A DNA stretch of 64,000 nucleotides from Lachnospiraceae bacterium (GTDB lineage: Bacteria; Bacillota; Clostridia; Lachnospirales; Lachnospiraceae): assembly GCA_017634975.1 (NCBI GenBank), contig JAGBMJ010000103.1, positions 1-64,000 of the forward strand, read 5' to 3'. Below are positions 1 to 64,000 of the stretch, piece after piece (position 1 is the first letter of the stretch; each line of letters begins with the position of its first letter). The notes under the pieces are model-generated. The model had not been told where the DNA came from. It made no database searches and was given only the letters and a program-made list of their open reading frames with translations. The position numbers and the translations under genes were made by a program.

Positions 1-120
1 TAACTAGCCATATCCTTGTTCGATAGCCCGTATGCTGCTTCATCGTCAGTCGCCGTAGCCCGCTACGACTCCTTCCTCTTCATTGCCTACAGACTATCGC
101 ACGGCGGATTTGGCCAGTTA
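1..120. repeat. Palindromic repeat element, possible MITE/REP-like
   Basis: The first 120 bases have no convincing gene and are bounded by an imperfect inverted repeat (TAACTAGCCA at 1-10, TGGCCAGTTA at 111-120, one mismatch). Inside, CGATAG (21-26) pairs with CTATCG (94-99), and a central hairpin is formed by CGTAGC (54-59) and GCTACG (62-67) around CC. The element ends 16 bases beyond the stop codon of the carboxypeptidase gene. The nested symmetry suggests a dispersed non-coding palindromic element. Its left boundary coincides with the window edge, so it may extend further. A role as transcript end of the elongation operon is possible but no T-run follows. Confidence 0.5.
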
Positions 121-136
121 TTAATTGTTCGATGTA

Positions 137-1138
137 CTAGTCCATAGTCTCATTGCACAGCTGCGTCATACTGTGATACAGGGTATCATAACTGTCTGCC
201 CCCATCACGACCGCAATATAAGGGTGTCCGGCCATGGACCGCAGATAGAGAATGATGCATTTACCGGCCGCTGCCGTACTTCCGGTCTTTCCTCCCACCA
301 CAGTGATGTTCTCCGGAGAATCATAGCCTTTCAGGAAATACTGGTTCGTTGTTGAGATTTCCTTCGTCACCTCCCCGTTTGCCGCAGAAATATAACTGAA
401 GGAATACTTATCCGTGTTAACGATCTTCTGAAATTCCGGATACTGCATCGCCTGGTTAAAAATCAGATACAGATCATAAGCACAGGTATAATGTTCTTCA
501 TTCGTCAGGCCATGCGGATTTACGAAATGGCTGTGCGTAGCGCCGAGATCCGCCGCACGAGCATTCATCATCTCGGCAAAATCTTCCTGTGTGCCGGCCA
601 CATGCTGGGCCAGAGCCAATGCTCCGTCATTTGCCGAATAAACAAGTGTCACATATAAAAGATCGCGGATCGTGATCCGGTCACCTTCCTTAAAACCGAA
701 ATTCTGCGCACCGTCCTCCCGGATCGTCACATCACCGATCGTAATGATCTCATCCAGATTCTGACAGTTTTCCAGAACCAGAAGCGCTGTAAGAACCTTG
801 GTCAATGATGCGGGGTTCAAACGTTCATTGGCCTGGTACGAATACACTACTTCACAGCCATCGATATCGTATACACAGGCAGCCTTGAGCGTTTCGGTAT
901 CAATAGTACTGTTTTCGGTAACATCTGCCACAGCTGCACACAGTTTTTCGGCAAACAGAGGTACCTGTGCCTGTTCCACTGTGGAGGTCAGCGCATAGTC
1001 CGTGCTTCCGTCAAGAGTTCCGTAGGGTATCGGAACTTCTACCGTACCGCATCCGGCCAGCATACCGGCCAGCAGCAGTGATCCGGTTCTCAGAATCATT
1101 CTCCTACTTATACATTTCACGCCACTCAAGTTCTCCAC
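137..1138 (-). CDS. D-alanyl-D-alanine carboxypeptidase-like lipoprotein (peptidase S11)
   Basis: Penicillin-binding serine peptidase that would trim the terminal D-Ala of peptidoglycan stem peptides outside the membrane. All three active-site motifs are visible: SLTK at residues 111-114, SAN at 168-170 and KTG at 284-286. The N-terminus has a lipobox LAGC ending at Cys30, so the mature protein is probably a lipoprotein; no C-terminal PBP5-like domain or membrane anchor is evident. The start is uncertain: GTG at 1138 overlaps mgsA by 35 bases and keeps a twin-arginine-like SRRMILR stretch, whereas ATG at 1099 begins right after the mgsA stop but has AGGAG only one base away. It is the last gene of the elongation operon, fitting a role in cell-wall maturation. 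Family call is firm, precise substrate is inferred. Confidence 0.85.
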   Translation of the reverse strand: MENLSGVKCISRRMILRTGSLLLAGMLAGCGTVEVPIPYGTLDGSTDYALTSTVEQAQVPLFAEKLCAAVADVTENSTIDTETLKAACVYDIDGCEVVYSYQANERLNPASLTKVLTALLVLENCQNLDEIITIGDVTIREDGAQNFGFKEGDRITIRDLLYVTLVYSANDGALALAQHVAGTQEDFAEMMNARAADLGATHSHFVNPHGLTNEEHYTCAYDLYLIFNQAMQYPEFQKIVNTDKYSFSYISAANGEVTKEISTTNQYFLKGYDSPENITVVGGKTGSTAAAGKCIILYLRSMAGHPYIAVVMGADSYDTLYHSMTQLCNETMD

Positions 1139-1499
1139 GTTCCAAAGAATTAATCAACAGTTCCGCACTGGCCAGATTGGTCGCCAGCGGAATATTATGC
1201 ATATCACAAAGCCGCATCAGATTGTTCGCATCTACCTCATGAGACATCGGATTCAAAGGATCCCGCAAAAAGATGACCAGGTCGATCTGGTTATGCTCGA
1301 TCTGGATCGCAATCTGTTTTTCGCCGCCCAGGTTTCCGGCCAGAAACTTATGCACCGTCAGATTGGTCACTTCTTCGATCAGACGACCGGTCGTGCCGGT
1401 TGCATACACCTCATGCTTGCTCAGGATCCCGCGATAAGCAATACAGAAATTCTGCATCAGTTTTTTCTTTGCATCATGTGCGATCAAAGCAATATTCAT
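1104..1499 (-). CDS. mgsA: Methylglyoxal synthase-like protein with changed active-site residues
   Basis: 131 residues, full length for methylglyoxal synthase, which converts dihydroxyacetone phosphate to methylglyoxal and phosphate. Family landmarks present: ALIAHDAKKK at the N-terminus, GTTG at 35-38, FLRDPL at 77-82 and the His87/Asp90 pair. However, the usual SGPxGGDQQ loop reads AGNLGGEKQ (54-62). By alignment from memory with E. coli and B. subtilis MgsA, Ala54 replaces the phosphate-binding Ser65 and Glu60 replaces the catalytic Asp71. Activity is therefore doubtful, and it may be a low-activity or repurposed member. A GGGGGTGA ribosome site precedes ATG 1499. It lies between rodA and the carboxypeptidase, an unusual place for a glycolytic-bypass enzyme. 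Confidence 0.8.
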   Translation of the reverse strand: MNIALIAHDAKKKLMQNFCIAYRGILSKHEVYATGTTGRLIEEVTNLTVHKFLAGNLGGEKQIAIQIEHNQIDLVIFLRDPLNPMSHEVDANNLMRLCDMHNIPLATNLASAELLINSLERGELEWREMYK

Positions 1500-1535
1500 A
1501 AAGATTCACCCCCGCGAATAGTGTTTGTATGATTC

Positions 1536-2702
1536 TTAAATATCCACATGCATGTCTTCCTGGATCAGTTCCGTAAAGGATATGGTCCCGCTTGGCCGTG
1601 GCTGCGGCCGGCGCAACCCGACGCTCAGAACAAATCCCATACCAATGTACAGACTCACCAGCGAAGTCAGACCATAGCTGACAAACGGCAGCGGCAAACC
1701 GGTATTCGGCAACAGACCGGTCGTAACACCAATATTGATAAAGCTCTGAAAACAGATGATCGAGCCCATACCGAAGCAAATGATCTTTCCCGCTATATCC
1801 CTGGCTCTCATTCCCACCAGATAACATTCTCCGGCGATCATCATCAAAAGAACGATCGTTGTCGCCGTACCGGCAAACCCCATCTCCTCTCCGATAATGG
1901 CAAAGATAAAGTCTGTCTGTGGTTCCGAAATGTAATTTCCGTTCTTTACGGAACCTACCTCGTTATTGTTTAATCCTTTTCCCCACAGTTTTCCGGATCC
2001 GATCGCCGTGATGGAATTCTGCTGCTGATAGGCCGTCGTCAGTGAATATTTGTCCGGCTGCAGCCACGCCAGGATTCGTTTCTGCTGGTATTCGTTGATC
2101 AGCTGCTGATCCGGCTGAAGGATCAGGAAAAAAACGATCACTGCAACAGGGATAACAGCTGCCAGCGTTCCGAAGATCACCTTATGACTCAGTCCGCCGA
2201 CATAGAGCACCATACAGAAGATCAGGATCACCATGATACTTGTCGACAGATCCGGCTGCTTATAGATCAGCAAAAATACCGGAAAAAACAATAGCACCAT
2301 TTCGATAATGGTCTTAAATGTATTGAGGTTTTCCTTTCGTTTCATTATAAACTGTGCAAAAAAAAGTATCAAGAATATTTTTGCCGACTCGGACGGCTGA
2401 AAACGGATCCCCGCGAGCTCGATCCACCGCTGTGCATTATTGGAGGAATCGCCGAAAAACTTTACCAGAAGCAAAAGCCCGAGATTTCCCAGATAGATCA
2501 GCCAGTACAGTTTCAGTATCACACCATAATCAAACAGGCTGATCACGACCATCAGAAAAATACCGAGTGCAAGTCCCATGATCTGACGGGACTGCACACT
2601 CTCCTTGGCGCTTCCGATCGCCAGAATGCCGATCGTTGAGATGGCCAGCAGATATACGACCAGGCGGAAATTATAATATTTTACGGACAAATTCTGTTTC
2701 AT
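1536..2702 (-). CDS. rodA: Rod-shape SEDS peptidoglycan polymerase RodA
   Basis: 388-residue polytopic membrane protein of the SEDS (FtsW/RodA/SpoVE) family. It polymerises lipid II into glycan strands together with a class B PBP. Family signatures seen: NAQRWIELAGIRFQPSESAK, QPDLSTS, EPQTDFIFAIIGEEMGF (holding the conserved Asp of the extracellular loop) and GLLPNTGLPLPFVSYG near the C-terminus. About ten hydrophobic segments are readable. It starts three bases after the PBP2 gene stop, so the two partners are translationally close. RodA rather than FtsW is preferred because of the mreBCD-PBP2 neighbourhood. Confidence 0.93.
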   Translation of the reverse strand: MKQNLSVKYYNFRLVVYLLAISTIGILAIGSAKESVQSRQIMGLALGIFLMVVISLFDYGVILKLYWLIYLGNLGLLLLVKFFGDSSNNAQRWIELAGIRFQPSESAKIFLILFFAQFIMKRKENLNTFKTIIEMVLLFFPVFLLIYKQPDLSTSIMVILIFCMVLYVGGLSHKVIFGTLAAVIPVAVIVFFLILQPDQQLINEYQQKRILAWLQPDKYSLTTAYQQQNSITAIGSGKLWGKGLNNNEVGSVKNGNYISEPQTDFIFAIIGEEMGFAGTATTIVLLMMIAGECYLVGMRARDIAGKIICFGMGSIICFQSFINIGVTTGLLPNTGLPLPFVSYGLTSLVSLYIGMGFVLSVGLRRPQPRPSGTISFTELIQEDMHVDI

Positions 2703-2705
2703 AGA

Positions 2706-5564
2706 TCAGTCACCTGCGGACTCCGCCGTTGCCTCCGACGCGTTACCCGTGATCAGACTTTCCTCGTCTTCCAGACCGAAATAGTACTGGAAGCAGTCAT
2801 GCGCTACCTGCGCGGCAAAGTCAGAGGAATAACCGTTTGCGATACGTACTGCGATGGCGATCTGCGGATGCTCATAAGGAGCATAGCCTACAAACAATGC
2901 GTGGTTGGGCTTGTTCGTCGCCTCCTGTGCGGTACCGGTTTTTCCGGCCGTCTGGATCGCCAGATCTTCAAAATAGCTTTTGGATTCGATCACACGGCGC
3001 ATCCCCAGGTGCACGGCATTCCAAAGGCTGGGATCCAGCACGATCTCATTGTGGATATGCGGTATAAAATAGTAAGCCGGATTGCCGGAAGGATCCCGGA
3101 TCTCGCGGATCAGTGTCAGATCATAGACGGTTCCGCTGTTGGCTACGGCGGAAACATAACGGGCAAGCCCTACCGTCGTATAGTTATGAGTACCCTGTCC
3201 GATGGCCGAAGCAACCGGATACTGATCCGAAACCTGCGGCTCCGCTTCCGTGATCTCCACGCCGGATTTCTCGTTCAGAGCAAACCGGTCTGCATAGGTC
3301 GTCAGACGTTCGATACCGACATGATCATTATAACCGGCGCCGTCATTGGCAAGGCGATATCCGACTTCATAGAAAAAGCAGTTGCAGGAATTCTCGATCG
3401 CGCCGGTCAGGTTCAGATTGCCATGGCTTCCGGGACTGATCCAGCATGTGTGCACCGTACCGTTCAGCTTGGTAAAAGATCCGGTACACTCGATCACAGA
3501 GTTTAAGTTGATCACGCCTTCTTCCACGCCCGCAATACTGGATACCATTTTAAATGTGGAACCGGGTGCCGTTCTCTGCTGTGTCGCATAGTTCCACAGA
3601 GGCTTGGACCGGTCATTGGTCAGTTTTGCCAGATAAGCCGAATCTGCTGTATTGGCCAGACGGTTATTGTCATATCCCGGATAAGAGACCAGCGCCAGCA
3701 CTTCCCCGCTGTCAGGATTAGTGATCACGACCGAACCGGAGCATGGTTCCAATCCGAGCTGGGCCGGCGTCAGCGCCAGATGCGACAGCATATAACTGAT
3801 AAAACTGTAGGATGTGATCTTTCCGCTCTTTAATGCTTCTACACGGGAAGTATCCGTCTGAATGATATCCTGTTCCCACAGGATGAGACAGGTCTGCTTT
3901 CCGCTGATCTTATCGTCAAGAAGCATATATTTGTATAATTTCTTGGAAAATTCCTTACTGTTTTCCAGACGTACGATGATATCCGCTACCAGCGCACGGT
4001 AGATCTCGTCCGAATCGGCGTACTGGCTGCTGATCGACAGTTTTCCGATATCGATCCACTGCTGTGAAATACAATACAGCAAAAAGTCACGGATGCTGAT
4101 CGTTTCGTTCACTCTCCAGTTCAGATACATTTCATCGGTAGTATCGATATCCGAGGTATGTAAGATACCGACATTATCCGATCCGAGGAGCGTTATGATA
4201 TAACTCTCATATTCCATCAGTTCCGGTGAAAGATCCTTATACGGGATATTACCGTATAGCATTTCATCCCGCAGCTTCTCCGATACCTCCTGCTGCTTCT
4301 GCAGAAACGCATTATACACGGCTTTTTCGTTTTCACCGGCATAGGATTTGGATAAATGATCCAGATTGATGACATTATTACCGTAAAGCGCAGCATATAC
4401 ATCATATACCGGGATCAGCCGGTTACGTCCGCTCTGGGTGATCGTCTTTTCATCCCGCAGTTTGCTGACCAGGATTCCGGCGATCTTCTGTTCGAGCAGA
4501 TGATAGGCAGCCATCTGCAATTCGCTATCGATGGTCAGATACACATCATTGCCGGCAACCGGCAGCACGATATTCTGTTGCTCAATGATCTTGCCCATGT
4601 TATCTACATATACGGTCTCCGAGCCTTTTTGACCGCGCAGGTCAGCCTCCATGGAATATTCGATCCCGGTCTTCCCAACAAAATCGGTATTTGCGTAATC
4701 AGGATTTTCCGCAGAATAACTCTCATATTCTTCCTGGGAGATACGGCCGGTATAGCCGATGATCGGAGAAAAATATACCGCATGATTATAACGGCGCATG
4801 GTGTCCTGCACCACAGATACCCCCTGCAGGGTATCACTGTTTTCCATGATCACGGCAACCGTCCGTTCCGACACATCCGTTGCGACGGTAGTGGCAATAT
4901 ATTTCTGGAATGAATTCAAGCTCAGATGATAGCGAATGATCGCGATCTGCAGGATCTCCTCTTTCGTGTATCCCATCATTGGGAAAAATCCAGCTTTGCT
5001 GCCGCCATGCGCGTAACTGCCGATACCGAACTTCTTACTCCCGGCCAGATAATTCATCACATCCTCCGGTGTGGAAGTACGTTCTGCATACATCAGATCT
5101 CCGATCATCGCCCTTCCGTAGATATCGGCAAGAAAACGCAGACGCTGCGTTCCTTCATAAGCAAATGCAAAGTTTCCGTCTTCGTCCAGATAGATCCCGA
5201 AGTCATTTAGCACATGATCCCCGTTTGCTTCGATCATACGTACCATTTCCAGAATGATACCATTGAGTTTTTCATTCTTTCCGGAGCCGGATTCGATCGT
5301 ATCAGTGATAGTTACGGAATAAGCCAGTTCATTATAGGCCAAAAGCACTCCGTTGCGGTCGTAGATATTTCCGCGGGTTCCGGGCAGACTGATCTCTTTT
5401 TCGATGCTCAAAGTGAAATTATCCATGTAATCATCCCCCTGCACGATCTGCAGAGAAAAAACACGTCCCAGCAGCACGCAGAAAACGATGATCAAAAGCA
5501 GATACGGTACCAGGTATCTGGAAGTATAAAAACGCAGCAGTTTTTCCCGAAGAAACATCAACAT
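2706..5564 (-). CDS. mrdA: Penicillin-binding protein 2, elongation transpeptidase (class B PBP)
   Basis: 952-residue bitopic transpeptidase that cross-links peptidoglycan during side-wall growth with RodA. An N-terminal membrane anchor (about residues 12-35) is followed by a PBP-dimerisation/pedestal region with a PGTRGNIYDRNG motif, then the transpeptidase domain with catalytic STFK (669-672), SCN (726-728) and KTGT (875-878). It is roughly 250 residues longer than E. coli PBP2; the extra length falls between the pedestal and the catalytic domain (about 340-620) and has no motif I recognise. The ATG overlaps the mreD stop as TGATG, with GGAAGG nine bases upstream; a second in-frame ATG two codons later is also possible. 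Confidence 0.92.
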   Translation of the reverse strand: MLMFLREKLLRFYTSRYLVPYLLLIIVFCVLLGRVFSLQIVQGDDYMDNFTLSIEKEISLPGTRGNIYDRNGVLLAYNELAYSVTITDTIESGSGKNEKLNGIILEMVRMIEANGDHVLNDFGIYLDEDGNFAFAYEGTQRLRFLADIYGRAMIGDLMYAERTSTPEDVMNYLAGSKKFGIGSYAHGGSKAGFFPMMGYTKEEILQIAIIRYHLSLNSFQKYIATTVATDVSERTVAVIMENSDTLQGVSVVQDTMRRYNHAVYFSPIIGYTGRISQEEYESYSAENPDYANTDFVGKTGIEYSMEADLRGQKGSETVYVDNMGKIIEQQNIVLPVAGNDVYLTIDSELQMAAYHLLEQKIAGILVSKLRDEKTITQSGRNRLIPVYDVYAALYGNNVINLDHLSKSYAGENEKAVYNAFLQKQQEVSEKLRDEMLYGNIPYKDLSPELMEYESYIITLLGSDNVGILHTSDIDTTDEMYLNWRVNETISIRDFLLYCISQQWIDIGKLSISSQYADSDEIYRALVADIIVRLENSKEFSKKLYKYMLLDDKISGKQTCLILWEQDIIQTDTSRVEALKSGKITSYSFISYMLSHLALTPAQLGLEPCSGSVVITNPDSGEVLALVSYPGYDNNRLANTADSAYLAKLTNDRSKPLWNYATQQRTAPGSTFKMVSSIAGVEEGVINLNSVIECTGSFTKLNGTVHTCWISPGSHGNLNLTGAIENSCNCFFYEVGYRLANDGAGYNDHVGIERLTTYADRFALNEKSGVEITEAEPQVSDQYPVASAIGQGTHNYTTVGLARYVSAVANSGTVYDLTLIREIRDPSGNPAYYFIPHIHNEIVLDPSLWNAVHLGMRRVIESKSYFEDLAIQTAGKTGTAQEATNKPNHALFVGYAPYEHPQIAIAVRIANGYSSDFAAQVAHDCFQYYFGLEDEESLITGNASEATAESAGD

Positions 5565-6142
5565 CAGACGATACCTTCCGATCCGGAATTTTCAGACAGA
5601 TTCCCATGATCCCGGTCATTCATGTCCTTTTTCTTCCGCTCGTAATGCACAAAATGCATCTCTACCCACAGCATGACCGGATACAATACGATCCCGGCCA
5701 GAAAAGTCATCACGATCTCGGGCAGACATCTGGAAACAAAATACTGTCCGAAATGAAAATTGCCATACAATACATCAAACAAAAGGAACCGGAGCAGCAA
5801 GACGCCGAGATCTGCGATTGCGATCAGAAAAAGCGGTATCCTGTGCTCGTGTTCATCAAAAAAGCGATGAAGCTGCCCGCAAAGGAATCCTGCAAAAACA
5901 TAGATCAGAGCATAAACGCCCAGAACATCCATAAAGAAGATGTCAATAAACAATCCGCCGAAGAAACCGCAAAACATAGCCGAATGTTCTCCGCGCAGCC
6001 ATCCGTAGATGCATACGCACAAAAGGATCATATCCGGTACGGCCCGCTGCAATGAGAACAGCGGAAACACACTGCTCTGCAGCAGAAAACACAGGAATAC
6101 AAATACGGCAGCAGTAAACTTCTCCCTGATGTTGATCCGCAT
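5564..6142 (-). CDS. mreD: Rod shape-determining membrane protein MreD
   Basis: 192-residue very hydrophobic protein with about five to six membrane segments, sitting between mreC and the PBP2 gene as MreD normally does. MreD is part of the elongasome that links cytoplasmic MreB filaments to the PBP2-RodA synthase. The sequence is weakly conserved across bacteria, so identification rests on length, topology (segments around 10-30, 40-90, 100-125, 140-165) and gene order. It ends with a charged, cytoplasm-like tail of about 25 residues. Two bases separate it from mreC. Confidence 0.88.
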   Translation of the reverse strand: MRINIREKFTAAVFVFLCFLLQSSVFPLFSLQRAVPDMILLCVCIYGWLRGEHSAMFCGFFGGLFIDIFFMDVLGVYALIYVFAGFLCGQLHRFFDEHEHRIPLFLIAIADLGVLLLRFLLFDVLYGNFHFGQYFVSRCLPEIVMTFLAGIVLYPVMLWVEMHFVHYERKKKDMNDRDHGNLSENSGSEGIV

Positions 6143-6144
6143 GG

Positions 6145-7014
6145 CTAATCCTCCATCAGCTTCTTGGTCTCTGTGATCACCAGAACATCCGAGAGATGCT
6201 CAAAATCAACAACCGGAGTCAGTTTTCCGGATACAGTCAGATGATTGGAATCTTCCTCCACCGTAGCGATATAGCCGATCAGGATCCCCGGCAGGTAACG
6301 GTCACTGATGTTAGAAGTGACCACCTTGTCTCCGGCTGCCACCATATGATCCCTGTCGGCCAGCTGGGAAAAAGAGATCACTCCCTGACTGATCAGTTCC
6401 ATGCTGCCACTCACGATCATATTATCCTGCGTATGCAATACCGTGGCACTTACATTGGAATCATCCGATATGATCGTCGTTACCCGGGCCCAGTTCTTAC
6501 CCGTCTCGCTGACGATCCCTACCAGTCCGGAGCCGGCCAACACGTTCATATTCACGGTGATCCCGTCTTCACTCCCCTTATCGATCAGAAAGGTATTGAA
6601 TCGGTTATCGTTACCGGCGGCTATGATCCTGGCTCCAACCTTCTGATACTCTGCATAGGTCGTATCCAGCTCATACAGTTCACGCAGCCCGGTCAGTTCA
6701 TAGTGATCCTGCATCAGCTGTGCATTTTCCCATGTAAGTTCGTCGATCTGTTTTCTCAGTTCTTCGTTCTCGGCATTCAGTTCTGCGATGGTATGCTTTT
6801 CCCCCACAAAACGGATCAGTTCTTTGCTGACATTGGCGATCCCCTTCTGAAACGGAACAAAAACAAAACCGGCAGTATCATGCAAAAAACCGCCCTGTGT
6901 ATCATTTGTGAAAGTAAAAAACATGAGCGCGATACACAGTATCGTTAAAATCAGCAATACATACTTACCGGGGATCTTTTTCTTTTCTTCTTTTCTTTTT
7001 ACTACCGGACACAT
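6145..7014 (-). CDS. mreC: Rod shape-determining protein MreC
   Basis: 289-residue bitopic protein. A basic N-terminus (residues 5-17 rich in Lys/Arg) precedes one membrane segment (about 18-36), then a coiled coil (about 65-105, heptad pattern with ELNAENEELRKQIDELTWEN), then the extracellular beta-barrel domain with the family-typical GSEDGITVNM and VLAGSGLVGIVSETG. MreC scaffolds the elongasome outside the membrane and activates PBP2-RodA. It lies six bases downstream of mreB. Confidence 0.94.
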   Translation of the reverse strand: MCPVVKRKEEKKKIPGKYVLLILTILCIALMFFTFTNDTQGGFLHDTAGFVFVPFQKGIANVSKELIRFVGEKHTIAELNAENEELRKQIDELTWENAQLMQDHYELTGLRELYELDTTYAEYQKVGARIIAAGNDNRFNTFLIDKGSEDGITVNMNVLAGSGLVGIVSETGKNWARVTTIISDDSNVSATVLHTQDNMIVSGSMELISQGVISFSQLADRDHMVAAGDKVVTSNISDRYLPGILIGYIATVEEDSNHLTVSGKLTPVVDFEHLSDVLVITETKKLMED

Positions 7015-7020
7015 AATACG

Positions 7021-8028
7021 TTATTTATCATTTTCCAGGCTGTACGCCAGGGAGGCATAGCGATCATCCCGAATGATCGTAGAAAGCCCTTTTACCACAC
7101 ATGCGATCGGCTCTTCACCGATATTGACTTTCAGTCCTGTGCTGTCACTGATCTTCTGTGCAAGATGTCCTGCCACGCAGGCACCGCCGGTCAAAAAAAT
7201 ACCATTTCGATATACATCTGCTCCGAGTTCGGGCGGCGTATGCTCCAAAACCTGATGAACATTCTCAACGATCCCGTCAAAAGTAGCGTTCAGGCTTTCA
7301 TTGACCAATTCGGTCGATATTTCTTTTTCTACCGGGAGGCCGGATACAATATCTCTGCCGTATACAACAGCGTTCTTATTTCTGCTTTCCACATCGCGCA
7401 TGGCGATCTTTAGCTTTTCGGATGTCTTTGAACCGATGAACAGATTATACTCCTGTCGTACCGCCGCCTTGATCGCTTCGTCGAGTTTTTGACCGCCCGT
7501 TTTGATGAGCTGTGACATCACGATCCCTCCCAGGGAGATCAGCGAGATCTCCGTCGTATCGAAACCGACATCCACAACCATCAGCCCCTGGGATGTCTTC
7601 ACATCGATATCCATTCCCAGCCCGTCTGCTACGGCTTTTTCGACGATATATACCCGACGCGCCTTGACATTGCTCTCTTTGATCAGATCCTTGAACGCAC
7701 GGCGTTCCACTTCCGTCACATCCGTCGGTACGGCGATGTAATAATCCGCCGGGCGGATATTCCCCTTACACTGGTCACTGATAAAATAATGGATCAGGGT
7801 ATTCATATTACGGATATCCGCGATCACACCATTAACGACCGGAAACGACACCTGAATATTTTCCGGTGCTTTTTCATACATATCAAAAGCCGAATCGCCA
7901 TACGCAAACAGAGTATCCCGCCCCTGAATGGCGATCATATTTTTTTCCATAAAATAGGTATTGTTCATACCATTGTAAATCTTTATATTCCCGGATCCGA
8001 GATCGATCCCGAATGCATTTATGCCCAC
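7021..8028 (-). CDS. mreB: MreB-family actin-like cell-shape protein
   Basis: 335 residues, normal MreB length. Actin-superfamily motifs are present in order: phosphate-1 GIDLGSGNIKIY (7-18), connect-1, a phosphate-2 region reading DVGFDTTEIS, and the adenosine motif GIFLTGGACVAGHL near residue 275. The phosphate-2 loop normally reads DxGGGTTE, so Phe-Asp replaces two glycines. MreB filaments orient the elongation synthase beneath the membrane. Start is GTG 8028 with AAAGGAA about nine bases upstream. As first gene of the mreBCD-PBP2-rodA cluster it has the operon promoter upstream (8107-8135). Confidence 0.92.
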   Translation of the reverse strand: MGINAFGIDLGSGNIKIYNGMNNTYFMEKNMIAIQGRDTLFAYGDSAFDMYEKAPENIQVSFPVVNGVIADIRNMNTLIHYFISDQCKGNIRPADYYIAVPTDVTEVERRAFKDLIKESNVKARRVYIVEKAVADGLGMDIDVKTSQGLMVVDVGFDTTEISLISLGGIVMSQLIKTGGQKLDEAIKAAVRQEYNLFIGSKTSEKLKIAMRDVESRNKNAVVYGRDIVSGLPVEKEISTELVNESLNATFDGIVENVHQVLEHTPPELGADVYRNGIFLTGGACVAGHLAQKISDSTGLKVNIGEEPIACVVKGLSTIIRDDRYASLAYSLENDK

Positions 8029-8106
8029 TTGCCAGTTTCCTTTCTATATCTAAAACCCGTTCCGTTTAACGAATCTTTTTTGTCATTTTCCACTAAAGTA
8101 TCAAGT

Positions 8107-8135
8107 ATTTTACCACAAAATGCCGAAATTGTATA
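8107..8135 (-). promoter_or_regulatory. Candidate promoter of the mreB operon
   Basis: On the minus strand TAAAAT (8107-8112) is preceded by TGG, an extended -10 element, and 17 bases further upstream by TATACA (8130-8135; four of six -35 matches). Transcription would start near 8100, giving a leader of about 70 bases before GTG 8028. Sigma-A type by inspection only. Confidence 0.45.
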
Positions 8136-8155
8136 GTTCCAATCTCCAACCGACC

Positions 8156-8199
8156 ATGGGGACGGTTCTCCGGCTCATTTTGAGCCGCAGGGACGATCC
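8156..8199. repeat. GGGACGG-type palindromic repeat
   Basis: This 44-base element directly abuts the miaA stop codon. It contains GGGGACGGTTC (8158-8168), a perfect hairpin CGGCTCA-TTT-TGAGCCG (8171-8187), and the start of a second unit CAGGGACG (8188-8195). The same unit recurs at 63195-63256 and as a palindrome at 63283-63360. It sits between divergently used sequences: the miaA 3' end and the mreB promoter. It may serve as a hairpin transcript end for the miaA unit, but there is no clean T-run. Confidence 0.75.
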
Positions 8200-8200
8200 T

Positions 8201-9184
8201 CTATTTTCTTACCTTCCCCTTGACTATGCAAAAATTAACCGCAAAAACTTTTTCTTTCATAATCTCCATCATCCGCTCTGCCGGATCCGTATACACAGAC
8301 CGGTCGATCCAGATCACTGACGGCTCTCTCTTAAACCATGTCAATTGCCGTTTGGCAAAATGCCTTGTATCCCGCTTGATCGTATATACCGCTTCCTCTA
8401 ACGTACAGTCCCCGTTCAGATGATCGAAGATCTCCTTATATCCCAGGCCCTGCATGGATACCGCAGTCCTGGGTATCCCCATATCCTTAAGTTTCTGTAC
8501 TTCCTCTACGAGGCCGGCATTCACCATCTGATCCACGCGGCGGTCAATACGCTCATACATTGCCAGCCGTTCATCGGTGATCACAAAAAACAGAGCATCA
8601 TATGCCTCTTCTTTTTCCCGCTGCTCCGCATTATGCGCGGAGATTGGCTGACCGGTTTCATGATAGTATTCCAGCGCCCGGATCACACGCTTTACGTTAT
8701 TCTCATGGATACTCTCGCAGGACACAGGATCCACCGCTTTCAGCATTTCATAGAGAGCCGCCGTTCCTTTTTCCGCCGCAAGCTGTTCCAGAGAATGCCG
8801 GTAACTGTAATCCGTATCCTCTTTGGTAAAATCAATATCATACAGGACCGACTGTATATAAAATCCGGTCCCGCCGCAGATTATGGGAATATGCCCGCGC
8901 TCATAAATACCAGCCATCGCTTCTTTTGCCATCTTCTGAAAAATACTCACATTGAAATCTTCCGTCGGCTCCAGCACATCGATCAGGTGATGCGGCACGC
9001 CTTCGGTTTCTTCTGCCGTGATCTTTGCCGAGCCGATATCCATCCCACGGTATACTTGCATAGAATCCGCCGAGATCACTTCCCCGCCGATCTCTTGAGC
9101 AACTTTTACGGCTGCCGCCGATTTGCCGGTAGCTGTCGGTCCCGCTATGATGATGAGAGGTTGTTTCTTTTCATTTTCTTTCAT
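8201..9184 (-). CDS. miaA: tRNA dimethylallyltransferase MiaA
   Basis: Transfers a dimethylallyl group to N6 of adenosine 37 in tRNAs reading UNN codons; MiaB, encoded in the same cluster, then methylthiolates the product. The P-loop GPTATGKS lies about 15 residues from the chosen start, followed by ISADSMQVYRGMDIGSAK and the substrate motif PHHLIDVL; the later GGTGFYIQ and RDTRHFAKRQLTWF are also typical. ATG 9184 is chosen (327 residues) because GAGG lies eight bases upstream; a TTG at 9211 in the same frame has poor spacing. It is the last gene of the aroG-to-miaA unit, and its stop touches a palindromic repeat. Confidence 0.95.
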   Translation of the reverse strand: MKENEKKQPLIIIAGPTATGKSAAAVKVAQEIGGEVISADSMQVYRGMDIGSAKITAEETEGVPHHLIDVLEPTEDFNVSIFQKMAKEAMAGIYERGHIPIICGGTGFYIQSVLYDIDFTKEDTDYSYRHSLEQLAAEKGTAALYEMLKAVDPVSCESIHENNVKRVIRALEYYHETGQPISAHNAEQREKEEAYDALFFVITDERLAMYERIDRRVDQMVNAGLVEEVQKLKDMGIPRTAVSMQGLGYKEIFDHLNGDCTLEEAVYTIKRDTRHFAKRQLTWFKREPSVIWIDRSVYTDPAERMMEIMKEKVFAVNFCIVKGKVRK

Positions 9185-9226
9185 ATTGTCCGCCTCATTT
9201 GATCGCTTCAAACTCCGGTTTGTCTC

Positions 9227-11248
9227 TCAGTTTACGATCCTCTTGAACTTTCGTTCCAGTTCGGTGCGGCTCATGGAAAAGATCGTCGGACGTCCGTGCG
9301 GGCAGTGGTATGGATTTTCCAACGAAAGCAGCTCATCCAGTACGGCATCCATCTCCTGCATACTGATCACATCGCCGCCCTTAACAGATGCCTTACAGGC
9401 CATGGTTGCCAGCACGCGGTCGATAATGTTTGGTGTAGAACGAACACCTTTCAGCGACAATTCATTCAAAATTTCCATAAAGAGCGTTTTCGGTTCTTTT
9501 CGGTACAGATCCAAAGGTATTGTAGAGATTGCATACTCCGTACCGCCGAAGGATTCGATCGTAAAACCAAGTTCGGAAAAGTGCTCCAGATAGGCTTCCA
9601 GGGTCTCAGTTTCCGAGGGCGAAAGGCTCACGATGATCGGCGGATTCAACTGTTGCGTATAGACCTGATGCGCCTTATACTGACGTACCAGCTTTTCGTA
9701 ATTCACTTTTTCGTGTGCCGCATGCTGATCGACAAAATACAGTTTCTCCTGATAGGAAAACATCCAATAGGTATTGAAAATGGATCCGATCAGCCGATAT
9801 TGCTTTCTCGCTTTTTCCGAGATCACACGCTCTTTTGGCAGCAGTTCCATCTGCTGTGCGTTCTTGTAAGGATCCTCCGGGATCAAATTCGGCAACACCT
9901 GCTGTTTCGGGATATACTGCATCTTCTTTTCGGGAGCAGGCGTTTCTGCTTCTTTCGTGATGGAAACGGTAGTATTCGCACGGAAATCAACCACTTTCGC
10001 ATCATCACTATCATCATCAAAAGAAATGTCAAAGATATCCCTGTTATCCTTCGTAACAGGCGTTTCTTCCGGCTCTGACTTTATAACAATATCCTGCGTA
10101 TCGTTTTGAGTTTCTTCGTCCTTTTCCTCTTTGCCTAATTGAGAAATTTCAGAAGTTTCCTGCACGATTTCTGTCCGTCTCTTATCCTCAAACGGTTCCG
10201 GTGCGACCACCTTCTCTTTTTTCTCGGCCTGTTTTTCCAGCACCGTTTCCGGGATCATCTCCCTGTTATGAAGAGTATCCGATACCGCGCGGCTGATATG
10301 GTCAAAGCACCCCTGCCGATCATGAAAGCGCACATCCATCTTGGACGGATGTACATTGACATCTACCTCCGAACTGTCCATAGAGATATTCAGTACACAG
10401 AAAGGAAACTTGTGCTGCATCGTATATCCGCTGTATCCTTCCTCGATCCCGCGCGCCACCACATCACTGCGGATATAACGCTGATTCAGAAAATAGTTTT
10501 CAAAATTGCGGTTCGGCCGGTTCAAAACCGGACTTCCCAGATACCCGTCGATCCGGATCCCCTCCACATCATAGGAGACCGGTACCATTTCCTTGGCCGT
10601 GTCCTTCCCGAAAATGCGATAGATCACCTCTTTCAGATCCCCGCTTCCCGTTGTCATAAAACGTGTGGTACCATTCACAATATATTTGTAGGAGATATCC
10701 GGCCGCGAGAGTGCCAGATGCTCCATCAGTTCACTGATGACATTTGCTTCTCCGGTCGCCGATTTCAGGAATTTCCGCCGTACCGGTGTATTATAAAACA
10801 GATGTGCCGAGATCAGTGTGGTTCCATTCGGCGCACCGATCTCCTCCAGTTCTTCCGGCACTCCGCCGTTAATGCAGTATTTGTGCCCCATTAGTTCGTC
10901 GGGGCACTTCGTGATCATTGTTACTTTGCTGACAGATGCGATACTAGCCAGCGCCTCTCCGCGGAACCCCATGGAATGCAGACTCTCCAGATCCGTGATC
11001 GAGCGTATCTTAGATGTTGCATGCCTCAAAAAGGCAGTCGGAATATCCTCAGCCGCGATACCGCTTCCGTTATCGGTCACACGGATAAAGTCAATCCCGC
11101 CGCCTTTGATCTCTACAGTGATCGCATCCGCACCGGAATCCATGGCGTTTTCCACCAGTTCCTTAACAATGCTGGCCGGGCGTTCTACCACTTCCTCGGC
11201 CGCAATCTGATCGATCGTTTGATTGTCCAGTACTTTGATCACTGACAT
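9227..11248 (-). CDS. mutL: DNA mismatch repair endonuclease MutL
   Basis: 673-residue GHKL ATPase that couples MutS recognition to strand excision. N-terminal ATP-binding motifs: ELVENAMDSGA (30-40, catalytic Glu and Mg-binding Asn), DNGSG (59-63) and GFRGEAL (94-100). A long acidic linker (about 340-450) joins the C-terminal dimerisation domain, which carries DQHAAHEKVNYE, matching the DQHA(X)2E(X)4E metal-binding endonuclease motif, plus ACKAS and CPHGRP. It is thus a nicking-competent MutL, as expected in bacteria lacking MutH and Dam. It lies 15 bases downstream of mutS. Confidence 0.96.
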   Translation of the reverse strand: MSVIKVLDNQTIDQIAAEEVVERPASIVKELVENAMDSGADAITVEIKGGGIDFIRVTDNGSGIAAEDIPTAFLRHATSKIRSITDLESLHSMGFRGEALASIASVSKVTMITKCPDELMGHKYCINGGVPEELEEIGAPNGTTLISAHLFYNTPVRRKFLKSATGEANVISELMEHLALSRPDISYKYIVNGTTRFMTTGSGDLKEVIYRIFGKDTAKEMVPVSYDVEGIRIDGYLGSPVLNRPNRNFENYFLNQRYIRSDVVARGIEEGYSGYTMQHKFPFCVLNISMDSSEVDVNVHPSKMDVRFHDRQGCFDHISRAVSDTLHNREMIPETVLEKQAEKKEKVVAPEPFEDKRRTEIVQETSEISQLGKEEKDEETQNDTQDIVIKSEPEETPVTKDNRDIFDISFDDDSDDAKVVDFRANTTVSITKEAETPAPEKKMQYIPKQQVLPNLIPEDPYKNAQQMELLPKERVISEKARKQYRLIGSIFNTYWMFSYQEKLYFVDQHAAHEKVNYEKLVRQYKAHQVYTQQLNPPIIVSLSPSETETLEAYLEHFSELGFTIESFGGTEYAISTIPLDLYRKEPKTLFMEILNELSLKGVRSTPNIIDRVLATMACKASVKGGDVISMQEMDAVLDELLSLENPYHCPHGRPTIFSMSRTELERKFKRIVN

Positions 11249-11263
11249 TTATGAATTCTCCCC

Positions 11264-13930
11264 TTAACCCTTGTATCTGTTTTTCAGCTTGCTCTGCAGA
11301 TGATAAAGCGTATTGAGTGCATCCAGCGGAGTCAGCGTTGTGATCTCGAGTTCCGAGATCTCTTTCAGGATATCTTCGTCGGATGTGGTATCAAAGAAGG
11401 ACATCTGTCCAAGATCCGCTTCATCGTAGGACACGGGTTCATGCTTTTTGGCATCGGTTCCCACGGCGATCTGCTGGATCTTTTCCGTGATATCATTATC
11501 CAGAAGCTGCATCACGATCTGTGCCGCACGGTCCGTCACTTCGGCAGGTACACCGGCCAGTTTGGCCACCTGTATACCATAACTCTTATCCGCACCGCCT
11601 TTAATGATCTTACGGAGGAAGACAATATCATCACCTTTTTCTTTCACGGCAATGCAATAGTTGTTCACATTGTCCATCTTGCCTTCCAGTTCGGTCAGTT
11701 CGTGGTAATGCGTCGCAAACAGCGTCTTGGCACCAAGGATCTTCTTGTTGCTGATGTGCTCGATCACAGCCCAGGCAATGGATAGTCCGTCAAAAGTAGA
11801 AGTTCCGCGTCCGATCTCGTCAAGGATCAGTAACGATCTTGCCGTGGCATTCTTAAGGATATTGGCCACCTCATTCATCTCGATCATAAAGGTAGACTGC
11901 CCGCTGGCAAGATCATCGGATGCTCCCACACGGGTAAAGATACGGTCCACCACACAGAGACTGGCCTCTTTTGCCGGAACAAAACTGCCCATCTGAAACA
12001 TCAGTGAGATCAACGCCACCTGTCGCATATAGGTGGATTTCCCGGCCATATTCGGCCCGGTGATCACACTGATACAGTTCTTTTTGTTATCCAGAAAGGT
12101 ATCGTTATCAATAAACATATCATTGGGGATCATCTTTTCTACCACCGGATGCCGGCCCCCTTTGATATCGATGACTCCACGTTTATTCAGCTTCGGACGT
12201 ACATAATGATTCTGCTCCGCGACCAGCGATAAGGATGCATATACATCCAGTCGGGCGATACAGTGTGCCGTTGCCTGCACGCGGCTCAGATGCTCTTCGA
12301 TATAGTCACGGATCTTGCAGAAAGCATCATACTCCAGCGTAGACAGCTTGTCCTCTGCATTAAGGATCATATCCTCCAGTTCTTTCAGACGAGGTGTGAT
12401 GAAGCGCTCCGCATTTGCAAGTGTCTGCTTGCGCATATAATCTTCTGGTACCATATCTTTGTAAGAATTGGTCACTTCCAGATAATACCCGAATACCTTA
12501 TTATAACTGATCTTTAAGTTTTTGATCCCGGTACGTTCCCTTTCCTGCTGTACCAGTTCTGCAAGCCAGGTCTTTCCTTCGGTTTTGGCACGACGCAGCT
12601 GATCGATATCCGCATCATAGCCGTCACGGATCATGCCGCCTTCCCGGATCGTCAGTGGCGGCTCCTCGATAAAGGCATCGGCGATCTTTCCGGTGATATC
12701 GCTCAGATCATCGATCTTTTCATACAATTCTTTCAACGGCTCCGATTCCATCCCGGAAAGGATCTGCCGGATCGCCGGCAGCATCTGCAGGGAATTGCGC
12801 AGGGCGATCATATCCCTGGGATTGATCGAATGATAACTCACACGCGAAAGCAGACGCTCCAGATCGTATACCGCATTTAAGTATTCACGGATCTCATCCC
12901 GGTCCACGCTGTTTCGGCACAGCTCTTCGATCGCATCCTGTCGGCGCAGGATCTCATCCTCATCCACCAGCGGCTGCTCGATATCATTGCGCAGCATACG
13001 TGCCCCCATGGCGGTTTTGGTCTTATCCAGTACCCAGAACAGCGTGCCGCGTTTCTGTTTTTCCCGTAAAGTCTCGGTCAGTTCGAGATTACGTCTGGTC
13101 GCCCCGTCCAGCAGCATATAACGTGCACCGGTATAGGGGATCAGCTGCGTGATATGGGTCAGCGGGATCTTCTGTGTCTCGTACAGATACTGCAGAAGAG
13201 CTCCGGCTGCAATCACACCGGAGGTATAATCGGATAATCCCAGCGCGATCATGGAAGAAACTTTAAAATGTTTCTGCAAAAGATTCTCACAGTCCGTCCG
13301 TTCAAAATACCAGCTGCCCAGTTCATAGACCGGAATGGACAGGCGCTCCTGCAGTTCTTTTACTTTCGGATAACTGATGCCCAGCACATCATTGCAGATG
13401 ATCTCGGCAGGTGACAGTTTTTGGATCTCATCGCAGAGTTTGCTTTCGTTGTCCGGTTCCGTCAGATAGAATTCCCCGGTGGAGATATCGGCAAACGCTA
13501 CGCCGATCCCGTTCTGCAGAGCAAAAATACACATCAGGAAGCGGTTTTTACTCTCTTCCAGAGCCTGCGCCGCCAGATTGGTGCCCGGGGTAACGATACG
13601 GGTCACCTCACGTTTGACCAGTCCCTTCGCCAGCTTCGGATCCTCCACCTGTTCACAGATGGCCACTTTATAGCCTTTTTCCACCAGCTGGTTCAGATAG
13701 GTATCCACGGCATGGTAGGGCACACCGCACATAGGGGCACGTTCCTCCAGACCACAGCTCTTTCCGGTCAGTGTAAGCTCCAGTTCTTTGGATACCAGCT
13801 CGGCATCATCAAAGAACATCTCATAAAAGTCTCCCAGACGATAAAAGAGGATACAGTCTTTGTATTCCTCTTTTGTCTCCAGGTACTTTGCCATCATCGG
13901 CGATAATTTTTCCACGTCGATCTGCGTCAT
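11264..13930 (-). CDS. mutS: DNA mismatch recognition protein MutS
   Basis: 888 residues, normal for MutS1. The mismatch-binding Phe-x-Glu motif appears in GDFYEMF near residue 35. The ATPase domain has Walker A GPNMAGKST from residue 625, the ABC-type signature region SGQSTFMIEM and Walker B/D-loop LLILDEIGRGTSTFDG. The C-terminal tail ends with the usual LTPLDALNTLYHLQ helix. Its start overlaps the miaB stop by four bases (ATGA type), so miaB, mutS and mutL are probably co-translated. Confidence 0.97.
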   Translation of the reverse strand: MTQIDVEKLSPMMAKYLETKEEYKDCILFYRLGDFYEMFFDDAELVSKELELTLTGKSCGLEERAPMCGVPYHAVDTYLNQLVEKGYKVAICEQVEDPKLAKGLVKREVTRIVTPGTNLAAQALEESKNRFLMCIFALQNGIGVAFADISTGEFYLTEPDNESKLCDEIQKLSPAEIICNDVLGISYPKVKELQERLSIPVYELGSWYFERTDCENLLQKHFKVSSMIALGLSDYTSGVIAAGALLQYLYETQKIPLTHITQLIPYTGARYMLLDGATRRNLELTETLREKQKRGTLFWVLDKTKTAMGARMLRNDIEQPLVDEDEILRRQDAIEELCRNSVDRDEIREYLNAVYDLERLLSRVSYHSINPRDMIALRNSLQMLPAIRQILSGMESEPLKELYEKIDDLSDITGKIADAFIEEPPLTIREGGMIRDGYDADIDQLRRAKTEGKTWLAELVQQERERTGIKNLKISYNKVFGYYLEVTNSYKDMVPEDYMRKQTLANAERFITPRLKELEDMILNAEDKLSTLEYDAFCKIRDYIEEHLSRVQATAHCIARLDVYASLSLVAEQNHYVRPKLNKRGVIDIKGGRHPVVEKMIPNDMFIDNDTFLDNKKNCISVITGPNMAGKSTYMRQVALISLMFQMGSFVPAKEASLCVVDRIFTRVGASDDLASGQSTFMIEMNEVANILKNATARSLLILDEIGRGTSTFDGLSIAWAVIEHISNKKILGAKTLFATHYHELTELEGKMDNVNNYCIAVKEKGDDIVFLRKIIKGGADKSYGIQVAKLAGVPAEVTDRAAQIVMQLLDNDITEKIQQIAVGTDAKKHEPVSYDEADLGQMSFFDTTSDEDILKEISELEITTLTPLDALNTLYHLQSKLKNRYKG

Positions 13931-15387
13931 ACCATTTCTCCGATATAATAAAATCCGCGGTTTTCAGTGAGTTTCACCGGATAGAATTTACCGATCATCG
14001 ATGCATCTCCCGGAAAATGCACCAGTACATTATTACTGAGACGCCCGGTCACCAGTGCGGCATCATGGCTGTTGACTTCTTCCACCAGTGCCTCTTCCAC
14101 ACGGCCATACAACCGCGATACACTCTCTCTGGCTTTGTCCTGCACGACCGTGAGCAGCCGCTCAAAGCCCTGCGAGATCTCATCATCGCTCATGGTCTTT
14201 TCGTAAGAAGCCGCCGGCGTCCCGGTACGTGGCGAATAAATAAATGTAAAGGCATTGTCATACCCGACCTCTTTTACAAGAGTGATGGTCTGCTCCAGAT
14301 CTTCTTTCGTTTCTCCGGGAAAACCGACAATGATATCCGTTGTGATCGAAAGATCCGGGATCTCCCGGCGCAGTTTTGCCACCAGTTCCAGATACTGTTC
14401 CCTGGTGTAGCGGCGGTTCATCTTTCGCAGTACTTCACTACTGCCGGACTGTACCGGCAGATGCAGATGACGACAGATCTTTTCGGAATCCCGCATCACG
14501 GCGATCAGTTCATCCGACAGATCCTTCGGATGTGAAGTCATAAAACGGATCCTTCGAATGCCTTCCACCTGTTCTACTTCTTTTAACAATTCCGGGAAGG
14601 AGATTTCTCCCTCGATCCCGTTTCCGTAGGAATTGACATTCTGACCGAGCAGCATCACTTCCACTACGCCGTCCTTTGCCAGGCGTTCCACTTCCTGCAG
14701 GATCTCCTTGCTGGAACGGCTGCGTTCCCGTCCGCGTACATACGGCACGATGCAATAGGTGCAGTAATTATCACAGCCGAACATAATGTTCACGCCGGAT
14801 TTGAACGGATATTTCCGTACCACAGGCAAGTCTTCCACGATGGCATCGGTCGCTTTCCACACATCGATCACCATACGGTCATTCTGCAGCATGGTACACA
14901 AAAGCTCCGGAAATTTATACAGATTATGTGTGCCGAACAAAAGATCCACAAAGCGATAGGACGTCCGGATCTTCTCGATCACATCCGGTTCCTGGATCAT
15001 ACAGCCGCACAGAGCAATACGCTTCTGCGGATTCTTTTTCTTCATGGAATTCAGATGGCCAAGCCTCCCGTATACCCTCTGATTTGCATTGTCACGCACC
15101 GTACAGGTATTGTAGATGACAAAATCCGCTTCTTCGGAATCACTTTCCTGATACCCGGCATCCATTAAGATACCCAGGATCTTTTCGGAATCCCGGGCAT
15201 TCATCTGACATCCGAACGTTACGACGCAGCAGGTTGGTGTATGCCCCAGCTGCCCGCCGAGTTCCGCCACCAGCTTTCTTGCTGTCTGCATCGCTTCTTT
15301 CTGACGCTGTTCTTCCTCCTCTGCGGATAATGCTACCGTCGAAGTATAGGAAGTAAAATCTGCTTCTCTCCAGTTTAACATACTCAA
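13927..15387 (-). CDS. miaB: tRNA-2-methylthio-N6-dimethylallyladenosine synthase MiaB
   Basis: 486-residue radical SAM methylthiotransferase that adds the 2-methylthio group to i6A37 of tRNA. The UPF0004 domain has the three cluster-binding cysteines C60 (FGCQMN), C95 (NTCTVR) and C129; the radical SAM cluster motif is C205xxxC209xxC212. A C-terminal TRAM domain follows at about 420-485. Functional partner of miaA, 5 kb downstream in the same orientation. It overlaps proA by four bases upstream and mutS by four bases downstream. Confidence 0.96.
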
Positions 15388-16628
15388 CCTCTTACCTGGC
15401 CGTTCCCACGGATCTGATACTTGTAGGTGGTCAGTTCCTTCAGTCCCATCGGCCCTCTGGCATGCAGCATCTGTGTGCTGATACCGATCTCTGCTCCGAA
15501 TCCGAATTCAAAACCGTCCGTAAAACGAGTCGATGCATTTACATAGACGCAGGCCGAATCCACTTCATTTAAGAACTTCTCAGCATTTGCCTCATCCTGT
15601 GTGATGATCGCTTCGGAATGATGCGTCGAATATTGATTGATATGCGCGATCGCTTCTTCTACGCTCTTTACCGTCTTTACCGAGATCAGCAGATCCAGAT
15701 ATTCCTTTGCAAAATCTTCCTCCGATGCCGGCACGCACAGATCACATGCTGCCAGAGCAGCATCATCGGCACGCAGCTCGACTTCCTTTTCTTTCAGTGC
15801 TTTGGCAACCACCGGGAATACGGTATCCACGGCCTTTTCATGGATCACAAGGGATTCACAGGCATTACATACCCCGAGTCTCTGCGTCTTGGCATTCACG
15901 ATGATATTCTTTGCCATCTCGGCATCGGCAGTCTCATCGATATAGATATGGCAGTTGCCGGCCCCGGTCTCGATCACGGGAATCTTGCTGTTTTCCACCA
16001 CGCTGCGGATCAGACCTGCGGATCCTCTCGGGATCAGCACATCCACATAATCTCGCATCTGCATAAACGCCTTGGTCGTTTCGCGGTCCGTCGATTCGAT
16101 CAGGGAGATCGCATCCTCCGTGATCCCGCATTCTTTTAATCCGTCACGGATCACTTTCGTGATCGCCATATTGGAATGGATGGCATCACTGCCGCCCTTT
16201 AAGATCACAACATTCCCGGATTTAAAAGTCAGCGCAAAGGCATCTGCCGTTACATTCGGACGGGATTCGTAAATGATCCCGATCACGCCCAAAGGTACAC
16301 GTACCTTAGCAAGCTTCAGACCATTCGGACGGTCAAAGGTTTCCAGCACTTCGCCGATCGGATCCGGCAGAGCCGCTACCTGCCTTAAGCCTTCGCTCAT
16401 TCCTTCGATGCGCGCCGCAGTCAGACGCAAACGGTCCTGCAAAGCTGTGCTCATGCCCTTTGCCTGTGCATTTTCCAGATCTTTGGCATTCGCCGCAATG
16501 ATGGTCTCGCTGTTTGCGATCAGCAGCTCCGCGATCTTTAGCAGTGCATGGTTCTTCTGCTCTGTGGTATATCGCTGCATCTCATATTTCGCCGCTTTCG
16601 CATTACGGCATAAAAATTCTAATTCCAT
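15384..16628 (-). CDS. proA: Gamma-glutamyl phosphate reductase ProA
   Basis: 414-residue aldehyde-dehydrogenase-fold enzyme reducing glutamyl-5-phosphate to glutamate semialdehyde, the second step of proline synthesis. Visible landmarks: the cofactor region [20 protein letters not shown], the catalytic Cys in [13 protein letters not shown], and the C-terminal [29 protein letters not shown] ribosome site lies upstream of ATG 16628. Unusually it is separated from proB by two unrelated genes and by a palindromic repeat (16659-16705). Confidence 0.96.
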
Positions 16629-16658
16629 GTTATCGTCCCTTTCTAAATATCAACTATC

Positions 16659-16705
16659 CCCCTGCCTTCCCTTTGAAGGGAAGGTGTCCGAAGGGCGGAT
16701 GAGGT
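16659..16705. repeat. CCTTCCC palindromic repeat between proA and the cyclo-ligase gene
   Basis: A nine-base-pair perfect inverted repeat, CCTTCCCTT (16665-16673) and AAGGGAAGG (16676-16684) around TG, is followed by GTGTCCGAAGGGCGGATGAGG (16685-16705). From memory this resembles a short dispersed repeat common in Clostridia genomes. It occupies most of the 83-base gap, leaving only the proA ribosome binding site. It could stabilise or attenuate the transcript between the two genes. Confidence 0.65.
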
Positions 16706-16711
16706 ATCCTA

Positions 16712-17290
16712 TTATTCTCTCTCGAAATAGAGTTCTTCAAACTCCGTTACGATACGATCCATTTTTACGTCATATTCGTCATGCGGACATTGCCACAGAA
16801 GCTGCACATCATAGCACACACCGATGCGGTTGAGCTCCGGATGGCTTGCCAGATAACGGTCATAAAAGCCCTTTCCGTAGCCGACACGATAGCCTTCCCG
16901 GGAAAAGGCGCTGCCGGGGACGATGATGACGCTGTCGCTTAAGAAATTGCCTTTGGCTGCGGCTTTTGGCATAAACGGCTCCTGGATTCCGCGGTATCCG
17001 ACATTAAGTTCTTCCAGATTTTCCACGCGATAATACGCGATCGCTTCGCCTTCCACTTTGGGATAATAGACTTTTTTGCCCAGATCGATCGCATTGCGGA
17101 ACATCTGTCCGGTCATTACCTCAGAGCCAAAGTCCGCATACAGAAGGATCTCCGTCGCCCTGCGGACGCATTCGATCCCGAAAAGCCGCTGCGTCAGGAG
17201 CTGTGAGCGTTCCCTGCGTTCCATCTGCGACTGATGATCGCGTAATTTGATCGTTTCCTTGCGAATATACGCTTTGTCATGTACGAGCAT
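16712..17290 (-). CDS. 5-formyltetrahydrofolate cyclo-ligase
   Basis: 192-residue enzyme of the YgfA/MTHFS family, which converts 5-formyl-THF to 5,10-methenyl-THF using ATP. The N-terminal Lys/Arg-rich helix (RKETIKLRDHQ) and the family motif VGYGKGFYDRYL near residue 137 are clear, with the substrate-loop PGSAFSREGYRVG just before it. It overlaps the end of the DUF896 gene by 14 bases. With fhs (31415-33082) it is one of two one-carbon enzymes in the window. Confidence 0.93.
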   Translation of the reverse strand: MLVHDKAYIRKETIKLRDHQSQMERRERSQLLTQRLFGIECVRRATEILLYADFGSEVMTGQMFRNAIDLGKKVYYPKVEGEAIAYYRVENLEELNVGYRGIQEPFMPKAAAKGNFLSDSVIIVPGSAFSREGYRVGYGKGFYDRYLASHPELNRIGVCYDVQLLWQCPHDEYDVKMDRIVTEFEELYFERE

Positions 17291-17495
17291 TGTGTTTTTC
17301 CCCCAGATTTGTGATCGTTCCGTCTTTTTCTACGATATCGATATTATCCAGCTGTGCTTTCAGATTGCCGCGGATGGCATCCACATATTCTTTACGAAGC
17401 ACTTTCTGTTCCATTTTCTCGACAGGTGTCAGTTCCCTGGCCTGTGACAAATGATACAATTCATTGATACGCGCGATGCGCTCGTCCATCGTCAT
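17277..17495 (-). CDS. DUF896 (YnzC-like) small protein
   Basis: 72-residue protein starting MTMDERIARINELYHLSQ and containing KEYVDAIRGNLKAQLDNI, the signature of the DUF896 family of small helical cytosolic proteins. B. subtilis YnzC is the structural prototype; no biochemical function is established. It lies six bases after proB and overlaps the next gene by 14 bases, so it is surely co-transcribed. Confidence 0.88.
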   Translation of the reverse strand: MTMDERIARINELYHLSQARELTPVEKMEQKVLRKEYVDAIRGNLKAQLDNIDIVEKDGTITNLGEKHNART

Positions 17496-17501
17496 CGGTT
17501 C

Positions 17502-18347
17502 TTACCCCTCTACATAATCCTTGAGATAAAAATTTTCATCCTGATGCGCCAAAAACAGCGTTCCGACATCTCTGCCGTCCATGATCCGGTGGATGATACG
17601 TACATCCTTTGCGTTCGCTATGATCATATCCGCTCCGGATCTGGTTGCGATCTCTGCCGCACGAAGCTTGGTATCCATCCCGCCGGTACCCACATCGGAT
17701 CCGGTGCTGCCTTTCCCCATGGCCAGGATCTCCGGGGTCAGTTCCGATACGATCGGAAGGAATTTTGCATCCGGATTTTTCCTGGGATCATCCGTATACA
17801 GTCCGTCAATGTCGGAGAGCAGGATCAGCAGATCCGCGCCGACCAGAGCAGCGACGATCGCCGAAAGCGTATCATTATCTCCGAACTCGATCTCGTAGGT
17901 AGAGATCGTGTCATTTTCATTGACGACCGGGATCACCCCAAGCTTCAGCAGTTCCATAAAGGTATTATGCGCATTGAAGCGGTTCAGATCCGCAGCGATC
18001 GTATCCTTGGTCATCAGGATCTGTGCTGCCACCTGTCCATACTCGGAAAAGATCTTTTCATAGGTCATCATCAGTCTGGCCTGTCCGATCGCTGCACATG
18101 CCTGTTTTACGGATACCTTATCCCGTTCTTCTGCTTCGATATGGACGACCTTCCGTCCGGCAGCGATCGCCCCGGAAGATACCAGGATCACGTCCTTATC
18201 CTGATTGCGTATATCGCAGAGCTCCCGTACCAGGGTATCGATCTTCACGAAGTCAAAATCGCCGGTCTCTTTGTGCCGCAGCGAAGACGATCCGATCTTC
18301 ACCACGATACGTTTTTTATTTTTCAAAAGTTCTCTAAACTGATCCAT
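17502..18347 (-). CDS. proB: Glutamate 5-kinase ProB
   Basis: 281-residue amino acid kinase catalysing the ATP-dependent first step of proline synthesis, normally feedback-inhibited by proline. Motifs: VVKIGSSSL (N-terminal phosphate loop), LVSSGAIAAG, PVVNENDTIS and FGDNDTLSAIVA. It contains only the kinase domain; the C-terminal PUA domain of the 367-residue E. coli enzyme is absent, which is common in Clostridia. It sits 23 bases downstream of the DAHP synthase gene. Confidence 0.95.
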   Translation of the reverse strand: MDQFRELLKNKKRIVVKIGSSSLRHKETGDFDFVKIDTLVRELCDIRNQDKDVILVSSGAIAAGRKVVHIEAEERDKVSVKQACAAIGQARLMMTYEKIFSEYGQVAAQILMTKDTIAADLNRFNAHNTFMELLKLGVIPVVNENDTISTYEIEFGDNDTLSAIVAALVGADLLILLSDIDGLYTDDPRKNPDAKFLPIVSELTPEILAMGKGSTGSDVGTGGMDTKLRAAEIATRSGADMIIANAKDVRIIHRIMDGRDVGTLFLAHQDENFYLKDYVEG

Positions 18348-18370
18348 TTTCTTACACTCATTTCCGATTA

Positions 18371-19408
18371 TTAAGCCAAATCCGCAAGCTCATACAGAAG
18401 CTGCTCCGTCTTTGCCCAGCCCAGGCACGGATCGGTAATGGACTTGCCGTACACGCCTTCCCCGATCTTCTGTGCGCCGTCTTCAATATAACTTTCGATC
18501 ATCAGTCCCTTTACCAGACTGTGGATCTCCGGATTTACACGGCGGCTGTGCATCACATCCCGGCTGATCCGGATCTGCTCCATATACTTCTTGCCGGAAT
18601 TGGAATGGTTACAGTCAATGATCGCTGCCGGATTCACCAGATCCGGATGCTGCTCATAAGCATCCAGAAGGCGCCTTAAGTCTTCGTAGTGATAGTTGGC
18701 AATGCTCTGTCCGAACTGATTCACATAGCCGCGCAGGATCGCGTGTGCATACGGATTCCCGGTCGTCTTGACTTCCCAGCCGCGGTATACAAACTTCTGC
18801 GGATTCTGTGCTGCAATGATCGAATTCATCATAACCGAGATATCTCCGCTGGTCGGATTTTTCATTCCGGCCGGGATACCGATACCGCTGGCAACGATGC
18901 GATGCTGCTGGTCCTCTACGGAACGTGCGCCTACCGCCACATAGGACAGCAGATCCGACAGATAACTGTGATTCTCCGGATAAAGCATCTCTTCCGCGCA
19001 GGTAAATCCTGTCTCACGGACCACACGTGCATGCATCTCACGGATCGCGATGATCCCGGCAAGCATATCTTCCTTGCCTTCCGGATCCGGTTGATGGAGC
19101 ATCCCTTTATAGCCAAGGCCTGTCGTACGCGGCTTGTTGGTATAGACTCTGGGGATGATGAAGATCTTATCCTTGATCTTCTGATAAACCCTGGCAAGCC
19201 GGTTCATATAATCCAGTACCGCATCCTCATTGTCTGCCGAACACGGGCCTATGATAAGCAAAAATTTATTGCTCTTTCCGCTGAAGATATCTGCGATCTC
19301 CGCATCCCTTTTTTCCTTGATCGGTGCTACGGAAGGATCCAGCGGAAACTGCTGTTTCAACGCCTGCGGCGTGGGCAGTTCCCGGATCAGCTGCATACAC
19401 TTTTCCAT
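18371..19408 (-). CDS. 3-deoxy-7-phosphoheptulonate synthase, type I (AroF/G/H-like)
   Basis: 345 residues; condenses phosphoenolpyruvate and erythrose-4-phosphate to DAHP, entering the shikimate pathway. Family motifs: LLIIGPCSADNEDAV, PRVYTNKPRTTGLGYKG, VGARSVEDQQHR, and the C-terminal DCNHSNSGK and SLVKGLMIESYIEDG. It resembles the E. coli AroF/G/H alpha subclass; which amino acid regulates it cannot be told by eye. First gene of the run ending at miaA, with a promoter at 19472-19480. Confidence 0.94.
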   Translation of the reverse strand: MEKCMQLIRELPTPQALKQQFPLDPSVAPIKEKRDAEIADIFSGKSNKFLLIIGPCSADNEDAVLDYMNRLARVYQKIKDKIFIIPRVYTNKPRTTGLGYKGMLHQPDPEGKEDMLAGIIAIREMHARVVRETGFTCAEEMLYPENHSYLSDLLSYVAVGARSVEDQQHRIVASGIGIPAGMKNPTSGDISVMMNSIIAAQNPQKFVYRGWEVKTTGNPYAHAILRGYVNQFGQSIANYHYEDLRRLLDAYEQHPDLVNPAAIIDCNHSNSGKKYMEQIRISRDVMHSRRVNPEIHSLVKGLMIESYIEDGAQKIGEGVYGKSITDPCLGWAKTEQLLYELADLA

Positions 19409-19471
19409 CGAAGTTACTCCTTATTACCATTCAAAATAGTCAAAATAGATTTTATAAAAAATCAACTATGT

Positions 19472-19480
19472 ATTATAGCA
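19472..19480 (-). promoter_or_regulatory. Extended -10 promoter upstream of the DAHP synthase gene
   Basis: On the minus strand TGC-TATAAT (19472-19480) is a perfect -10 with the TGn extension; no good -35 is seen at 17-18 bases, which an extended -10 tolerates. Transcription would begin near 19465, leaving a leader of about 57 bases. The gap 19409-19531 is AT-rich and holds nothing else I can identify; no terminator hairpin for the upstream flavoprotein gene is visible. Confidence 0.6.
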
Positions 19481-19531
19481 TATCTTGAGCAATTTGCATA
19501 GAATTCTGCATAAAATCTGTTATAAAACGTC

Positions 19532-21151
19532 TTAACACCCCTGCAGGACTTTTTCCGCCGTCCGGATCCCATCCATGGCAGCCGAGGTGATACCACCGGC
19601 ATATCCGGCTCCTTCCCCGCAGGGATACAGTCCAAGCAGACTGCTGTGTCCGTTGGCATCACGCATGATGCGGATCGGAGACGAAGTCCGGCTCTCCACA
19701 CCGGCCAGCAGGGCATCCCCGTCATCAAAGCCCTCGATCATCCGCCCGAATGCCGGAAACGCTTCGATCACATCCTCTTCCAGCGCCTTCGGCAGGATCC
19801 CCCCAAGCGATGCATACTTCCAAATCCCGCGGATCTGCGGTTCGATCCCGTTTGGGGATACGTCATTTCGCCTCTCCCGAAAATCCGCCAGACACTCGAT
19901 GGGAATACACCCCTGTCCCGCCAGATACGCCTGTGCCTCCATCCGTTCCTGAAAATGCATACCATCAAACAGTCCGTTTCCGAAGATCCCCTGATCCACA
20001 GTAACCACGATCGCGGAATTGGCATTCTTTGAGCCGCGGTCCCGGTAACTCATTCCGTTTACTGCCAGTCGTCCTTCCTCGCTCGAAGCATTTACCACAT
20101 ACCCGCCCGGGCACATACAGAACGAGTAAACACCACGTCCGGAGGAAACACGGGTCGTCAACTTATAATCTGCAGCCGGCAGTTTCTTTTTTTCAAAACC
20201 TTCCCCATACTGGGAAAGATCGATGCGGCTCTGCAGATGCTGTACACGATAACCCACGGCAAACGCTTTGGACTCCATTGCGATCCCTGCTTCATACAGA
20301 TTACGGAAAGTGTCCCTGGCACTGTGCCCGGTGCAGAGGATCAGCTGCTTCGTTTCCCACATCTCCGTACGTCCGTCTTTGGTCCGGATCTCGGCACCGC
20401 TGATCCGGTTATCCCGGCTTAACGGCCGCACAAACGTCGTCTCAAAGAAATACTCCGCCCCCATCTGCTCCATTGCTGTCCGCAGATTTTTTACCACTTC
20501 CTTGAGCACGTTGGTCCCGATATGCGGTTTGTTCACATACAGGATATCCTCCGGCGCACCGTATTCAACAAACAGACGCAGCACCAGCGTATGCAGCCCG
20601 GTTTTATCAGACACCTGTGTATTCAGCTTCCCATCCGAAAACGTCCCGGCACCGCCTTCTCCGAACTGCACGTTTGTATCGGGATCCAGCACACCACCCT
20701 GCCAGAAGGCTTCAACCGTTTTCGTTCGCTCCTCTACGCTTTTTCCTCGCTCCAGTATCTTCGGACGCATTCCTGCTTTTGCCAGCACATAGGCGCAGAA
20801 CAGCCCTGCCGGTCCGCTGCCCACCACGATCGGTCGCTCACTTTCACTGTTTAAGCATATCCCCGCCTCCGGCAGCGGATAGTCTTTCGGTTCATACAGC
20901 CGTATTTCCGACTGTCCCTTCGCATCTTTCTTCAGCAGCTTCTGTGCCGTCTTTTTATCCGGCAGATCAAATGCCACCGTATACGAATACTTCAGCTCCG
21001 GTTTCTTTCTCGCATCCAGCGATCGTTTTACGATCGTCACATCCGTCAGTATTTTGGCATCCACACGGATCCGCTTTGCCACGGCTTTACGGATCTGCTC
21101 CGTTTCATTCGCAATCGGCGGGATCAAACGGATCCTGTCTATCTGATACAT
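19532..21151 (-). CDS. FAD-dependent NAD(P) oxidoreductase (YhiN/CbrA-like large family)
   Basis: 539-residue flavoprotein. A dinucleotide-binding motif IVVGSGPAGLFCAYVLAKAG starts near residue 109 and is followed by the family-specific QFGEGGAGTFSDGKLNTQV; a second nucleotide-contact segment, SLLGLYPCGEGAGYAGGITSAAMDG, lies near the C-terminus. An N-terminal domain of about 100 residues with basic IRVDAKILTDVTIVKRSLDARKK precedes the FAD domain. Members are annotated only as FAD-dependent dehydrogenases; substrate unknown. It follows another flavoprotein gene by 30 bases. Confidence 0.85.
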   Translation of the reverse strand: MYQIDRIRLIPPIANETEQIRKAVAKRIRVDAKILTDVTIVKRSLDARKKPELKYSYTVAFDLPDKKTAQKLLKKDAKGQSEIRLYEPKDYPLPEAGICLNSESERPIVVGSGPAGLFCAYVLAKAGMRPKILERGKSVEERTKTVEAFWQGGVLDPDTNVQFGEGGAGTFSDGKLNTQVSDKTGLHTLVLRLFVEYGAPEDILYVNKPHIGTNVLKEVVKNLRTAMEQMGAEYFFETTFVRPLSRDNRISGAEIRTKDGRTEMWETKQLILCTGHSARDTFRNLYEAGIAMESKAFAVGYRVQHLQSRIDLSQYGEGFEKKKLPAADYKLTTRVSSGRGVYSFCMCPGGYVVNASSEEGRLAVNGMSYRDRGSKNANSAIVVTVDQGIFGNGLFDGMHFQERMEAQAYLAGQGCIPIECLADFRERRNDVSPNGIEPQIRGIWKYASLGGILPKALEEDVIEAFPAFGRMIEGFDDGDALLAGVESRTSSPIRIMRDANGHSSLLGLYPCGEGAGYAGGITSAAMDGIRTAEKVLQGC

Positions 21152-21181
21152 TTCTTATCCTCTTATGATTTGCTTCAAATT

Positions 21182-22408
21182 CTATCGCAATAGGCCGCAG
21201 ACTGCAGCATGAGCCGTTGCCAGCGCAAAATGCAGGTTATAACCGCCGCAGGCTCCGGTGACATTAAGCATTTCCCCCAGAATATATACGCCGGGAGCTT
21301 TTGCAGATTCCAGGGTATCATCCACTTCCGAAAGCGGTATGCCTCCCGTCGATACCTGCGCCTGCCGGTAATCCCCGAGCGCAGTCGGGACAAAGCGGCA
21401 GTGTTTCATTTCCGAAACCAGCCGGTTAAGCTGCTTCAGAGATACCGCCTCCACACATTTGTCTGCTTTGATGCCGGATCGTTTCAGCAGATACAGGGTC
21501 AGTTTCTTCTGCAGCCATCCGGCAAAAAACTGCTCCAGCGTGCGTTCCCGCATAGCTTCGTAACGATTGCGGATCTTCTCCGCTAAATCTTTTTCTTCCA
21601 GATATGGTAAAAAATCGATCTCAAAGACCGAATCCTTCAGATCATCCAGATAACGCGTCAGCTGAAAAACAGGGATACCGGAGACCCCGTCTTTGGTCAG
21701 CTGCAGTTCTCCCTCATCCGCGGCAATATACTGCTCCTGATGCAGAAGCGATACTTTTGCCTGTACGCGTACGCCTGCGACCGCTTTCATATCCTCCGCA
21801 CAGACTACGGGAACCAGCGCGGGATGCCCTTTTCGGATCGTATGATCCAGCTGTTTGGTCAGTAGATATCCGTTTTGTTCCCGCTCTTTATATACCCCGG
21901 CCAGTCCGCCGCAGCCAAGGAGCACCGATTCGAACCCGTCTTCGGTCATACGTGAGCCATCTGTCTGCCTGTATAGGATGCGGAAATTTCCCTTGCTCCC
22001 GCGGATCTGCTCCGCCAGTACTTCCGTATGTACGTGCACGCCCAGTTCCTCGATCCGGAAACGCAGACAGTCCAGCACGGTCGCGGCCTGATTTGTCATG
22101 GGATACAGACCGCCTTTGACTTCCCGTATCTCCATACCGAGATCGTCCCAGAAAGCCCGTTCCGTGTCTGCATCGCAATAGGACAATATCTGAGCCAGCT
22201 TATCCGCAGAATCGGTACGGTAATGTGCGGTTCCCATATCGGTATTTGAGATATTGCACCTTCCGTTTCCGGTCAGCAAAAGCTTTTTCCCGATCCTTTC
22301 CTGACGCTCCAGTAAGACGACCTGTTTCCCGCTTTTGGCAAGCAGGATCGCGGCCGCCATCCCTGACATCCCGCCGCCGATCACGGCGATCCTTCCGCCA
22401 CGCATCAC
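21182..22408 (-). CDS. NAD(P)/FAD-dependent oxidoreductase, HI0933/BaiN-like family
   Basis: 408-residue flavoprotein of the HI0933 family. N-terminal Rossmann motif IAVIGGGMSGMAAAILLAKSG (8-28) is followed by KKLLLTGNGRCNISN, diagnostic for this family; the C-terminal part has VSTGGIPLSEVD and GLYNLHF-like GGYNLHFALATAHAA. Related proteins include BaiN, implicated in bile-acid transformation, but most members are of unknown substrate, so no bile-acid role is claimed. It overlaps the upstream membrane-protein gene by four bases. Confidence 0.88.
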   Translation of the reverse strand: MMRGGRIAVIGGGMSGMAAAILLAKSGKQVVLLERQERIGKKLLLTGNGRCNISNTDMGTAHYRTDSADKLAQILSYCDADTERAFWDDLGMEIREVKGGLYPMTNQAATVLDCLRFRIEELGVHVHTEVLAEQIRGSKGNFRILYRQTDGSRMTEDGFESVLLGCGGLAGVYKEREQNGYLLTKQLDHTIRKGHPALVPVVCAEDMKAVAGVRVQAKVSLLHQEQYIAADEGELQLTKDGVSGIPVFQLTRYLDDLKDSVFEIDFLPYLEEKDLAEKIRNRYEAMRERTLEQFFAGWLQKKLTLYLLKRSGIKADKCVEAVSLKQLNRLVSEMKHCRFVPTALGDYRQAQVSTGGIPLSEVDDTLESAKAPGVYILGEMLNVTGACGGYNLHFALATAHAAVCGLLR

Positions 22409-24087
22409 AATAACCGCAGCATCCGACCGAAGCGCTCCATATACTGCCCCAGAGGTATGCCGTAAAAGGTATATTCGGTGATCGCACCGGTCTTACAGCC
22501 GACGATAAAGAAGATCAGAAGGCTTAAGAAAAAGATGATCACAACCGACAAAAAAGCAGGCATAAAGTAACCGAACAAAATGCTGAGCAGCAAAGCCGTC
22601 GCCCCGGAAACAGCACCGGACAAAAGCGGCCACACAAACTGACTTTTCGGATCCAGTCGGAAGCGGATCTTTCGGTTCAGCACCAGCAGATTCAAAAAGC
22701 TCAGAACCGTGGCACACACGATGGTCGCAACAAATACCGCATAGATCCCAAGGCGTTCGGAAGGAACCAGAAACCACAGAAGTACCGCTCCGATCAGCAT
22801 CGCTCCCAGTGAATGGGTTACAACCTTGTTTTTCTTTTGCATGAACAGAAGCTGCAGGGATGTAGCCAGTGCATATACCAGGAACAGAACGGTTACACTT
22901 TCACACCGCAGCATGCGTACCGCCAGTACGGAATCGATGCCGAAACACCCCTTGCAGATCACTTTTGCCGCAGCAAACGTAAAGCTGGAAAAAAAGAAGG
23001 TGATCAGCATGGAAAACTCGGTCAGGCTCTGGCATTTGATCCGCACCTCATGGGCATCTCCGCGGAGCATGGAAAGGGTGATCTGTCTGGCATCTCCTAG
23101 ATACATCAAAAATACGGATAACAGCGGCAATATCGACATCGTCCGGCAGATTCCCTGCAGAATCCCCCATTGATAGGACCGGACCAGTTCTGCCTCGGTA
23201 CGGAAATGATACATGGCAAAGATCTGAGCCACAAAAAACATGCTGAACAATCCAGTGCAGGCCAGCGCTGCCGTTGCAGCCTGCGAAAAAAGAATCCCAT
23301 TACTGTTTTCACGCCGGCGGTTCTGGTCGCGATCCACCTGCCGTTGCAAAAAGTTCAGATGTTTGCAATAGATGGCCGCCATTGCCACAAGCCCGATCAC
23401 TGCACCGATCAGAAATCCGATTGCCACACCGGCGGCACCATAGACGTATTTGACTTCTTCATTCCGAAACAGCCTTGATGCGTTGATTCCGTCCCCCTGA
23501 AATACCCCGGCAAAGATCAGGACAAACACAAACGTAGATGCCTGCCGGATCATAAATACCAGGCTTGTCGGAAAAAAAGCATTCAGGATCACCGTATCCC
23601 CGGATGCCTCTGTTTCCCCGTCCAAAAAACCTCGCAGGAGCAGGGTCAGAGCATCTACGATAAATACCGGCAGCAGCCACATAAACGGCAGTGTATTGGT
23701 TTTGCCGAGCAAAAGGTATTCCGATGTCACTTCGGAAAGCTGCCACCAAAGCAGTGCGATCACCAGAACATAAAAAAACACCGCGATAACAGCTGCATTA
23801 AAGATCCTCTTTGCATTGCGATAAAAACCGCTTTCAAAGCGTTTTCCGAACTGTTCCCGTACGGCAGCGGAGATCCCTCCCGGAAAAAAAAGCAGCAGAA
23901 ATACCAAAAACTCATAGGCTGCAAAAAAATACCCACTGCCCTGGATCCCCGTACGCTTCACGACTACACAACGTGTCAGGAACGTAAAGCACACCCCAAG
24001 CAGCACACAGATCTGGGATACATTTTCGTTGTCAAAATGCGGCAGACCAAGCTTGCGCTTACGTTTTCCGCTCTTACTATCGCTCAT
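22405..24087 (-). CDS. Polytopic membrane protein, MATE/MurJ/Wzx-like flippase superfamily
   Basis: 560 residues with a basic N-terminal tail (first 15 residues rich in Lys/Arg) and about twelve to fourteen hydrophobic helices. The segmentation, an early FFPGGISAAVREQFGKRFESG motif between helices 2 and 3, and paired Arg residues resemble the MOP flippase superfamily (MurJ, SpoVB, Wzx). It may export a lipid-linked wall or polysaccharide precursor, but I cannot assign a substrate. It overlaps ybeY by 11 bases and the next gene by four, indicating coupled translation. Confidence 0.65.
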   Translation of the reverse strand: MSDSKSGKRKRKLGLPHFDNENVSQICVLLGVCFTFLTRCVVVKRTGIQGSGYFFAAYEFLVFLLLFFPGGISAAVREQFGKRFESGFYRNAKRIFNAAVIAVFFYVLVIALLWWQLSEVTSEYLLLGKTNTLPFMWLLPVFIVDALTLLLRGFLDGETEASGDTVILNAFFPTSLVFMIRQASTFVFVLIFAGVFQGDGINASRLFRNEEVKYVYGAAGVAIGFLIGAVIGLVAMAAIYCKHLNFLQRQVDRDQNRRRENSNGILFSQAATAALACTGLFSMFFVAQIFAMYHFRTEAELVRSYQWGILQGICRTMSILPLLSVFLMYLGDARQITLSMLRGDAHEVRIKCQSLTEFSMLITFFFSSFTFAAAKVICKGCFGIDSVLAVRMLRCESVTVLFLVYALATSLQLLFMQKKNKVVTHSLGAMLIGAVLLWFLVPSERLGIYAVFVATIVCATVLSFLNLLVLNRKIRFRLDPKSQFVWPLLSGAVSGATALLLSILFGYFMPAFLSVVIIFFLSLLIFFIVGCKTGAITEYTFYGIPLGQYMERFGRMLRLL

Positions 24088-24580
24088 AGCCTGCCTCCTT
24101 CAGGATCTCTTCCTGTAATGCTTCCATTCGTACCCTTTCATCCTCTTCCATATGATCGTATCCCAGCAGATGCAGTGCGGAATGTGCCACCAGAAAAGCG
24201 AATTCCCGAATCCTGCCATGTCCGTATTCTTCTGCCTGTGCATATACTCTTTCCGCACAGATCATGATCTCCCCAAGCAAAAGCTCTCCCGTATCGGGGT
24301 CAAAAAGATCGGCATCCTCTTCCGTCACTTCGGAGAAATCCCCTTCCCTGCCGGGTTCATAATTCAGATTCGGAAAGGACAGGACATCGGTGACCTTATC
24401 GATCTGCCGCGTCTGTGCATTTACTTCTCGGATTTCTTCCGGCGTCACAATATACAACGCCACCTGCACGTCAAAAGGACATGTATAACGCTGCAATACA
24501 TGCGTTAATACTTCCGTAGCGATCTTCGGATAATCCTCCAGAAACTCAATATCACATTCGGTATACAGATTCAGTTTCAT
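24077..24580 (-). CDS. ybeY: Endoribonuclease YbeY, 16S rRNA maturation factor
   Basis: 167 residues. The zinc-binding motif HSALHLLGYDH (H133, H137, H143) is intact, preceded by RQIDKVTDVLSFP, the other hallmark of the family. YbeY acts in 16S rRNA 3' end processing and ribosome quality control. It overlaps phoH by four bases; the phoH-ybeY pair is conserved in many bacteria. Confidence 0.96.
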   Translation of the reverse strand: MKLNLYTECDIEFLEDYPKIATEVLTHVLQRYTCPFDVQVALYIVTPEEIREVNAQTRQIDKVTDVLSFPNLNYEPGREGDFSEVTEEDADLFDPDTGELLLGEIMICAERVYAQAEEYGHGRIREFAFLVAHSALHLLGYDHMEEDERVRMEALQEEILKEAGYER

Positions 24581-25569
24581 ACGTGATTCTGCCTTTCCTT
24601 CTTTCTGTTTGCATTCTCATAGTTGTCGTAGGCCTGCACGATCCGCATGACCAGAGGATGACGCACCACATCTTTACTGGTAAGCGTGCAGAATGAGATG
24701 CCTTCCACTTTTTTGAGCACACGAACGGCCTCCTCCAGCCCGGATCTGGTTCCGGCAGACAGATCCTTCTGTGTCAGGTCACCGGTAATCACGACTTTCG
24801 AACCAAAACCGATACGGGTCAGAAACATCTTCATCTGTGCCGGCGTGGTATTCTGTGCCTCGTCGAGAATGATGAAGGAATTGTCCAGTGTACGTCCGCG
24901 CATATAGGCCAACGGTGCCACCTCGATCAGACCTTTTTCCATGTTCTTCTGAAACGCTTCTCCGCCCATGATCTGATACAGAGCATCATAGAGCGGACGC
25001 AGATACGGATCCACCTTGCTCTGCAGATCCCCGGGCAGAAAGCCCAGCTTTTCTCCGGCTTCGATCGCAGGTCTGGTCAGAATGATCCGCCCCACTTCTT
25101 CCTGTTTAAAGGCAGTGATCGCCATTGCCATGGCCAGATACGTCTTACCGGTTCCGGCCGGGCCGGTGCCGAATACCACCATGTCCCTGCGGATCGCATC
25201 CACATAGGTCTTCTGCCCTGCCGTCTTTGGCTTGATCGGTTTGCCCATGATCGTGCGGCAGATCGTATCATGATCCAGCTCCAGAAGCATATCGGACTGG
25301 TCCTCTTTGGCAAGTTCCAGACCATATTCCACCTTATGGGCTTCCAGACTTTTTTCATTTTTCGCGATCTCGGTGAGGTCACGGATCAGCCTTATCGCCC
25401 GGTCTACATTTTTCTCATTGCCCTGTATATGCACCGCTCCGTCACGGTCGGTGATATCCACCAGCAGTTCATCCTCGAGCTTTCGCAGATACCGGTCTCC
25501 TGCTCCGAACAGAAGCCGCATTCCCTCTGCGTTCAGTTCAATACTCTTACGGACACTTTCTTCTGCCAT
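24577..25569 (-). CDS. phoH: PhoH-family ATPase
   Basis: 330-residue P-loop protein. The N-terminal KH-like region (about 30-80) is followed by an ATPase core with Walker A GPAGTGKT (about 137-144), the LTRPAIEAGEKLGFLPGDL motif, and Walker B FIILDEAQNTTPAQMKMFLTR. PhoH proteins are predicted RNA-linked ATPases or helicases and are often paired with ybeY, as here. It abuts the pyrimidine phosphorylase gene stop with no gap. Confidence 0.93.
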   Translation of the reverse strand: MAEESVRKSIELNAEGMRLLFGAGDRYLRKLEDELLVDITDRDGAVHIQGNEKNVDRAIRLIRDLTEIAKNEKSLEAHKVEYGLELAKEDQSDMLLELDHDTICRTIMGKPIKPKTAGQKTYVDAIRRDMVVFGTGPAGTGKTYLAMAMAITAFKQEEVGRIILTRPAIEAGEKLGFLPGDLQSKVDPYLRPLYDALYQIMGGEAFQKNMEKGLIEVAPLAYMRGRTLDNSFIILDEAQNTTPAQMKMFLTRIGFGSKVVITGDLTQKDLSAGTRSGLEEAVRVLKKVEGISFCTLTSKDVVRHPLVMRIVQAYDNYENANRKKERQNHV

Positions 25570-26877
25570 TTATCCTTTTACCTCTCCCAATATGATCGGT
25601 CGTTTCTCCGGCGCCGCTTCTCCGATCCGGTAAGCTGCCTCCAGACGCTTTAACCCTTCCTCACCTTTACGATCATCATTGTAATAAATTTCTGCGAGTA
25701 CATCCCCCTTACGAACAGCATCGCCCACTTTTTTGTGTAATAAGATGCCCACCTCCGGATCGATCGTATCCGCCTTGGTCTCGCGTCCGCCGCCAAGTGC
25801 AAGCGAAGCCATGCCTACTTCCGCGCAGGCGATCGCACTTACGACTCCGTCTTTTTTGGCCGTAAGCGGCATCACGTTTGCTGCGATCTTCAGTTTCTTC
25901 TCGTCCAGCACATAAGACGGATCGCCGCCCTGCGCTTCTACAAAACGTGCCATCTGCTCCAGTGCTTTTCCCGAATGCAGCTGCTCTGACAAAAGTGCAT
26001 AGGCACTGTCAAAATCCTTTGCCACACCGGCAAAAATGCACATTCTGGATCCCAGCGTCAATACCAGTTTTCGGAAATCTTCCGGTCCCTGTCCTTTTAA
26101 GGTTTCAATCGCTTCACGCACTTCTATGGCATTTCCCACGGCATTGCCGAGCGGCTGGTCCATATCCGTGATATAGGCCCACACCTGTTTGCCGGCATGA
26201 CGGCCGATCGATACCATCGCCTCCGCCAGAGCATCTGCTCCCTTACGGTCCTTCATAAAAGCACCGCTGCCGCACTTCACATCCAGTACGATCGCATCTG
26301 CACCGGCAGCCAGTTTCTTACTCATGATGGAGCTGGCGATCAGCGCCATCTGATCCACGGTAGCCGTCACATCCCGCAAAGCATAGAGCTTCTTGTCGGC
26401 CGGCGCCAGATCTGCGGTCTGCCCCATGATCGCCATACCGATGGTATCCACCTGTCGGATGAAGCCATCCATCGTCAGTTCCGTAGAAAACCCGGGAATG
26501 CTCTCCAGTTTGTCGATCGTTCCTCCGGTATGCCCGAGTCCGCGTCCGCTCATCTTAGCCACTTTCACGCCAACCGAAGATACCAAAGGTGCAAGAGTCA
26601 GGCTGGTCTTGTCTCCGACACCACCGGTGGAATGTTTATCCACCTTGATCCCGCGGATACCGGACAGGTCCAGGGTATCGCCGCTGTCACGCATCGCAAG
26701 CGTCAGGTCTCCTGTCTCCTGCGGATTCATCCCCTGAAAGCAGATTGCCATTGTCATCGCAGACATCTGATAATCGGGAATATCTCCATGCGTATATCCC
26801 TGTATCATGAAATCGATCTCTTCCTTCGTCAGGATACCGCCGTTCTTCTTTTTTTCCAGCAGATCATACATGCGCAT
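25570..26877 (-). CDS. Pyrimidine-nucleoside (thymidine) phosphorylase
   Basis: 435 residues; cleaves uridine or thymidine with phosphate, yielding the base and (deoxy)ribose-1-phosphate. The family signature SGRGLGHTGGTIDKLESIPG is near residue 108, with VDKHSTGGVGDKTSL just before it and the KLAAGADAIVLDVKCGSGAFMK segment around 190. Length and sequence fit the Pdp class of Gram-positives more than E. coli DeoA. A strong site AAGGAGGG precedes ATG 26877. A weak candidate promoter, CTGACA-17-TATATC, lies at 26946-26974 on the minus strand, overlapping the neighbouring coding region. Confidence 0.94.
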   Translation of the reverse strand: MRMYDLLEKKKNGGILTKEEIDFMIQGYTHGDIPDYQMSAMTMAICFQGMNPQETGDLTLAMRDSGDTLDLSGIRGIKVDKHSTGGVGDKTSLTLAPLVSSVGVKVAKMSGRGLGHTGGTIDKLESIPGFSTELTMDGFIRQVDTIGMAIMGQTADLAPADKKLYALRDVTATVDQMALIASSIMSKKLAAGADAIVLDVKCGSGAFMKDRKGADALAEAMVSIGRHAGKQVWAYITDMDQPLGNAVGNAIEVREAIETLKGQGPEDFRKLVLTLGSRMCIFAGVAKDFDSAYALLSEQLHSGKALEQMARFVEAQGGDPSYVLDEKKLKIAANVMPLTAKKDGVVSAIACAEVGMASLALGGGRETKADTIDPEVGILLHKKVGDAVRKGDVLAEIYYNDDRKGEEGLKRLEAAYRIGEAAPEKRPIILGEVKG

Positions 26878-26878
26878 C

Positions 26879-26908
26879 TTGTCATTCCCTCCTTTTCTGT
26901 GCTATACT
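26879..26908 (+). promoter_or_regulatory. Promoter of the plus-strand rRNA methyltransferase
   Basis: TTGTCA (26879-26884) and TATACT (26903-26908), 18 bases apart, form a good sigma-A promoter on the plus strand. Transcription would begin near 26915, which excludes the in-frame GTG at 26910 as start codon and supports ATG 26961. The promoter overlaps the start region of the divergent phosphorylase gene. Confidence 0.65.
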
Positions 26909-26960
26909 CGTGAACGCAGTTTTGTATCACTTAGTTTACGGATCGGATATATTACATACT

Positions 26961-28325
26961 ATGAATTCTGTCAGTTTACCTACCCAATTTGCAGACCGGA
27001 TGCAGTCTCTTCTGAAAGATTCTTATCCGGAGTTTCTTGCATCTTTTGAAGCGCCTGCCGTAAAGGCATTTCACTTAAACACCTCCCGTACCGAGCCCGG
27101 TGATTTTCTGGCCTGGCAGAATGCTCACAGCACATCGTTTGCAGCGCATCCCCTGGAAGGTACCGGTATTTATCTTTCGGAAACCGAGGGGATCGGTCAC
27201 CATCCCCTTCACCATGCCGGGGTGGTCTATTCCCAGGATCCTTCCGCGCAGCTGGTATTGGATGGAGTCGAGCTTACGAAGGATCTGCGGATCCTGGATC
27301 TCTGTGCCGCGCCCGGTGGTAAAACTTCCCAGCTGGCCCGAGCGATCGACGGGGGTACGGGAGTGGTCGTAGCCAACGAACCGCATCCGGCACGTTCCCG
27401 GATATTGCTTGGCAATATGGAGCGTATGGGATATCGTAATGTATGTGTGATCTCTATGGATCCGTCCGAGATCTCTCTTCTCTATCCGGAATTCTTTGAT
27501 CTTATCCTTGTGGATGCTCCATGTTCCGGAGAAGGAATGTTTCGGAAATATCCGGAAAGCATCTCCGAATGGAGTCCCGAAAATGTAGCACACTGCCGGG
27601 AACGAGGCCGTGATATCTTAAGTTCTGCAGTCGCTTGTCTGCGTCCCGGCGGACGTCTGATCTACTCTACCTGCACCTATGCCCCGGAAGAAAATGAAGA
27701 TCAGGTACATTTCCTGCAGGAACAATTTGATTTTACCATCCTCCCGGCTCCCGCATCCGTGCAGAACTATGCTTTTGAGAGTGATCCGGGCTGTTATCGC
27801 TGTTATCCCCATCTCTATCCGGGAGAAGGGCAGTTCATGGCGTATCTGCAAAAACCGGGTGTTTCGGAAAGCCTCCATCGTTCCGAAAAAAACAGTCTGA
27901 CGCCATGTTCTGCCAAAGAACTGGCTGCTTTTGAAGAACTCTTCGGCATACCGGCAAAGAAAATCCCTCTGTATTCCCGAAGCGGCCGCATCATTGCCGT
28001 TCCCTTTACCCTGCCCCGCATCCCTGTGCGTAATATCAGCTGTCTGGGTGTCACGGTCATGGAATGGGATGAAAAACGCAGGCGCTATGTACCGCATCAT
28101 CAGTTTTTCAGTGCTTACGGGCCGCTTCTTCCGCAAAAGATCGATTACGATCCGGAAGATCCGGAGCTGTTGCAATATTTAGGTGGTGCGGAGCTCCCGG
28201 CTCCCGGTCATTTCACCAAAGGGCATGCCGCAGTCTGTTGTATGGGAGCTGCCGCAGGCGGCGTACGTATTGCCGGCGGCCGCATGAAAAATCTCTATCC
28301 CAAAGGTCTGCGGGAACATAACTGA
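26961..28325 (+). CDS. RsmF/NOL1-NOP2-Sun family RNA (cytosine-C5) methyltransferase
   Basis: 454 residues from ATG 26961. The SAM-binding Rossmann motif LDLCAAPGGKTSQLA is followed by the two cysteine motifs of the family: DAPCSGEGMFRK and YSTCTYAPEENEDQV, the latter holding the catalytic Cys. The C-terminal portion has an RsmF_methylt-like and a PUA-like extension (about 300-450), typical of the RsmF/YebU group that methylates 16S rRNA. Exact target cytosine is not certain. The only complete plus-strand gene, it converges on rlmH with three bases between stops; no shared terminator hairpin is visible. Confidence 0.9.
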   Translation: MNSVSLPTQFADRMQSLLKDSYPEFLASFEAPAVKAFHLNTSRTEPGDFLAWQNAHSTSFAAHPLEGTGIYLSETEGIGHHPLHHAGVVYSQDPSAQLVLDGVELTKDLRILDLCAAPGGKTSQLARAIDGGTGVVVANEPHPARSRILLGNMERMGYRNVCVISMDPSEISLLYPEFFDLILVDAPCSGEGMFRKYPESISEWSPENVAHCRERGRDILSSAVACLRPGGRLIYSTCTYAPEENEDQVHFLQEQFDFTILPAPASVQNYAFESDPGCYRCYPHLYPGEGQFMAYLQKPGVSESLHRSEKNSLTPCSAKELAAFEELFGIPAKKIPLYSRSGRIIAVPFTLPRIPVRNISCLGVTVMEWDEKRRRYVPHHQFFSAYGPLLPQKIDYDPEDPELLQYLGGAELPAPGHFTKGHAAVCCMGAAAGGVRIAGGRMKNLYPKGLREHN

Positions 28326-28328
28326 TCG

Positions 28329-28811
28329 TTATTTGTGGTACGGTTCCCTGCGTAATATCTTATGTGCACGGTAGATCTGTTCCAAAAGGATCACACGCAT
28401 CAGCTGGTGCGGAAAGGTCATTTTGGAAAAAGACAGCTTCAGATCTGCCTGCGATTTCAGACGTTCATCCAGCCCCAGGGATCCACCGATCAGAAACTGG
28501 ATATGACTCACTGACAGATTCTGCTGCTCAAGTATATACCCGGCAAATGCTTCCGATGATAACTGTTTGCCCTCCACTGCCAGCACGATCTTGCAGGAAC
28601 GTTCTTCGAGATACTCAGCCAGGCGGTCACCTTCGGTCTTTAATATTTTTTCCTTCTCCACATCGGAACAGTTATCCGGCGTTTTTTCATCTTTGACTTC
28701 GATGATCCGAAGCGTTGTATATGCACCCAGCCGCTTCGCATATTCCGCGATCATCGCGCGTACACTCTCTTCCTTGATCTTTCCTACACACAGGATATCC
28801 GTCCGGAGCAT
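28329..28811 (-). CDS. rlmH: 23S rRNA pseudouridine-1915 N3-methyltransferase RlmH
   Basis: 160-residue SPOUT methyltransferase. Family features: FLIGGSLGLDERL, the SAM-knot region, and the C-terminal SFSKMTFPHQLMRVILLEQIYRAHKI ending in PYHK. RlmH modifies helix 69 of 23S rRNA in assembled 70S ribosomes. The start lies directly after the stop of the zinc-ribbon gene, so the two are coupled. Confidence 0.96.
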   Translation of the reverse strand: MLRTDILCVGKIKEESVRAMIAEYAKRLGAYTTLRIIEVKDEKTPDNCSDVEKEKILKTEGDRLAEYLEERSCKIVLAVEGKQLSSEAFAGYILEQQNLSVSHIQFLIGGSLGLDERLKSQADLKLSFSKMTFPHQLMRVILLEQIYRAHKILRREPYHK

Positions 28812-29567
28812 TTACTTTCCCTTCTCTGCATCATCATACAGTTCCTGATAGATTTTTTCACAGACATCATCTGCATAATCCGGATCCAGATTTACAAAAC
28901 GGTCTTTCATCAGCTGGCGGATGATCTCCATGCGTCCGAAGTATTTTTCTTCTTCCGCCAGTCCGAGTCCTTCCATCGGTTCATCGATTGCATTTATTTC
29001 GAGGCTCTTTCCCCATTTGAGGATCTCCTCGGTCCTGCGGTCTTCCTCCTGCGCAAAGACCCGGAGTTTCTTAAAGGAACGAAGGGAAAATACGCCCATG
29101 ATCAGTATAAATAAAGAAAATGCGCCAAGAATACCGCAGGATATAAAGCGTCTTTCGATCTTCATCCGGATCGGCAGCAGATCAAATGCCCAGAGAACCG
29201 AAAAAAGAAGAATGCAGGCACCGACAAGCACCATGGCAATACCGGAGCTTTTGGCATCTTCCGCTTTCTGTGCCTTGCTCTGGTAAGGTTTGATATAAAC
29301 GGCACCCGTTCTTCCATAATAAGCACGCGCTTTTTCCTGATCGGTCAATCCGATCGCATCCTCCCGTGCCGGATCGATCTCGGCGCTGTATTCCATCTCC
29401 CTGCGATCGCTATCTTCAAGCAGCTCTTCAAAATCAGACTGTTCGGAAAAAACATCGTCCTCTTTTTCGGAATCCGCTGCCAGATTTTCTACCAAAGCCA
29501 CATGACACTTCGGACACTCTTTTACCCCATCTACAAACTCGTATCGACATTCAGGACACCAGGCCAT
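28812..29567 (-). CDS. Zinc-ribbon membrane protein of unknown function
   Basis: 251 residues. An N-terminal zinc ribbon with Cys4, Cys7, Cys18 and Cys21 (CPEC...CPKC) is followed by an acidic linker (30-65) and two closely spaced membrane helices (about 107-128 and 143-165), then a soluble, charged C-terminal region (170-250). I do not recognise a named function; similar proteins are annotated as zinc-ribbon domain proteins. It lies between another zinc-ribbon membrane protein and rlmH. AAGGAGG precedes ATG 29567. The 98-base upstream gap shows no clear promoter. Confidence 0.8.
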   Translation of the reverse strand: MAWCPECRYEFVDGVKECPKCHVALVENLAADSEKEDDVFSEQSDFEELLEDSDRREMEYSAEIDPAREDAIGLTDQEKARAYYGRTGAVYIKPYQSKAQKAEDAKSSGIAMVLVGACILLFSVLWAFDLLPIRMKIERRFISCGILGAFSLFILIMGVFSLRSFKKLRVFAQEEDRRTEEILKWGKSLEINAIDEPMEGLGLAEEEKYFGRMEIIRQLMKDRFVNLDPDYADDVCEKIYQELYDDAEKGK

Positions 29568-29665
29568 GATAGCCTCCTTTCCTCATGGCATCTATTAAGA
29601 ACCGCTTTGCGTTTCCGAACAGATACGCGATTTGCCTGTACGTTTGTTTCCCCAACACTTTCGTT

Positions 29666-31399
29666 TTACTGTTGCACCGGCGGCTGCATCGGCGGTGCAG
29701 GAGGTACATCCATTTCTGCGACCGGTTCCGGAACCGCATAATCTTCCGGCTTGATCGCAGCCCCCTTGGTAAAGGTCATTTCTTCATCATCCCTTACAGC
29801 TTTGAACAGATCCCCTGTCTTCACATCTGCCAGATAGAAGGCTCCGGTCTTTATGGAAGATTCTGCCGAATCGATCACATTTTCCGTGATCAGATAATAT
29901 ACCACATCATCCAGCTTGAGCGCCGCTCCGATCGTATAGCTGTATCTCGACGTATTGCCCGGCAGATGTCCTGCCAGATCGATGGTCTTTCCGTTATTGA
30001 CATTATACTGCTTCAGGTGATTGATCACTTCCTGCAGATCCAGTTCGCTTTCAATATTCAGATCATACTCAATATCCGCGATTTCACCGGCTACGCCTTC
30101 CTGACTGTAGGACAGGAAGATAAAATGACTGTGTCCGATCGGCATAGGGATCGGGCCGACATATTCTGTGCTTTCGTCTGTCGGTATTGTTCCGTCGGTT
30201 GTATAGTATACGACACCGTACTTGATCCCTTCCGCTTCGATCATCTCCGGTTCATTGTATTCCCCGCTCTCGGGTGTTACCAGAGGCGGATCCGGTTTCC
30301 GAACATCTACGGTAAATACCCCGCTGCTGATCTCCGACTGGATTCCATAGTTATTTACAAACATCGCATTTACTTCATAGATTCCCAGCTCCATATGGAT
30401 CGGCGAAGTATAAACCTCGCTTTCCGTCGTCGGATCGGAGCCATCAAGGGTATAATAGATCGTTCCGTTGGAAACGGAAGACAGCTTCACCCATAATACG
30501 CGGTCATAGGTTCCCGGTTCCTCGGAAAACTCCGGAGCTTCGGCCAGATAATCTGAAAACTGCGCAAGAACCGTCTGATCTTCGCAATTGGACAGGATAT
30601 TTTCGATCTTTCCGTATTCCTTATTGTTTGCATAATATTCGATCAGCTGACGATAAGCCTGGACCGAATTGATATCCTTATCATAGATGATCTCCCAAAG
30701 CATCAGAAGCGCTTTTTCTTCTTCATCGATCTCAAAATAGTAATCTGCCAGGGTAAATTTCAGGGAACTGTCCGAATCATCGAGGAGCAGCGCCTTCTCC
30801 ATATGGTCGATGGCTTCCACAAAGTTACCCTGCGCTGCTGCTTCTCTGGCAAGAGATGCCTGATAAACACTGGAATTGTCCTCATAAACATGCTGGCTGA
30901 GATAAAAGATCACCAGACCGATCCCACCGATGACGATCAGTCCCAATATAATATATAACCAGCGAAAACGACTTTCACGGATCGCAAGTGCGATCTGACG
31001 TACCACATCTTCATCGTCTTCAAAATCTTCCAGTTCATCGAGGAAATCACCGTCGTATTCTTCGTCAAAATCATCGGTATCATCGTAATAAGGATCATCG
31101 GCGTTTTCCTCGTCCAGAAAACCTTCATCAAGATCTTCTTCCGTATGCATTGCCTCCCGGAGCGTCTCCAAAGAAGGCAGCTCGTTGGTCGCCGATGCTG
31201 CGTTCTCCGCTTTTGACTCTTGTCCGGTAACATCCTCCTCATCATCTGAAAGCGATATCAGCTCCAGATCCTGCAGTGTCCCGTTGATCTCATTTTCGAT
31301 TTCCGGCTCATATTCAGGGATCAGTTTTACTTCTTCGCCGCATTTACTGCAATACAGCAGATCATCAGCGATCTCTTCCCCGCAATTCGGACAGATCAT
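29666..31399 (-). CDS. Zinc-ribbon, TPR and chitobiase-C-like membrane protein
   Basis: 577-residue single-pass protein with an unusual domain order. Zinc ribbon with Cys3, Cys6, Cys17, Cys20; an Asp/Glu-rich stretch (about 90-130); one membrane helix (about 146-168); tetratricopeptide-like helices (about 175-285); two copies of a CHB_HEX_C-like beta domain, recognisable by IYYTLDGSDPTTES (about 310-325) and VYYTTDGTIPTDES (about 395-410); then a globular region and a proline-rich tail. The orientation implied is zinc ribbon inside, TPR and beta domains outside. Function unknown; a wall-sensing or scaffolding role is inference only. Confidence 0.8.
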   Translation of the reverse strand: MICPNCGEEIADDLLYCSKCGEEVKLIPEYEPEIENEINGTLQDLELISLSDDEEDVTGQESKAENAASATNELPSLETLREAMHTEEDLDEGFLDEENADDPYYDDTDDFDEEYDGDFLDELEDFEDDEDVVRQIALAIRESRFRWLYIILGLIVIGGIGLVIFYLSQHVYEDNSSVYQASLAREAAAQGNFVEAIDHMEKALLLDDSDSSLKFTLADYYFEIDEEEKALLMLWEIIYDKDINSVQAYRQLIEYYANNKEYGKIENILSNCEDQTVLAQFSDYLAEAPEFSEEPGTYDRVLWVKLSSVSNGTIYYTLDGSDPTTESEVYTSPIHMELGIYEVNAMFVNNYGIQSEISSGVFTVDVRKPDPPLVTPESGEYNEPEMIEAEGIKYGVVYYTTDGTIPTDESTEYVGPIPMPIGHSHFIFLSYSQEGVAGEIADIEYDLNIESELDLQEVINHLKQYNVNNGKTIDLAGHLPGNTSRYSYTIGAALKLDDVVYYLITENVIDSAESSIKTGAFYLADVKTGDLFKAVRDDEEMTFTKGAAIKPEDYAVPEPVAEMDVPPAPPMQPPVQQ

Positions 31400-31414
31400 A
31401 TAGCCTCCAAAAAC

Positions 31415-33082
31415 TTAGGACAGACCGGTGATACGGCCGTCATCATCTACATCAATGCGATATGCTGCCGGTGAAGCGGGCAGCCCCGGCATTGACAGGA
31501 TACTGCCGGCCAGCGCTACTACAAATCCTGCCCCGGCAGATACATATACTTCACGGATATGGAACGTAAAATCCTTCGGGGCTCCAAGTGCTTTGGGATC
31601 ATCCGAAAGCGAATACTGTGTCTTAGCAATGCAGACCGGTACATGATCAAAACCAAGCGTACTCAGACGCTTCAGCTCTTTGGCGGCTGCCGAAGAAAAC
31701 TCTACATCCTTTGCTCCGTAGATCTCCGAAGCGATCTTTTCGATCTTTACTTCCAACGAAAGCTCATTTTCATAGATCGGAGCAAAATGCTTCTCCTGTT
31801 CCGTCAGGGATACTACCAGTTCGGCCAGCTTCGTTGCGCCTTCTCCACCCTTGGCAAACACTTCCGAAACGGCAAATGCCACGCCCTCTGCCGCACAGAT
31901 CTCTTCCAGCGCATGGATCTCCGCTTCCGTATCTTCCGCAAAACGATTGATCGTCACTGCGACCGGCAGACCATATTTCTTTAAGTTCGCGATATGCTTT
32001 TTCAGGTTCACACTGCCTTTTTTGAGTGCTTCCACATTTTCCTGCTTCAGATCCGCAACCGCCACACCAGCATTATACTTTAATGCTCGTATGGTTGCAA
32101 CCAGCACCACCGCATCCGGAGCGATGCCTGCCATACGGCATTTGATATCCAGAAACTTTTCCGCTCCCAGATCGGCGCCGAAACCTGCCTCGGTGATCAC
32201 ATAATCTCCGAGTTTCATTGCGGTACGTGTCGCCATGACGGAATTGCAGCCATGAGCGATATTGGCAAACGGGCCGCCATGAATGAGTACCGGCGTATGT
32301 TCCAGCGTCTGTACCAGATTGGGCTTCAGCGCATCTTTTAAGAGGGCTGCCATCGGTCCCACGGCCTGCAGATCACCTGCCGTTACCGGTTTTCCGTCCA
32401 GATCATAGGCCACGATGATCCTTGCGAGTCTGGCCTTCAGGTCCGCCATATCCTCAGCCAGGCAAAGGATCGCCATGATCTCACTGGCTACCGTGATCAC
32501 AAAATGATCCTCCCGGACAAAGCCGTCACTCTTGGAGCCGAGACCTATCACGATATTTCGCAGCGCACGGTCGTTCATATCCAGACAGCGTTTCCAGACA
32601 ATCTGTCTGGTATCGATACGCAGTACATTTCCCTGCTGGATATGATTGTCCAGCAATGCCGCCAAAAGATTGTTTGCCGATGTGATCGCGTGAAAATCAC
32701 CGGTAAAATGCAGATTGATGTCTTCCATCGGTACAACCTGGGCATATCCGCCGCCGGCAGCACCTCCTTTTACTCCGAAGCAGGGCCCGAGAGACGGCTC
32801 CCGCAGAGCAAGCACCGCTTTTTTACCGATCTTCGCCATTGCCTGAGACAATCCCACACTGATCGTCGTCTTACCTTCCCCGGCCGGTGTCGGATTGATC
32901 GCGGTGACCAGGATCAGCTTACCGTCTTTTTCCTTTTTCAGCCGGCGCAGACATTCATTCGAGATCTTGGCTTTATATTTCCCGTAACATTCCAGATCCT
33001 CTTCGGACAGTCCGATCCCTTCTGCGATCTTTGTGATCGGATACAATTCCGCTTCCTGTGCGATCTCTATATCACTTTTCAT
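31415..33082 (-). CDS. fhs: Formate-tetrahydrofolate ligase
   Basis: 555 residues; ligates formate to THF with ATP, giving 10-formyl-THF for purines and the methyl branch of one-carbon or acetogenic metabolism. The P-loop region [16 protein letters not shown] (near residue 60), [23 protein letters not shown] and the [17 protein letters not shown] motif are intact. ATG 33082 is chosen over an in-frame start at 33133 because AAAGGAG lies eight bases upstream and the length matches the family. The longer frame would overlap the end of ftsK. Confidence 0.96.
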
Positions 33083-33129
33083 AATCCTGCTCCTTTCCGT
33101 TCCGGTATCGTTCTCCGGTGCGTACGAAC

Positions 33130-36100
33130 TCATTTTTTATGGCGTTCCCGCAAAAACAGCTCCAGCTGATTTGCATCCATCAGTACTTTTCTGGGTTTGG
33201 TACCTTCTTCCGGTCCCACCACGCCGTTGGCTTCCATCTGGTCGACGATGCGCGCAGCTCGATTATACCCTACTTTGAATACTCTCTGCAACATTCCGCT
33301 GGATGCTTTTTCCTTTTCCACTACAAAACGGCAGGCATCATCAAAATAGGAATCCAGATCATCTCCCGACCCTTCCGAGGCATCACCTGCAGCATCCTGC
33401 GTCTGCCCCTCCCCGGATAGATTTGAGATCTTGTTGAGGATCTCTTCATCGTAGATGTCGCCGCCCGAAGCATTGTTCTTCAGGAATTCGGTTACCCTCT
33501 GCACTTCTTCATCCGATACAAACGCTCCCTGTACACGAAGCGGTTTGGAATAGCCCTGCGGATAAAACAGCATATCACCATAACCCAGCAATCGTTCTGC
33601 GCCGACCGAATCAAGTATCGTTCTGGAATCCACACCGCTCGACACCTTAAGTGCCACACGGCTGGGCATATTTGCCTTGATCAGACCGGTGATGACATCC
33701 ACGCTCGGTCTCTGTGTCGCGATGATCAGATGGATACCGGCAGCACGTGCCAGCTGTGCGATACGGCAGATCGATGCCTCCACATCCTTGGAAGCCACCA
33801 TCATCAGGTCGGCCAGCTCGTCTACCACGATCACGATCTGCGGCATCTTTTCGGGCGGTCCGTCTACCGCAGGCACTTTGCCCTGCGCTACCAGATCATT
33901 ATAGGCTTTGATCGCACGTACGTTATGCTCTGCAAATACTTTGTAACGCCGTTCCATTTCTGCAACGGCCCATGCCAGTGCAGCATTGGCCTTTCTCGGA
34001 TCGGTCACGACCGGAAGCAGCAGATGCGGGATCCCGTTATAAACCGAGAATTCCACCACCTTCGGATCCACAAGGATCAGTTTGACTTCATCCGGATTGG
34101 CCTCATACAAAATGCTTAGGATAATCGAGTTGGTAAATACCGATTTTCCGGAACCGGTGGATCCTGCTACCAGCAGGTGCGGCATCTTTGCAATATCCGA
34201 GACGATCGTATGTCCGCTGATATCTTTTCCGACCACATAGGACAGTTTGGATTCCGCCTTCTTAAACTCCTGGGATTCGATCAATTCCCGTATGCTCACG
34301 GGCAGCCGTTCCTTATTCGGGATCTCGATACCGACCGCCGCTTTGCCCGGGATCGGTGCTTCGATACGGATATCCTGTGCTGCCAGATTCAGTTTCAGGT
34401 CATCGGCCAGATTCACGATCTTATTGACCTTGATGCCTTCCCCGAGCTGCAGTTCAAAACGTGTTACCGAAGGTCCCTGACTGATATCCGTAACCGTTGC
34501 GGATACTCCGAAGGTCTTGAGCGTCTGCTGCAATAACAGCGCGGTTTCTTTCAGATACTGGTCGCTGTCACCGCCACCCTTCTTCTTGTTTTCCAGAAGC
34601 AGATCGATAGGCGGTTTTTCATATTTTGCTTTTTTACGTACCGGCGGTTGCGGAGCAGGTGTCGTCTTTTCCGGTTCTTCAACCTTCAGTTCCGTCGTCG
34701 GCTCTTCCGCAGGTCCCTTATTCAGTGTACGCTCCGTCACAGGGTCGGGCATACCGGTGATATCGATCTGCGGTGTTGCCGGCATTTCTTCCGTAATCTT
34801 TACTTCTTCCTTTTCTATCGGCAGTTCATCCTGCAATACACGTATGGGTTGTACTTCTTCCCTTACGGATGCACTGTTTCCCGGTTCCCGTCGTATCGTG
34901 ACAACCGCTACCTCATCCGCATCTTCCGCAATCTCCTCCGCCGGAGCATACGCTGTCGGTTCTTCCGGGATCGGATCATCATAAGGCTCTGTATAATCCG
35001 ACTCCTCGTCATATTCCGGTTCCGCATACTCTTCATCCCTGCGGATACGGATCTCCTGAATTTCCTGATACTCCTCCGCCGGTTGCGGATTCTCTTCATA
35101 ATCCACTTCGGGGATCATGGCAGCCGCATCCATCCGTACGACATTTCCTTCCGGAAGGAGTGTGATCTCATGCATATCATCCAGTTTGTGATGCATCGGT
35201 ACCCCCGGTTCCAAAGCAACCGGATTGAGTTTTTTCCGTTTGGAATTGGCAGAACTGCGCAGGATCCGCTCATCCTCCGCTCGATCCTCCGCTTCACGTC
35301 GTCTTCTCTTTTCTTCCTCTTTGCGCCGCTGTTTTTCTTCCTGCTGGGCTTCGAGTTCGCGAGCCCGGCGTTCCTTTTTCTTCGCCTGCGCACGGCGTTC
35401 TTTCATGATCTGTCTTCGGTGCTCTTCCCGGCGTCGTTCCCGCTCCGCCTCTTTTCTGGCAGCCAGATCTGACACATCCTCATCTTCTTCGTCATCGTAA
35501 TACTCTTCTTCATCCTCCGCATATTCGCGCTGATAGCGCATCTCCTGCGCATTTTCGGAGATCTCACGGATCAGATCCGCAAGGTTTCCGAGAAAACCTT
35601 TTCCGGCCAATACGATTATGGATACGATCGTAAGCAGGATCAGCACAAAGATGGAACCGCCTTTTCCGAAGATCCCGAAAAACAGTAACGCCGGCAGGCC
35701 AAACAGTATACCGCCGCCGCCCTGAATATCATAAAGGGTTTTCAACTTTTCACTCTGGATCAGATCAAATGCCGTTCCGGAAAGAAACGATAACAGCATT
35801 CCCAAAAAAAGTACGATGCAACATATGGCAGCTGTCTGTCTTTTTGGCAAAGGTCCCGTTTTTAAGAAAACAAGATAAAAGATCAAAAGCATCATGATCA
35901 AAGGAAGTCCGTAACCGAGCAACCCGAAAACGCCCAGCATAACCCCTTTGATCGCAGGGCCAAAGACTCCTTTGATCACATTGATCATGCAAAGAAAAAC
36001 TACGAGCAGAATACAGAATAACACAAATAAAAACAGCTCCGGAAGAAAATTGGCTTCCGGCTGTTTTGCAGCTTTTCTTTTCGTTGTTGTGGTAGTTTTC

Positions 36101-36201
36101 TTTCGAGCCGCACCGGCAGCGCGGGAAGATGTACTTTTTCTGGTGGACGAGGACGCGGAACTGCTGCGTTTTCGTCCGGTACCGGCTGATGCCAAAACCA
36201 A
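33130..36201 (-). CDS. ftsK: DNA translocase FtsK/SpoIIIE
   Basis: 1023-residue septal DNA pump that clears chromosome DNA from the division or sporulation septum. After a Lys/Arg-rich N-terminus come four hydrophobic helices (about 50-190), then a long charged linker (200-500), then the RecA-like motor with Walker [10 protein letters not shown] and Walker [13 protein letters not shown]. The C-terminal gamma winged helix ends in [25 protein letters not shown], the KOPS-reading domain. Start is TTG at 36201 or the TTG two codons on (36195), the latter better spaced from AAGGAGG. Confidence 0.95.
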
Positions 36202-36255
36202 CTTCCTCCTTCAGTAACAAGCGTAAATGCTGATCCGCAACAGCATATAAGCAGA

Positions 36256-37455
36256 TCAGTTTATATCAAAGAAATCCATACCGGTCATATCTACGATGTC
36301 AAAATGCATCTGCGAAGCCGGCGGCTGGATATCGAAATCCATCTCTTTCGGTATATGTTTTTTCGGCGTAGGCAGCGGATTCGGGATCATACCGGTATCG
36401 CCGGCTTTCAGTCCTTTTTCTTCTGCGATCTTTTTTTTCTGTACCGGTGCAGCCGGGATTGCTTTTTGCATCCCATTGACAGACGATACAGTCGTATCGT
36501 CCGCATGCAAAGCCGGTTTCAGCTTACTTTCTTCGGTATTCGGTTTCTTTTCCGTTTCCGCAGGAGTTTCTGCAGACAGCTCTGCCGCGGGTTTCAGAGA
36601 TCGCATCGTCTCTTCTTTTGGAAGCGTTTTCTCCGCCTGCGGCAAATTACTCATATCCGAATTTGCCGCAACGATCGTAGGTGCCGGATCGATCTGTGCC
36701 GGTACCGGAACATTCATCGTCGCTATGGTGGGTTTTTCATTCTTTATATTTTTCCCGGGCACTTCCGGGACAGTCGGCACGATGGTTTTGACAGGTGCCT
36801 GTGGCTGCTGTGCTGTCTGCTGCTGCGCCAGTCGGTTCTGGGAATTCTGCGAATTCAGCGTATGCAGTGAGTTCGAAGGCATGCGCGGTGCCGGCGGTAC
36901 ATTACTCACACTTGTCGGTGCAAGCGGTTTTACCGGTGGCTGTTCTTCCTGCGCGGGACTCTGCGGTTTAACGACCGCTGTTTTATAGTCCATACGGCGT
37001 CCCCATTGTTTGGAAGCCATCGAAGTCGCCGGTTTATCCTCTGCCGGTTCGGTCTGTTTCGGAACCGGTGCTGTATCCGGCTTTTTTTCCTCGGTATTCT
37101 GGTTTGCCGCATTCGGATTCAGTGTCTTCCCGCTAGGCGGCTGCACGGCAGGCGCTACCGGATTTGCTTTGACTGTGGAAGTCAATGCTGTATTCTGCAC
37201 TTCCTCTGCTTTTGTATCTGCTTCCTGCTCTGTTTGGATATCGTCCGGTGTTTCCTCTCTCTTTTCTTCCGAAACCTCCGCGGTTTTTTCCTCATCCGCC
37301 TTCTTCTGGTTGTTTTCTTCTTTCACCTTCGGATTGTTGAGAAACTCCAGGGACGCTTCCAGAGCTTTTAATTTTGCCGCTTCGCTTTCCGAATCTCTGT
37401 TTTCCGCAGTCGGCAGATAAACCTTCTTTTCTTCTTTTTTCTTAAATAAACCCAT
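36256..37455 (-). CDS. Low-complexity disordered protein of unknown function
   Basis: 399 residues, no recognised domain. N-terminal MGLFKKKEEKKVYLP and a helical segment EAAKLKALEASLEFLNNP (about 25-42) lead into a Lys/Glu-rich then Pro/Ala/Gln/Thr-rich stretch (about 45-340), and end in a conserved-looking acidic tail rich in Met, Asp and Phe (about 360-399, MDFDIQPP and MDFFDIN). No signal peptide or membrane helix, so probably cytosolic. AAGGAG lies seven bases before ATG 37455, which supports translation. Its place between ftsK and a glycosyltransferase hints at an envelope or division-linked role, but this is only context. Confidence 0.75.
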   Translation of the reverse strand: MGLFKKKEEKKVYLPTAENRDSESEAAKLKALEASLEFLNNPKVKEENNQKKADEEKTAEVSEEKREETPDDIQTEQEADTKAEEVQNTALTSTVKANPVAPAVQPPSGKTLNPNAANQNTEEKKPDTAPVPKQTEPAEDKPATSMASKQWGRRMDYKTAVVKPQSPAQEEQPPVKPLAPTSVSNVPPAPRMPSNSLHTLNSQNSQNRLAQQQTAQQPQAPVKTIVPTVPEVPGKNIKNEKPTIATMNVPVPAQIDPAPTIVAANSDMSNLPQAEKTLPKEETMRSLKPAAELSAETPAETEKKPNTEESKLKPALHADDTTVSSVNGMQKAIPAAPVQKKKIAEEKGLKAGDTGMIPNPLPTPKKHIPKEMDFDIQPPASQMHFDIVDMTGMDFFDIN

Positions 37456-37488
37456 CCCCCAACTCCTTATAGTTGCTTCCCGATCATT

Positions 37489-38445
37489 TTATTTTTCGTC
37501 TTCTTTCAGGATTGTTTCGATATGATACAGCGGCCGGTGTTTCACCTCGTTATAAATTTTTCCGATATATTCCCCGATCACACCGATCGCCAGCAGCTGT
37601 ATTCCTCCCAAAAACCAGACGGAAAGGATCAGCGATGTCCAGCCACGTTCCACATCTCCCGTAAGATATGATACAAATGCATAGACAGCCGCCCCCAGAC
37701 AGATCAGCAATACAAACAGACCGATATGGAATACCAGACGGATCGGCTGTACCGAAAAAGAAGTAATCCCGTTTAATGCCAGTGCGAGCATCTTTTTCAG
37801 AGGATATTTTGACTCCCCGGCAAGCCGTTCTTTTCGTTCATAGACGACTTTTCCGGTTTTTAGCCCTAATAAAGGGATAAGCCCCCGCAGATACAGATTG
37901 GTTTCTTTATACTCTGCCAGTTCATTCAGCGCTTTTGCCGACATCAGCCGAAAATCCGCATGATTAAAAACGGTTTTGACTCCGAGAGCAGCCAGTAATT
38001 TATAGAAACCTTCTGCCGTAGTGCGCTTGAAAAAAGAATCTGACCTTCGGCTGCCGCGTACCCCATATACGATCTCACAGCCGTTATGATATTCCTCTAC
38101 CATCTCACGGATCACGGAAGTATCATCCTGCAGATCCGCATCAATAGACACAGTCATATCTGCATCTTCTTTTGCTGTCATAAGGCCGGCGATCAGGGCA
38201 GACTGGTGTCCGCAGTTCTTTGCCAGTTTTACGGCCCGCACACGGGAATCCTTTTGATGCGCTTCTTCCAGCAGTTCCCAGGTCCGGTCACGGCTGCCGT
38301 CATTGACAAAGAGCAGATAACTGTCTGTACTGATCTTTTTTTGACCGGTCAGTTCATCCAGAACTTTGAGAAGCTCCGGAATACTGATCGGCAGCACTTC
38401 TTCCTCATTGTAACAAGGTACAACGATCGCAAGTCTGTCACTCAT
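37489..38445 (-). CDS. Family 2 glycosyltransferase, GtrB/DPM1-like
   Basis: 318 residues. A GT-A catalytic domain (about 1-225) with AIVVPCYNEEEVLP, the metal-binding SIDADLQDD and DFRLMSAKALNEL is followed by two membrane helices (about 232-255 and 268-290) and a short tail. Such enzymes transfer a sugar from a nucleotide donor to undecaprenyl phosphate for later use outside the cell. Clearly a paralogue of the protein encoded at 58367-59338. Three bases separate it from yebC, so it is probably transcribed from the yebC promoter. Confidence 0.9.
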   Translation of the reverse strand: MSDRLAIVVPCYNEEEVLPISIPELLKVLDELTGQKKISTDSYLLFVNDGSRDRTWELLEEAHQKDSRVRAVKLAKNCGHQSALIAGLMTAKEDADMTVSIDADLQDDTSVIREMVEEYHNGCEIVYGVRGSRRSDSFFKRTTAEGFYKLLAALGVKTVFNHADFRLMSAKALNELAEYKETNLYLRGLIPLLGLKTGKVVYERKERLAGESKYPLKKMLALALNGITSFSVQPIRLVFHIGLFVLLICLGAAVYAFVSYLTGDVERGWTSLILSVWFLGGIQLLAIGVIGEYIGKIYNEVKHRPLYHIETILKEDEK

Positions 38446-38448
38446 GCA

Positions 38449-39177
38449 TCATTCATCCCAATTGGTATATACATTCTGCACATCATCGTCTTCATCCAGC
38501 AGATCCAGGATCCTGGTAAGACACTTGATGGCATCCTCATCCTTCAATTCTACATAATTCTGCGGAAGACGCGTCACTTCGGCACTGACAAACTTGATCC
38601 CTTCCGCTTCCAGAGCTTTCTGTACCGTCTCCAGATCATCCGGGGCCGTCAGGATCTCAAAGGAATCCTCTTCCTCGGAAAAATCTTCTGCACCGGCATC
38701 CAGTGCCTTTTCCATCATCGTATCGCCGTCCAGTTCGCACTCTTCACGATCAATAATGATCTGCCCCTTCGTATCGAACATAAAAGATACGCATCCCTGG
38801 GTACCGATGCTGCCGTTTCCCTTGGTAAATGCACTGCGGACATTTGCCGCGGTACGATTCTTATTATCCGTAAGTGCTTCCACGATGATCGCGGTTCCTC
38901 CCGGGCCATAGCCTTCGTACGTTACATGTTCATAGTTTACGCTGCCCAGATCGCCGGAAGCTTTCTTGATACCACGATCGATCGTATCATTAGGCATATT
39001 GGCTGCTTTGGCTTTCGCAATAACCGTAGCCAGGCGATAGTTATTCGCCGGATCCGGCCCGCCTTCCTTAACGGCTACCGCGATCTCACGCCCGAGGATG
39101 GTAAATACCTTTCCCTTCGCAGCATCATTTTTCTCTTTCTTATGCTTGATGTTAGCAAATTTTGAATGTCCGGACAT
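38449..39177 (-). CDS. yebC: YebC/PmpR family regulatory or translation-associated protein
   Basis: 242 residues beginning with the near-invariant MSGHSKFANIKHKKEKNDAAKGK and containing AKAKAANMPNDTIDRGIKKA. Family members have been described as DNA-binding transcriptional regulators and, more recently, as translation factors helping ribosomes through proline stretches; which applies here is not resolvable from sequence. Strong promoter and AAGGAG site upstream. Confidence 0.95.
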   Translation of the reverse strand: MSGHSKFANIKHKKEKNDAAKGKVFTILGREIAVAVKEGGPDPANNYRLATVIAKAKAANMPNDTIDRGIKKASGDLGSVNYEHVTYEGYGPGGTAIIVEALTDNKNRTAANVRSAFTKGNGSIGTQGCVSFMFDTKGQIIIDREECELDGDTMMEKALDAGAEDFSEEEDSFEILTAPDDLETVQKALEAEGIKFVSAEVTRLPQNYVELKDEDAIKCLTRILDLLDEDDDVQNVYTNWDE

Positions 39178-39222
39178 ACTTTTTCTCCTTACTGTTATTG
39201 TTTCCTTGACATAGCACGTGAA

Positions 39223-39251
39223 ATTATACCATATCTTGTGTTTTAATTCAA
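39223..39251 (-). promoter_or_regulatory. Promoter of yebC and downstream genes
   Basis: On the minus strand TTGAAT (39246-39251), 17 bases, then TATAAT (39223-39228) preceded by TGG, an extended -10. Predicted transcription start is near 39216, giving a leader of about 39 bases with AAGGAG seven bases before ATG 39177. The -35 box overlaps the last codons of the CBS-domain gene. Confidence 0.75.
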
Positions 39252-40097
39252 GTTATGTTTACTAACCGAGATGGAACGGATCATTTTATCCTCCACATCT
39301 TCCACCTTAAAATGGTATCCGCCGATATCGGTCTCAAACTGATCCCCCTTCTCCGGAATATGCTCCATTCTTGAGATCAGATACCCGTTAATGGTCTCAA
39401 ACTCCGTATCACCGAAGTCGATATGCAGCCGTTCACTCAGATCTTCCAGCTTTGTCAGCCCCTCGATCAGCCATGTTTCCCCGCCGTCGCTCTCCACGAT
39501 ACGGTCATTCTCGTCATCATATTCATCCCGGATATTTCCGACGATCTCCTCCAGGATATCTTCCATGGCGATCAGGCCGGAGGTTTGCCCGTATTCGTCC
39601 ACAACGATCACAACCTGTGTATTGGTGGACTGCATCTGCTTAAACAGTGCATTCACCGTTTTGGTCTCCGGCACAAAAACCGCCTCCCGCAGAGAGGAGC
39701 GTATCTCTGCCAGAGTCGGATTCAGTTTCGGCGACTCATCCCGGATCCGCACCGCATCCTTCAGGTGCAGGATCCCGATGATATGATCCAGATCTTCATG
39801 ATAAACCGGATATCTGGAATAATTGTTGTTCAGGATTTCCTTGACCGCATCTTTCAGCTTGGTCTCATCATCAAACGCCTCGATGTGTCCGCGGTTGGTC
39901 ATAATATCCACGGCCTCTTTATCGGAAAGCTCAAAGATATTTGTGATCATCTCTGCCTCTTCCGGCTCGATCGTACCTTTTTCCTGTCCTTCATTTACAA
40001 TGGCTATGATTTCCTGTTCGGCAGCATCTTCGCTTTGTTTTCGTTTTTTAAATATGCGGTTCAGTATACCGGTCCTGTTACTGCTGTCCTCTTCCAT
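39243..40097 (-). CDS. CorC/HlyC-type CBS-domain protein without membrane part
   Basis: 284 residues. Two CBS domains (about 60-190, including DIMTNRGHIEAFD and RYPVYHEDLDHIIGIL) and a C-terminal CorC_HlyC/transporter-associated domain (about 200-280) are evident. The four-helix DUF21/CNNM membrane domain is absent, as in E. coli CorC, so this is a soluble partner possibly linked to divalent-cation efflux or tolerance. AAAGGAA precedes ATG 40097. Expression may depend on read-through from alr, 112 bases upstream. Confidence 0.88.
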   Translation of the reverse strand: MEEDSSNRTGILNRIFKKRKQSEDAAEQEIIAIVNEGQEKGTIEPEEAEMITNIFELSDKEAVDIMTNRGHIEAFDDETKLKDAVKEILNNNYSRYPVYHEDLDHIIGILHLKDAVRIRDESPKLNPTLAEIRSSLREAVFVPETKTVNALFKQMQSTNTQVVIVVDEYGQTSGLIAMEDILEEIVGNIRDEYDDENDRIVESDGGETWLIEGLTKLEDLSERLHIDFGDTEFETINGYLISRMEHIPEKGDQFETDIGGYHFKVEDVEDKMIRSISVSKHNLN

Positions 40098-40145
40098 AAG
40101 TTTCCTTTCTGCACTCCTCTGTAAACCATCCGTTTATATCTGCCA

Positions 40146-40166
40146 AAATCCGATCGGATGCCGATC
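40146..40166 (-). terminator. Weak hairpin after alr
   Basis: In the 112-base gap between alr and the CBS gene, GATCGG (40152-40157) and CCGATC (40161-40166) can pair around ATG; on the minus strand the stem is followed by GGATTTTGG. The T-run has only four bases, so it is at best a partial terminator. The nested 12-base perfect palindrome ATCCGATCGGAT (40148-40159) could alternatively be a protein-binding site. Confidence 0.25.
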
Positions 40167-40209
40167 CCGTCCGCCGCCTGCTCCGCAGTCTCGAACAGTA
40201 TCCGACTCC

Positions 40210-41370
40210 TTATTCCGCATTTTCATCGTTTCTGATATAGATACGCGGTACACGTTTTCCGATATCGCAGACCGCTTCGTAATTGATCCGCCCGGAAGAC
40301 GCCGCAAAATCGTCCATCGTAATACATTCCGTCCCATCCCGTCCGACCAGGGTCACGGTATCTCCCACCACGATCTCGCCGAATTCTTTTTTGGCATCCG
40401 TCACATCGATCATCATCTGATCCATACATACGCGTCCGACGACCGGGAAGCGCTGTCCGCGGATCAGTACTTCACCTTTTCCGGATAAGCACCTCGGATA
40501 GCCGTCCGCATAACCGATCGAGACCGTAGCGATCCGGCTCTTTCTTTGTGCCGTAAAGGTTCCGCCATAGCTGATCGGAGTACCTGCTTCCACATCTTTG
40601 ACAAAGATCACACTGCTCTTGATCTCCATTGCCGGCCGCAGATGGATCCGATGCGCATCCACCTCATCCGAAGGCAGCAATCCGTAGGTGATGATCCCGG
40701 AACGTACCAGATCCAGATGTGTTTTACGCATTTCCATAATGCCGGCGCTGTTGGCACAATGCTTCAGCGGGATATGTATCCCTTCAAATTCCAGCAACTG
40801 TGAAAAACGGTCAAAACGCGTAAACTGCTCTTCTGCACTGGTCTTATCCGCCTCATCGGCTCTGGCAAAGTGAGTAAACAGGCCTTCGATCTTTATGCCA
40901 TCCAAAGCAGCAACTTCCTTTACGAAACGTGAACCCTCTTCATCCGGACGTATGCCGATCCGTCCCATTCCGGTATCCAGTTTTATGTGCACATACGCCG
41001 TCTTATGAAAACGCTGTGCGATCTCGGACAGGTATTTTGCGCTGTCCATGTCAAATAATGTGATCCGTATCCCATGTTCCACCGCAAGCGGCAGGGTGAT
41101 CGGAAAACTGTAACCCAGGATCAGTACAGGTTTGCCGATACCCTGTTCGATGATCTCCAGTGCCTCATCGATCGTAGCCACCGCATAGCCCCACACGCTG
41201 TCCACGTTCGCCAGTTCCTGAGCGATACGCACGGCTCCGTGCCCGTAACCATCTGCCTTGATCACTGCCATGATCTTGGTCTTCTTCGGGATATATTCCC
41301 GGATCTGTCTTATATTGTACCGGATATTATCCAGATTTACACTTGCGTATACACGTTCCTGATGTAACAT
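40210..41370 (-). CDS. alr: Alanine racemase
   Basis: 386-residue PLP enzyme interconverting L- and D-alanine for peptidoglycan. The PLP-binding Lys38 is in AVIKADGYGHGA, and the second catalytic base is the Tyr of ISYGGTF; CMDQMMIDVTD is also typical. Located between nnr and the CBS-domain gene; the nnr-alr order recurs in many Gram-positive genomes. Five bases separate it from nnr. Confidence 0.96.
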   Translation of the reverse strand: MLHQERVYASVNLDNIRYNIRQIREYIPKKTKIMAVIKADGYGHGAVRIAQELANVDSVWGYAVATIDEALEIIEQGIGKPVLILGYSFPITLPLAVEHGIRITLFDMDSAKYLSEIAQRFHKTAYVHIKLDTGMGRIGIRPDEEGSRFVKEVAALDGIKIEGLFTHFARADEADKTSAEEQFTRFDRFSQLLEFEGIHIPLKHCANSAGIMEMRKTHLDLVRSGIITYGLLPSDEVDAHRIHLRPAMEIKSSVIFVKDVEAGTPISYGGTFTAQRKSRIATVSIGYADGYPRCLSGKGEVLIRGQRFPVVGRVCMDQMMIDVTDAKKEFGEIVVGDTVTLVGRDGTECITMDDFAASSGRINYEAVCDIGKRVPRIYIRNDENAE

Positions 41371-41374
41371 TTCC

Positions 41375-42916
41375 TTATCCTCTTTTTTCTGCTTTCCTTA
41401 AGTTCATCGCCTCCGGAAGCATTTTTAAGATCTCCGATGCCGTCACAGCGGCTGTCCCGATCTGTGCAGCAGCCATCTCACCCGCCATGGCATGCAGCGC
41501 ATCTGCATATACCGCAGCCTGCAGCGGCTCTTTGATCACACAACTTACCGCTGCCAGTACGCCTGCCAGCACATCACCGCTTCCGGCCGTCGCCAGTGCA
41601 TCGGATCCCAGATCATTATAATACACCTTTATACCGTCTGTCACCAGCGTTGTCGCAGATTTTGCGATCAGTATAACGCCGTATTCTTTGGCCAGGGCTC
41701 GTACGGTTTCCGGCTCCTGGCATCCGTTCTTCTCCGTTTCCGAAAAGAGTCTGGCAAACTCTCCCGGATGCGGAGTAAGAAACGTTACCGCTCCCTGTTC
41801 CTTCCGGTGTTTCAGAAAATCCGGCAGTTCCGTCAGTGCATTCAGTCCGTCCGCATCGATCACCATCGGCTTCTCGCAGTTGCGGATCGCATCGCATTTC
41901 AAAAACCGTAACGCTCTTTCTTTTCCCAGTCCGCTGCCGATCAGTATCGTATCAGCCCAGGCAAGTGCTTCGTGAAGTTTCGCCGACTCTGTTGTACCGA
42001 TGCCTTCCTCTGAATCAACTGCCGCAAACATCGCTTCCGGCACGGTATGCAGCAGCAGATCCCGGTTTTGCGATACACCGATCACTTTGACCATTCCACA
42101 CCCGGAGCGTAATGCAGCGCCTGCGTTTAAGATAGATGCTCCCGCCATATCCGCACATCCTGCAATACAAAGTACCTTTCCGAAGGTTCCCTTATGCCCC
42201 AGAGGATCGCGCTTTGGTTTCAGATCCGCAATCTCTGCCCATTCCATGCGATAGTCGTCGGCCATCCGGCGCTCAGGTCCGATCGGACAACAGATCACCC
42301 GCCCGCAATATCTTCTGCCTTCGTTCAGATACATTCCGCGTTTCAGAAATCCAAACGTAACTGTCACATCCGCACGCACTGCTTCCGGCAACGCCTTTCC
42401 ACGATCCGTATGAAGACCGCTTGGCAGATCTACGGAAAGCACTCTGCACATTTCATTGCAGCTTCGGTATTGATTGATCTGTTTCACCGCATCCCGATAG
42501 CTTTCTTTCAATTCCCGGTTGAGTCCGATGCCGAAAAGCGCATCAATGATCAGATCCGGCCGTTGCTCCAGAGCCGTTTGCAGATCTGACATAAGCGGTA
42601 TCCCCATGCGCTCGAGAATACCGGTATGGATCCTGTTATTTTCACTGGCATGCTCCGGATCTCCGAGCCGTACGACCAATACCCGTCTTCCTTCCTCAGT
42701 CAGCATACGTGCTGCTGCAAGCCCGTCTGCTCCGTTATTACCGCAGCCGCTTACGACCAGAACACAGGCAGCTTTTTCTGTTTTCAGGATCTCCGCCGCT
42801 GTCTCTTTGATATATCCTGCTGCACGTTCCATTAACAGCAAAGACGGGATACCCAATGTTTCCATCAGGTACCCCTCATATAAACGCATTTGTTCGGCTG
42901 TAACTAACTGTTTCAT
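41375..42916 (-). CDS. nnr: Bifunctional NAD(P)H-hydrate epimerase / dehydratase
   Basis: 513 residues with two fused domains. The N-terminal YjeF_N epimerase (1-210) has VVSGCGNNGADGLAAARML and VSVDLPSGLHTD; the C-terminal ribokinase-like ADP-dependent dehydratase (220-505) has the HKGTFGKVLCIAG start, TPHPGEFARL and the catalytic GSGDVLAGVLAA. It repairs hydrated NADH/NADPH. Runs into alr after five bases. Confidence 0.95.
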   Translation of the reverse strand: MKQLVTAEQMRLYEGYLMETLGIPSLLLMERAAGYIKETAAEILKTEKAACVLVVSGCGNNGADGLAAARMLTEEGRRVLVVRLGDPEHASENNRIHTGILERMGIPLMSDLQTALEQRPDLIIDALFGIGLNRELKESYRDAVKQINQYRSCNEMCRVLSVDLPSGLHTDRGKALPEAVRADVTVTFGFLKRGMYLNEGRRYCGRVICCPIGPERRMADDYRMEWAEIADLKPKRDPLGHKGTFGKVLCIAGCADMAGASILNAGAALRSGCGMVKVIGVSQNRDLLLHTVPEAMFAAVDSEEGIGTTESAKLHEALAWADTILIGSGLGKERALRFLKCDAIRNCEKPMVIDADGLNALTELPDFLKHRKEQGAVTFLTPHPGEFARLFSETEKNGCQEPETVRALAKEYGVILIAKSATTLVTDGIKVYYNDLGSDALATAGSGDVLAGVLAAVSCVIKEPLQAAVYADALHAMAGEMAAAQIGTAAVTASEILKMLPEAMNLRKAEKRG

Positions 42917-42952
42917 TATCCTTCCTTCTCTGCCCTAATTCTCAGAGATCTT

Positions 42953-43669
42953 TTACTGACCATTCGTCGATTCCGGAGTTTTGCCGTTTTCCGTTTCCGC
43001 CGGCGAGCCTGTTTTCTCAGCTTTTGCAGGTGTTTCCGTTTTTGCCGACCCTGCATTTGAAGCCGGTTTTACAACATGTTCCACCTCCGGATTATACTTC
43101 ATATCAAAAATATCGATCACATCCGGTCCGAAGATATCATGCATATAGGCATACATCTGCTGGTTCTTAAGCTCACATTCCTGCTTGCGCACCACATTCT
43201 TTTTCAGTTCGATACGCATATCGGCAATCCAGGCGGAGATCTCATTGATCTTTCCGGTATTCTCTGCGATCACTTCATAGCAGATCTCCATCGTTTCCAG
43301 CATCAGTTCAACATTGACCTGATCGATCTGTCTCGGTAGCTCCAAAAGCTCGTCCTGATAGGCTTCCATCTGCGTATTCAGTGCATTGATCTGCGCAGAA
43401 TACTCTTCCTGTTTCTGCTTTCCGCCTTCCTCGTCCATGGCATTTACGATCTCATCCCGCAGTTTGGCCTTCTCTTTATTGATTGCCTTCAGATCGGTAT
43501 TGATCTTGCCCTGACGTTTCAACAGATTTTTCAGCTGTTCTTCCAGTTCCTGCATATGCGGGGTATGATCGATACCGGCCATCAGCTTGTACCATTTATT
43601 GTCCAGCGAGATGATCGGTATCTTTTTTCCCTTCAGAGCCGGCCGGAACACTTCGTCCGATCTTGCCAT
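42953..43669 (-). CDS. Coiled-coil protein of unknown function
   Basis: 238 residues, no named domain. A short N-terminal part (MARSDEVFRPALKGKKIPIISLDNKWYKL) precedes a long helical coiled coil (about 38-170, heptads such as LEEQLKNLLKRQGKINTDLK), then FGPDVIDIFDMKYNPEVEHVV, and a Lys/Glu/Thr-rich disordered tail. No signal peptide or membrane helix. The start MARSDEVFRPAL suggests a core that binds something, but this is speculation. Between IDH (28 bases upstream) and nnr (36 bases downstream). Confidence 0.75.
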   Translation of the reverse strand: MARSDEVFRPALKGKKIPIISLDNKWYKLMAGIDHTPHMQELEEQLKNLLKRQGKINTDLKAINKEKAKLRDEIVNAMDEEGGKQKQEEYSAQINALNTQMEAYQDELLELPRQIDQVNVELMLETMEICYEVIAENTGKINEISAWIADMRIELKKNVVRKQECELKNQQMYAYMHDIFGPDVIDIFDMKYNPEVEHVVKPASNAGSAKTETPAKAEKTGSPAETENGKTPESTNGQ

Positions 43670-43697
43670 ACTTTTCTCCGTCTGTATATCCTGCTGT

Positions 43698-44903
43698 TTA
43701 TGCCTCTAAAGTCTTACGGATCTCTTTGATGAATTCCTGACTGTTGAGCACTTTTACATCCTTCAGGGAGGTGATCAGTGCCAGGTCCTTGGTCATCCGA
43801 CCGGACTCTATGGTGTCCAGAGTTGCTTTTTCAAGGCGGTCCGCAAAGTTACACAGTTCCGGTGTACCATCCAGTTCGCCGCGCTTTCTTAACGCCCCGC
43901 TCCAAGCAAAGATCGTAGCTACGGAATTGGTTGATGTTTCTTCTCCGGCCAGATGCTTGTAATAATGACGCTGTACCGTTCCATGTGCTGCTTCGTATTC
44001 GTACACGCCGGAAGGTGACACCAAAACCGAAGTCATCATTGCCAGAGAACCGAATGCCGAGCTGACCATATCGCTCATCACATCACCGTCATAGTTCTTG
44101 CATGCCCAGATGAATCCGCCCTTTGCCTTCATCACACGTGCTACAGCATCATCGATCAGCGTATAGAAATAAGTGATCCCGGCTTCTTCAAATTTTGCCT
44201 TATATTCGTTATCAAAGATCTCCTGGAAAATATCTTTGAAGTTATGGTCATACTTTTTGGAGATCGTATCCTTAGTGGCAAACCACAGATCCTGCTTAAC
44301 ATCCAGCGCATAATTAAAACATGAACGTGCAAAGCTCTGAATGGACTTATCCGTATTATGGATGCCCTGCAGAATACCGGAGCCCTTGAAATCCTGGATC
44401 AGTTCTTTCTGAACGCTGCCATCTTCCCCTTCAAATACCAGATATCCTTTGCCGGCTCCCGGTACCTTGATCTCTACATTTTTGTATACATCACCGTAAG
44501 CGTGTCTTGCCAGAGTAATGGGCTTTTCCCAATTCCGCACACAGGGTTCAATCCCTTTTACCATGATCGGAGCACGAAACACGGTACCATCCAGAAGCGA
44601 ACGGATCGTGCCGTTCGGACTCTTCCACATTTCTTTCAGATCATATTCTTTTACACGTGCAGCATTCGGAGTGATCGTTGCACATTTAACGGCAACTCCG
44701 TATTTTTTGGTAGCCTCTGCGGAATCGATGGTTACCTGATCATCCGTCTCGTTTCTGTGCTTTAAGCCCAGATCATAGTATTCGGTCTTCAGATCGATGA
44801 ACGGAAGAAGCAGTTCCTCCTTGATCATCGCCCAGAGGATACGCGTCATTTCATCTCCATCCATCTCTACCAACGGTGTTTTCATTACAATCTTCTCAGC
44901 CAC
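43698..44903 (-). CDS. icd: NADP-dependent isocitrate dehydrogenase, eukaryotic type
   Basis: 401 residues from a GTG at 44903, chosen because AAAGGAG lies nine bases upstream and the protein then begins close to the family-typical [16 protein letters not shown]. It oxidises isocitrate to 2-oxoglutarate. The phosphate/isocitrate motif [19 protein letters not shown] and Arg/Tyr residues of the large type (homodimeric, about 400-410 residues) mark it as the IDH1/2-like subfamily rather than E. coli Icd. Only 36 bases separate it from the end of a secreted LRR protein gene, so it may be read from the surface-protein transcript. Confidence 0.94.
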
Positions 44904-44939
44904 AACTTTATTCTCCTTTATCATTTTTTATACATTTTA

Positions 44940-46535
44940 TCACTCAAATACGCCGTCCGCCACATGTTTTACACCGGCCGGCAGAGCCGGTTGATCCTCG
45001 TCTCCTTTATATCCGATCAATACTCCGTCCCCGACGATCAGGAAATCCGATGCATCGGCATTGTTTTCCCAGGCCTGATACCACGGCGTATAGTTGAAGG
45101 CATTCTTTCCGATCGCAGTCACCGTAGACGGGATACTCACTTCACTCAGACTGTCGCAATGGTAAAAAGCGCCTTCCCCGATATAGGTCAGTCCCCCCGG
45201 CAGATCCGCTCTGGTTATGCCGCTTCTTGCAAAAGCAAAATCCCCGATCATCTTTAGCGTATCCGGGAACGTATACTGCGTCAGGGTCAGATCCAGATAA
45301 TGGGCATGATCAGAGATCAGTTTTCCTTCATCCGTATTCGGCTGCGTTTCGGCAGAAGGTGATGCGGAAACCGTTGGCGATGACTGTGAAGCATCAACCA
45401 CGTTGAAGTTATCCACCATGATATAGGCACGATCCGATACCACCGGTGCATTACCGAGAACCACACCGTCATAAGTCACACGAAGGCCGTCATGCTGCTC
45501 TCCGTTTGCTTCCGATACGATTGCAGTATTCGCTCCCGTATCGATGCCATAAATACTTTCGTCCGTATAAGCAGCTGCTTCACCACCGTCCTGCGCCGCC
45601 TCATATGCAGCACGCCGTACATCTTCAAGATCTTCTTCGATCCGTATGGTATAAACCGGAGTCTCACTGGTCAGATACTCATGTTCTTCCGCAAATTCCG
45701 CCGCTTTGCCCGTCGTGCTGCATACCAAATGCAGATCTGCCGGGCATCCGTCAAACGCAGATTCATGGATCTCCCGTACACTTTCCGGTACGATTGCCTG
45801 CACCAGATTGCCGCAGCCGGAAAAAGCCTTCAAACCGATTCGGTTCGTCGGGATCTGCATCGTCACACTCATCAGTCCTTTACAGTTGGCAAACGCATAT
45901 TCCGTAATCTCCGGGATGCCGGGAATGGTGACCACCTGCAGACCATCACACCCCCAAAAGGCATTCGGACAGATTTCCGTTACGGTTCCGGGTACCGTAT
46001 AAGCTCCGGACGGACTTCCCGCACAATATTGATACAGTTTGGTCATACCGGCATTATACAGGGCATGTCCGTTTGCAATCAGATTCTGATTGGTACTGCT
46101 CACATAGACAGCAGACAGTGAATCACAGTCCCCGAATACACCGTTTCCCATCTCGCGGACACCGGATCCTATGCTTACGCTGCGCAGCGAAGAACAGCCC
46201 ATAAAGGCAGCATCTTCCAATACTTCTACCGAATCCGGGATCGTAACGGAAGATAGCTTAGTACATCCTTCAAAAGCCCCGGTACCGATGTTCTCCACGG
46301 TAGAGGGAATTGCCACCTGCTCCAAAAACGGATTCTCACGAAACGCGTCATCATGGATTTCCTTCACCCCGTTAGGAATGACAACGGAAGTATCGGTCCC
46401 GTTATAAGTATACAGGATCCCGTTCACCGTATTAAAATCCGCTGCGGAAGATGCCTGCGCAAGATAGATCCCGCCGATCGCAAGTGTCAACCCTGCCGCA
46501 GCGGCAGGCAGCAGTAAAAGTTTTACTTTTTTCAT
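44940..46535 (-). CDS. Secreted BspA-like leucine-rich-repeat protein
   Basis: 531 residues. A signal peptide (MKKVKLLLLPAAAAGLTLAIGG, cleavage near residue 30) leads into at least seven LRR_5/BspA repeats (about 40-265) of the form IPxxVxxIGxxAFxGCxxLxxV, a Glu/Ala-rich linker and a Ser/Thr/Pro stretch (about 265-400), and three further repeats (400-531). The protein stops inside a repeat (VKHVADGVFE) and has no sorting signal, so it would be released or non-covalently held. A strong AAAGGAGG is nine bases before ATG 46535. It follows the giant LRR gene by 53 bases. Likely surface or adhesion function by family; partner unknown. Confidence 0.85.
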   Translation of the reverse strand: MKKVKLLLLPAAAAGLTLAIGGIYLAQASSAADFNTVNGILYTYNGTDTSVVIPNGVKEIHDDAFRENPFLEQVAIPSTVENIGTGAFEGCTKLSSVTIPDSVEVLEDAAFMGCSSLRSVSIGSGVREMGNGVFGDCDSLSAVYVSSTNQNLIANGHALYNAGMTKLYQYCAGSPSGAYTVPGTVTEICPNAFWGCDGLQVVTIPGIPEITEYAFANCKGLMSVTMQIPTNRIGLKAFSGCGNLVQAIVPESVREIHESAFDGCPADLHLVCSTTGKAAEFAEEHEYLTSETPVYTIRIEEDLEDVRRAAYEAAQDGGEAAAYTDESIYGIDTGANTAIVSEANGEQHDGLRVTYDGVVLGNAPVVSDRAYIMVDNFNVVDASQSSPTVSASPSAETQPNTDEGKLISDHAHYLDLTLTQYTFPDTLKMIGDFAFARSGITRADLPGGLTYIGEGAFYHCDSLSEVSIPSTVTAIGKNAFNYTPWYQAWENNADASDFLIVGDGVLIGYKGDEDQPALPAGVKHVADGVFE

Positions 46536-46588
46536 TACGCAGCACCTCCTTTCGTTTGCATAAAAATCTTATGTCAACAGTTTTACTA

Positions 46589-49500
46589 CTACTTCACAAC
46601 CTTCTTCTTATCCTTCCAAAGGAACAGAACGCATGACAGCGACAGCATTCCGGCAGATAAAAACCACTTCGGCGCAATACCGTCACCGGTCTTTGGTGTG
46701 ATATCCGATACACCCCGCACCATATTCTGCGTATCCACATAAATGGTATACGGCGAGAAATGGGTCGCGGTAAAACGCATACAAGGCACCCCGTCGATCG
46801 TGGTATATTGTACTCCCAGCGGTTCCACGGAGCCGCCTGCGATAGCCGCTGCTTTATTATTTCCGGCATACGGAACCAGCTGATCCGGGATCGGCAGGGT
46901 TATGGTCACCGCCAGATTGTTGGCATTCGTTACCAGTCTCGTACCGGTCGAATCATACAACGAGATATCAAACGCAACATACTTCAGGTCGGAGAAACGG
47001 TCACCGTAAGCATTACGCAGCGCCTGTTCCACCGCGGCTGTTGCTGCAGCAGAATCCGTTACCTTGACTACAAAATTATCGGTAGAACCGGCAACGGATG
47101 CGGTACCGAGATTCTTTTTGTTGTTATCAATGGTTTCGGAGGTAATGCGTACTTCCGTTCCGCTGTTGTCTGCGGCCGGCTGCGTCTTATTTGCATTATT
47201 TCCGGATGCACTGTTGTTATTGTTACTGTTATTACTGTTATTGTTATTATTATTGTTGTTACCGTTTCCGTTCGGCGTCGGTGTTGCTGTAGCATTTGCA
47301 GCATTTGCCGATGCTGTAGGTGTGGCATTTGCACTCTTGTAGGTTGCTGTTACCTTTACGTCATGCGTCGGCATAATAAAGGTCGTTGCAACCGCATATG
47401 CATTGCTGAAACCGATATCCGCATTAGAAGTCGTCCAGCGGTCAAACACTTTACCTTCCGTAGCTGCATAAGCTGTGATCGTCACCACTTCACCGGGTTT
47501 ATGTCTTCCGGTTCCGGCGCCATTCTCTACCGTCACGAGATACCCTGCTTCATTAGACGAAGCGGAATTTCTTGATACCGTCGGTGTCGGTGTGGATGTC
47601 GGTGTCCCGGTTGCAGACGATTGGTGCTTATATTCCAAATACTCCCAGACCGCCACAGCAATCACGTTTTCGGATACAGCAGAACCGACATTATAACTCG
47701 TCGGATGGAAAGACCATTTATCAAAACTGTAACCCGAATTCGGATGTCTTCCGGAATCCTTCGGTTGGCCGGGATCATAGATCGGACCGCCATCCGGAAC
47801 CGTATATTCCATAAAGATCGTATCATCATCGTTATAGAACGTCACGGAATGGAATCCGTCCGGTATCTTAGAGGAAGAATATGCAGCCACACCAATGATA
47901 CCATCCTGTGTCACACGATCTGTGATCTTAAACGAGGACGGGCTGAATTTCCAGCCCAGGTACTGATTTCCGGGATTCAGTTTCGATTCCGGAATTTCCA
48001 GTGCAGGAAGATATCCGTTCTTTTCTACCGAAATTTCCTTATACAGCGTCATATCATCATAGTAAAACTTCACTGTATAAACATCTACGGAATACTTGGC
48101 TGTCGCAACAATATCCTGCTTTACCGCCATAGATTCATCAAAGGATTCCGGCTGGAAGGTCCATCCGACAAAAGCATACCCCGGATTGTTCTTGGAAGTG
48201 ACCCCGGTCGGCGGCTGTATATACGATCCTTCGTATACGGTATCCTCGCGTATGATACTGCCATCATCATTCTTGAACGTTACCGTATACGATGGTGTAT
48301 CAGCCTTCACATAAAAAGCGGTAAACTCACGGTCTTCCGTGACGTTTGTGATCAGATCGTTTCCTTCTACATCTTCATGGCCGATCCACACCCAGCGACT
48401 GAAAGAATATCCATCATGCTCCGGATAAAGCTTCGGTGTAGGATTTTCCGGCGGAAACTCACCGCGTCCGCTGGTCTCATTTTCATTCAGATAGATCTTG
48501 TATTCGTATACAACAGAATTATCATCGTTGCGGAAGACCATAGTATAAACGGTACCGATCTCTTCAAAATACAGATTATCGGTCGTAGAACGATTCGCCT
48601 TCTTCTCCGGTGTGGAATTTCGATAGCCACGCAGCGTCACGCGTGCTGCATCCGGATCAAATGCTTTATCGGAAATATCCATACTTCCGGTATTCGGGAT
48701 CTGGATGGTCACATTCGATGCACTGTTATCAAAAGCTTCATTTTCGATGGAATCCACAGTTTCCGGAAGCTTTATGGTACTTGCCAGACGACAGTGATCA
48801 AATGCCCTTTCCGGGATCGTCCGGATCGTTGTTTTGTTCATATCAAAGCTCGGAACGTATTCACATCCGCAGAATGCTTCCTCGTTCAGTTCACTGACAT
48901 CTTCTCCCAGTTCGATCGGGTTCTTTACCGTCGGCAGACAGCTCAGAACCTTCCTGCTACCGTTATCCAGGTTCTGATACAGGATTCCCGTCGAATTATC
49001 ATAGGTATACTTTGAATTCGGATCCTCAATGGTAACGCCTCCGGGCTGCAGGGACGAACACCCCTGGAATACATTCTTACCGATGTTCTGGCAGTTGCCG
49101 TTCAAGATCACGCTCTGCAGGTTTTCGCAGCTGTCAAATGCATAATCCGGCAGTTTGGTCACGCCGGGCATCCGGATGGACTGGATCCAGTCGTTTCCCT
49201 TGACGTTATCAGGGTTCGTTACTTTCAATCCATTCACACGCCCGGAAACGGAAGGCATAAAGTTGTCCTTATTTTCTTCCATTTCACCGGAAAAGATACC
49301 GGCATGATATCCGCCGATATGATGCTCCTGTCCGCTTGGATAAGAAACATTGTCCACGCTGTATATTTTTTCTCTTGTGGTTCCTCCCGTGTTCAGAGCA
49401 TCCGCAAAATATACCAGATTCATCTCATTATTCCGGTCATTGATAAAAGCTTTGGTATCAATGGAAGTGATCTGGCTTGGTAATACAAGATATATGGAAG

Positions 49501-52297
49501 CGTCACGGATCTTCTGCTCTTTATCAGTCAGACTGCTTCCGTCTCTGAGTTTTTGATTGATCTGTGCCAGTTCATTGTCATAAGAATCATTGATATGCGG
49601 ATAATCGATCAGGGTCACCGCTTTGCTGCCGTTATCATACAGCATACACAGACCGCCCGAAAAATCGCCGGACGAATTTTCAAAATCCGAAACATAGCAG
49701 ATCCGTGTATTATTATTATTAATATAATTTGTATCCATTGCGTAGGCATAAGGATAAAAGCCATCCGATACATTGCCATGGAAATAGAGTTTCTGTCCTC
49801 CGGTCATGAACGCATCCGATTTGATATTATTGATTGCGGATTCCATTCCCCAATAGACATGCTCGAGATTGTCGCTATTGCGAAATGCGCCTTCCCCGAT
49901 GCTCTGAATGCCTTTTCCCATGGTTACGGTTTCCAGTGCCGCAGCGTTCGTGAAGGCAGCATCACCGATCTCCAGCAGGGAATCGTTAACCTTGAAATTT
50001 TTAATATGATTCAATAAGTTATTTTCAAAACAGTTTGCCCCGAGATTGGTAAGCTTATACGTACCGATCTGATCCGGCAGCATAAAAGGATCGTCCAGGC
50101 TGCGTCCCAGTTCCTTGTTCTCATCTCCCGGGAAATAGATACAGTTATACAGTGTCGCCTGTCCGCCCGCCGGACGGTCTGCGATGATGTCACAGATATA
50201 TCTGCAATCGGTTCCTGCATTCACATCACCGGTTTCCTGCCCTACCTCATAATGTCTGGTCACGTTACCGCTGCTGTCTTTGACTTCATAGCAATACGGG
50301 ATATATGCGCTAGTATCATTCGGAACCGCTGTCCATGTGCAATAGCGCGGTCGCGCGTAATGTGCTCCGGGTTCAATCGTCACTTCATTTGCGTCCATCG
50401 GTCCCCATACGCAAAAATCCGTATTGGCTACATCTCGGAAAGCTTTATAATCATAAGCAACAAATTTATTCGGTCCGAAATCAACTTTTTCCATTCCGGA
50501 GCAGCCCATAAAAGTATTGTACGGCAGCCACTGCCATTTGCTCTTGTCATCGGCCGGTGTATAACCGGTTCCAAAATCTTTAAAGGTAACATTTTTCAAT
50601 CCGGTACGATTTGCAAGAACATAATCCCCCATAATGGATTCATAGTTTCCGTACTCATCATCCAAACGGTATTCAAAGGAATAATTCGATGCCTTTGACG
50701 CATCGGAAGGACTGACATATTCCATTGTCATGATCGGGAAGGTAAACTCTTCCAGTGTCTGATTGCCGGAAGGCAGAGCAAAAGCTGCTGTCCCCATAGC
50801 TACGGAAGCATCTGAGGGAAAGTTCACTCCGGAAAGCTTCAATGTATCATAAAAGGCGTATTCGCCGATCGTAACATTAAGACCATCGTTCTTGGAAAAA
50901 TCAACTGTCGACAGACTCGTACAATCTGCAAAAGAACCAAAAGCAAGCTGTGTCAGGGATGCAGGGAATTTTGCTCCCACATCGCCCCCGCCGCTGATCT
51001 CAGACTTTTCTCCGATCGCGCGTAACGCAGAACAGCCCTGAAATGCTTCCTTACCGACACCGGAAACATTCTTCGAAAGATATACGGTTTCCAGATCATC
51101 ACACCCCTGAAAAACACGATTGCCGATCTCTTTGATACCACTCAGATCGATGATCTCGATATCACTGTTCTGGAACCCCTGATTCCCGAGATAGATGATC
51201 CTATCGTCAATGATCACCTCCGGACACGACAATCCCTTGAATGCATCATCCGCGATCGCATCGATCTTTTTCCAGGAATTTGAAGCAATACAAAAATCAT
51301 TCGCATCTACCGGATCACTCCAGTTTCCTTCCACATGCTGATAAATATAAAGCTCCCGATCCGTATCCGGATACTGCTCGGAACCGCTTTTGTTCGTAGT
51401 GCCGTTTAGTACTTTACGTACCGCACAGCCGCTGTGATTGTTGATATCACTGAAAAAACGCGAAATACTCTCATCATCCTTTATCTGAGTAGTACCATCT
51501 TCTGTAGATTTAAGATAATTTTGCAGCAGTGTAAATTTATAGTCCTTATGATCGATCTCCGCACCGGAAGCATCCAGTCTATAGGAATCCACATATCCGT
51601 CATCTTTTGCCGGGAGCTCAAAATAACGGTTTTTCATATTTTCAACAAAATCCTCATAATCGGTAACATCCGGCCCGTCATATTTCTGAGCTATCACCTG
51701 CGTGACTTTTAAAGGCGAATTTACAGCTCCCTGATTGTAAGAACTGATGACACTGTGTGCACCGGCATCATAACTTTCAAACTGGGAATCCAGCATATAT
51801 CCTGCGCCGCTTTCATAAATGCAAAAAGACCATTCTTTCCCGGAATGTACAGAAGCATCATAGGTCAGGAAATCCTTTCCGGACAGCTCCACATCATCAT
51901 TCCGCGAATCCGCAGAAGCTCCGCTGTAATCCATGGAATTGGACGGTGCCCAGCTCGGATCCAATGCCTTAGCCACGCCGGATTTGTCCCCCGGAATAGC
52001 TGCGATGATCAGCGAGCTTACCAGGCAGACCCCCGCTATGCTTTTGCGAACGGTCTGTTTCATTTTGGAGGTCATTTTCTTCTTTTCGGAACCGGTCACA
52101 GTTTTTGCAGCTTTTGAGGAGGTTGACGCAGATGCCGTGCTTTTAGAAGACGCAGTTTTACCGCCAGCCGTGGCACTTGCCACCGATGCTGACGCAGTTT
52201 TTCCGGAAGCACCGGTGCTTCTCGAAGCCGCTGCCCTTTTATGTGCCTCCGCGATCCTTCTTTTCTGCTCTTCGGTCAGTCTTCTGTTATCTGCCAT
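46589..52297 (-). CDS. Giant LRR / InlB-repeat surface protein with TPKTG sorting signal
   Basis: 1902 residues. A long basic Ala/Ser/Lys-rich N-terminal region (1-85) precedes a hydrophobic export segment (about 88-106). BspA-type LRR blocks follow at roughly 345-520, 750-830 and 1040-1220. Then come four InlB/Flg_new-like beta repeats of about 70 residues, each starting like VTFKNDDGS and containing a GYxFxGW core (about 1240-1530), a divergent InlB repeat with FDRWTTSNADIGFSN (about 1565-1630), and an Asn-run linker. A globular domain leads to the tail TPKTG (1867-1871), a hydrophobic helix and KDKKK, a wall-sorting signal. GAGGGAGG precedes ATG 52297. A class B sortase gene lies 42 bases upstream. 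Adhesin or surface-binding role by family. Confidence 0.88.
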   Translation of the reverse strand: MADNRRLTEEQKRRIAEAHKRAAASRSTGASGKTASASVASATAGGKTASSKSTASASTSSKAAKTVTGSEKKKMTSKMKQTVRKSIAGVCLVSSLIIAAIPGDKSGVAKALDPSWAPSNSMDYSGASADSRNDDVELSGKDFLTYDASVHSGKEWSFCIYESGAGYMLDSQFESYDAGAHSVISSYNQGAVNSPLKVTQVIAQKYDGPDVTDYEDFVENMKNRYFELPAKDDGYVDSYRLDASGAEIDHKDYKFTLLQNYLKSTEDGTTQIKDDESISRFFSDINNHSGCAVRKVLNGTTNKSGSEQYPDTDRELYIYQHVEGNWSDPVDANDFCIASNSWKKIDAIADDAFKGLSCPEVIIDDRIIYLGNQGFQNSDIEIIDLSGIKEIGNRVFQGCDDLETVYLSKNVSGVGKEAFQGCSALRAIGEKSEISGGGDVGAKFPASLTQLAFGSFADCTSLSTVDFSKNDGLNVTIGEYAFYDTLKLSGVNFPSDASVAMGTAAFALPSGNQTLEEFTFPIMTMEYVSPSDASKASNYSFEYRLDDEYGNYESIMGDYVLANRTGLKNVTFKDFGTGYTPADDKSKWQWLPYNTFMGCSGMEKVDFGPNKFVAYDYKAFRDVANTDFCVWGPMDANEVTIEPGAHYARPRYCTWTAVPNDTSAYIPYCYEVKDSSGNVTRHYEVGQETGDVNAGTDCRYICDIIADRPAGGQATLYNCIYFPGDENKELGRSLDDPFMLPDQIGTYKLTNLGANCFENNLLNHIKNFKVNDSLLEIGDAAFTNAAALETVTMGKGIQSIGEGAFRNSDNLEHVYWGMESAINNIKSDAFMTGGQKLYFHGNVSDGFYPYAYAMDTNYINNNNTRICYVSDFENSSGDFSGGLCMLYDNGSKAVTLIDYPHINDSYDNELAQINQKLRDGSSLTDKEQKIRDASIYLVLPSQITSIDTKAFINDRNNEMNLVYFADALNTGGTTREKIYSVDNVSYPSGQEHHIGGYHAGIFSGEMEENKDNFMPSVSGRVNGLKVTNPDNVKGNDWIQSIRMPGVTKLPDYAFDSCENLQSVILNGNCQNIGKNVFQGCSSLQPGGVTIEDPNSKYTYDNSTGILYQNLDNGSRKVLSCLPTVKNPIELGEDVSELNEEAFCGCEYVPSFDMNKTTIRTIPERAFDHCRLASTIKLPETVDSIENEAFDNSASNVTIQIPNTGSMDISDKAFDPDAARVTLRGYRNSTPEKKANRSTTDNLYFEEIGTVYTMVFRNDDNSVVYEYKIYLNENETSGRGEFPPENPTPKLYPEHDGYSFSRWVWIGHEDVEGNDLITNVTEDREFTAFYVKADTPSYTVTFKNDDGSIIREDTVYEGSYIQPPTGVTSKNNPGYAFVGWTFQPESFDESMAVKQDIVATAKYSVDVYTVKFYYDDMTLYKEISVEKNGYLPALEIPESKLNPGNQYLGWKFSPSSFKITDRVTQDGIIGVAAYSSSKIPDGFHSVTFYNDDDTIFMEYTVPDGGPIYDPGQPKDSGRHPNSGYSFDKWSFHPTSYNVGSAVSENVIAVAVWEYLEYKHQSSATGTPTSTPTPTVSRNSASSNEAGYLVTVENGAGTGRHKPGEVVTITAYAATEGKVFDRWTTSNADIGFSNAYAVATTFIMPTHDVKVTATYKSANATPTASANAANATATPTPNGNGNNNNNNNNSNNSNNNNSASGNNANKTQPAADNSGTEVRITSETIDNNKKNLGTASVAGSTDNFVVKVTDSAAATAAVEQALRNAYGDRFSDLKYVAFDISLYDSTGTRLVTNANNLAVTITLPIPDQLVPYAGNNKAAAIAGGSVEPLGVQYTTIDGVPCMRFTATHFSPYTIYVDTQNMVRGVSDITPKTGDGIAPKWFLSAGMLSLSCVLFLWKDKKKVVK
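47212..47262. repeat. Trinucleotide tract encoding an Asn/Ser run
   Basis: About 17 codons of AAC/AAT/AGT (read on the minus strand) make a nearly pure Asn-Ser spacer in the giant LRR protein. The tract is in-frame, so slippage would change spacer length without breaking the frame. It lies between the InlB-like repeats and the C-terminal domain. Confidence 0.8.
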
Positions 52298-52339
52298 AGG
52301 ATTCTTCCTCCCTCATCCCGCACGAAACTGGGATGCTTT

Positions 52340-53278
52340 TTACCTGATCTTTTTCGCTACGACTACAAACCGCCCGTTCTGCTCCTGATAATCACAGGTC
52401 GATAAAGTCAGCAGCTTATCACCGTATACTGCCGTTACTCCGGTATCATAAAACGATTCCCTTGCCATCTCACGCATATAGGAATTAAACTCTTCCTCGG
52501 ATTGCGCGTCGATGAACTGGTAATACTTAAAGCGCACTTCATCCGCGTCGTAAACACGCGAACGGAAGGCATACATCACCTGGTATGTGCCTTCCTCATA
52601 GATCGTATCAAACTGGATATACGGGTGTTTCTCATAATAGCGCTCCGACTCATACTCGCCCAGCTTCGAAAACATCCTGCCGCTGGTCAGGTGATGCCCG
52701 TAAATGATGTAATTATCATTGCCACGGACAATGTCGCAGTTGCAATCCAAAAACAATGCTCCCGCTTTTTCTTCCTTCCGGTCAAAGTTGTGTGTAAGGT
52801 AATAGCTGTTATCTTCTGCCTGCATGACCGGATAATCAATTATTGTATCGTCAATTTTTACCCATCCGATTAGGTCTTTGTTCAAATTATAGAGAGTTTT
52901 ATACTTATCCAGTATCTCATACGTCACTTCATTGCCGTTGCTGTCGGTCAATGTGGCAACATAGGCATCCTCCTCATGCATCCCCACCAGCTTATCCGAG
53001 CCGACCAGATGGGACAGATCCTGTCCGCGAGCATCCCCGCGTCCGGCCGTCAGATAATAGAGTGCATAATAGCCAAACCCTCCCACCGCCAAAAGAACAA
53101 AAGCGAAGATAACCAGTTTGCGCCGTTTCTCCGCTTTTTTCATCTCATGCAGGATCAGTTTGCGCATCTCCGGATCATAATCTTCCAGACGCTTGGGCTC
53201 CTTCGGTGTTTCCTCCGGAGCCTTCTGCTTTGAAACTTCGCTTCGTCTGCGATCTTTCGATCCCTCAGAGCTGCCCAT
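52340..53278 (-). CDS. Class B sortase
   Basis: 312-residue membrane-anchored cysteine transpeptidase that attaches surface proteins to the wall or cross-bridge. A long charged cytoplasmic N-terminus (1-53) and one membrane helix (about 54-75) lead to the sortase fold, with NKDLIGWVKIDDTIIDYPV, catalytic His195 in IIYGHH, Cys295 in TLSTC and Arg303 in GRFVVVAKK. These are sortase B-type features. The gene starts three bases after leuS, with only a weak AAGGG site. The giant LRR protein encoded next, with its TPKTG tail, is the obvious substrate (inferred from adjacency). Confidence 0.92.
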   Translation of the reverse strand: MGSSEGSKDRRRSEVSKQKAPEETPKEPKRLEDYDPEMRKLILHEMKKAEKRRKLVIFAFVLLAVGGFGYYALYYLTAGRGDARGQDLSHLVGSDKLVGMHEEDAYVATLTDSNGNEVTYEILDKYKTLYNLNKDLIGWVKIDDTIIDYPVMQAEDNSYYLTHNFDRKEEKAGALFLDCNCDIVRGNDNYIIYGHHLTSGRMFSKLGEYESERYYEKHPYIQFDTIYEEGTYQVMYAFRSRVYDADEVRFKYYQFIDAQSEEEFNSYMREMARESFYDTGVTAVYGDKLLTLSTCDYQEQNGRFVVVAKKIR

Positions 53279-53281
53279 ATC

Positions 53282-55723
53282 TTAGCCCTTCACAACAATA
53301 TTTACGATCTTGCCCGGTACATAGATCTCTTTTACGATCGTGCCGGAGAGCTTATCTCCCAATGCTTCCTTACCGGCAGCGATCGCGCTGTCCTTGTCTG
53401 CATTCTTATCGATCGTGATCGTGGCCTTAACCTTGCCGTTGATCTGTACGGCGATCTCCACTTCAGACTCGTGCATCTTGGAAGCATCCGCTACCGGCCA
53501 CTTCGCATTGAATACGCTGTCAGTGTGGCCCAGCTCCTGCCAAAGTTCTTCCGCAATGTGCGGTGCAAACGGAGCCAGCAGGATCACGGCATCTTCCAGT
53601 GTCTGCTTATCCACGCCACCGTTCTTAGTCAGATCCACCAGTTTGTTGTTATACTCCATAAAGCCGGAGATCACGGTATTTAAGCTGAATGCATTCAGGC
53701 GGTGATCGATATCATAGATCATCTTGTTGCGGATACGCTCCAGTTCCGGTGTCACCGCTACATTCTTATCCTTATTCTCCTGTACCATGGTCCAGAAACG
53801 TGCCAGGAAACGGTATACGCCGTCGATACCTCTCGGATCCCACTCGCTGTCCAGTTCAGGCGGACCTACAAAGAGCTCGTACATACGCAGGGAATCGCAG
53901 CCGTAATCCATCACCAGTTCATCCGGAGAAACCACATTGCCCTGAGACTTGCTCATCTTAACCGGCTTATCGCCCCACTTCTCGGTATCCGCCGCCTTCT
54001 TCAGGATCATACCCTGATTAAACAGGCGGGTGAACGGCTCATCAAAGTCTACCACACCGATATCCTTCAGGAACTTGGTGTAGAAACGGGAATACAGCAG
54101 ATGCAGTACGGCATGCTCCACACCGCCGACATACATATCGACCGGCAGATACTTATCTGCTTTTTCCCGGCTGACCAGTTCGTTATCATTATGATTATCC
54201 ACATAACGCAGGAAGTACCAGGAAGAACCTGCCCACTGCGGCATGGTATTGGTCTCTCTCTTGGCCGGCTTGCCGCACTTCGGACAAGTCGTATTTACCC
54301 AGCTGTCGATGGCCGCCAGCGGAGATTCACCGGTGCCAGTCGGTTCGTACTTCTCAACATCCGGCAAAAGCAGCGGCAGCTCCTCTTCCGGAACCGGCAC
54401 GCAGCCGCAGTCCGGGCAGTGCACGATAGGGATCGGCTCGCCCCAGTAACGCTGACGGGAGAATACCCAGTCACGCAGCTTATAGTTCGTGGTCTTCTTA
54501 CCGAAGCCCATCTTCTCGATCATCATCGGCGCTTCCTTCTTAAGCACCGCCGATTCCATACCGTTCCAGTCACCGGAATTGATCATGGTGCCGCTGGCCT
54601 CGGTATAAGCTTCCTCCATATTCTCGATCTCTTTGCCGTCTTTTGCGATGACCTGGAGGATCGGCAGATCAAACTTCTTCGCAAAAGCGAAGTCACGGTC
54701 ATCGTGCGCGGGAACACACATGATCGCGCCGGTACCGTAATCCGCCAGTACATAGTCCGACAGCCAGATGGGTACCTTTGCCCCGTTCAGCGGATTGATC
54801 GCATAGGATCCGGTAAATACGCCGGTCTTTTCCTTGTCCTGCATACGATCTACATTGGATCTCGTCGATGCCTTATAGATATAATCGTCTACCGCCGCTT
54901 TGTTCTCTGCCGTAGCCAGACCGGCTGCCAGCTTGTGCTCCGGAGCCAGTACCATAAAGGTCGCACCATACAGGGTATCCGGGCGTGTGGTGTAAACGGT
55001 GATCGTATCGTCTCTGCCGTCGATCTTGAAGTTTACTTCCGCACCATAGGAACGGCCGATCCACTCAGTCTGCATCTTCTTTACTTTTTCCGGCCATTCC
55101 AGCTTGTCCAGATCGTCCAGCAGACGATCCGCATAAGCCGTGATCTTTAGCATCCACTGCTTTAAGTTTTTCTTGGTCACTTCGGTATGGCAGCGCTCGC
55201 ACTTGCCGTCTACCACTTCCTCATTTGCCAGACCGGTCTTGCAGGAAGGGCACCAGTTGATCGGCATCTCCTTCTCATATGCCAGACCTTTCTTGAACAT
55301 CTGGACAAAGATCCACTGCGTCCACTTATAAAACTTCGGATCCGTGGTATTTACCTCGCGATCCCAGTCATAGACCGCGGCGATCTGCCCCAGCTGGCGC
55401 TTGATATTTGCTACGTTCTGTGCCGTGGATACCGACGGGTGCACACCGTTCTTGATCGCATAGTTTTCTGCCGGCAGGCCGAATGCATCCCAGCCCATGG
55501 GATGGATCAGATAATAGCCGTTCAGCATTTTATAGCGGCTCCATACATCCGAAATCACGTAGCCTCTCCAGTGTCCGACGTGCAGGCCGGATCCGGACGG
55601 ATACGGGAACATATCCAGACAGTAATACTTCGGTTTCTTACCGTCATCCACGTTCACCGGATGCTCATTCCAGTATTTTGTCCACTTTTCTTCGATCTCA
55701 CGATGATTATACGGTACTGCCAT
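53282..55723 (-). CDS. leuS: Leucyl-tRNA synthetase
   Basis: 813 residues, normal for bacterial LeuRS. Class I motifs: HVGH at 48-51 (HIGH) and KMSKSQGNV in the second half. The CP1 editing domain is present (TRPDTLYGATF, DYGTGAIMCVPAHDDRDFAFA), and the zinc-ribbon insertions CPSCKTG and CPKCGKP are intact. Only 43 bases separate it from the CAP-domain gene, too short for a T-box leader. The sortase gene follows after three bases, so sortase expression may follow leuS. Confidence 0.97.
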   Translation of the reverse strand: MAVPYNHREIEEKWTKYWNEHPVNVDDGKKPKYYCLDMFPYPSGSGLHVGHWRGYVISDVWSRYKMLNGYYLIHPMGWDAFGLPAENYAIKNGVHPSVSTAQNVANIKRQLGQIAAVYDWDREVNTTDPKFYKWTQWIFVQMFKKGLAYEKEMPINWCPSCKTGLANEEVVDGKCERCHTEVTKKNLKQWMLKITAYADRLLDDLDKLEWPEKVKKMQTEWIGRSYGAEVNFKIDGRDDTITVYTTRPDTLYGATFMVLAPEHKLAAGLATAENKAAVDDYIYKASTRSNVDRMQDKEKTGVFTGSYAINPLNGAKVPIWLSDYVLADYGTGAIMCVPAHDDRDFAFAKKFDLPILQVIAKDGKEIENMEEAYTEASGTMINSGDWNGMESAVLKKEAPMMIEKMGFGKKTTNYKLRDWVFSRQRYWGEPIPIVHCPDCGCVPVPEEELPLLLPDVEKYEPTGTGESPLAAIDSWVNTTCPKCGKPAKRETNTMPQWAGSSWYFLRYVDNHNDNELVSREKADKYLPVDMYVGGVEHAVLHLLYSRFYTKFLKDIGVVDFDEPFTRLFNQGMILKKAADTEKWGDKPVKMSKSQGNVVSPDELVMDYGCDSLRMYELFVGPPELDSEWDPRGIDGVYRFLARFWTMVQENKDKNVAVTPELERIRNKMIYDIDHRLNAFSLNTVISGFMEYNNKLVDLTKNGGVDKQTLEDAVILLAPFAPHIAEELWQELGHTDSVFNAKWPVADASKMHESEVEIAVQINGKVKATITIDKNADKDSAIAAGKEALGDKLSGTIVKEIYVPGKIVNIVVKG

Positions 55724-55766
55724 TTTGTTTCTCTTTTACCTCGCTTGTATATTATTTTACATTACA

Positions 55767-56723
55767 TCATTTATTCTGGTTCAGACGCTGCTGGCGCGCT
55801 CTCTTCTCTTCTTCGATCCGTTTTTCTTCCGGGGTCTGATAGCGCTCACGCAGATAATTGGCATCTTCGGAAGTGGTGCCTTCCTTGCATACATTGGTTC
55901 CGTCACAGAATTCCACAACCCAGTAATGCACACCGTTTCTCTCGGAATGTCCGACACCCATCAGAGTCCAGTCGGAATACAGTACGACATTGCACAGATC
56001 CTGTCCCGGCTTGCTCCACTCTTCAATAACTTCTGCCACCGAGCCGGTATAGCTCTTGTAACGCAGCTCGCGGAAATAATGCCGGGGTACATTATAATCC
56101 TCCAGAACACTGTCGCCGTTACGTCCGTCCGGGCGGATACGGTTATATCTCCGCAGCATCTCATCCGCTCTTACCTGAGATGCTTCGAGGATCGGCATAG
56201 TATTCTCCAGCGCCTTTTTGCCGTTCGCCAGACGATACTTGTTGATTGCCGCATGCAGATCCCAGCGCAGCTGGTCATCCATATTCTTGCCTGCCGGTGT
56301 ATTGCTGTTCGAAGCCGGTGCGCTTGTCTGCGGCTTCGGAGCCTGTGCCACAGCACTGCGCCCTTCCGCCTTGCCGCCGTTCATATAGTGCATATAGTAC
56401 TGTTTCAGATCATCTCCAAAGGCTGCCTGCAGATCCGCATAGTTTGCCTTGTATGCCTGTACATCAAACTCGGCATTTCCCTGGCGTCCTTCCGCCATAC
56501 CGCAGTTTAGAAAATGTGCAAACAAAGCATCTTCATCGTTGCCACACGCTGCCGCAACATCCGGATACCTGGTCGCATAATATGCCGCATCAAAGATCAC
56601 TGCATACTCTGCCGGCACTTCAGCCGATACGCAAAGCGGCTGCAGATTCGTAAAGATCGCACCTGTCAGCACAGCCGTCGCCAGCACCCTTCCGATCCCG
56701 TTTCTCAAGCCTTTTTTGACCAT
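55767..56723 (-). CDS. Exported CAP-domain (SCP/PR-1-like) protein with YPDV repeats
   Basis: 318 residues. A signal peptide (about 1-34, ending near VSA) is followed by two repeats of about 39 residues (44-122) with the pattern FDxxxYxxxYxDxxxAxGxDxxxxxxHYxxxGxxEGR, and a CAP domain (about 155-285) containing INKYRLANGKKAL, RADEM and VGHSERNGVHYWVVEFCD. Functions of bacterial CAP proteins are mostly unknown (wall-associated, often sporulation- or envelope-linked). AAGGAGG lies ten bases before ATG 56723 and a consensus promoter is just upstream, so it is a separately, probably strongly expressed gene. Confidence 0.85.
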   Translation of the reverse strand: MVKKGLRNGIGRVLATAVLTGAIFTNLQPLCVSAEVPAEYAVIFDAAYYATRYPDVAAACGNDEDALFAHFLNCGMAEGRQGNAEFDVQAYKANYADLQAAFGDDLKQYYMHYMNGGKAEGRSAVAQAPKPQTSAPASNSNTPAGKNMDDQLRWDLHAAINKYRLANGKKALENTMPILEASQVRADEMLRRYNRIRPDGRNGDSVLEDYNVPRHYFRELRYKSYTGSVAEVIEEWSKPGQDLCNVVLYSDWTLMGVGHSERNGVHYWVVEFCDGTNVCKEGTTSEDANYLRERYQTPEEKRIEEEKRARQQRLNQNK

Positions 56724-56773
56724 GATTCTATATTCCTCCTTAAATAAGAAATATTATTATTGTAAACCATTCT

Positions 56774-56803
56774 ATTATACAGATGCTGTCCGTTCATTGT
56801 CAA
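56774..56803 (-). promoter_or_regulatory. Consensus sigma-A promoter of the CAP-domain gene
   Basis: TTGACA (56798-56803), 18 bases, TATAAT (56774-56779), all on the minus strand: both hexamers are perfect matches. The predicted start is near 56767, leaving a 44-base leader with AAGGAGG. The -35 box lies three bases from the stop of the upstream membrane-protein gene. Confidence 0.85.
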
Positions 56804-56805
56804 CC

Positions 56806-58356
56806 CTAATCAGCATAGCCCGCAGGTATACACAGGATCTCATTCTCTTGCGGAATGCTGCGGAAAACATCTGCGATCTCTTCCGAAGCGACCTCCTCTA
56901 ACCGGTCCCTGGCGATGCAGAAATACGCGTATTCCGGATATGCCTTATGCAGATCCGTCATCGACCAGCCTGCTTCCGTCTCATAGCTGTCGTAGCAGGA
57001 ATCGGTCTTCGGAAAGAATACCACATCCGGGCGGAAATACAGCATCAGATACTCCGGATCCTCCTGCGCATACAGATACAGCGCATTTGCCGGAACATGT
57101 TCAAACTTCTTCAGCCACTCTGCTTTTTCTTCCTCATATTTGCTCGTCCGGTATACGCTCAGGTGCTGCACAGCGAGATTTCCGGTCGAAAAGAGCATAA
57201 ATACCGCTGCTATGGACGGAATATACCTAAGGACATCCGCCCCGGAGATTTTTTTCCATGTGTCATCTCCGATCAGCAGGATCAGTCCCGTAAAAAAGCA
57301 TCCCGCAACCGGTGCAAAGAACCGGTAATAAAAAATGTCCATGGTCGAAAAGAAACGGATCACGATAAACATTGCATCATACAGTACAGCAAAAGATAGA
57401 AATACAAGTGCTTCGATACGTTTCTTTCGGACTGCGGCAATGACCGCCGCCACCGTGATCACGAGCAGACATACCGTCCCGACCGCACCGCCCAGGTACT
57501 GAAACGGTATGGTATCGGAGAGGAAGAACAGATTCTTAAACTCGGTGCCGAGTGCCCGTACCAGCTGTTTGAACAGTACGGCATAACTTTCGTTAAACTC
57601 TTCTCTGGCGATGCCGGTCCCGTAACCGCACATTTTCCTATTGTACTCCAGATACAGCAATATACTGATACCGGAGATCATACAAGTTGCAAAGGAGAAC
57701 ATGGCACTCTTTTTGGCTTCTTTTTCTTTGCGAAATACGAGCCGGCAGACGCGCAGCGCAAAGATCAGTCCGGCAAACACCACACAGACCGCGCCGAAAT
57801 AACGTACCGTAAACGCCATAAACGAAGTCACAAACATAAACACATACGGAACCGGCCGGTCCGGCTTGCGGATACTGTCACAGGCACAGACGCAGAAGCA
57901 AAAGAGCAGTACAGAAAAAACCGATTCGCTCCATGTATACAAAAAGAGCTGAAAAACACCGGGATTAAAAAAGAACAGCGAGCAGAGCGCCACACGTTCC
58001 TTCCAGCGGATTGCCGCGATCGCGATCACCAGAGCAACGGCGAGGATGCTCAATACTTTGGACGCCAGATACAGATCCCCGATCTGAAAAACGACCGAGA
58101 CCAGTGCGATCAGTGCGGGATACCCTACCGGCCATGCCGCAAAATGCTTCATACTTCCCGCCGCTCCGTCTACATTAAATCCGTAACCGGAACGCAGCGC
58201 CGAAGCTTCCCGCAGATAGTTTGCCGAATCATGGGAAATATAGAAATCCTGAAAATACGCCTCATGCATAAGGATTGCGGCATACAGGATCACAAAAACC
58301 ACTGCATATACGATGTATCCGTACCTGGTCAAAAATCGTATCAGCTTCTCTTTCAT
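56806..58356 (-). CDS. Polytopic membrane protein, GT-C glycosyltransferase-like
   Basis: 516 residues with about eleven hydrophobic helices and a soluble C-terminal domain (about 415-516). The first extracytoplasmic loop carries SHDSANYLREASALRSGYGF, with an acidic pair position like that of GT-C enzymes, and PVGYPALIAL follows. This fits a lipid-linked-sugar-using glycosyltransferase of the ArnT/PMT superfamily, but no named family is certain. It ends the three-gene sugar cluster, ten bases after the GT2 gene. Confidence 0.7.
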   Translation of the reverse strand: MKEKLIRFLTRYGYIVYAVVFVILYAAILMHEAYFQDFYISHDSANYLREASALRSGYGFNVDGAAGSMKHFAAWPVGYPALIALVSVVFQIGDLYLASKVLSILAVALVIAIAAIRWKERVALCSLFFFNPGVFQLFLYTWSESVFSVLLFCFCVCACDSIRKPDRPVPYVFMFVTSFMAFTVRYFGAVCVVFAGLIFALRVCRLVFRKEKEAKKSAMFSFATCMISGISILLYLEYNRKMCGYGTGIAREEFNESYAVLFKQLVRALGTEFKNLFFLSDTIPFQYLGGAVGTVCLLVITVAAVIAAVRKKRIEALVFLSFAVLYDAMFIVIRFFSTMDIFYYRFFAPVAGCFFTGLILLIGDDTWKKISGADVLRYIPSIAAVFMLFSTGNLAVQHLSVYRTSKYEEEKAEWLKKFEHVPANALYLYAQEDPEYLMLYFRPDVVFFPKTDSCYDSYETEAGWSMTDLHKAYPEYAYFCIARDRLEEVASEEIADVFRSIPQENEILCIPAGYAD

Positions 58357-58366
58357 AGGGCCCCGC

Positions 58367-59338
58367 TCAGTCTTCCTTTCCCGGCAGGATCGAACCTTTG
58401 ATCAGGTATCTCGGCCGGCGCTTGGTCTCCGTGTAGATCTTGCCGATATAGGCACCGAGTACCCCCATAGAGATCATCAGAAGTCCGCCGACCATCCAGA
58501 TGGAGATCACTGTCGTCGTATAGCCCGGCTGATTGGCGCCGAGGAAATAGGTGATCACGCTGTGCAGGATCATCCCGAGAGAAAATAGAAACATCAAAAC
58601 GCCGACGGTTCCTATCAGCTTCAGCGGCCGGTCGCTGAAGGAAGTAATGCCATCCAGTGCCAGGGTCAGCATCTTGGAAAACGTATACTTCGACTGCCCT
58701 TTCTGCCGCTCTTTCACATCAAAATAGACGGTATCCGACGGATATCCCATATATGGGATCAGCCCGCGCAAAAACAGATTGGATTCCCCGTATTCCGATA
58801 ACGATCGTACGGCATCAGCCGACATCAGCCGGTAATCGGCGGAATTGGATTTGATATCCGCCCCAAGCAGATGCATCAGGCCATAAAACCCGCCTGCCGT
58901 CATCTTTTTGAAAAAGCCGTCTGCGCTCCGGTCATTACGCACGCCATACACCACTTCATACCCTTTTTGGTAGGATTCCAAAAAAGCATCCATCGCTTCG
59001 ACATCCTGCTGCAGATCGGCATCAATCGTAATGACCGCATCACAAAATTCCGCGGCCGTCTGCATTCCGGCCAGCAGAGCATACTGATGCCCGACATTCT
59101 TCAGCAGATCGACCATATAAAAATGCGGATTCTTATGACAGATCTCATGTAGATAAGCAGCAGTACCGTCTTTGGAGCCGTCGTTCGAAAACAGCACAAA
59201 ACTTTTTTCTGAAACACTCCCTTTTTCGATCAGACTGCTTAATTTATGTTCCAGCGCTTCCGCAGAATCCGGAAGTGCCTCTTCTTCGTTATAACAGGGA
59301 ACCACGATCCCCAATATCGGTTTTTCTTTTACGCTCAT
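58367..59338 (-). CDS. Family 2 glycosyltransferase, GtrB/DPM1-like
   Basis: 323 residues from ATG 59338. A GT-A domain with GIVVPCYNEEEALP, TIDADLQQD and DYRLMSADAV is followed by two membrane helices (about 230-255 and 265-290). Expected to charge undecaprenyl phosphate with a sugar for one of the flanking GT-C proteins. The frame extends to a TTG at 59374, but neither start has a ribosome site. A promoter (59346-59374) would place transcription start on or next to ATG 59338, so a leaderless mRNA is possible. Paralogue of 37489-38445. Confidence 0.88.
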   Translation of the reverse strand: MSVKEKPILGIVVPCYNEEEALPDSAEALEHKLSSLIEKGSVSEKSFVLFSNDGSKDGTAAYLHEICHKNPHFYMVDLLKNVGHQYALLAGMQTAAEFCDAVITIDADLQQDVEAMDAFLESYQKGYEVVYGVRNDRSADGFFKKMTAGGFYGLMHLLGADIKSNSADYRLMSADAVRSLSEYGESNLFLRGLIPYMGYPSDTVYFDVKERQKGQSKYTFSKMLTLALDGITSFSDRPLKLIGTVGVLMFLFSLGMILHSVITYFLGANQPGYTTTVISIWMVGGLLMISMGVLGAYIGKIYTETKRRPRYLIKGSILPGKED

Positions 59339-59345
59339 AAAATGC

Positions 59346-59374
59346 ATTCTATCAAATCTGCGGTAAAATAACAA
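59346..59374 (-). promoter_or_regulatory. Promoter abutting the GT2 start codon (possible leaderless transcript)
   Basis: On the minus strand TTGTTA (59369-59374), 17 bases, TAGAAT (59346-59351) preceded by TGA (extended -10). Seven bases separate the -10 box from ATG 59338, so transcription would start at or next to the A of the start codon. Confidence 0.5.
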
Positions 59375-59384
59375 CTTGTTTCGT

Positions 59385-60962
59385 TTATTCGTGCATCAGC
59401 TGCTTATCGGACCGGTACAGCACATAGCTCTGCGTCTCATAGACCGGCTCCATCTGTGCTCCGCGCTCCCGGGCAATCTTAAGCGCTTCTGTATCCTCTT
59501 TTTTCAGAAGAAACAGCGCTTTTTCGTTATCCTCTTCACGGTAGATCCCGAGAGGATTGACATATCCCAATACTTCATAGGGTTCAAAATACCAGCCTCC
59601 GGGGATAAATCCTCCGTCCGCCGTCATCGCCACCGCCAGCACATAGGACCAGTCGCCGTACAGATAGGAATACCCGTTCTCCGTTACATATGCGGCAATC
59701 TCTTTTTCTTCCGTCTGTTTCGGATGCATTGCTTCCCGCACACTCGGAAAATACGAGCCCAGATAATTTCCGGTCAGGAACAGCGCCATAGCAGCTCCTG
59801 TCAGTGTTCTTTTTTCAGCCTTTTCCCATACATAATACAGGGATACAGCCCCCAGCGGATACCAGGTAAAATAATAGATCGGTCGCACCACGATATTCAG
59901 AAAACATCCGGGAAGCAGTACGCCAAGCACTCCGATCCAGAACAGTACCACCACGTAAAGATAGCCATCCTTTTCCTTTGTCCGGATCAGTCGGATCGTG
60001 GTATAGAGCACTGCAGCCGCAAGAAGGACCGCCAGCAAGCCGAGCATGATCCGGACCGCTCCCTGCTTTGTTACGGCCGCAGGATACAGCCCCATCGTCC
60101 CAAAAAGCGATACAAAAGAAGTTCTGATCCCTTCTACCGTATCTTTGGCATCTCTGGAAGACGTGTTTCCGTATACATTATGGTGCGCCGGCTTCAGGAT
60201 CAGTTTGATAAAGAGAAATCCCGCTGCGTTGGAGATCGCATATCCCAAACATTTGCAGCCCCGCATGATCTCCTTTCTGACAAGTTTCTTATTCTCCCTA
60301 AAAACGATCAGCTGCCGCAGGGCTTCTACACAGCCTAGCGGCATGATCATCACTGCCGTCTGCCGCAGGCTCTGCATGCCGGTCGCAAAACAGAGCGCCA
60401 GCGCCAGCACATACAGCACCGGAGAATACGTCTGCTCCCGGTTATCTCTCACATAGCAGCCGTATACCAGAAACAGCGTCAGCAGATAGCTCGCATAATA
60501 AGCGGTACACAAAAAGAAGAGCTGCCCCTGCTGGGTATGTACGATATCGTAACCGATCATTCCGCCAAGCAGCAAAAGAAGCGACAACAGCATAGCGCCG
60601 ACGCTCCTATCCCTGCGCATGGACTGCAGCATCCACAACCATGCCGCTCCGATCAGAAAGGTCAACAGGGTAACCGCCAATGCCATGGAGAAACACAGTT
60701 TACCGGTCAGCCCATAAAAAAATGCCGTCCATACTGGAGATGCGATCACAAAATACTGGTTTCCGAATACCCAGCCTTCGGGGAAGAGTTTTTTCTGCTC
60801 CCACATAAGTCTTGCCGGATAAAGGTCTACAAACATATCCGAATCGCAAAACTCCGGAAAAAGACGGAAATTAATGATCAGAAAGGATAACAAAAACAGG
60901 ATGCAGCCAAAGGCTGCACCTGTCATAGTAATGTATTGGTTTTTGCTTAACTTTTGCTTCAT
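59385..60962 (-). CDS. Polytopic membrane protein, GT-C-like
   Basis: 525 residues, about twelve hydrophobic helices, with a soluble C-terminal part (about 440-525). The first loop contains FCDSDMFVDLYPARLMWEQKKLFPEGW, with acidic residues in the place where GT-C enzymes hold catalytic aspartates. Probably a membrane glycosyltransferase using polyprenyl-linked sugar; no sequence family is recognised with certainty. Its start overlaps the EF-G paralogue stop by four bases, so translation of the cluster is coupled to that gene. Confidence 0.7.
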   Translation of the reverse strand: MKQKLSKNQYITMTGAAFGCILFLLSFLIINFRLFPEFCDSDMFVDLYPARLMWEQKKLFPEGWVFGNQYFVIASPVWTAFFYGLTGKLCFSMALAVTLLTFLIGAAWLWMLQSMRRDRSVGAMLLSLLLLLGGMIGYDIVHTQQGQLFFLCTAYYASYLLTLFLVYGCYVRDNREQTYSPVLYVLALALCFATGMQSLRQTAVMIMPLGCVEALRQLIVFRENKKLVRKEIMRGCKCLGYAISNAAGFLFIKLILKPAHHNVYGNTSSRDAKDTVEGIRTSFVSLFGTMGLYPAAVTKQGAVRIMLGLLAVLLAAAVLYTTIRLIRTKEKDGYLYVVVLFWIGVLGVLLPGCFLNIVVRPIYYFTWYPLGAVSLYYVWEKAEKRTLTGAAMALFLTGNYLGSYFPSVREAMHPKQTEEKEIAAYVTENGYSYLYGDWSYVLAVAMTADGGFIPGGWYFEPYEVLGYVNPLGIYREEDNEKALFLLKKEDTEALKIARERGAQMEPVYETQSYVLYRSDKQLMHE

Positions 60963-63052
60963 TCTTCCTTATTGTTCTCAGCAACCGCCTCCGCTCTGGC
61001 CGCCACTTCCTTTTCCTGCACATCGGAAGGTGTCTGCTCATAGCGTACAAATTCATAGGAGTAATCCCCGCGGCCACCGGTCATAGAACGCAGATCCGTA
61101 CAATATCCGTACAGAGAAGACATCGGGATCTCAGCTTCTACCGTCTGCTTTCCGCCGCCTACCGGATTCATACCCAGCACACGCCCGCGGCGCTTGTTCA
61201 GATCGCCCATAACGTCACCGGTATACTTATCCGGCACGGTCACCTTCAAGGATGCGATCGGCTCTAACAATACCGGTCCGGCTTCCATAAAGCCCTTCTT
61301 AAACGCCTGGATCGTTGCCATCTTAAATGCCATTTCCGAAGAGTCTACCGGATGATAGGAACCATCGTAAAGGATACCCTTGACACCGACAACCGGATAT
61401 GCTGCCAGAGGTCCGCGCAATACGGATTCCTGCATACCCTTTTCCACTGCCGGGAAGTAGTTCTTCGGTACGGCACCGCCGACCACTTCCTGCTCAAATT
61501 CGTATGCCTTCTCCAGATCACCGCTCGGCTCGAAACGCATCTTGACGTGTCCGTACTGTCCGTGACCGCCGGACTGTTTCTTATACTTGTATTCCACATC
61601 CGATTTCTTACGGATGGTCTCCTTGTAAGCGATCTTCGGCTTCACCAGTTCGATCTCTACCTTGTATTCGTCTTTCAGACGGGATGCAATAACATCCAGA
61701 TGCTGCTCGCCCATGCCATAAAGCAGTGTCTGACGGTTCTCACCATCGTTGACTACCTTCAGGGTCAGGTCTTCGTGAGACATCTTCTGCAAAGACTGTG
61801 CCAGTTTGTCAATGTCCGCTTTGTTCTTCGGCTTATAACGCATATAGGTATACGGTACCGGCAGTTCCGTCTTACCGTATTCAATGATGTTGGCCTTGGT
61901 AGACAGGGTATTTCCGGTACGGGCTGCGGTCAGTTTTGCGATCGCGCCGATGTCCCCGGCATGCAGTTCCTTGATCTCGCTCGCCTTGCCACCTGTCATA
62001 ATATACAACTTGCTGACCTTTTCTTCAATATCTTTATCTTTGTTATAGATCATATCATCCGCTTTCAGCACACCGCTCATCACTTTGATCAGCGAATATT
62101 TGCCGATGAACGGATCCACGATAGTCTTCCAGATATACGCACTCTTCGCTTTGGAGAAGTCGTAATCCGCCTGGAAGATCTCGTTATTCTTCAGCGAAAT
62201 ACCGGCCACTTTCTTATTCAGCGGAGACGGCATCAGCTTCACGATATCATCCATCAATGCATACGTACCCTGGCAGAGAATATTGGACCCCATCGAGATC
62301 GGGAAGATATCACAGGTATTCACGCTGATACGCAGTGCTGCACGGATCTCGTCTTCAGAAAAAGTCTCACCGGAGAAATAGCGGTCCATCATATCTTCGC
62401 TGGTCTCCGCAACAGCTTCCATCAGGGAATCCTTATACATATCCAGATACTCTTTACTGTAATCCGGCATTTCCATGTCCACGACTTCCTTGCCCTGCCA
62501 CTTCTGTGCCTTCTGGCTGATGATATTGATATATCCGACAAACTTTTCATTCTCACGGATCGGGAAATGCAGCGGTGCGATCTTCTTGCCGTATTTCTCA
62601 GTCAGGGAATCCACGACATTTTTAAAAGATGCATTATCCACATCCATATCCGTTACATAAAACATTCTCGGCAGTTTATATTTTTCGCACAGATCCCATG
62701 CGCGCTCGGTTCCGACTTCCACGCCGGCCTTACCGGAAACCACGATGATCGCCGCATCGGCAGCAGACGCCGCTTCTTCCGCTTCCCCCACAAAATCAAA
62801 CATACCCGGAGTATCCAGAATATTGATCTTTGCACCTTCCCACTCCATCGGGATCACGGATGTCGAAATGGAGATCAGACGCTTCTGCTCTTCTTTTCCG
62901 TAATCGGAAATCGTATTCTTATCTTCTGCTTTGCCCATACGGGAAGTAATACCGGCCAGATATGCCATCGATTCTGCCAGTGCCGTCTTTCCCGCACCAC
63001 TGTGCCCCAAGAGTACCACATTTCTGATCTTGTCTGTTGTGTAGACGTTCAT
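60959..63052 (-). CDS. Elongation factor G paralogue (EF-G-like GTPase)
   Basis: 697 residues, EF-G domain order: GTPase with P-loop GHSGAGKT (16-23) and DTPG (80-83), domain II, III, IV (KYKKQSGGHGQYGHV) and V (TDLRSMTGGRGDYSYEF). The G4 motif that reads NKxD in translational GTPases is TDMD (134-137), losing the Asn and Lys that contact guanine. It resembles the second, non-canonical EF-G found in many Firmicutes, of unclear role. CGGAGG lies seven bases before ATG 63052 and a good promoter is upstream. It is not next to rpsL/rpsG/tuf as a main fusA would be. Confidence 0.88.
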   Translation of the reverse strand: MNVYTTDKIRNVVLLGHSGAGKTALAESMAYLAGITSRMGKAEDKNTISDYGKEEQKRLISISTSVIPMEWEGAKINILDTPGMFDFVGEAEEAASAADAAIIVVSGKAGVEVGTERAWDLCEKYKLPRMFYVTDMDVDNASFKNVVDSLTEKYGKKIAPLHFPIRENEKFVGYINIISQKAQKWQGKEVVDMEMPDYSKEYLDMYKDSLMEAVAETSEDMMDRYFSGETFSEDEIRAALRISVNTCDIFPISMGSNILCQGTYALMDDIVKLMPSPLNKKVAGISLKNNEIFQADYDFSKAKSAYIWKTIVDPFIGKYSLIKVMSGVLKADDMIYNKDKDIEEKVSKLYIMTGGKASEIKELHAGDIGAIAKLTAARTGNTLSTKANIIEYGKTELPVPYTYMRYKPKNKADIDKLAQSLQKMSHEDLTLKVVNDGENRQTLLYGMGEQHLDVIASRLKDEYKVEIELVKPKIAYKETIRKKSDVEYKYKKQSGGHGQYGHVKMRFEPSGDLEKAYEFEQEVVGGAVPKNYFPAVEKGMQESVLRGPLAAYPVVGVKGILYDGSYHPVDSSEMAFKMATIQAFKKGFMEAGPVLLEPIASLKVTVPDKYTGDVMGDLNKRRGRVLGMNPVGGGKQTVEAEIPMSSLYGYCTDLRSMTGGRGDYSYEFVRYEQTPSDVQEKEVAARAEAVAENNKEE

Positions 63053-63150
63053 ACTGTAACCTCCGATTTTTTATATTATGTATATTCTTCCAAGGATGAC
63101 ATTGTGCATTTTTCACAAATCATCATAATGAAAGAACCACATTTATCTGT

Positions 63151-63179
63151 ATTTTAACAAAAAACTTTCTTCATGACAA
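63151..63179 (-). promoter_or_regulatory. Promoter of the EF-G paralogue gene
   Basis: TTGTCA (63174-63179), 17 bases, TAAAAT (63151-63156) with the TGT extension on the minus strand. Transcription would begin near 63144, giving a leader of about 92 bases. No other conserved element was recognised in this leader. Confidence 0.7.
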
Positions 63180-63194
63180 GCATTATTTCAACCA

Positions 63195-63256
63195 CAGGGA
63201 CGGTTCTCCGGCCCATTTTCGGCCACAGGGGACGGTTCTCTGGCCCATTTCCGCTA
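63195..63256. repeat. Two tandem 31-bp GGGACGG repeat units
   Basis: Units 63195-63225 and 63226-63256 are each exactly 31 bases and share CAGGG(G)ACGGTTCTC, GGCCCATTT and a terminal A. The same unit, with a hairpin centre, occurs at 8156-8199. They lie in the divergent gap between the EF-G paralogue and tyrA. Confidence 0.8.
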
Positions 63257-63282
63257 CACTGCCAAATTCCGGTTTGTCGAGC

Positions 63283-63360
63283 CGGCGAGCCACGGGGACG
63301 GTTCTTGTGGCTAAAGATCTTCGATCTTGTTGCCACAAGAACCGTCCCCATGGCTCACCG
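63283..63360. repeat. 78-bp near-perfect palindrome of the GGGACGG family
   Basis: GGGGACGGTTCTTGTGGC (63294-63311) is inversely repeated at 63332-63349 with no mismatch. The stem is extended outward by GAGCCA (63287-63292) and TGGCTC (63351-63356), then CGG and CCG, with single mismatches between blocks. The loop itself holds AAGATC-TTC-GATCTT (63314-63328). As RNA it would fold into one very long hairpin. It lies upstream of both flanking gene starts, so it is not an ordinary terminator. Confidence 0.9.
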
Positions 63361-63386
63361 ATAAACGTGAATTTACAGATTACGCC

Positions 63387-63415
63387 TTGCGAAAAGAATA
63401 CCGCCATGATAAGAT
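63387..63415 (+). promoter_or_regulatory. Promoter abutting the tyrA start codon (possible leaderless transcript)
   Basis: TTGCGA (63387-63392), 17 bases, TAAGAT (63410-63415) preceded by TGA (extended -10). Exactly seven bases separate the -10 from ATG 63423, so transcription would begin at or beside the start codon. There is no ribosome binding site between the repeats and the gene. Confidence 0.5.
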
Positions 63416-63422
63416 TGCACTT

Positions 63423-64000
63423 ATGAAAACATATGACTTTAAAACATACTTATTCTTGGGCTTCGGCCTGATCGGCGGTTCGATCGCCAAGGGGATCCGT
63501 GCAACACAGCCGGATGCCCGCATCATCGCTTATACGAGACATAAAGAAAAACTGCAGCCGGCGGTTGCGGACGGTACTCTGAATACGATTGCGGATACGC
63601 TCACCTCGGAACTGTCAAGCGCAGACGTGATCCTTCTTTGCGCGCCTACCGGTACCAATCTGGAAAACCTGCGTACCATCGCTCCTTTGGTCGGGAAGGA
63701 TACCCTGATCACCGATGTCGGCTCTGTAAAACATGATATTCAGGAATGTGCTGAAGCTCTTGGTTTATCCGCGCAGTTTCTCGGGGGCCATCCTATGACC
63801 GGTCGTGAAACCACCGGCTACGAAAGCGCCGATGCCATGATCCTGGAAAATGCCTATTATATCTTAACGCCGTCCAAAGAAACCCGGCCGGAGTTTACCG
63901 AACAGTTTACCTCTCTGGTGCATGAGCTTCACGCCCTTCCTCTGGTTTCTGATCCGGTCTATCATGATTATGCGACTGCGGCCATCAGCCATGTTCCGCA
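63423..64000 (+). CDS. tyrA: Prephenate dehydrogenase, 5' part (runs off the window)
   Basis: An open frame from ATG 63423 to the window edge, 192 codons seen. The NAD-binding motif FGLIGGSIAKGI (residues 11-22) is followed by VILLCAPT, ITDVGSVKHDI and the substrate/catalytic region FLGGHPMTGRETTGYESA; AISHVP is reached at the edge. These mark TyrA, which turns prephenate into 4-hydroxyphenylpyruvate for tyrosine. The frame is intact as far as visible. No Shine-Dalgarno sequence precedes the start. Divergent from the EF-G paralogue gene across a 370-base gap that contains two promoters and the repeat cluster. Confidence 0.92.
   Translation, partial: MKTYDFKTYLFLGFGLIGGSIAKGIRATQPDARIIAYTRHKEKLQPAVADGTLNTIADTLTSELSSADVILLCAPTGTNLENLRTIAPLVGKDTLITDVGSVKHDIQECAEALGLSAQFLGGHPMTGRETTGYESADAMILENAYYILTPSKETRPEFTEQFTSLVHELHALPLVSDPVYHDYATAAISHVP

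Follow-up and report, generated by a model that had tools for sequence, protein, structure and literature searches.

Sortase and substrate are usually paired by guesswork from five residues. The locus described here, in a stretch of 64,000 nucleotides from a Lachnospiraceae bacterium of the gut (GCA_017634975.1, contig JAGBMJ010000103.1, positions 1 to 64,000; the window), raises the question of whether a class B sortase (SrtB) and the giant leucine-rich-repeat (LRR) protein encoded beside it (LrrA) are a dedicated enzyme and substrate. The evidence presented below indicates that SrtB most likely fastens LrrA to the cell wall. It is also probable that the genes form a surface-display operon of the Lachnospiraceae, in which SrtB anchors LrrA and a further protein, LrrB, is a second product. 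The genes of the locus, in the order in which they are read, are:

53282..55723, minus strand: leuS, context gene upstream of srtB
52340..53278, minus strand: srtB, class B sortase ORF, 312 aa, beginning 3 bases after leuS
46589..52297, minus strand: lrrA, exported BspA-LRR/InlB-repeat protein with a sorting signal, 1902 aa
44940..46535, minus strand: lrrB, another secreted BspA-LRR protein (531 aa), without an anchor here
43698..44924, minus strand: icd-like gene, context, directly downstream of lrrB

The flanking genes are presumably leuS and an icd-like gene, both named from their translations. The sortase and giant LRR genes lie on one strand, 42 bases apart, as originally predicted. That prediction took the two for a candidate self-contained system; both genes belong to the cassette but a third, lrrB, which has its own AAGGAGG ribosome site, had been overlooked. 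Among 80 named loci (the best 80 of 292 by sortase similarity), the lrrA start directly follows srtB in 76, with a median gap of 22 bases; the median gap to lrrB is 12 bases (59 loci). The four loci with no visible lrrA start comprise one with a different exported protein in its place (L032), two with another ORF near the contig end (L057 and L083) and one that reaches the contig end (L062).

SrtB scores 159.3 bits with the class B model TIGR03064 (cut-off 153.75). SrtB has the predicted His195, Cys295 and Arg303, and none of the three varies in 40 aligned sortase domains or in 20 full-length sortases; Thr294, which precedes the cysteine, is also invariant in the 20 full-length relatives. With a profile built from 40 relatives, 15 different PDB sequences were matched (E <= 0.001): 12 go by the name sortase B or C60B and three by other names (1rz2, 5jcv and 3psq). 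The nearest solved structures by profile are those of Bacillus anthracis SrtB (2oqw, and 1rz2, titled BA4783), whereas Clostridioides difficile SrtB (4ux7) falls in the weaker part of the class B matches (101 bits versus 167 for 2oqw). The model for abpA-linked sortases, NF040525, gave 55.2 bits, below its threshold of 200. SrtB belongs to a single clade (support 0.959) that holds the 98 sortases of cassette type in a tree of 129 sortases. The source genome carries another class B sortase (C99), which could also act.

The features of LrrA, from the N-terminus to the C-terminus, are:

52043..52297, minus strand: basic N-terminal extension, residues 1-85, before the export helix, in a few lineages
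51950..52078, minus strand: export signal, residues 74-116, conserved, of [IV]R[KR]..(G/A)......(V)AAIP type
51242..51982, minus strand: divergent N-terminal domain, residues 106-352 (AlphaFold pLDDT 76.6, pTM 0.76)
47330..47536, minus strand: divergent InlB B-repeat (Flg_new_2 by Pfam), residues 1588-1656
46721..47215, minus strand: wall-proximal domain, residues 1695-1859 (AlphaFold pLDDT 84)
46748..46762, minus strand: invariant HFSPY, residues 1846-1850, in the turn joining the two final strands of the wall-proximal domain
46592..46705, minus strand: extended sorting signal from Asp1865, D-I-TPKTG-DGIA-PKW-FL, then hydrophobic helix and KDKKK

Pfam matches to LRR_5 (203.6 bits) and to Flg_new_2, a divergent InlB repeat (37.5 bits, cut-off 23.6), bear out the description of the neighbour as a BspA-LRR/InlB protein of 1902 residues with a TPKTG signal. 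A GGGAGG-like ribosome site precedes the lrrA ATG, and over codons 1-25 there are more synonymous than amino-acid changes in all four close relatives (12:4, 5:4, 10:8 and 7:4), so the approximately 85 residues ahead of the export helix are probably translated. The long basic N-terminus that had been pointed out is real, but it is confined to a few lineages. The profile of the export signal has LrrA as its sole strong match in the source genome; weak matches (12-26 bits) to 29 of 57 complete LrrB proteins show that it is not strictly private to LrrA. Neither a YSIRK-type nor any other curated signal peptide was recognised in LrrA by the NCBIfam signal models at E <= 0.1.

The C-terminus of LrrA reads ...TPKTGDGIAPKWFLSAGMLSLSCVLFLWKDKKKVVK, and the protein has all the parts of an LPXTG-type substrate: motif, hydrophobic helix and basic C-terminal tail, together with the export signal. 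Its tail matches the NCBIfam model LPXTG_anchor (17.0, cut-off 15.9). The signal extends beyond the pentapeptide as D-x-[TSN]-P-x-T-[GA] followed by PKW, which adjoins the membrane helix. Asp at P6 and PKW are retained in all 60 complete named LrrA tails, P2' is Asp in 56 and the X of the signal is Lys in 54. Asp at P6 and P2' also accompanies class B sortases outside this group (L205, L214 and L215), which leaves PKW as the only specific part; of the 22 class B sortases that rank next, 20 were inspected, and no PKW tail adjoins any of these. In the genomes surveyed below, PKW is replaced by TKW in G045 and by LKW in G079, and so is not universal. The classical NPQTN-type target model (TIGR03063, srtB_target) matches one of 38 tails, at E 0.091. 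Such a target is no hallmark of the class: the class B SrtB of C. difficile uses (S/P)PXTG.

The distribution of tail and sortase was surveyed in 200 Lachnospiraceae genomes, using a tail profile at >= 55 bits and a sortase profile at >= 295 bits (next sortase in rank, 270.7 bits). A strong tail was present in 24 genomes and the sortase clade in 25, with 24 shared (Fisher p = 3.9e-30, relatedness ignored); the co-occurrence is not fully independent, since the tail profile was trained on proteins adjoining such sortases and some test genomes overlap with the training loci (G004 is identical to L023, at 100%, and G137 resembles L082). In the 25th sortase genome, the lrrA start lies at a contig edge. 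By coordinates, the genes are within about 0.25 kb of each other in 15 of the sortase genomes and 0.7-2.7 kb apart in four; the lrrA start is at a contig edge in three, and one case is undecided. Linkage, including linkage at a contig edge, thus holds for 22 of 25. Separation of the two genes would have spoken against the pair, and they are indeed unlinked in two genomes (G079 and G128), yet both genes are present there. In G147, the tail match belongs to LrrB, and LrrA is truncated at the start. The whole-genome search for further tails returned LrrA alone in the source genome, even at E <= 10. The generic model PF00746 gave 11 matches there at E <= 10, of which a single one, a VPKTG protein at the end of a contig, exceeded the cut-off; as the LrrA tail of the window is itself not among the 11, this model is no survey of substrates. 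The predicted dedicated pair is thus supported by co-occurrence, linkage, a single sortase clade and a single tail protein in the source genome.

Searches of open-licence PMC found no literature on class B sortases of Lachnospiraceae, and the papers returned for sortases with leucine-rich repeats in this family appeared unrelated from titles and abstract openings. Dedicated pairs of class B sortase and adhesin are already known, and the cassette is a variant of these with a giant LRR/InlB substrate and PKW. The abpA-srtB locus of oral streptococci likewise joins a class B sortase, at a conserved locus, to one dedicated adhesin with an unusual signal, and wall display of AbpA needs the sortase, according to excerpts of that study (PMC4974636). 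As described there, AbpA is small, its signal is LPKTS-AVK without a hydrophobic helix, and the substrate gene precedes that of the sortase, in contrast to the giant LrrA with its full tripartite signal plus PKW; the LrrA signal also differs from the LPKTxSAVK pattern of this type. Excerpts on C. difficile SrtB (PMC4155245, PMC5569036) describe a cut between Thr and Gly of (S/P)PXTG, and xPKTG-D signals, helix and basic tail are shared with LrrA, whereas several scattered substrates are served per sortase and the single C. difficile tail compared lacks PKW. For B. anthracis SrtB, which serves haem-uptake proteins, the parts of PMC11987632 consulted report the signal D-NPKTG-DE and a need for residues beyond the pentapeptide, namely Asp at P5 and P2'. 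The Asp conservation in LrrA tails is consistent with this need for flanking Asp, although Asp is here at P6, P4 is Thr or Ser instead of Asn, and the signal has an additional PKW. In C. difficile, a second sortase has been proposed for the neighbouring I/TPKTG proteins of 023_CTn2, a conjugative element with substrates of collagen-binding type (excerpts of PMC6814731); the cassette, by comparison, is chromosomal and has LRR substrates, and leuS lies upstream of it in 32 of the 80 loci. With these precedents, an xPKTG signal does not look anomalous for a class B sortase, contrary to the original prediction. The LRR adhesin model HupY/LrrG (NF047961) gives weak BspA-type LRR matches (LrrA 36.5 bits, LrrB 71.6), far under its cut-off of 1250, and the likeness is one of repeats alone.

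A [TS]P[DN]TG signal is present in 34 of the 57 complete LrrB relatives (signal-bearing relatives are about 900 aa), with X being Asp in 33 of the 34, and the remaining 23, whose kind includes the LrrB of the window, are without one. LrrB would be the second product of the operon; in many relatives its sister signal, [TS]PDTG ... PKW, is probably served by the same SrtB, while in the lineage of the window the signal end appears to have been lost and LrrB is probably secreted. As deduced from sequence, the conserved N-terminal helix would direct LrrA into the Sec pathway, and the C-terminal helix with the basic tail would retain it in the membrane. The adjoining class B sortase would then recognise the extended signal D-x-[TS]PxTG-D ... 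PKWFL, cut between Thr and Gly and attach LrrA to peptidoglycan, with the LRR/InlB rod displayed outside the cell in what may be an adhesin-like role.

SrtB might instead be a general class B sortase with one of its many substrates adjoining by chance. C. difficile has a single SrtB for several scattered (S/P)PXTG proteins (excerpts of PMC4155245), and the Gram_pos_anchor model misses the window's own tail, so that other signals in the genome may escape it. This reading is nevertheless improbable in view of the co-occurrence of tail and sortase clade and the single tail match in the source genome; further tail matches (E <= 0.001) in the 24 strong-tail genomes also adjoin lrrA, except one in G196, which lies beside another class B sortase. 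That the genes are chance neighbours, or an artefact of a mixed bin, could be suspected from the 147 contigs and 7.46% contamination of the source genome, but is hardly credible when the srtB-lrrA order recurs in independent assemblies, including isolates such as L022 and L023, and in 76 of 80 loci. Isolates also underlie loci L046, L054 and L088.

One sortase with two substrates bearing sister signals also brings to mind a polymerase or ligase that joins LrrA to LrrB, or to further copies of LrrA, in a pilus-like or two-part surface structure, where X (Lys in LrrA, Asp in LrrB) could set the order. Excerpts from work on streptococci report AbpA ladders formed in vitro by S. parasanguinis SrtB (PMC4974636) and a class B sortase in S. 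pyogenes pilus assembly (PMC3019223). Against this, the signal is absent from the 23 LrrB proteins mentioned above, no acceptor lysine is identifiable, and Pfam finds solely LRR_5, LRR_8 and Flg_new_2 in LrrA, with no pilin or Cna-B domain; such a role is unlikely, and wall anchoring of LrrA by SrtB is the preferred reading.

The wall-proximal domain is among the best-conserved parts of LrrA, and no Pfam family scores over cut-off on it. In ZU5, FIIND and GAIN domains, autoproteolysis takes place in a beta-sandwich, between HF and S, or HL and S or T, in the turn that precedes the final strand, and PIDD is cut at HF/S. The Ser of the LrrA HFS falls on positions 969 of rat NLRP1, 531 of CD97 and 912 of BAI2 (from the range offsets of VIA-align, assuming a gap-free end), which we take to be the cleavage serines. 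The ZU5 (PF00791) and GPS (PF01825) profiles found no match on C58 in the source genome at E <= 10. It is conceivable, though doubtful, that the domain is a bacterial counterpart of these self-cleaving domains, cut at the invariant HFS. If so, the pieces of the chain would stay associated non-covalently, with the short one fixed to the wall by the dedicated sortase, and tension on the giant LRR rod could release the rod or transmit a force signal.

The cassette offers one sortase clade with one extended tail, naturally replicated across genomes, while tails adjoining other class B sortases in this bacterial family share D-x-[T]P-x-TG-D without PKW. It is thus a clean test case for whether recognition by class B sortases extends to the residues that separate the pentapeptide from the membrane helix, and excerpts of the B. 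anthracis SrtB work suggest reading beyond the pentapeptide (PMC11987632). Annotators of gut and rumen Lachnospiraceae can now label a group of giant LRR proteins, together with an unannotated, highly conserved wall-proximal domain.

The srtB-lrrA-lrrB cassette and its neighbours are arranged in the window as follows, leuS and icd being names that we presume from the translations:

53282-55723, minus strand: leuS, 3 bases upstream of srtB
52340-53278, minus strand: srtB, class B sortase (312 aa)
46589-52297, minus strand: lrrA (1902 aa), 42 bases after srtB
44940-46535, minus strand: lrrB (531 aa), 53 bases after lrrA
43698-44924, minus strand: icd-like gene, 15 bases after lrrB

Both lrrA and lrrB have a ribosome site in front. 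The original prediction placed a sortase gene and a gene for a giant LRR/InlB protein 42 bases apart on one strand, and this is borne out by the open reading frames and by the SrtB score of 159.3 on the class B model TIGR03064 (cut-off 153.75). At E <= 0.001 a SrtB profile matched 15 distinct PDB sequences, and 12 of these are named sortase B or C60B. In LrrA, BspA-type LRRs are combined with a divergent InlB repeat; LrrB also has LRRs and, in the window, is without an anchor. A perfect promoter-like match (TTGACA-18-TATAAT, 56774-56803, minus) lies upstream of a CAP-like gene (55767-56723), in a scan where such sites as a whole did not exceed the number in shuffles. The CAP-like gene, leuS, srtB, lrrA, lrrB and icd could form a single transcript. 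Many SrtB relatives (e.g. at the fetched loci L045, L033 and L161) have a cytosolic part before the membrane helix with a G..F.....DY-like pattern, in which no Pfam family over its cut-off was found; SrtB of the window is shorter in this part.

When SrtB was searched against 84,980 species' genomes, 292 relatives came up, and the nearest named ones are MAGs of Lachnospiraceae from ruminant samples, sheep and roe deer among them. Among the best 80 of the 292, a lrrA start follows srtB in 76 loci, a total made up of 75 loci whose neighbour (of 76 listed) matches the lrrA export-signal profile and of L082, with a 127-residue start. In the other four, srtB is followed by a different exported protein (L032), another ORF near the contig end (L057, L083) or the contig end itself (L062). 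A second long same-strand ORF lies within 300 bases after 59 of 61 complete lrrA genes and, in the rows shown, is a LrrB relative by BLAST. Median gaps are 22 bases for srtB-lrrA and 12 for lrrA-lrrB, with starts taken as the longest ORF. The leuS gene is upstream on the same strand in 32/80 loci, the upstream sequence reaching 4 kb or more in 56 of the 80; this shared chromosomal place suggests that the cassette is an old, vertically inherited one, with losses.

To assess co-occurrence, 200 genomes were sampled evenly across the family, with almost every genus represented once. The sortase profile, built from SrtB relatives, matched 25 genomes at 295-373 bits, followed by a gap to the next at 270.7, while the tail profile, built from LrrA C-terminal sorting signals, reached at least 55 bits in 24, all of which fall among the 25; 11 others gave weak matches only (<= 33 bits). 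In the 25th genome, G137, the contig ends inside lrrA, 24 bases past srtB, and in G147 the tail found is that of LrrB, the contig end truncating LrrA at its start. By coordinates, sortase and tail are within about 0.25 kb in 15/25 genomes and 0.7-2.7 kb apart in four (G135, G041, G193, G190); in three (G137, G147, G045) lrrA begins at the edge of a contig. These classes cover 22 of the 25; G079 and G128 carry both genes apart from each other, and G060 is left unassigned. The expected co-occurrence in relatives thus holds in that both genes are present, and linked or at a contig edge in most, but in G079 and G128 they are apart. The Fisher probability (p = 3.9e-30) ignores that the genomes are related to one another. 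Since the loci behind the profiles were collected by the similarity of their sortases, and training and test sets share at least G004 (= L023), the evidence is strong but not wholly independent. Across 382 genomes of the class, strong tails occurred in only three, all of the same family.

Within the source genome G000 (4.36 Mb, 147 contigs, contamination 7.46%), the tail profile found one place only, LrrA, even at E <= 10. Two proteins exceed the Pfam sortase cut-off, SrtB and one on contig C99 (L002, 1492-2409, minus) that is also similar to the class B profile (216 bits). G004 also has a second sortase with class B similarity, L173 (G004:C14, 6693-7571, minus); in both genomes this second sortase adjoins an ORF that we take to be of AraC type, and no sorting-signal protein was noticed beside it. 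The sole G000 protein above the Gram_pos_anchor cut-off is a repeat-rich VPKTG-signal protein (L003/L160, G000:C116), cut by the contig end and adjoining a protein 36% identical to the CAP-like protein. In strong-tail genomes, further matches at E <= 0.001 adjoin lrrA and are LrrB tails, with one exception in G196, beside a different class B sortase.

When 129 class B sortase domains are placed in a tree, all 98 that belong to this group fall into one clade (support 0.959), the other 31 being those that happened to be fetched. The PKW tail was found beside none of 20 of the 22 next-best class B sortases; three of the 20 (L205, L214, L215) adjoin TP[KQ]TGD signals without PKW, and other class B sortases, found via weak tail matches (L161-L166), go with NPVFF, DPKFM or DPRY(F/L) tails. 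The pentapeptide region is therefore common, and the stretch after it varies with the sortase clade. Together with the 76/80 loci and the 24 tail genomes within 25 sortase genomes, this clustering supports well the inferred dedicated enzyme-substrate pair. Ten of the 20 (L200, L201, L204, L206, L208-L213) adjoin the same 776-777-residue ORF, presumably of a conjugative element, and no sorting-signal protein was detected beside them. L161, L162, L163, L164, L165 and L166 each hold a more distant class B sortase beside a TPKTG- or KTAD-type tail protein, five of the six similar to LrrB by BLAST; the pairing of a sortase with an LRR protein seems to recur within Lachnospiraceae.

The signal reads D(P6)-x-[TSN]-P-X-T-[GA]-D(P2'), then PKW, a hydrophobic helix and a basic tail. 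Among 60 complete named LrrA tails (L036, ending in unknown residues, left out), Asp at P6 and PKW are invariant, X is Lys in 54 and P2' is Asp in 56; in the 200-genome sample, G045 has TKW and G079 LKW. Of 57 complete LrrB proteins, 34 carry a signal; X is Asp in 33 of these and Asn in the remaining one, and 29 of the 34 have PKW. The NPQTN-type model TIGR03063 weakly matched one of 38 tails. In L061, L074, L078 and L089, LrrB (~720 residues) has a hydrophobic helix at its end but no TPDTG signal, and is therefore perhaps retained in the membrane, not the wall. The long N-terminus of LrrA, flagged as unusual, is real but is a lineage feature outside the core design: in most relatives the protein begins 11-42 residues ahead of the conserved arginine-lysine motif. 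L014-L017 have extensions of about 60-90 residues, as do L020-L024, whose sequence there is different.

Residues about 1715-1859 of LrrA, the wall-proximal domain, are among its most conserved parts. A scan of 48 sequences gave no Pfam match above cut-off for this domain, and the fold is predicted confidently (pLDDT 84); more distant copies occur in 37/57 complete LrrB. The domain, HFSPY included, is also present in proteins of a different family (L190, L191, L197) before a different anchor type, presumably SLH-like repeats. HFSPY, within the turn that leads into the last strand, is found in 61/62 LrrA rows (the remaining row is gapped) and recalls the HF/S site at which PIDD cleaves itself (PMC3210808). 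Similar self-cleavage at HFS is a lead, its structural support weak; sequence models of self-cleaving domains did not match the LrrA domain, and the Ser is often missing in LrrB copies.

Most likely, LrrA would be exported through its N-terminal helix, held by its C-terminal helix and basic tail, cut by SrtB between Thr and Gly, and transferred to peptidoglycan, the last three steps being predicted from what is known of the family. TPKTG was originally thought foreign to class B, a view that falls, as Clostridioides difficile SrtB cuts between T and G of (S/P)PXTG (PMC4155245) and SPKTG-mediated wall attachment has been demonstrated there (PMC5569036). The Asp-flanked signal and the conserved PKW at the membrane border agree with findings on Bacillus anthracis SrtB, which requires the Asp residues of DNPKTGDE at P5 and P2' and for which the authors suspect that the membrane helices of enzyme and substrate touch (PMC11987632). 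No paper on this cassette was found in the open-licence literature. From its domain type, the LRR protein may be an adhesin. Accessory class B sortases that come with substrates of their own are already known from abpA-srtB (PMC4974636); what is new here is the giant LRR substrate pair and the extended, clade-specific signal.
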